Origin: a virus
Length of the DNA: 22,007 nt
Virus record (IMG/VR): IMGVR_UViG_3300002835_001232
Location: 1 to 22,007 of that record
Strand: one strand, 5' to 3'
Shown here: positions 1 to 22,007 of the stretch, in pieces
Layout of the letters: each line of letters opens with the position of its first letter
Position numbering within the stretch: position 1 is the stretch's first letter
The notes under the pieces: generated by a model
What the model saw: only the letters and a program-made list of their open reading frames with translations
The model's database searches: none
What the model was told of the DNA's origin: nothing
Translations under genes and position numbers: made by a program

Positions 1-1409
1 CCGGCCTGAATTCCTTTGTCCTTCAGACCCGCAACAATTTCTTTTCCAACGTCCTCAAAACTTTTTTTACCTTCTAAAACATCAACGAGATTTTTACCAA
101 ATTTTTCGGCAATTTCATTAGTCGCACCTGTCACTTGATCCTTTTGAGGTAATAAATCTCTCAAAGAGCTCGACACGGTTTCCGTTAAACCTCGTGTCAA
201 TTCAGGAAGATCCCTGATACCTTTTGTATCTGCAATTCCTCCAACTAAATTATTCTTAATAGCTGTAAGGTTACCCGCAGCAATTTCACCAGCACTCAAT
301 TGAGCTCTGGCAATATCTTCCATAGATTTGGGTGCACTCTTCGACGCTTCTATTGTCGCTTTTAATTGATCCTCACTAAGTTCACTTAATTTTTTAAAGT
401 CATCTTTTCCTTCTTCAGTTTTACCAACTTTTATAACATAATCACCACCTTTCATCTCAGCAAGATTAGCGACATACATTTTATCTTCTTCGCTTAGATT
501 ACCGGCAAATGAAAGTTGTTTCATAATCTCACCAGAGTTAGCTGCTGCTAATCCCATCTTAGTAAGATTCTCATAAGATATACCTGTCTCCGTAGCAATT
601 TCTCTTAATTTTCTTATACTACCCGGATCAATCTTAAAAGACTTAGTTTTTTCATCAAAAATAGTAAATGAGGCAGCAACATCTGCAATTGATTTTTGTA
701 AACCTGCCGGATCGTTAATCGTCGCATCCATTAGTGCAAATGGATCAGATAACATACCCATATTAACACCCAATCTTTGCATCGCAGATGCCACCTGAAT
801 AGCCCCTTCAGGGTCAAATACTTTTTCAGCAAGAGCCGAGGTTGCATTCATATTAACCCTTAACATAGCCGATTGTGCCGCCATCTTGGTAAGTCCCATA
901 ACACCTCCCTCGAAATTATATCGATTCATCATTTCTGAGTTGCTAAGAGCATCTTTCATGATTTCTTGAGTATTCATTCCAATACTTCTAATATAATCGA
1001 CCGATCCCTCTAAATTATCCTGTATATTTCCAAACTGAATACCGACATCGGTTAGCGGTCCAACAAATCGTTCTGGTTCTTGTCCTATTACCTTCGAGAT
1101 TGTTAACAATTCTTTTAAGGACTCATTAGAAGCAATGACATTCTTTCTTGTCTCTATCGAAAGTTGGCTAATAATTTTAGCTGCTTCGTTAGCTGTATCA
1201 CCAAAAGTATTGAAAAATGGTTCGACATCTCTAAGCCCCCCTTCCATCTGTCCAATTCTTTCACGAGTTTCTCCAAACTGTTTGTTCAATTGGGAAGCAA
1301 GAGCATTAATTTGCTCAAGGTTCAATCGTATCTCAGTTCCAATTTGTGTGAACCCTTTCAGTGCTTCTTCTGTACTTTTTACTTTGTCTCTTTCATTAAA
1401 ATCTTGCAT
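1..1409 (-). CDS. Tail tape-measure-like protein (partial, C-terminus off the left edge)
   Basis: This frame is open from an ATG at 1409-1407 to the window edge, giving 469 codons plus two bases without a stop. The protein is long, largely helical and Ala/Met/Ser-rich. It starts MQDFNERDKVKSTEEALKGF, has heptad-like coiled-coil sequence over about residues 15-60, and is rich in short amphipathic helices after that. It shows no enzyme motif. The call rests mostly on position: tail tube, then a tail-assembly protein with a probable frameshifted extension, then a long helical protein is the standard order before a tape measure, which sets tail length and is packed inside the tube. T4 gp29 has this role. 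It has its own leader, with a TATTTAT element at 1430-1424 and a hairpin at 1434-1456 just upstream. It could instead be another large structural or injected protein. The family call is inference; the gene itself is clear. Confidence 0.65.
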   Translation of the reverse strand, partial: MQDFNERDKVKSTEEALKGFTQIGTEIRLNLEQINALASQLNKQFGETRERIGQMEGGLRDVEPFFNTFGDTANEAAKIISQLSIETRKNVIASNESLKELLTISKVIGQEPERFVGPLTDVGIQFGNIQDNLEGSVDYIRSIGMNTQEIMKDALSNSEMMNRYNFEGGVMGLTKMAAQSAMLRVNMNATSALAEKVFDPEGAIQVASAMQRLGVNMGMLSDPFALMDATINDPAGLQKSIADVAASFTIFDEKTKSFKIDPGSIRKLREIATETGISYENLTKMGLAAANSGEIMKQLSFAGNLSEEDKMYVANLAEMKGGDYVIKVGKTEEGKDDFKKLSELSEDQLKATIEASKSAPKSMEDIARAQLSAGEIAAGNLTAIKNNLVGGIADTKGIRDLPELTRGLTETVSSSLRDLLPQKDQVTGATNEIAEKFGKNLVDVLEGKKSFEDVGKEIVAGLKDKGIQA

Positions 1410-1423
1410 CAATAGGTTTTCAT

Positions 1424-1430
1424 ATAAATA
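1424..1430 (-). promoter_or_regulatory. TATTTAT element before tape-measure-like gene
   Basis: The minus strand reads CTATTTATATG, ending 14 bases before the ATG at 1409. It is one of nine sense-strand TATTTAT copies in gene leaders of this window. It may be a phage late-promoter core; that role is inferred from recurrence only. Confidence 0.4.
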
Positions 1431-1433
1431 GAT

Positions 1434-1456
1434 AAGGGACCAATTTTAGGTCCCTT
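1434..1456 (-). terminator. Hairpin between tail-assembly gene and tape measure
   Basis: A perfect 8-bp inverted repeat (AAGGGACC / GGTCCCTT) has a 7-base loop. In the minus direction the stem is followed by TTATCTATTT, a weak U-rich tract, so it could act as a partial terminator. The loop holds the TAA stop (1448-1446) of the frameshifted extension, so the hairpin sits exactly at the end of that reading frame. Confidence 0.5.
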
Positions 1457-1602
1457 TGTTATTTTCTTCTATCCACTTCTCAAGTAAAAACTTTCTCACA
1501 AAGACGGGCATTATAAGAAAATCCTGATATGATATGTGTAATAAAGAACTTAAATAATAAAACTCTTCAGTTTGTATTTTTCTATAATCAGAAGAAAGGA
1601 CG
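1446..1602 (-). CDS. Probable +1-frameshift extension of the tail-assembly protein
   Basis: In the +1 frame relative to the gp26-like gene there is an open frame that overlaps that gene's end and stops at TAA 1448-1446. Downstream of the overlap it encodes a protein-like stretch, about DYRKIQTEEFYYLSSLLH, then MPVFVRKFLLEKWIEENN. There is no ATG before the overlap; the only internal ATG (1511) would give a 21-aa peptide missing the first half. The upstream gene has two Phe codons followed by C at 1608-1602 (TTT TTT CGT), where tRNA-Phe could slip from TTT onto TTC and continue in this frame. Frameshifted tail-assembly chaperone pairs just before the tape measure are known in many phages (lambda G/GT). 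The protein-like sequence and shifted frame are seen; the frameshift is inferred. The alternative is an independent short gene using a non-ATG start. Confidence 0.55.
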
Positions 1603-2331
1603 AAAAAAGTCCACCCCAAAACCAACGTTAACCGTTAGTCTATCTCCTGATGGGGTAATTACAACTCTTTCCATATCTAATTTTGGCTCGTTGTCATCCA
1701 AAAACTTTCTTATGTGTTTAGAATCTGCAATCATCATTGTATTGATAATTTGACCAATTTCACCTTTGTCTCTACTTCCATTGTATTCCGCAATTTGTCT
1801 CTCGAGTCTCCAAGTTGCTCTTGGTGCTGGTCGTCCTGCGGGGTATTTTGACGCCATAATTCTAAGTTCAACTAAGTCTCCGAAACTCAATGGTTTTAAT
1901 TTGACTGACGCACCAGACACAGGTAATACTGTCTCGAATAAACCTTCTTCGTTCGGTTTTGATCCTTTTCTTATATTCAACTCATCTAACAACACGGTTG
2001 CTTGGAATGGTTGATTAGTTTTAGGATCTGTAACATTGACTACCATTTCGGGTCCAAATGCCGTGTTCCTTAAAAAGATTAGAATTGCCTCGATGTCTCC
2101 TTCCAAAAGTTCTTCGGGTCTAAGGTCTGGTTCGAATAACTTAGCTCGAACTAATGCCATAGTTAAATCATCCGATCCACCCATTAAGATGTTTTCATCG
2201 TTGGCGGTAAGATATCCTACTTTAACAGTAGATTTCTTGCTTTTATAAAACACACCTCCCGATGGTAAAGGTACCACGTCGTGGGGTAATGATATGTTTT
2301 GTTGTGCATATTGTGATGTTTGATTATCCAT
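1588..2331 (-). CDS. Baseplate hub / tail-assembly protein, T4 gp26-like
   Basis: This 247-residue protein resembles the T4 base-plate protein family that includes gp26. Recognisable parts are LPSGGVFY near residue 22, followed by a strand and VGYLTANDENIL, then a helical segment with LLEGDIEAILIFLRNTAFG near residues 95-115, and an end with IRKFLDDNEPKLD followed by a beta segment, GFGVDFFRPFF. T4 gp26 is about 208 residues. The gene lies after the tail tube and before the tape-measure-like gene, the slot of tail-assembly chaperones, so it may act as a chaperone as well as, or instead of, a hub part. Its ATG follows directly on the U-tract of a terminator-like hairpin (2338-2363), with no room for a ribosome-binding site. 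The last codons contain the TTT TTT C run proposed as a +1 slip site. Confidence 0.7.
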   Translation of the reverse strand: MDNQTSQYAQQNISLPHDVVPLPSGGVFYKSKKSTVKVGYLTANDENILMGGSDDLTMALVRAKLFEPDLRPEELLEGDIEAILIFLRNTAFGPEMVVNVTDPKTNQPFQATVLLDELNIRKGSKPNEEGLFETVLPVSGASVKLKPLSFGDLVELRIMASKYPAGRPAPRATWRLERQIAEYNGSRDKGEIGQIINTMMIADSKHIRKFLDDNEPKLDMERVVITPSGDRLTVNVGFGVDFFRPFF

Positions 2332-2363
2332 AAAAAAAACCGTGAGGTTTTGTCCTCACGGTT
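2332..2363 (-). terminator. Intrinsic terminator after tail tube gene, abutting next start codon
   Basis: A perfect 10-bp stem (AACCGTGAGG 2338-2347 with CCTCACGGTT 2354-2363) has a 6-base loop. On the minus strand it is followed by eight Ts (2339-2332, the first two lying in the stem), then directly by the ATG of the gp26-like gene at 2331. This is the strongest terminator in the window. It lies 32 bases after the tail tube stop and probably limits read-through into the downstream, lower-copy gene. Confidence 0.85.
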
Positions 2364-2395
2364 AAATATAAACTGACTTTACTTTTTATAAAGAA

Positions 2396-2884
2396 TTAAT
2401 AAATAAGAACACATCTGTCCATTCTCAAAGTAGTTGTAATATTCGCTAAAGCATCTTGAGAATACGATAAAGCGTTGAAGTTAACGTCTGTTAAGAAAGT
2501 TCCGTAAAGAATCCATTTCTCAACAACCACTCCTGTTGGATCCAACATTTCAAGGTCGATATCTTTTTTGTAACCCGCAGCATATCCCATACGACCTGTA
2601 ACAGATTCTGCATGTAGACGAACCCACTCCATAAGAGCTTGAGCCGCTGATGGTCCAATTGGATCACGGAATGTAACGTTTATTGGTTGCCAGTTAAATC
2701 TACCAGCAACGTAAGTAGAGGTATTCAAAAATTGAATCTCTGTAGCTCCGATTGTTATGTGAGGTCTTGCTGCAGACTCCACAAACCACTCATTAATACC
2801 CAATGTCGAAGGAAATCTCAAAATGAATCGATTCTGACGTTTCGGTTCGTAAGGTATAGGCATTTTCATCAGTAAGTCAGCCAT
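2396..2884 (-). CDS. Tail tube protein, T4 gp19-like
   Basis: This is the major subunit of the inner tube of the contractile tail, through which DNA passes. It has 162 residues; T4 gp19 has 163. Family features are the N-terminal YEPKRQNRFILRFP (residues 12-25), the STYVAG segment with a following tryptophan near residue 65, and the central DPIGPSAAQALMEWVRLH (about 74-91) with ESVTGRMGYAAGYK, then DPTGVVVEKW (about 115-124). The gene is downstream of the sheath, as in T4, but a HAD-type gene separates the two. It has its own 92-base leader carrying a TATTTAT element and ends at a strong terminator, as expected for a very abundant virion protein. No Shine-Dalgarno sequence precedes the start; MADLL is the first Met in the frame, with internal Mets at residues 6 and 8. 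Confidence 0.92.
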   Translation of the reverse strand: MADLLMKMPIPYEPKRQNRFILRFPSTLGINEWFVESAARPHITIGATEIQFLNTSTYVAGRFNWQPINVTFRDPIGPSAAQALMEWVRLHAESVTGRMGYAAGYKKDIDLEMLDPTGVVVEKWILYGTFLTDVNFNALSYSQDALANITTTLRMDRCVLIY

Positions 2885-2918
2885 AGTATATTATTTTTTT
2901 CTTTTTGTGTTTATAAGT

Positions 2919-2925
2919 ATAAATA
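2919..2925 (-). promoter_or_regulatory. TATTTAT element before tail tube gene
   Basis: The minus strand reads GATATATTTATAC, ending 34 bases before the tail tube ATG at 2884. It is one of nine copies in gene leaders and a candidate late-promoter core. Confidence 0.45.
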
Positions 2926-2976
2926 TATCTCGAATAATTTTTTTCTCTTTACTTTATCGTCAAAAAAAAGTATTCA

Positions 2977-3798
2977 TTATTTCATTCTAGATTTCTTTCC
3001 AGTACCAGTATAATAAGTTTTAACTATATTATCTGGATCTTTATCAAACCTTTTCTTCATTACTTCTACATTTCTTATATCATCATCTGAAAATCCAATT
3101 GTAGGAGTAAATTTATTAGCAATATCCTTTTTTAAGAATGCTCTTTTATTAAATAATGCCGCTAGTCCTTTTATGTAGTCAACAAATCCTTCCATCGCAG
3201 TAACTTTCGCCTCCTCAGGATTAGTTGCACCCCCCTCGTCTCCAAAAGAAACAGGATGATACTTGTTGAGTTCCAAATATGTTTTTATTAATTCATTGTC
3301 CGTCATTTCTTCTTCACCCACAAATGAACGGTATTTTCTAAGATTCTTAAGTAATTGTTCCTTACTAATCCCATTAAAATCATTTAATATGTAATTGTAA
3401 ACCGCTTGTTTTAAAGTGTTAGGGTTGTGACCTCTTGCTGTGATGATTGAAAATATTGAACCATTATTGATTGCCTCTCTAAAATCATCGAAAGCAGGAC
3501 CAACTTTAGCTTTCATCGCGTCAATTATAAATTGTTTGTCCCCCTCAGTTCTGAAGTTTCTAAACGGATTTTCTGCAAACCCCACAATAGTGTGTCCGTT
3601 ATAATCAAAATCACTCTTTCCAACCTTTGTTCTATACTCCGCAAAATCAGCAGTCGACATACCAACCTCCTCACCGTTATCGTCCTTTAAAACAATTTCA
3701 GTCGGCATATGAACAATATTATCATCCCAATCGAATGCGTAATATTTCATATCTGGAGAACCTTTGGAATCAAACCCTTCTTTAAATTCTTTCTTCAT
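2977..3798 (-). CDS. HAD-superfamily phosphatase-like protein
   Basis: This 273-residue protein has HAD hydrolase motifs in order. Motif I is FDWDDN with nucleophile candidate D23 and D25; motif II is SIITARGHN with T120; motif IV is GFSDDD (D238-D240) followed by N243. A lysine for motif III is not obvious, although K198 is possible. HAD enzymes hydrolyse phosphate esters through an aspartyl-phosphate intermediate; the substrate here cannot be told. Residues 31-90 form a small cap-like insertion. Met17 (codon at 3750), just before YYAFDWDD, is an alternative start. The gene sits between the sheath and tube genes in a structural operon, downstream of the sheath hairpin at 3809-3827. Possible roles are dephosphorylating a nucleotide, a DNA or RNA end, or a protein; none is shown. 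Confidence 0.75.
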   Translation of the reverse strand: MKKEFKEGFDSKGSPDMKYYAFDWDDNIVHMPTEIVLKDDNGEEVGMSTADFAEYRTKVGKSDFDYNGHTIVGFAENPFRNFRTEGDKQFIIDAMKAKVGPAFDDFREAINNGSIFSIITARGHNPNTLKQAVYNYILNDFNGISKEQLLKNLRKYRSFVGEEEMTDNELIKTYLELNKYHPVSFGDEGGATNPEEAKVTAMEGFVDYIKGLAALFNKRAFLKKDIANKFTPTIGFSDDDIRNVEVMKKRFDKDPDNIVKTYYTGTGKKSRMK

Positions 3799-3808
3799 AT
3801 TGGCTAAA

Positions 3809-3827
3809 GGGGGGAACTAGTCCCCCC
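3809..3827 (-). terminator. G/C-rich hairpin after tail sheath gene
   Basis: The repeat GGGGGGA (3809-3815) and TCCCCCC (3821-3827) forms a 7-bp stem with loop ACTAG, 8 bases after the sheath stop. In the minus direction it is followed by only TTT and then the start of the HAD gene 11 bases on. It is probably a partial terminator or an mRNA 3'-end stabiliser for the abundant sheath message. Confidence 0.6.
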
Positions 3828-3835
3828 AATTAATT

Positions 3836-6800
3836 TTAGATATTTTCAAACGTAGCCCCCGCTGGTGTGATTAAGAATTCAATATCGATGAATTCAAGAG
3901 CTTTCGTTGGTTTAAGATAAATCTTTCCTGTTAGTGTATTTCTATCAAGATCTTCAGGTGAAGATGAAACTGTCACACGGAAGTCGTAGATACCTCTGTC
4001 TCTTCTAATAGAGTCAAGGATTGGGTTAACACTATCTAAGAATTGTTGTCTTACAATCTCGTCGTTTTGTTCGAACAATAATCTTACTGCTACTGCTGAA
4101 ATCAATTTACGAGCTTGAAGTAAAAGTCTTCTTACGTTCAATCTGTCTAATGCTGAATCAGCTTGTTGTAACGTTTTGTTACCCCATATTACTGTTCCGA
4201 CATCAGAGAAAGTTGCGATAGGATTAATTCTACCTTTGTATAAAGTATCTCTGTTTTCTTGAGTTAGTTTAATTCTTGCTTTGATTGAATTTACAAGACC
4301 TCTTGTGTAACCCGCTGATGCGAACCAAGGGAATGCAATGTTATCAGTCAATGCTAAGTTTCTACAAACCTCACCTGTTGGTGGGATGTAAAGTTGTGTA
4401 TTGTTAACAGTATCTCTTACAAGAATCCAAGGATAGTAAGTCGCTGTGTAGTTTGAATCGATACCTGTTTGTTCTAAATTATCAACCGCTTCTGTTGGGA
4501 AAATTAATCCTAAGTTATCAGTTGTTGTTGGTAGGAACATATCGTAGTCAGGTGTTGTACAGATATAAACTGAGTCAGCTCTATCATCTTGAATCATATT
4601 GATTGCACCTTCAACTAAATTACTATTATTAACATAGTCGATACTTGAAGTAGCGAACACGTTAATGTTAGTTGCTTCAGGATTTGCAAAAGTTGCAATA
4701 CCTAATTGGTAAGCGTAGTAGTCGGTGTTTGCCCAATCTGAGTCATCTCCACCAATTGATATATTCTTGAACGCTCCCCATCCTGTTGCTGTTGGGTATC
4801 TTGATGTTGGACATGCACCTTTTAAATAACCTGTCGAACCTAAGATAAAGTCGTCACCGTTTGTTCTTGACTCTCTATAGATATCCCATCCGTCAAATCC
4901 TTTTGCGAAACACACAGTGAATTTTCTAGCGAATAATCTATAATATGGATTTTCAGGACTTGTTGGTTCTGAATTGAAACTTGCGTCTCCTACATAGAAA
5001 GATGATTCACCACTTGTTGTAAACGCATTTCCGATTGTAACAACCGTTGCACCTGAGTCCATGTGGAATCCTTTAGTTTTAGTATTCCAAGGTGTACCGT
5101 CAATAAGATTACAATGGTTCAAATTATTTTGGTAACCTTTGAACATTAAGAATGATTCATCAATACCAAGAGAACTTGAGAACCCTAAGAAAGTTCTTCT
5201 CACATTGTCACCAGGACTTGTTACCACATTTGATCCTCCGTTTGTTGTACCGAAAGGAGGGTTATAGATAACTTGACCAGGGAAATTATATTCTGTTTTA
5301 TAAACAGGAACTGGAGATAAAACATCACCAGAGTAATCTCTCATAATATAACCTTCAAATCCACAAGGTAATGCATCTACAGGGAATTCATCAGATAACT
5401 CAATCATAATAAACGCTGAGTTAAGAGGATATTCACCATCAGAAGAACCTATCTTTTTAGCAACAAATGAGTTACTGTTAGGATCCATAGTACAGTTCGT
5501 GAATTTTTCAAGAACTACAGGGTTAGCATCAGTATCAAAGAAATCTCTAACCATGATATCGAATGTGCTATTATTAAATGACATATTCATTATAGAAATC
5601 TTAACTTCTACGTTTGCAGAATCACCGTCAGAAATCGAAATGAATTTAAATAAATTATAAACCTTATTACCTCTAAGTTCTGAAACAACGAATGGAGTTT
5701 CAGGACTTTGATATTGGAATACATTATTTGCAATTGAAGACGTGTCTCCACCTCTTGCTTCAGGTAATGCAATCAACTCCGCATTTATTCCACGAATATA
5801 TCCTTTATTGTAAGCATAATTTAACATGTTTTGATAAACCTCTTCAACAAATAACGGAACTTCAAATCTTAATTTAGCAAAGTTACTTACACTGAATACC
5901 TTTGTGATGTACTCAGAATCTGAGTTTTGAAGTGAAGTCTCAAATGAGAAGTTTTCACCTTCAATTGTTGTACCTGTAATTGCAAAAGTTGAGAATGGAT
6001 TTCTTGTTATTGCAGAATAAGAACCAACGGTGCTAATTCCAACATCAGTTAATCCTGTAACTTGATATGTTGGTCCTGCACTTGTTGAATTGTATAAACT
6101 AATACCTCTTGATCTTAAAGTTGCAACAACAACATCATTATATTCTGAGAACGCAGTACCAGAGAATGTGAACATTTGGCCTGATAATGATCCGTTAAAA
6201 TTACCACTTCCTAAACTATTAAGTACCGATATTGATGTGTAGAATGAATAACCTGAATAACCGTTATTAGCTTGGTTAACGAATGTTGCATAATACCAAA
6301 CATCATTATCGTCTGATGTTAAATCAGCAGAATTAAGATCCATGTTATTACAACTAAATACGTTTGTTAAACCAGTGATACCATCAGCAATTAACTCGTT
6401 GTATACTGTACCAGATAAAGAACCAAACACATATGCACTTGTTCCAGATAATGTTGTATCTCTGAAAATATCAACTAATTGAGTTGAGATGTCTTCTTGT
6501 AAAGTGGATAAATTTCCATTCTCAAGTTGATATTGTAAACCAAAATCATCCCAAATAACATCAGGAGTTGTATCTTGTGTTATGTTAACAGTTCCTCCCG
6601 TTGATCCCGAGAAGTCCATTTCAAATGCTGTTCCTGTTGTAACATTAACACCAACAGTAGTTGGGTCCACGTTAGCAATAGTGGTGATAGACCAAGAAGG
6701 TCCCGCATCATAACCTGATAATCCTAGTATTCTAGTCACGAACAATTGGTTAGATTGTTGTAAGTAAGACTTTGCGATGTACGCCGCCTCATATTTAGGA

Positions 6801-7015
6801 ATTTGTGTATTCACAAACTTTTCAGGGGATGTACCACCAAAAAGAGTTGTGAACTCGTCGAAACTCGTTACGAAAATTGGTTCGAAGGCTGGGCCTTTTA
6901 GGGTTTCCCCTACTAACCCTAATGTAGTTACACCAACACTTTGCGCGACGAATGATAGGTCGGTCTCTGTTGTGTATACACCGGGTGAAACGAATACTTT
7001 ACTTGCTGTTGCCAT
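3836..7015 (-). CDS. Tail sheath protein, T4 gp18-like, unusually long
   Basis: This is the contractile sheath subunit surrounding the tail tube. The N-terminus has the sheath signature SPGVYTTETDLS (residues 9-20), then VGETLKGPAFEP and a segment about filament strands. The C-terminal third carries the conserved sheath core: PWFASAGYTRG (about residue 896), NPIATFSDVGTVIWGNKTL (about 925-945), and the last domain with RRDRGIYDFRV and the EFLITPAG end. At 1059 residues it is about 400 longer than T4 gp18 (659). The extra length is mostly Ser/Thr/Gly/Asn-rich, beta-type sequence from roughly residue 110 to 600, probably surface domains on the outside of the sheath. It is led by a 117-base divergent intergenic region with several promoter-like elements and ends at a hairpin. 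The start chosen is the first ATG in the frame. Confidence 0.93.
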   Translation of the reverse strand: MATASKVFVSPGVYTTETDLSFVAQSVGVTTLGLVGETLKGPAFEPIFVTSFDEFTTLFGGTSPEKFVNTQIPKYEAAYIAKSYLQQSNQLFVTRILGLSGYDAGPSWSITTIANVDPTTVGVNVTTGTAFEMDFSGSTGGTVNITQDTTPDVIWDDFGLQYQLENGNLSTLQEDISTQLVDIFRDTTLSGTSAYVFGSLSGTVYNELIADGITGLTNVFSCNNMDLNSADLTSDDNDVWYYATFVNQANNGYSGYSFYTSISVLNSLGSGNFNGSLSGQMFTFSGTAFSEYNDVVVATLRSRGISLYNSTSAGPTYQVTGLTDVGISTVGSYSAITRNPFSTFAITGTTIEGENFSFETSLQNSDSEYITKVFSVSNFAKLRFEVPLFVEEVYQNMLNYAYNKGYIRGINAELIALPEARGGDTSSIANNVFQYQSPETPFVVSELRGNKVYNLFKFISISDGDSANVEVKISIMNMSFNNSTFDIMVRDFFDTDANPVVLEKFTNCTMDPNSNSFVAKKIGSSDGEYPLNSAFIMIELSDEFPVDALPCGFEGYIMRDYSGDVLSPVPVYKTEYNFPGQVIYNPPFGTTNGGSNVVTSPGDNVRRTFLGFSSSLGIDESFLMFKGYQNNLNHCNLIDGTPWNTKTKGFHMDSGATVVTIGNAFTTSGESSFYVGDASFNSEPTSPENPYYRLFARKFTVCFAKGFDGWDIYRESRTNGDDFILGSTGYLKGACPTSRYPTATGWGAFKNISIGGDDSDWANTDYYAYQLGIATFANPEATNINVFATSSIDYVNNSNLVEGAINMIQDDRADSVYICTTPDYDMFLPTTTDNLGLIFPTEAVDNLEQTGIDSNYTATYYPWILVRDTVNNTQLYIPPTGEVCRNLALTDNIAFPWFASAGYTRGLVNSIKARIKLTQENRDTLYKGRINPIATFSDVGTVIWGNKTLQQADSALDRLNVRRLLLQARKLISAVAVRLLFEQNDEIVRQQFLDSVNPILDSIRRDRGIYDFRVTVSSSPEDLDRNTLTGKIYLKPTKALEFIDIEFLITPAGATFENI

Positions 7016-7038
7016 TATTTAAAAATTCTGTTCAGATT

Positions 7039-7046
7039 TATTTATA
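7039..7046 (-). promoter_or_regulatory. T4-type late promoter core TATAAATA before sheath
   Basis: The minus strand has TATAAATA, identical to the T4 late promoter core, ending 23 bases before the sheath ATG. A second copy lies at 7098-7091. Such copies are not seen before the other virion genes here, so the match may be chance in A+T-rich DNA. Confidence 0.35.
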
Positions 7047-7047
7047 C

Positions 7048-7054
7048 ATAAATA
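7048..7054 (-). promoter_or_regulatory. TATTTAT element before tail sheath gene
   Basis: The minus strand reads AATATTTATGTA, ending 32 bases before the sheath ATG. The distance is close to the 34 bases seen before the tail tube gene. It is one of nine copies in leaders. Confidence 0.45.
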
Positions 7055-7090
7055 TTAAATTAAACACAAAAAACTTTACTCTTTATATTG

Positions 7091-7097
7091 TATTTAT
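7091..7097 (+). promoter_or_regulatory. TATTTAT element before the small regulator gene
   Basis: The plus strand reads TTGTATTTATAAATT, ending 35 bases before the ATG at 7133. The site is nearly palindromic (TATTTATAAAT), so the opposite strand also carries TATAAATA facing the sheath gene. Confidence 0.35.
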
Positions 7098-7132
7098 AAA
7101 TTAGGCGCTTTTATTCTGCCTTTTTTCTGCCC

Positions 7133-7306
7133 ATGAAAACAACGTCAAAAACGACAAAAGAGATAAAGAACATCAAAATCTCAATTGAGTCTCACAACAC
7201 ACTCAAAAAGTATTGTGATAAAAGGGGTTTAAAAATTTACAAGTTTCTTGAAAATTTAATTATGGAAAAGTGTAAAGAAAAAACTGATCTATACGGAGAA
7301 GATTAA
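7133..7306 (+). CDS. Small ribbon-helix-helix regulator-like protein (57 aa)
   Basis: An ATG at 7133 opens a 57-codon frame ending with TAA at 7304-7306. Residues about 13-46 look like a ribbon-helix-helix (Arc/CopG/MetJ-type) DNA-binding domain: a basic strand IKNIKISI, a first helix ESHNTLKKYCDKRG, a turn, and a second helix KIYKFLENLIMEKC. The N-terminus is Lys/Thr-rich. Such proteins bind DNA as dimers and usually repress nearby promoters, often their own. The gene lies on the opposite strand to its neighbours. It shares the divergent intergenic region with the sheath gene and overlaps the end of the gp15-like gene tail to tail by four bases. An obvious target is therefore the sheath promoter or its own. 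The fold call is by eye; regulation is inferred. Confidence 0.7.
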   Translation: MKTTSKTTKEIKNIKISIESHNTLKKYCDKRGLKIYKFLENLIMEKCKEKTDLYGED

Positions 7307-8340
7307 ATTAATCTCGCAATATAGACAATTTGAGAATCAGACGAAGGGTCTGTTGGTGTTATATTCAGTGTAAGATTATTACCTGATGTTAATTGAATCT
7401 CGGTAAGATCCGAACCATAAAAATCATCATTAATATAAACATCCCAAGAACTTATATTTTCCATACCGTCAAAAGATAAGTCTGCTGTATATTTGTAATT
7501 TTCTGTGTAAGCCGTAGTCCCCGCAGAAAAATTAAATGTTAAAGGAAATAAACTTGGATTTTTAGGGTAAGATTTTTTTCTACCTCCTCTTGATGTTTTA
7601 GCTTCCAATAATTGAACGGTTCTTGAAATTGCTGGTTTAACTTCAAACTCCTCTTCGTCAATCAAATAACCCATCATTAAAAATTCATAACTTTGTATGT
7701 AGTATTTTCTTTTGTCTAAGTCTACAACAGATTCGTCAGAAATATTTTGTAATATTATTGGAACGTATTGTCCTTTGATAAAAGTATATGCCTGTCTTGA
7801 TGAAAACTTTTGAAGAACATTCTTATTAAGTTCATTCAACTCTCTCATTCTATTACAAATGAATTTAACACTATAAGTAATATCAACAGGTACGGGTTGA
7901 GGTATAGTATAAATGTCCATTCCTTTTCTTTGTCCGTCCCATGTAGGAACAGTGGCATAATAATATTGTTTTCTATTTGGAATGGTGTAAAGAAGTGCTG
8001 GATTAGATCCGTACTTAACTTCAGGATTTCTCACTGTTGTAATAAAAGGAGGAGATACGTTAAAGTCCGAATCAACAAAATTCCATGTTTCAGTAAATTG
8101 AGACCAGTTTTGTGTTGTTATGAGAACATCAACAGTTGGGACAACCTTACCTGAAACCACAGTTCTTAACTCTTCTTTAACAAACTCAAGCATACCTTTA
8201 TCCAAATCGGCATGTAATACCGAATTAGGTAGGTAAGTACCGTCTTTGTTAATATACTCTAAAAGTTGTTCTCTTCTTGCTGAAAGAGTTTTAGGAGGAA
8301 CTAACTGTATTTGTTTTTTTACTTGTTTCGGAAATCCCAT
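7303..8340 (-). CDS. Tail completion / sheath-stabilising protein, T4 gp15-like candidate
   Basis: This 345-residue protein lies between a neck-like gene and the sheath gene, the position of gene 15 in T4 order. The central part resembles the gp15 family: PQPVPVDITYSVKFICNRM (about residues 149-167) followed by a helix ELNKNVLQKFSSRQAYTF and a strand segment, as in proteins that cap the tail tube at the neck. T4 gp15 has about 270 residues. The last 75 residues here, after a Lys/Arg-rich linker (GGRKKSYPKN, about 253-262), look like an added beta-sandwich domain with many Thr, Ser and Asn. The first ATG follows the gp14-like stop by one base, so the two genes are probably translationally coupled. 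The call relies on position and modest sequence resemblance. Confidence 0.6.
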   Translation of the reverse strand: MGFPKQVKKQIQLVPPKTLSARREQLLEYINKDGTYLPNSVLHADLDKGMLEFVKEELRTVVSGKVVPTVDVLITTQNWSQFTETWNFVDSDFNVSPPFITTVRNPEVKYGSNPALLYTIPNRKQYYYATVPTWDGQRKGMDIYTIPQPVPVDITYSVKFICNRMRELNELNKNVLQKFSSRQAYTFIKGQYVPIILQNISDESVVDLDKRKYYIQSYEFLMMGYLIDEEEFEVKPAISRTVQLLEAKTSRGGRKKSYPKNPSLFPLTFNFSAGTTAYTENYKYTADLSFDGMENISSWDVYINDDFYGSDLTEIQLTSGNNLTLNITPTDPSSDSQIVYIARLI

Positions 8341-8341
8341 A

Positions 8342-8854
8342 TTATATTCCGTTAAATTCGTTCGTTGTTACAGGTGTTGCAATAATAGTTCTGTAAAACG
8401 GTTTATACCCACCATATGTATGTCTGTTATCTGAATTAACCCTTCCGTCATCACTAACAGAATAATACCTAACTTTACTTTCAGTTTCGTAATACCCAAT
8501 GTAATCACCAAAAGAAATATCAATTTCTAAATCATCCAAAGTTCTTTGATAGACTGATACTTTTAAATTACCTGGCTCAGATTGTTCGATTTTTGAAGTT
8601 CCCAATCTTTGATTAGTTGGAGCCACAATTTGAACCATGCCCTTTATTTCAACAGGTGGAAGAAACTGAATACCGTCTTGCAAAGCTTCCCCATAAACAT
8701 CATCTGTTTTGGTTTTATACTTATCAACTTTATACAAAACAAAGGTAAAGTTCATATCACCCTCTAACCACTCTTCACCCATATCAATATCCAAGGTGAA
8801 ATCCTCACCACCAAAAAACTTACCTAATCTCGTTATTGGTACCAATTTTTCCAT
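8342..8854 (-). CDS. Neck / head-closure protein, T4 gp14-like candidate
   Basis: This 170-residue protein leads the minus-strand tail module. It resembles phage neck or head-closure proteins in having a DDVYGEAL segment (about residues 52-59), a following FLPPVEIKG strand, and later LKVSVYQRTLDDLEI with FGDYIGYYE (about 117-125). In such proteins these form a small beta barrel that joins the portal/neck to the tail. T4 gp14 has 256 residues, so this one is shorter. Its neighbours are the gp15-like gene (one base downstream) and, divergently, the SET-domain gene. The first ATG is only 6 bases from a TATTTAT element, giving almost no leader if that element is a -10 box. The general virion role is likely; the gp14 assignment is tentative. 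Confidence 0.5.
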   Translation of the reverse strand: MEKLVPITRLGKFFGGEDFTLDIDMGEEWLEGDMNFTFVLYKVDKYKTKTDDVYGEALQDGIQFLPPVEIKGMVQIVAPTNQRLGTSKIEQSEPGNLKVSVYQRTLDDLEIDISFGDYIGYYETESKVRYYSVSDDGRVNSDNRHTYGGYKPFYRTIIATPVTTNEFNGI

Positions 8855-8857
8855 ATA

Positions 8858-8888
8858 TTGATAAATACATCAGAATCAATTATATTTG
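8858..8888 (+). promoter_or_regulatory. Bacteroidota-type promoter for SET-SNF2 genes
   Basis: TTG at 8858-8860, a 20-base spacer, then TATATTTG at 8881-8888 matches the Bacteroidota housekeeping promoter (-33 TTG and -7 TAnnTTTG). Transcription would begin around 8895, leaving a very short leader before the ATG at 8904. This suggests expression by the unmodified host polymerase, so possibly early. Confidence 0.6.
8861..8867 (-). promoter_or_regulatory. TATTTAT element before gp14-like gene
   Basis: The minus strand reads TGTATTTATCAA, ending 6 bases before the ATG at 8854. It lies inside the spacer of the plus-strand promoter at 8858-8888, so the two divergent signals overlap. Confidence 0.4.
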
Positions 8889-8903
8889 TTTCAAAGCCTT
8901 TAT

Positions 8904-9299
8904 ATGAAATTATATCCATCATTAAAAATATATTTAGATAAAAGTCCAATTCATGGACTTGGTGTGTTTGCTTCACAACCAATTAAAGAAGGAGAGATTA
9001 TAGAAGTTTGTCCTATTATTGATCTTGGAATGTCTCCAAACGAATCATCACACATATTAATACACTATAGATTTAATTGGCCACAAGGAATTAATCCTGA
9101 GAAACAAGTCGTACCAGTTGGATTTGGAATGATTTATAATCACAGCAAAATACCCAACGCAAATTGGAGATCTAATTTTGAAAACACTTCTTTTGAGTTT
9201 TACGCTGTAAAAGACATTAACCCTGGTGATGAAATTTTCGTTTGGTATGGTGATGAAAATTATTGGTCTGACGGAAGACAAACAACAGTTCTTATCTAA
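8904..9299 (+). CDS. SET-domain protein (putative protein lysine methyltransferase)
   Basis: This 131-residue minimal SET domain has its signatures in order: IHGLGVFA (residues 16-23) with IKEGEIIE for the N-terminal part, GFGMIYNHSKIPNA (73-86) with the NH-S-PN cofactor-pocket motif, and INPGDEIFVWYG (105-116) with the catalytic-site tyrosine Y115. SET enzymes move a methyl group from S-adenosylmethionine to protein lysines. There are no pre-SET or post-SET cysteine clusters, so the enzyme is compact. I chose the ATG at 8904. A TTG at 8886 in the same frame is longer by six codons but lies inside the -7 promoter element. The stop TAA shares one base with the next gene's ATG, so the SET and SNF2 proteins are probably co-translated. 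The substrate is unknown; host proteins or the phage's own are both possible. Confidence 0.85.
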   Translation: MKLYPSLKIYLDKSPIHGLGVFASQPIKEGEIIEVCPIIDLGMSPNESSHILIHYRFNWPQGINPEKQVVPVGFGMIYNHSKIPNANWRSNFENTSFEFYAVKDINPGDEIFVWYGDENYWSDGRQTTVLI

Positions 9300-11056
9300 T
9301 GAGTATGGAAGTTAGTATAGAATCAAAAGCAATTTCCATTTTAGAAAACTATGATGGGCCAAACAATTATATTCAAGAACTAAAACGTAAATCAGTTCTT
9401 AATAAAAAGTTTTATCCAACAAGAAGTCAATCTGAATACATAATTAACTTTCACGACAAACCACCAAAGGTTGCCAAAAAGTGGGTTAACCTTGATTCGT
9501 ACTTTGCACAAAAATTAGCCGACGACAAACTATACACAGAAATACCTGAAAAAATATGGATCGAAAAGTTATTGGCGGATAAAGAAAAGGCTTACCATGT
9601 TTGGGGTAAAGTATTTGAGACAGAACAACTTCACGATTTTTGGGTTCCAAAAGCATCACTAATCAAAGACAACACAGTAAAAAATGTTGTTATTGATTTT
9701 GAAAAGTATTCCCACAGACCTCTTTTGTCTCATCAAATTGAGGCCGTTCAAAAACTTGTTGAGAACAAAAAATATATCTTAGCTGATGATATGGGTCTTG
9801 GTAAGACCACATCAACTATAGTTGCTGCACTTGAGAGTGGAGCTAAAAAGATATTAATTATTTGTCCTGCGAGTTTAAAGATTAATTGGCAGAGAGAGAT
9901 TGAGAATTATACAACCAGAAGCATTTATATTTCTGAAGGAAAGAACTTCAGTCAAGAACATGATTTTGTTATTATAAATTATGATATTATTAAAAATTTC
10001 CACAATGTTAAAAAGAAATCTGATTCGCAAATTCTTGGAGCCAATTTTGATTTGGTGGTCGTTGACGAAGCACACTATATTAAAAACGGTCAAGCACAAA
10101 GAACAAAACTAATAAACGACCTTGTAAAGAACGTTGATAGACTTTGGTTATTAACAGGTACACCAATGACCTCAAGACCAATGGATTATTTCAATTTGTT
10201 AAGTTTGATTGACTCACCAGTTGCCAAAAATTGGATGGCATACGCCATCAGATATTGTAGCGGATATCAATTCAATGCTGGAGGTAGAAAGATATGGAAT
10301 GTTACAGGAGCCAGTAACCTTGAGGAATTAAGAGATAGAACCTCAGGTCTCACTCTAAGACGATTAAAACAAGATGTATTAGATTTACCTGATAAAATTA
10401 TTACACCCGTATACCTTAGATTAAAATCAAAACAATACGAAGAGGTAATGGGTGATTATTACAATTGGTATGAGAAGAACCCCGATGAGAGTAAATCATT
10501 GACGGTTCAATTTACAAAACTTACCCAAGTACGACAAGTTATTGCCGAAGAGAAAGTTATTCAGACAATCGAATTGGCTGAAAACATAATAGAACAAGGT
10601 AAGAAGGTCATCATATTTTGTAATTTTACAAACTCACTCGATAGAATAATTCAACATTTTGGTAAAACAGCAGTAAGACTTGACGGATCAATGTCAAAAC
10701 CTGAAAGGCAAAACAGTGTTGATAAATTCCAAGAAGATGACAAAGTGAAAGTCTTTGTAGGAAATATAAAGGCTGCAGGTGTGGGTATTACTTTAACCGC
10801 AGCAGAGGCGGTAATAATGAACGACCTATCATTTTTACCTTCAGACCATTCACAAGCAGAAGATCGAGCTTATAGATACGGTCAAAAAAATAATGTTTTA
10901 GTTTACTACCCAATATTTGAAAACACAATAGAAGGAATTATTTACGATATACTCAACAAGAAAAAACAAGTTATTGCTACGGTTATGGGTGATGTTAAAA
11001 ATGATGTAGATTTAGTAGAAGAAATTATGAAACAAATTAACCAACGTAGACAATAA
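9299..11056 (+). CDS. SNF2-family DNA helicase/translocase
   Basis: This 585-residue superfamily 2 ATPase has SNF2 motifs: I at DDMGLGKT (residues 163-170), Ia at ICPASLKINW, II as the DEAH box (256-259), III at LLTGTPM, IV at IIFCNFTNS, V at KAAGVGITLT and VI at QAEDRAYRYGQ (519-529). The arginine-containing QAxDRxxRxGQ signature is typical of SNF2 rather than UvsW-type helicases. About 140 N-terminal residues precede the helicase core and match nothing I recognise. The closest architecture is the small SMARCAL1/HARP-like group, which anneals or remodels DNA at forks; SNF2 proteins also occur in many Bacteroidota phages. A role in replication, repair or recombination is likely. The start ATG overlaps the SET stop by one base; Met3 is a second possible start. 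Confidence 0.93.
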   Translation: MSMEVSIESKAISILENYDGPNNYIQELKRKSVLNKKFYPTRSQSEYIINFHDKPPKVAKKWVNLDSYFAQKLADDKLYTEIPEKIWIEKLLADKEKAYHVWGKVFETEQLHDFWVPKASLIKDNTVKNVVIDFEKYSHRPLLSHQIEAVQKLVENKKYILADDMGLGKTTSTIVAALESGAKKILIICPASLKINWQREIENYTTRSIYISEGKNFSQEHDFVIINYDIIKNFHNVKKKSDSQILGANFDLVVVDEAHYIKNGQAQRTKLINDLVKNVDRLWLLTGTPMTSRPMDYFNLLSLIDSPVAKNWMAYAIRYCSGYQFNAGGRKIWNVTGASNLEELRDRTSGLTLRRLKQDVLDLPDKIITPVYLRLKSKQYEEVMGDYYNWYEKNPDESKSLTVQFTKLTQVRQVIAEEKVIQTIELAENIIEQGKKVIIFCNFTNSLDRIIQHFGKTAVRLDGSMSKPERQNSVDKFQEDDKVKVFVGNIKAAGVGITLTAAEAVIMNDLSFLPSDHSQAEDRAYRYGQKNNVLVYYPIFENTIEGIIYDILNKKKQVIATVMGDVKNDVDLVEEIMKQINQRRQ

Positions 11057-11065
11057 CGAACTAAC

Positions 11066-11086
11066 GGATTATTTATATGATAATCC
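11066..11086 (+). promoter_or_regulatory. Hairpin in leader of SOD fusion gene
   Basis: GGATTAT (11066-11072) and ATAATCC (11080-11086) form a 7-bp stem with a 7-base loop, ending 6 bases before the ATG at 11093. No U-tract follows, so it is unlikely to be a terminator. It may be a translational control hairpin or a DNA operator, and it overlaps a TATTTAT element. Confidence 0.4.
11070..11076 (+). promoter_or_regulatory. TATTTAT element before SOD fusion gene
   Basis: The plus strand reads GGATTATTTATATGA, ending 16 bases before the ATG at 11093. It lies within the stem and loop of the 11066-11086 inverted repeat. Confidence 0.4.
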
Positions 11087-11092
11087 AATATT

Positions 11093-12625
11093 ATGAATAA
11101 AACAGAAAAGAAGATTGTACAACTCGAAAAACAAATACAAGAAAACCACGTAACACACGAAACCGAGTTGTTAATCACAGAAATGAAAAAAATTGGAATA
11201 GAGAAACTTCCCTATTCTTATTCAGCCCTCAAAACGTTCATTGATCCAGAAACAATGAACTTCCACTACAACAAACACTATAAGGGCTATGTAGATAAAT
11301 TAAATGACGCACTCTCAAAGAAAAAATACGGAGACCTTGATTTAGAAAAAATTATTAAATCAATTTCAAGGTACGACAAAACAATAAGAAATAATGCTGG
11401 CGGAGCGTTTAATCACGCGTTGTTTTGGAATATGTTGTCGCCAAAACCAATGAAACTTAAAGGTGAGCTTGAAACAAAAATTAAAAAACAATTTGGTTCA
11501 TTCAACAATTTCAAAAAAGAATTCGATACAATTGCCAAAGATAGATTTGGATCTGGTTGGGTATGGTTAGTTTTAACTAGTCAAAACAAGTTGAAAATTA
11601 TGTCAACACCAAACCAAGACAATCCTTTAATGAATGTTATTGAAGGTGGTGGATTTCCTTTGTTGGGACTTGATTTGTGGGAACACGCATACTACTTAAA
11701 ATACAGAAATAAAAGAGATGAGTATATCACAAATTTTTGGAAAGTAGTAAATTGGGACTTTGTCTCAAAGATGTATGAAATGAAAACAGAAACGAGACTT
11801 GCTGAATCCACAAAATTTAAGGAGATTCTATCGGAAGGTAAATCGGAAAAATGTGGACCTGAAGAATCGGAAGCAGTAAGAGTCATGTTTAACGTTAATA
11901 GACAAACAGAACAAGAATACAAAACCAACATCGACAGAATTCTAAAAGAAGTATTCCACGAATATTGGGCAGACAGAGATAACCAAGGTAATTTAGCAGG
12001 AATTTATAATTTTGAAAAACCAGGAAGATCCGTCCTTAACAAACTCAACACAAACTACACAGTATTTTGTATCTTACTAAAAGATATCAATAAAGTCATT
12101 CACTCAATAGATGATAAGAAACAACCAATAAACTTTATTGGTAAGTCACCAAAAGATCAAATTTCAGAAATCACTAGATTTATCAAAGCGTTAGATTATT
12201 TTAAATTCAGAATATTCAATCGAGAAAGTGGAACATTTCAAAATTTAATGAGAGCTTTAGTTGAGAGTGATTCTGCTGGAGAAAAAAGAGAAGAAATTAC
12301 CGTTTCAATAATCAACAGATTTTTCAAATCACCTATTGCAACAAAAACAGGAAACTTAGGTGATGAAGATGATATGTTAAAAGGTATCGATACTAAAATA
12401 GAAAAAGACGGAAAAACATATACCGGACAGATTAAAGGATTTAAAGAAAGAATTGATAAAGACGACAAGATCATTTTGAAAGGTACAGGAAAAGTAAAAA
12501 TGTATTCTACTGATTGGATGATTTTTCAGAAAGGTAGAAATGTTCTTATCTTCAATAAGAAACCAAACATTATTGGTGGAAATTTCGTTTTTCCTAAAGA
12601 CGGTTTATTGTACGACATAAAATAA
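11093..12625 (+). CDS. Mn/Fe superoxide dismutase fused to a large C-terminal region with a PD-(D/E)XK-like motif
   Basis: Residues about 36-229 are a full Mn/Fe superoxide dismutase, which converts superoxide to peroxide and oxygen. All four metal ligands are present: H58, H108, D194 and H198 in the DLWEHAYY signature, with the second-sphere H62, Y66 and dimer-bridging E197. G104 and Q175 match Gly77 and Gln146 of E. coli SodA, which mark the Mn type rather than Fe type. The first 35 residues are a short coiled helix. Residues about 235-510 are not part of any SOD I know. Near the end, EE (400-401), GID (431-433) and QIK (446-448) after a DGK turn match the E...D...QxK spacing of PD-(D/E)XK nucleases, followed by STDWMIF and a beta strand. 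The protein is about 510 residues; bacterial SODs are near 200. Function of the fusion is unknown. The SOD call is firm; the nuclease call is tentative. Confidence 0.88.
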   Translation: MNKTEKKIVQLEKQIQENHVTHETELLITEMKKIGIEKLPYSYSALKTFIDPETMNFHYNKHYKGYVDKLNDALSKKKYGDLDLEKIIKSISRYDKTIRNNAGGAFNHALFWNMLSPKPMKLKGELETKIKKQFGSFNNFKKEFDTIAKDRFGSGWVWLVLTSQNKLKIMSTPNQDNPLMNVIEGGGFPLLGLDLWEHAYYLKYRNKRDEYITNFWKVVNWDFVSKMYEMKTETRLAESTKFKEILSEGKSEKCGPEESEAVRVMFNVNRQTEQEYKTNIDRILKEVFHEYWADRDNQGNLAGIYNFEKPGRSVLNKLNTNYTVFCILLKDINKVIHSIDDKKQPINFIGKSPKDQISEITRFIKALDYFKFRIFNRESGTFQNLMRALVESDSAGEKREEITVSIINRFFKSPIATKTGNLGDEDDMLKGIDTKIEKDGKTYTGQIKGFKERIDKDDKIILKGTGKVKMYSTDWMIFQKGRNVLIFNKKPNIIGGNFVFPKDGLLYDIK

Positions 12626-12636
12626 CTTTTATAAAG

Positions 12637-12643
12637 TATTTAT
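12637..12643 (+). promoter_or_regulatory. TATTTAT element before gp13-like gene
   Basis: The plus strand reads AAAGTATTTATATTATC, ending 6 bases before the ATG at 12650. The 24-base gap after the SOD fusion gene holds nothing else. Confidence 0.4.
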
Positions 12644-12649
12644 ATTATC

Positions 12650-13762
12650 ATGGCAGTAATCGGAGAACCAGAAAGATCCAGAATCTACACAAGAATCAAA
12701 CACCAATTAGGTGCGCCACTTCGTAGTGTAGAATTGGAAGACGAAATGTTGGACTCTTTAATGGAGTTATCAATACAAGACTATACGCAATATACTTTGG
12801 ATTGGTTAATCGAAAGTCAGTGGGTGAACTTAGTTAATCTTAATATGGACGAAAAGTCTGTGGCGAAAGCATTAGTTACAAGAACAATGGATTTCGAAGA
12901 TCAATTCACTTATGCGTATTCTAAAATTGTTGGATTACAAACATCAGGACCTTGGGTATTAAAGAAAGATTATATCAATTTATCGGCAAATACACAAAAC
13001 TACGTTATCCCAAAAAATAGAGAAGTCAATGAAGTTTTATGGTTTACACCGGCTGAAATGACTTCAGGATTATTTAATCCGTGGGGTGGAGGATTTGCAG
13101 GAGCACCAGGATTAGGTGGTGGTGCGGGTTACGCTCAAATGGGTTATCAAGGTTCGTATTTGATGACATCAGGATTTGATATGTTATTACGTCTACAAGA
13201 AGTTAATATATTAAACCGTATCTATGGTGGAGATTTAACATATAGAATCACAGGTTTACCTGACGGAGAAAGATTATTACAACTATACAACGTACCTGGC
13301 GGTAGATTCGATTGGGGAACAATCGGATATAACAACTACAGAGTTTGGTATTGGTACTACGATACAGAGGGAAAAGATAGAGACGCATGTCTTAAAGCTA
13401 ATCCCGATATTATTAAACTACCATCTGATGTTCCTTTGGAAACATTAGAATGGGAAGACTTAAATGTTCCAGCTCAACAATGGGTTAGGAGATGGTTTAC
13501 AGCATACTCAAAAGAAACTTTAGCAAGAGTTAGAGGAAAGTATAGTGGTAACCTGAAAACTCCTGATTCTGAGATAACCATGGACTATCAAAGCCTACTG
13601 ACAGAAGCTAAAGACGAGAAAAGTAAACTTGAGGAAGAATTAAAATTAAGACTTGAACGTTTACGCCCTGAAAAAGTAATGGAAAGAGAGGCTTTGTTAG
13701 CGGAAAACTTGAACAAACAAATGAAGTTCAGAGCGTTTCCAAGACAAATATATGTAATCTAA
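12650..13762 (+). CDS. Neck / head-tail connector protein, T4 gp13-like candidate
   Basis: This 370-residue protein begins with a helical segment typical of phage neck proteins: RIKHQLGAPLRSVELEDEML (about residues 16-35) and then IQDYTQYTLDWL. This resembles the N-terminus of T4-type gp13 proteins of marine phages, where an LGAP/xVEL turn is followed by two helices. A beta region follows, with a Gly-rich loop (GGGFAGAPGLGGGAGY, about 146-161) and several Trp and Tyr. The C-terminus (about 310-360) is a highly charged coiled coil with EKSKLEEELKLRLERLRPEK. T4 gp13 has 309 residues. The gene is on the plus strand, separated by four genes from the minus-strand gp14- and gp15-like genes, so T4 gene order is broken. 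A virion role is likely; the exact neck assignment is tentative. Confidence 0.55.
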   Translation: MAVIGEPERSRIYTRIKHQLGAPLRSVELEDEMLDSLMELSIQDYTQYTLDWLIESQWVNLVNLNMDEKSVAKALVTRTMDFEDQFTYAYSKIVGLQTSGPWVLKKDYINLSANTQNYVIPKNREVNEVLWFTPAEMTSGLFNPWGGGFAGAPGLGGGAGYAQMGYQGSYLMTSGFDMLLRLQEVNILNRIYGGDLTYRITGLPDGERLLQLYNVPGGRFDWGTIGYNNYRVWYWYYDTEGKDRDACLKANPDIIKLPSDVPLETLEWEDLNVPAQQWVRRWFTAYSKETLARVRGKYSGNLKTPDSEITMDYQSLLTEAKDEKSKLEEELKLRLERLRPEKVMEREALLAENLNKQMKFRAFPRQIYVI

Positions 13763-13763
13763 T

Positions 13764-14102
13764 ATGTCTATTATTAAATCAATACCATCACAACGATTAG
13801 TGAATGGAAAAGTATTATTCACATCAGAAGTGTCTGTAGTTACAGGCGAAAATTTCTATCAAACAAACGGGGAGGAATGTATTATAGTTAGAGGATCTGA
13901 GTCCTCGATTGTTAAGTTAGACAGTATTTCTACAGACCACGTTGTTGTTAAATCCCTAACACATCTTACAATAATTCCTGATATGGGAAAAATTGACGAA
14001 GAGTTTGACGAAATCGTTTGCGACAAAGGAGCATGTATAGAATTTAGATTCTGTAACGGTAATTGGTATATCCTTTCTAGTGACGGATTAAAACAATCAT
14101 AG
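13764..14102 (+). CDS. Small unknown protein, probably virion-associated
   Basis: This 112-residue protein follows the gp13-like gene after one base. It looks all-beta, with alternating hydrophobic strands and no signal peptide or membrane segment. The end GACIEFRFCNGNWYILSSDG (about residues 89-108) resembles a short motif I associate with phage fibre or capsid-decoration proteins, where a strand ending in NWYI/SSDG closes a small beta domain. No enzyme motif is visible. It ends exactly where the convergent DNA polymerase gene ends, with no base between the two stop codons. The structural role is inferred from position and fold type. Confidence 0.6.
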   Translation: MSIIKSIPSQRLVNGKVLFTSEVSVVTGENFYQTNGEECIIVRGSESSIVKLDSISTDHVVVKSLTHLTIIPDMGKIDEEFDEIVCDKGACIEFRFCNGNWYILSSDGLKQS

Positions 14103-16880
14103 TTACTTAACCTCTAACTTTTCTTTCCAATCTGATTCTGCTAACTCATACATGTAGTTGGAGTCTAATCCCCTTTTTTCCCAATAAGATAATTCACCTT
14201 CAGATAAAGTTAAAACTTCTTCTAATGTGTCCTGATCACCTTGTTCAAATGGATGACCATTAATTAATTCGCATTGAACTGTAGTGTAAATGCCTCTATC
14301 CACTGGATCTGTAACAATAAGACTATCTCTAACTTCTTGTTTGAATACAACAAGTAATGGTTCAATTCTTTTATTAAATGTTACAACAGCTCTTGGAACA
14401 TTATAATCACCTGTCAACTCAGCGTTTTTCTCTAAAGTGTTTGGATCTAACATATAACAATTAACCATCACACCATCAGTTATTGGTTTTGATTTAGGGT
14501 TATTAAATAGGTTAACCGCATTCGTATCTTTAATTTGTTTTACAGTCATTTTCTGAACGTCTCCTTGAGAAGCCTTTGTTCCATTATTAACATACATAAT
14601 AACATCACCAAGGTTAACATTAAGGTTTTGTTGGATTGCCAATTCCATATGAGCCATTCGAGACATACTATTACCCGATTTCGTTTTAGTATTCAATCTT
14701 TTATTATAATCCTCAATCGTTAATTTAACCTTAGCTCTTTGTGCTATTTTAGTCAAAGGTATTTTCTTATCAAAAATCTTCTGTAGATACTCATAATAAT
14801 ATTCGATGAAAGCTTTACCGTCACCTTGTAATAACATCTTAACGCCTTTATCTAAAAATTCTTCTATGTATACCGGTAACTTCTTAGACTTAATACTATT
14901 ACCCGTTAATTTGATTTTACCTTTCGCATCCATAACCGCATAGTTCTTACGAGCCAAGTTAATACATGACGGCCATACCCCATCGGTATCAAGAGCCATC
15001 TCACCTCTCATAAAGATATCGTTATACTCCGCAACATCGGCTTCAGGACCATAATACTCTTTACCCAACGTCACCTTCCAATTCAATCCACGACCAACAT
15101 AAACTCTATCTTTAGCATCATCAGGAGTAGAGAAGTTCACACCATCCGTATCCATTACCAATGGAACATAACCCTTAGTCATAAAGAACCTAATCATCTG
15201 ACGAAGGTATTGCCTACCTGTACAAGTAATTTGTTCTCCCATAAACATGTCACCCCACGCATAAACCTGAGGGGCTGACAACGCACCGAACATCGAGTTA
15301 ATGAAAATCTTAATCGGTAATTGTTTGTTACCATATGACTCAGACTTCTTACGATCTGTTTCATAATATTGTTCTGCGAGTTGTTTGTATTTGATACGGG
15401 TATCTCTGAAATACTTTAACATTCCTTTCATCGCACCTGTAACATCACACTCAGGAAATACATCGTGTACAAGTTGAATAGAGGGGTATAGAGACGAGAA
15501 GTCGAGCTTTAATACATTCTTACTATAACCAACCTTAAGTAGTCGAGAAAGACCTCCTACGAAGTCTGTCTTGGATTCCTTGGCAGGTATTGCAAGTCCG
15601 TGTTTATGAGACCATGCCAACATCAACATCTTCCATAATGTTGCGGTACCCATTGTAGATACTCTCTCATAAGTTGTTGGAATCATTGCCGCAAGTAGGA
15701 ATGAACCTTGATTAAACTCTTGGTCAACCTTTAATGTCTCATCTAAGTCATCGTCAAGATACATCTCAACCAATTTGTCACCAGTAATCTTTTTGTATAC
15801 CCCAGGAAACTTTACATCCAAATCTTCATACTCAGTCGCCTTCTTATAATTACCATTTTGTGTATTCAACCAAAACTCTTCTTTGTTGGTATACATCTTA
15901 CCAATATTAAGGTGATCAATGTATACACGATCAGGAGCCTCAGCGTTAATAAATTTTGTAATATACTTCAAACCCGCAGCCTTAATACTTGAATTAATCG
16001 CCTGAGCTCTACGAACCGCATGAATAATATCAATAACGTTATAACCCCAAATTGAAGTTTGAGTATATGTCTCAACTTCGTTTGCAAGTTTTAACATACT
16101 GTCCTTTCTTGTGAATGAGTGTTGGGGGTGTAAGGACTTACACACTTTTCTTGGGTCAATCCCTAATATATTACATCTTTCGAATATCCAATGCCAGTCG
16201 AAGTTTGCTGAATTATATCCACCAATAATACTTGGTTTTAATTCATCAATAACTTTAAAGAATTCTATGATTGCGTTCTTTTCTTCAGACTCATCAATAC
16301 ATTCAATAACACGGTGATAACCTTTATTAGTTTTAATTCCAATCATGAAGATACGACCATCTTTAGGTTCAAGAGAAGTCGTCTCTAAGTCATATACCAT
16401 TCGGGTAACTTCTTGATAGTTTTCAAACCCTTTGAATAATCTTTTTTCTTTGGTGATTAAGTATTGTTCTACAGGAGGTAGAATCATAACCTTGTCCTTT
16501 GTTTTTTCTCCCCACGGATCACACCCACCGTCACGGAAGAATTGGATAAGTTCTCTATAACCTTTAAGGGACTTAACCATATAAGTCATTCCTTTTTGTA
16601 ATCTTTCGTTTCCGTGAGTTTCTAACTTATCGATGACAATAGAATATTTTGTCATTGCGGTTTTTTGTGATTCTTTAGAGTCACCATAAAAACCTATACC
16701 TCTTAAGTCTCCCACCCATGCGAAAGGTATGAAGTTATCTTTACGTATTTCTTTTCCCTTACCCGGGATCTCTTTAATTTTAAAAATGGAATTGGATGCG
16801 TAGTCGAATTCGATGGCTACAATAAATTCTTCAGGGTCGTTTCCGTGAAGGAACGATTCAATTTCTTCGTTACTAATCAT
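14103..16880 (-). CDS. DNA polymerase, family B (T4 gp43-like)
   Basis: This 925-residue replicative polymerase has a 3'-5' proofreading exonuclease; T4 gp43 has 898. Exonuclease motifs are YDLETTS (D164, E166), NSANFD (D228) and YLDDD (Y374, D378). Polymerase motif A is LDFSSLYPS (D460, steric-gate candidate Y465), motif B is KIFINSMFGAL (K524, F531), and motif C is MDTDGVNF (D577, D579). All catalytic acids are present. Motif B has Phe where T4-type enzymes have Tyr (RB69 Y567), and motif C has Gly after DTD where Ser is usual. A 96-base leader contains a TATTTAT element and a hairpin (16906-16923) that could be an autoregulatory operator. The polymerase is on its own between the glycosyltransferase block and convergent plus-strand genes, not beside clamp or clamp-loader genes. 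Confidence 0.96.
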   Translation of the reverse strand: MISNEEIESFLHGNDPEEFIVAIEFDYASNSIFKIKEIPGKGKEIRKDNFIPFAWVGDLRGIGFYGDSKESQKTAMTKYSIVIDKLETHGNERLQKGMTYMVKSLKGYRELIQFFRDGGCDPWGEKTKDKVMILPPVEQYLITKEKRLFKGFENYQEVTRMVYDLETTSLEPKDGRIFMIGIKTNKGYHRVIECIDESEEKNAIIEFFKVIDELKPSIIGGYNSANFDWHWIFERCNILGIDPRKVCKSLHPQHSFTRKDSMLKLANEVETYTQTSIWGYNVIDIIHAVRRAQAINSSIKAAGLKYITKFINAEAPDRVYIDHLNIGKMYTNKEEFWLNTQNGNYKKATEYEDLDVKFPGVYKKITGDKLVEMYLDDDLDETLKVDQEFNQGSFLLAAMIPTTYERVSTMGTATLWKMLMLAWSHKHGLAIPAKESKTDFVGGLSRLLKVGYSKNVLKLDFSSLYPSIQLVHDVFPECDVTGAMKGMLKYFRDTRIKYKQLAEQYYETDRKKSESYGNKQLPIKIFINSMFGALSAPQVYAWGDMFMGEQITCTGRQYLRQMIRFFMTKGYVPLVMDTDGVNFSTPDDAKDRVYVGRGLNWKVTLGKEYYGPEADVAEYNDIFMRGEMALDTDGVWPSCINLARKNYAVMDAKGKIKLTGNSIKSKKLPVYIEEFLDKGVKMLLQGDGKAFIEYYYEYLQKIFDKKIPLTKIAQRAKVKLTIEDYNKRLNTKTKSGNSMSRMAHMELAIQQNLNVNLGDVIMYVNNGTKASQGDVQKMTVKQIKDTNAVNLFNNPKSKPITDGVMVNCYMLDPNTLEKNAELTGDYNVPRAVVTFNKRIEPLLVVFKQEVRDSLIVTDPVDRGIYTTVQCELINGHPFEQGDQDTLEEVLTLSEGELSYWEKRGLDSNYMYELAESDWKEKLEVK

Positions 16881-16905
16881 GATGTTTTGCGAGTGGTTTA
16901 TTGGC

Positions 16906-16923
16906 TTTCACGGTATTGTGAAA
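16906..16923 (-). promoter_or_regulatory. Hairpin in DNA polymerase leader, candidate autoregulatory operator
   Basis: On the minus strand TTTCAC and GTGAAA form a 6-bp stem with loop AATACC, 25 bases before the polymerase ATG. T4 gp43 represses its own translation by binding a leader hairpin with an AAUAACUC loop. The position and the AAUA start of the loop are similar. Function is inferred. Confidence 0.4.
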
Positions 16924-16943
16924 TTTACCTTACTCATTCTACA

Positions 16944-16950
16944 ATAAATA
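16944..16950 (-). promoter_or_regulatory. TATTTAT element before DNA polymerase gene
   Basis: The minus strand reads TCTATATTTATTGTAGAA, ending 63 bases before the polymerase ATG. A transcript starting just downstream would carry the 16906-16923 hairpin. It shares TATATTTATTGT with the element before the 126-aa gene. Confidence 0.4.
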
Positions 16951-16976
16951 TAGAAAACGAAACAGTTAGAATCAAA

Positions 16977-17357
16977 TTAACAACAAGGAGATTCTGAAAT
17001 AAAACTTGGTTGAACGTTAATGTAAAGTTCTTCTCTAATAGGAAGTATTAGATTTCCTTCATCATTTTTAATTAAGAATTGACCAATATACCTACCTGGT
17101 GTATTTGTCATAGTCGAAGTAAATTGGAAATAAACGTAATACTCAACAGGAGTTCCAGGTTCTGCAAAAGTTTTTTCAACAATGTTTGCAGGGGCAGAAA
17201 CAACCTTAGGTATACCGTTTGCAGTATTAATCATACTGAAATAGATCGTAGACACTTCGAGTTGATCCATGAATACTACATAGTCACTTCTACCGTCTTT
17301 TACGATCTGCATTTTTAATACAGGCAAAGTTGCATTCTGCTTAATAAAAAATTCCAT
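16977..17357 (-). CDS. Small unknown beta-rich protein, possibly baseplate or fibre part
   Basis: This 126-residue protein looks like a single immunoglobulin-type or baseplate beta domain. It begins MEFFIKQNATLPVLKMQIVK, has a long strand PVEYYVYFQFTS (about residues 70-81), then the turn TPGRYIGQFLI and another pair of strands. The short GRYIGQF segment between strands recalls the N-terminal domain of receptor-binding baseplate proteins (BppU type), but the match is weak. The protein ends with two cysteines. There is no signal peptide. The gene is 15 bases downstream of the glycosyltransferase operon. That small gap holds a TATTTAT element 4 bases from its ATG, so it may be separately expressed. 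I do not recognise a specific family. Confidence 0.6.
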   Translation of the reverse strand: MEFFIKQNATLPVLKMQIVKDGRSDYVVFMDQLEVSTIYFSMINTANGIPKVVSAPANIVEKTFAEPGTPVEYYVYFQFTSTMTNTPGRYIGQFLIKNDEGNLILPIREELYINVQPSFISESPCC

Positions 17358-17361
17358 AACA

Positions 17362-17368
17362 ATAAATA
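17362..17368 (-). promoter_or_regulatory. TATTTAT element before 126-aa gene
   Basis: The minus strand reads CGTATATTTATTGTT, ending 4 bases before the ATG at 17357. If it is a -10 box the transcript would be leaderless, or the element may instead act in translation. Confidence 0.35.
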
Positions 17369-17372
17369 TACG

Positions 17373-19052
17373 TTATGATTCTTTCCGTAAGCTTCTATCG
17401 TAATGTTCAAATCTATCGTGTTCTGTTGGAGTCATCATAAGTAAACCTGCGTAAATTCTATCCTTCTTCATTTCTTGATAAATGTACGACATCCAAGTTT
17501 GTTCAAATGGTCTTGCCCATGTTGTTTCTAAAAACATTTTTTTGTTTCCTTCTTTCGAAACTATCTGAGGCCAATTACAATAATATACCTCACCAACAGC
17601 ATATGGGACTCCTTTGTGAGAAATAACCATATCGAACTTTGTTTTTGGAGCATTCGGATCAAGACCCATTTCAGGTAGTCTTGGTTTACCTGGCCAAAAC
17701 TCATCTCTTACAGATTGAGGCACATTATACCAAGCCCATTGAGTTCCATTATCACCGAAAAATTCGCTATAGTTTAACTTTAAAAAATCGAAATTTTCTT
17801 TCTTAATAATTTCTAATGTCTTTTGGTAGAAGTTTGGAACAAACCTATTAAGTCCATTTCTACACACCCCATCTTTCGGGTGGAAGAACATATCATCTTC
17901 GAAGAAATGCATATAATCTAATCCACTCTTATCAAAGTGTTCGGCAATAAACTGTCTACCACCACAAATACCTAAATTACCTTCTTTAGGAACAATGTGT
18001 TCAAAATCATATTCTTTACATAATTCATCGTATCTATCATAAGTTGACTTGTCTGTTGAATTATTCAATAAGAATTTTTTAGGTCTTGTTAAAAAATCAC
18101 TATCGTAGTCTTTCATTGAATTAATCAATGTCTCTAATTGTTTTGGACTATTGAAAGTTATAACATATAAACCAACTTTATTTAAGTCACCGTTAGATGG
18201 TGAAATCTTTATAGAAGATTCAGACTTGGGAACTAATTTGTCGTTCTTTAAATCTTCAAAGAATTTACCAATTAACCCATTACCTTCGATTTCAAAATAA
18301 TTAATAATATCAGAATGTTTGTAACACATGATACTAAATAATGATTCCTCAGTACCCATGTATCCTTCACTTAAAGTGGATAGTAATAGGTTATAGTAGA
18401 TTCCATTAATGTCGGAAATAGAATCTTTAGGACCACCAAAGAATCCTCCACGAGCAACTTTAGTAACCTTACCACCGGCAATGGAATTTAATTTATTGTA
18501 TTCAAATCCATGTATTTCTGTTTCAGCACCATAAGGAAAAGAAATAAATGAAAACTTATTAATGTATTTCGATAATTTATCTAAAACTTTATCGTGAGTA
18601 AAATATCCAGGGTGAACTGTATTTGTAAGACCACCGTCAATCCAAAACATATATTCTGAATTGAATCCATCCATAATTTTTGCATCATGTAATAAAAACA
18701 TTTTGTTCATTACAAGTGGATTATAATATTCTAACTTCGCCTGAGTTGATTCAGGTAACCATCCTGATAAATTTCTCCATTCAGGGTTATTTCTAATGTT
18801 TTGAATCTTATCGAAAAATTCATTGTTTTTGAACCACTCAGTTGGTCTTGTGATAAATTGAGTATTATCTTTCGATCTTCTTTCGAATACGAAATCCCTA
18901 AGACTTTCGTCACCAAAAATAATCATATTGTTATCTATCGATAACAATGATGTGAATTTATCCAAATAATGTTGGTATGATCTTGACCATCCATCGGAAA
19001 GTTGATCTCTTCCTATATCCCAAATACCCGTTACAAGTGTTATGTTACTCAT
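17373..19052 (-). CDS. Two-domain glycosyltransferase: HtrL/YibB-like plus GT-A
   Basis: This 559-residue protein joins two glycosyltransferase-type domains. The N-terminal part (about 1-265) matches the HtrL/YibB (WlaTC) group: VTGIWDIGR at the start, YMFWIDGGLTN with D139, and RGGFFGG (about 201-207), with an E-E-S segment near 235. The C-terminal part (about 290-559) is a GT-A fold: it begins GLYVITFNSPKQLETLI, has GNLGICGGRQF (about 358-368), and carries the metal-binding EDDM motif (E385-D387). The first domain is a paralogue of the next gene upstream. Together they could add two sugars in sequence. Its start overlaps the upstream gene by 8 bases, indicating a coupled operon. Sugar donor and acceptor cannot be told from sequence. 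Confidence 0.85.
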   Translation of the reverse strand: MSNITLVTGIWDIGRDQLSDGWSRSYQHYLDKFTSLLSIDNNMIIFGDESLRDFVFERRSKDNTQFITRPTEWFKNNEFFDKIQNIRNNPEWRNLSGWLPESTQAKLEYYNPLVMNKMFLLHDAKIMDGFNSEYMFWIDGGLTNTVHPGYFTHDKVLDKLSKYINKFSFISFPYGAETEIHGFEYNKLNSIAGGKVTKVARGGFFGGPKDSISDINGIYYNLLLSTLSEGYMGTEESLFSIMCYKHSDIINYFEIEGNGLIGKFFEDLKNDKLVPKSESSIKISPSNGDLNKVGLYVITFNSPKQLETLINSMKDYDSDFLTRPKKFLLNNSTDKSTYDRYDELCKEYDFEHIVPKEGNLGICGGRQFIAEHFDKSGLDYMHFFEDDMFFHPKDGVCRNGLNRFVPNFYQKTLEIIKKENFDFLKLNYSEFFGDNGTQWAWYNVPQSVRDEFWPGKPRLPEMGLDPNAPKTKFDMVISHKGVPYAVGEVYYCNWPQIVSKEGNKKMFLETTWARPFEQTWMSYIYQEMKKDRIYAGLLMMTPTEHDRFEHYDRSLRKES

Positions 19053-19929
19053 CTATCTTATTTAATTCTGTTAAAATTTTATAGAAACTTTTATTTCTTT
19101 GGAACAATTCCTCATCAGTTCCCGGAGGACAGTTGTCTTTACACCACCATATATCAAAATGTTTTCTGTTGAACTTTTCTGGATGATTATAAAACATTAA
19201 AGTCATTACCTGTTCTTCCATTGGTATTCTTTCTTCAGGATCTTTTAATATTTGTTCCATGTATTCTTCAAACTTAGAAACATACCATTCAAAATTTTCC
19301 TTCTTACCTCCAAACAAACCACCAATTATGTGTATGTCTCTTTGGAAATTATCGTAGTATTTTTGACCAACCGTACCTGACCAATAGTTTCGATCATTCT
19401 CTTTACCAATAATAAACAACTTATCGTCAGTAAATTCGATTAAGTTATTTAAAAAATCATTATGAAATAAATTACATTCATAATACCTTCTTGTTGCACC
19501 GTTATCAGTCAAATATTTATTCGGTACTAATCCACAATGAGATAAACCAGCATCAATCCAATAATAATAATCATATGTTTTATCTTCATTCCAATACCAA
19601 CTAAACTTAGAATATTGAACTTCAACACATCTATCTGATTTCTTTGTTTGATCAAGATCCTTTTTTTGATTTATTAAATCCTTAAACTTTGTATCGTATA
19701 AATCAAATACAACAAATTTTAATTTGTCTTTTGAGATGTTATTTTCAACATAAAAAAAGACTTCAAGGTCTTGTTTTTCGTCTTCTGTTGTGTAACAAAT
19801 AAAATCAGCATTAGTCATTTTTAGTAATGACAATAAACTGTATCTGTAATGACCTCCTCTGGCGTGTCTACCACCTAAATCAGACCCTGCTAATCTACTG
19901 TAGATCGCTGTAATAAATTTAACCGACAT
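19045..19929 (-). CDS. HtrL/YibB-like glycosyltransferase
   Basis: This 294-residue protein has the HtrL/YibB (WlaTC) pattern. It has KFITAIY with Arg/Gly residues near the start, YSKFSWYW (about 106-113), the sugar-nucleotide or metal-binding YYWIDAGLSHCG (about 122-133, D126), and IIGGLFGGKKENF (about 215-230). The tail has PMEEQVMTLMFYNHPEKF. It is one domain long and paralogous to the first half of the next gene downstream, so a duplication within the operon is likely. The gene overlaps its neighbours on both sides (11 and 8 bases). Family members are found in surface glycan loci of bacteria and in phages; substrate is unknown. Confidence 0.8.
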   Translation of the reverse strand: MSVKFITAIYSRLAGSDLGGRHARGGHYRYSLLSLLKMTNADFICYTTEDEKQDLEVFFYVENNISKDKLKFVVFDLYDTKFKDLINQKKDLDQTKKSDRCVEVQYSKFSWYWNEDKTYDYYYWIDAGLSHCGLVPNKYLTDNGATRRYYECNLFHNDFLNNLIEFTDDKLFIIGKENDRNYWSGTVGQKYYDNFQRDIHIIGGLFGGKKENFEWYVSKFEEYMEQILKDPEERIPMEEQVMTLMFYNHPEKFNRKHFDIWWCKDNCPPGTDEELFQRNKSFYKILTELNKIDE

Positions 19930-20665
19930 AATATGGAATATGTTTTTTTTCTTCTTTTATTTTTTCATTTCCTTCTTCACTCTTAAATTCATTTGGAAGT
20001 TTCTTTGGTGAATATAAATTCCAATTATATGTTTGAGCATAGAAGTTATTATACATACCATGAGAAACATCAGAATACGAATTTCTTTGAGGTGCAATTG
20101 GTAAAATAGGACAATAAGATTGAAATTTAGGGTAAATAAAATTAGCCAAATATCCATCAATTGGAAAATAATAATCACCAGATGTTGTGAAAGCTGTTAG
20201 GGAAATATTAAACATTTCATCATATACAGATTTATCGTATATTAAAATATTTGTTGCAAAAGTTTCTGTATGTACTTCGCTTTCTTTAGGTGGAGTGTTT
20301 GTAATATCTAATAACAAATCATACTTATCACTTAAATTAAGTTTTCTGTTTAAAGTTGGTGTAATGTTAATAACACCAAACTCAATTCCATCTATTTGTT
20401 TTTCAATGTCATCTAACAGTGATTTAGCATATGGCATAAACACACAATCGTCTTCAATCACCATCACGCGATCATACCCTCTTTCTTTTGCAATTTTAAT
20501 AATTCCTAAGTGAGAAAGGGTACAACCCATATAACTATTTCTATTAATTGCGTTAAATTTTTCAAACTCCCATCCCATATAATCCATCTCTTTTTTAATT
20601 AATTCGAGATTATCTGGTCGAGTTTCCAAATTAACAACAAATTTTGGAATATCTTGAAACTTCAT
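19919..20665 (-). CDS. Glycosyltransferase family 25-like protein
   Basis: This 248-residue protein resembles GT25 (LPS-type) transferases. It has VVNLETRPDN near the N-terminus (residues 10-19), then MGCTLSHLG (46-54), which is the conserved GC.xSHL element, and MVIEDDCVF (68-76), with EDD (71-73) as the metal-binding triad. Later, ETFATNILIYDK (about 144-155) matches the family's acceptor-side region. GT25 enzymes transfer galactose or related sugars to glycans or hydroxylysine. The ATG overlaps the upstream gene's TAA by one base, and its end overlaps the next gene by 11 bases. The C-terminus is Lys/Glu-rich (EEGNEKIKEEKK). Confidence 0.8.
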   Translation of the reverse strand: MKFQDIPKFVVNLETRPDNLELIKKEMDYMGWEFEKFNAINRNSYMGCTLSHLGIIKIAKERGYDRVMVIEDDCVFMPYAKSLLDDIEKQIDGIEFGVINITPTLNRKLNLSDKYDLLLDITNTPPKESEVHTETFATNILIYDKSVYDEMFNISLTAFTTSGDYYFPIDGYLANFIYPKFQSYCPILPIAPQRNSYSDVSHGMYNNFYAQTYNWNLYSPKKLPNEFKSEEGNEKIKEEKKHIPYYVG

Positions 20666-21930
20666 TAACTAATTACATTGTGGTTTAATTGACCTGTGAT
20701 TCTATCACACCATCCTTTAGATTCCGAGTGAGGCCAAACAACCCAATATTCAGGTAATTCGTCAGTTTGGAATTCTCTCCATACTTTACAGTATTTGTCA
20801 GGATCTCTCATGAAACCTGCAATTTCATTTTTGTCCGCATCTTTTCTGAATAAAGTTTTATCTTCTTTACCGTGGAATGCAACAACCCAAAAATCATAGT
20901 CTGTTTCAGTAACTTGAGAATATCCAATATCAATACAATGTTTAAACATCATACAGAAACTATCTTTCCATTCTTGTTCTGTCTCAAACTTATAAGGGTT
21001 TGGTGGATAGTTTTTATCTAAAGTATATTTGTCAATCGCTCTTTTCGAGAAAAGAATTCCTGCATACTTTTCATAATCAGTAAGAGTTCTTACAGGTCCG
21101 AACCCATAAGGACCATCATGACCTTCTTGAGTTTCTCCATCCATGCCGAATAACTTTCTATTTGCCAAATGACTTTTTTGATTTCTTCTTACCCACTCTT
21201 TATCGTCATCCCATTGTTTTGTTCTACCCTTACGAGTGTACTCGTGGTAAACAACTGGAATATGAGGGTGAAATAAATCATAACCCCAAGTGTAAGCTCT
21301 TGCTGCAATCGAGATTTCTTCTCCGTGGAAATAGTATTCAGGATTGTGTTGAACTTCAGTTGAAAATTCTCCTAATGTGAAACAAAAGTGTGCCGAATAA
21401 AATCTTGCTGTTACAGGTTTTTTCATTTCTCTCCAACCTGGAATTGTTTCAGGTAAGAAGAATACAGCACCTTCAGGAATGAATCTATCAAATACCATTC
21501 TCCACGCATCTTGTGCACGTCCTGCAGGATCGTTTTCGGGGTCAAAAGACGGAACATAACCCGTAAGTAGAGGTTTCTTGTATCCGTCCTTTTGTAACCC
21601 CTTAATCATTTTGATAAGGATATCATCCCAATCCTTAACAAATCTCATATGTGAATCTATTTGTAACGTATATGTTTCTCCGTCATATAATTGTTGTGTC
21701 AAGTTTCTTGCCCAACAAACTCCTTGTGCCTCTTGGTAAGGTATATCTAAGATTTTAAATCTTTTATCGTTTCTGTATTCGTCGAGGTTATCAAACCCGT
21801 CAGTTTCATTAAATTGTCTTGCGATTGCAAAAACTAAGTTTTTAGGTTTTTTGGCGTTCGCAATCATGTCTTTTAATGTTGGAACTAATTGTGGGTCTCT
21901 GTAAGACGCGATTTGGATAAAAATCTTCAT
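20665..21930 (-). CDS. GlcNAc-transferase-like (Skp1-type) glycosyltransferase
   Basis: This 421-residue protein is close to the GlcNAc domain family (Skp1-type GnT and bacterial relatives). It has IQIASYRDPQLVPTL at the N-terminus (residues 5-19), AQGVCWARN (68-76), LQIDSHMRF with the metal-binding DSH (92-94), YSAHFCFTLGEF (about 179-190), and FHGEEISIAARAYTWGYDLF (about 201-220). These enzymes add N-acetylglucosamine to serine, threonine or hydroxyproline on proteins. It is the first gene of the operon and lies just after a terminator (21957-21984), so its promoter must lie between 21931 and 21956 or read-through must supply it. A Tyr/Trp-rich C-terminal region of about 150 residues is less familiar. 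Confidence 0.85.
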   Translation of the reverse strand: MKIFIQIASYRDPQLVPTLKDMIANAKKPKNLVFAIARQFNETDGFDNLDEYRNDKRFKILDIPYQEAQGVCWARNLTQQLYDGETYTLQIDSHMRFVKDWDDILIKMIKGLQKDGYKKPLLTGYVPSFDPENDPAGRAQDAWRMVFDRFIPEGAVFFLPETIPGWREMKKPVTARFYSAHFCFTLGEFSTEVQHNPEYYFHGEEISIAARAYTWGYDLFHPHIPVVYHEYTRKGRTKQWDDDKEWVRRNQKSHLANRKLFGMDGETQEGHDGPYGFGPVRTLTDYEKYAGILFSKRAIDKYTLDKNYPPNPYKFETEQEWKDSFCMMFKHCIDIGYSQVTETDYDFWVVAFHGKEDKTLFRKDADKNEIAGFMRDPDKYCKVWREFQTDELPEYWVVWPHSESKGWCDRITGQLNHNVIS

Positions 21931-21956
21931 TAATTTGTATTTTGTTTTAAAAATAA

Positions 21957-21984
21957 AAAACCCTATCCAAAAGAATAGGGTTTT
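21957..21984 (-). terminator. Intrinsic terminator for a minus-strand gene beyond the right edge
   Basis: AAAACCCTAT (21957-21966) and ATAGGGTTTT (21975-21984) form a 10-bp stem with an 8-base loop. In the minus direction the stem is followed by TTTTTTATTTTT, overlapping the stem end. It would end a transcript from the right and insulate the glycosyltransferase operon starting at 21930. Nothing else is seen in 21931-22007. Confidence 0.75.
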
Positions 21985-22007
21985 AATTATATTGTTTGAA
22001 TTAATTT

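Follow-up and report, generated by a model that had tools for sequence, protein, structure and literature searches.

The window, that is, the whole 22,007-nucleotide stretch of viral DNA analyzed here, contains one uninterrupted open frame of 510 codons whose product is composed, in this order, of a leader helix, a superoxide dismutase (SOD) of the Mn type, a linker rich in LxE motifs, a helical domain, and a C-terminal nuclease-like domain (Table 1). The motifs at the joints of this fusion suggest that it may be a polyprotein-like internal head protein, which would be processed in the prohead and injected into the host, a reading held here with just short of even confidence.

Table 1. Features of the fusion ORF and of the genes flanking it (positions in the window).
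Feature	Position	Strand	Evidence or conservation
SNF2-family helicase gene, directly upstream	9299..11056	+	Pfam SNF2-rel_dom 1.7e-31
SOD-nuclease fusion ORF	11093..12625	+	510 aa; full-length relatives found
N-terminal leader helix, residues 1-30, ends I28-T29-E30 before SOD	11093..11182	+	E30 83/83; I/L28 83/83
Mn-type Fe/Mn superoxide dismutase domain, residues 36-230	11198..11782	+	Pfam, PDB, invariant ligands
L236-A237-E238, candidate prohead-protease site	11798..11806	+	E238 83/83; [LIVM] at -2 83/83
L246-S247-E248 in TKFKEILSE, candidate prohead-protease site	11828..11836	+	resembles T4 capsid-targeting peptide
Helical domain, residues 249-380	11837..12232	+	invariant C254 and RSxxNxLNTN (312-321)
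PD-(D/E)XK-like nuclease domain (predicted), residues 381-510	12233..12622	+	AF2 model, Foldseek, alignment
E400, long-helix Glu	12290..12292	+	83/83; kept in paralogues and giant phages
D433, predicted catalytic Asp, edge of strand 434-438	12389..12391	+	83/83; kept in far relatives
Q446-I447-K448 in strand 441-449	12428..12436	+	Q446 and K448 83/83; kept in far relatives; DSSP
Neck / head-tail adaptor-like gene, downstream	12650..13762	+	phrog_211 5.9e-12

The fusion gene and its genomic setting

A first scan for the fusion protein returned 161 relatives, and a profile search for the full architecture, as proposed in the preliminary description of this DNA, uncovered the SOD and the C-terminal part in one frame in about 290 ORFs of IMG/VR, many of which are nearly identical copies. 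The SOD was also present in 250 of the 255 ORFs that the C-terminal profile detected in one locus set, and in 43 of the 65 from a second set, which was compiled later and is more divergent (loci that overlap and contigs that are nearly identical are all included in the fusion counts). The abundance of intact fusions, with identities between about 45% and about 100% in the C-terminal part, rules out that a frameshift or an assembly error had joined two genes. A single contig (L071) does carry the two parts as separate ORFs, as such an artefact would require, but the probability of an artefact is negligible. All figures on residue conservation refer to an alignment of 83 distinct fusion proteins.

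The window derives from a T4-like myovirus, of which it covers 22 kb without the head region. Relatives of tail sheath, tail tube, baseplate hub, and head-tail adaptor proteins were found on it, its B-family polymerase is nearest to those of Salinibacter phages (about 23–24% identity), and the long contigs of its relatives measure 149–326 kb. Phages of this kind are T4-related and often jumbo-sized. The host is probably a member of the Bacteroidota, because the cellular SODs nearest to the SOD domain (up to 54% identity across the whole domain) are mostly from this group, in a scan that detects close relatives only. The SNF2-family gene ends 36 bp upstream of the fusion ORF on the same strand, and the neck gene follows downstream, just as the preliminary description had it. 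The T4-type late promoter TATAAATA was encountered six times versus 3.4 expected, which is not clearly above chance.

Upstream of the SNF2 gene, a SET-domain protein is encoded (8904–9299, plus strand; Pfam SET, 9.1e-17); a SET gene (2.3e-14; L427:4314-4751) also adjoins the nuclease module of the 735-kb phage LR756501.1. The tail sheath relative (3836–7015, minus strand) is, with 1059 aa, long for a sheath, and its best sheath match corresponds to the C-terminal third (770–1056). A block of four genes (17373–21930, minus strand) resembles glycosyltransferases by eye.

The SOD domain

Pfam recognized the domain in two parts, Sod_Fe_N (residues 36–116; 1.3e-22, 80.5 bits vs a cut-off of 27) and Sod_Fe_C (residues 123–226; 1.3e-41, 141.2 bits vs a cut-off of 20.9), and bacterial Mn-SODs ranked best in a search of the PDB (E 6e-60, residues 38–230). 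The metal ligands H58, H108, D194, and H198, the Mn-type residues G104 and Q175, and the second-shell residues H62, Y66, W156, E197, and Y201 are the same in every one of the 83 distinct fusions. The ligands and the Mn-type pair had been placed correctly in the preliminary description, and the SOD domain is apparently intact and of the Mn type.

The C-terminal domain

Since SODs crowded the results when the fold of the entire protein was searched, a separate model of the C-terminus was built (AF2, residues 233–510, from an alignment of 55 distinct sequences), which resulted in a pLDDT of 90.4 and a pTM of 0.85. Foldseek against the PDB placed I-Ssp6803I first (2ost; E 0.022, probability 0.99) and Hjc second (4tkd; E 0.032, probability 0.97), and the top five chains, as well as seven of the nine top chains, were PD-(D/E)XK nucleases (I-Ssp6803I and Hjc). 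The nuclease-like C-terminus suggested earlier, for which a fold search had been proposed, is thereby supported, if with modest E-values; no match in the PDB had an E-value below 0.001. Neither of the two outcomes that the preliminary description had named as refuting its idea, a joining artefact or a fold unrelated to nucleases, was encountered. Among viral models (BFVD), two proteins, A0A6J5L953 and A0A8D9CCA0, matched the whole C-terminal part, and further matches were short proteins, some of them annotated as PD-(D/E)XK endonucleases or resolvases. A0A8D9CCA0 is an uncharacterised protein of 1113 aa from an uncultured marine phage; the C-terminal module was matched at a TM of 0.81 and 21% identity, and no assignment was found for the other 800 residues.

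According to DSSP, helix 380–411 of the model holds E400, D433 precedes strand 434–438, and QIK lies in strand 441–449 of the same hairpin, across which D433 and Q446 would be expected to lie opposite one another in the model. GID (431–433) and QIK (446–448) behind a Glu-rich helix had already been pointed out in the preliminary description; the glutamate of this helix is E400. None of the 83 distinct fusions deviates at E400, D433, Q446, or K448, nor at D427 or D474; the first four are also retained in distant stand-alone relatives of other gene context. Glutamine in place of glutamate is compatible with activity, since SPARDA DREN, which resembles I-Ssp6803I, works with a D-QxK triad (D41, Q60, and K62, with Mg; PMC12205087). 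The C-terminal domain is predicted from its model to be a PD-(D/E)XK-like nuclease.

It is quite improbable that the domain is no nuclease and that D433, Q446, and K448 resemble an active site by chance. For the C-terminus, no family of Pfam, PHROG, or NCBIfam scored above cut-off (DUF6602 was best, with an E-value of 0.0045), the weak matches were scattered, and the Foldseek E-values in the PDB exceeded 0.001, all of which would fit a chance resemblance. The missing match to a curated profile is, though, common for divergent PD-(D/E)XK members. Against chance speak the predominance of these nucleases among the top PDB chains at a probability of up to 0.99, the annotated endonucleases and resolvases among the BFVD matches, and the correct order of helix-E, strand-D, and strand-QxK, composed of residues that survive the deepest divergence. 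The matches of the C-terminus to DUF6602, phrog_5018, and GajB (3.9e-4, helicase model) were too weak to be used, and a sequence-profile search of the PDB yielded nothing useful. When 84,980 species, with one genome per species, were scanned by pattern, no cellular relative of the C-terminal module was detected.

Alternatively, the nuclease fold could no longer be catalytic and the protein could be a part of the virion or its assembly (neck, head, or scaffold core), with the SOD decorating the particle. Although the gene is situated in a block with neck, sheath, and tube genes, this is unlikely; an inactive fold should drift, but E400, D433, Q446, and K448 are invariant and persist in far relatives.

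Occurrence of the nuclease module without SOD

The SOD is missing from 22 of the 65 nuclease ORFs of the divergent set, namely from 18 IMG/VR orthologues, two overlapping entries for the protein of LR745206, and two paralogues. The SOD-less orthologue L393 resides at the same place (SNF2 gene, module, neck gene, small gene, and polymerase) and reads MKNTENKVNLIIEEIKKNETDRKVTLILSE/SKAEKC. L382-like proteins retain the very beginning of the SOD region (SINEMKKIEIEKL), fused straight to KSIISEGKSERC, a junction that looks like a deletion scar. No other Sod_Fe_C match was present in the SOD-less genomes, records of 308 and 318 kb among them. In a tree of the module, SOD-less forms were interspersed among SOD-bearing ones, and well supported branches forced at least three changes, a count to which poorly placed distant outgroups may have contributed in this quickly computed tree. 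These comparisons indicate that the SOD is an optional cassette that was lost several times at the same locus.

Two giant phages possess the module by itself: LR745206.1 (635 kb) with a version of 251 aa (E 1.5e-9), and LR756501.1 (735 kb) with one of 290 aa (6e-7 with tblastn and 8e-24 with the profile). In the latter, the module has a different gene setting, beside a SET gene and with no SNF2 gene within the 10.6 kb read. The module can, thus, do without the SOD, as both the giant phages and the SOD-less orthologues demonstrate. The preliminary description had also considered that redox state might be coupled to DNA cleavage; this idea is not supported, because orthologues at the same locus dispense with the SOD and keep the module, and because the junctions look like protease sites and not like a rigid connection of the two domains.

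A paralogue of the nuclease module (493–499 aa; L060:2160-3647, L169:471-1955, and L394:149-1645, all on the minus strand, as well as L164 and L170) is joined to a Phage_L5_gp82 domain (4.8e-29) and a stretch resembling a zinc ribbon, and lies a few genes away from the SOD fusion. Some relatives, for example G001–G003, have a comparable protein lacking the nuclease.

Candidate prohead-protease sites at the joints

The motifs ending in E30, E238, and E248 look like cleavage sites of a gp21-type protease. Like the former two (Table 1), E248 is invariant and preceded by L, I, V, or M at position −2 in all 83 distinct fusions; a second LxE of the leader, I15xE17, is less conserved (I/L15 in 83, E17 in 65 of 83). 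The linker is highly variable, and the LxE-motif residues and C254 are the only ones invariant in it. In the control proteins (SNF2, neck, polymerase, and two tail-region proteins), conserved LxE occurred only in conserved context. As these controls have fewer variable columns, the comparison of LxE counts is not a formal test, and the invariant LxE motifs in a variable linker are a suggestive distinction of the fusion from its five neighbours. The invariant glutamates with their hydrophobic residue at −2, positioned at the SOD boundary in every fusion, argue for an internal head protein; that the (I/L)xE motif is short and loose, and that AF2 draws the SOD-nuclease linker as one helix, argues against it.

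A gp21 homologue (PF03420) was identified in four of seven long relatives and then in six of six, irrespective of whether they carried the SOD (two records are common to both sets, and the three without gp21 are partial contigs of 104–126 kb). The candidate capsid protein of the relatives contains FLINE/A or YLINE/A (e.g., ENQASFLINE/A) about 60 residues in, and two of three of their proteases start with M-K-x-L-R-I-L-E/A (e.g., MKQLRILE/A). T4 gp23 loses 65 residues. The motifs in both proteins, the phage's own capsid protein and protease, are located where T4-type processing would fall, which, together with the gp21 homologues, again argues for an internal head protein. From known T4 substrates, mostly short propeptides are removed, and the release of a whole internal enzyme would be unusual, which speaks against this reading. 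In T4, gp21 strips the propeptides of gp23, gp24, and internal proteins, the latter being taken into the core by a capsid-targeting peptide (CTS) (PMC5694885; PMC9958956), and it cleaves Alt at ITE-6 and LTE-619 (PMC5694885). Precedents for both enzymes in a particle are consistent with the same reading: staphylococcal nuclease was packaged in T4 via the CTS and cut upon addition of calcium (PMC3012670), and SOD is found in virions of giant eukaryotic viruses (PMC9405923).

The stand-alone module of LR745206.1 begins with MKKFTEYIKE/S, a T4-like capsid-targeting form, and about ten other proteins in 300 kb of this phage begin alike (MIKKYLDFIKE, MISKYNQFINE, MKNFKDFMNE, and others); the loose motif, which was shaped after inspection of the data, was present at 6.8% of N-termini versus 3.2% inside (p 0.001). 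This CTS-like leader, as well as LSE248 or an equivalent being kept in most SOD-less orthologues, supports the notion of an internal head protein. In the first 300 kb of LR745206.1 (L432–L446), about eleven proteins share a near-uniform start, M..K[YF]..FI.E, and proteins with this start are candidate internal head proteins of the 635-kb phage.

The T4-like CTS pattern was not significantly enriched at the N-termini of three close relatives (p 0.13–0.25), which argues against an internal head protein, and I15xE17 is the sole capsid-targeting-like feature of the leader in the window. Another N-terminal tag, [LIV][TSN]E[SQR], was enriched in close relatives (p 8e-5, in a test that pooled related genomes and used a tag defined after inspection of the data); in its form ITES or LTES, followed by a helix, this tag resembles KLTESTKMKQILSEGK in the linker of G001. 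In the proteomes of G001–G003 (L177–L203), otherwise unrelated proteins carry the N-terminal tag [LI][TSN]ES.. and then a helix ending with [LIM].E[QN], and one of them is encoded near portal and terminase genes. With regard to the virion association that the preliminary description had derived from the neighbouring neck gene, this neighbour alone is not the basis; indirect support comes from the (I/L)xE motifs, gp21, and the CTS-like leader of the stand-alone module.

Proposed function

If the fusion is an internal head protein, its leader would carry the precursor into the prohead core, where a gp21-type prohead protease would cut after E30, E238, and E248 and so free SOD and nuclease inside the head. 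The nuclease would be kept inactive while in the capsid, and both enzymes would be injected together with the DNA; in the new host cell, the nuclease would process DNA, and the SOD would clear superoxide near the entering genome. That the two are packed as one precursor, freed in the capsid, and injected as a defence against oxidative or DNA-targeting responses of the host at the very outset of infection is conceivable, if rather doubtful.

The main alternative is a permanently fused intracellular enzyme, whose nuclease works with the SNF2 helicase on recombination intermediates, in host DNA breakdown, or in packaging-related cutting, and whose SOD guards the phage DNA or the enzyme itself from superoxide of the infected cell. 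This is possible, though on the improbable side. The fusion gene follows the SNF2 gene closely, as that of a DNA-processing enzyme might, which at the same time weakens the case for an internal head protein. The SNF2 gene, moreover, still adjoins the module in SOD-less genomes, Holliday-junction resolvases are among the structural neighbours, and the one-ORF fusion is maintained across its many relatives. A permanent fusion is, in contrast, difficult to reconcile with the repeated loss of the SOD while the module was kept, with linker invariance being limited to the LxE-motif residues and C254, and with the module of the 735-kb phage lying beside a SET gene, with no SNF2 gene in the 10.6 kb covered. 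The weak fold matches in the PDB (0.02–0.03) count against the internal head protein as well.

The literature searched contained no description of a SOD-nuclease fusion, nor any account of its conserved cassette layout, of orthologues without the SOD, of the modules in giant phages, or of the candidate processing sites. Each part is known singly. The comparisons define a phage nuclease module common to phages of 635 and 735 kb, onto which SOD and L5-gp82-like domains are attached. Should the internal-head-protein reading hold true, the virions of a common environmental phage group would deliver a nuclease along with an antioxidant enzyme, exact cleavage sites would be available for testing, a protein now filed merely as "superoxide dismutase" would be explained, and whether superoxide truly matters in the early phase of phage infection could be tested directly.

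Comparison with known systems

The architecture is apparently already deposited in UniProt without comment. A0A6J5L953 ("superoxide dismutase," uncultured Caudovirales phage) comprises 501 aa, and the C-terminal part aligns with it over the whole length (TM 0.86, 33% identity); judged from its name and length, it apparently has the same architecture, but it is annotated as SOD only, and the name is silent on the C-terminal part. The earlier statement that SODs normally lack such a partner therefore needs qualifying.

With the SodA-type Mn-SODs of the Fe/Mn family, the SOD domain has the fold, the four ligands, the Gly/Gln pair, and the second shell in common; unlike them, it is flanked by a phage leader on one side and a nuclease module on the other, and is dispensable in orthologues. 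The SODs of jumbo phages (the PA5oct group and Vibrio phage 2.275.O) are likewise phage-borne Fe/Mn enzymes, but share 28–29% identity with the SOD of the fusion, and the tblastn match spans the SOD region only. The C-terminal domain shares the fold match and the D/QxK triad with I-Ssp6803I, the Hjc resolvase, and SPARDA DREN, whereas it has no detectable sequence relation to them, possesses its own helical N-domain with RSxxNxLNTN, and was found only in phages here.

LxE motifs, a gp21 homologue, and a CTS-like start, the latter on a stand-alone relative, are what the fusion has in common with the gp21 substrates IPI–III and Alt of T4. In contrast to these internal head proteins, the fusion is a candidate for a location in the virion, and its LxE motifs bracket an internal enzyme domain.
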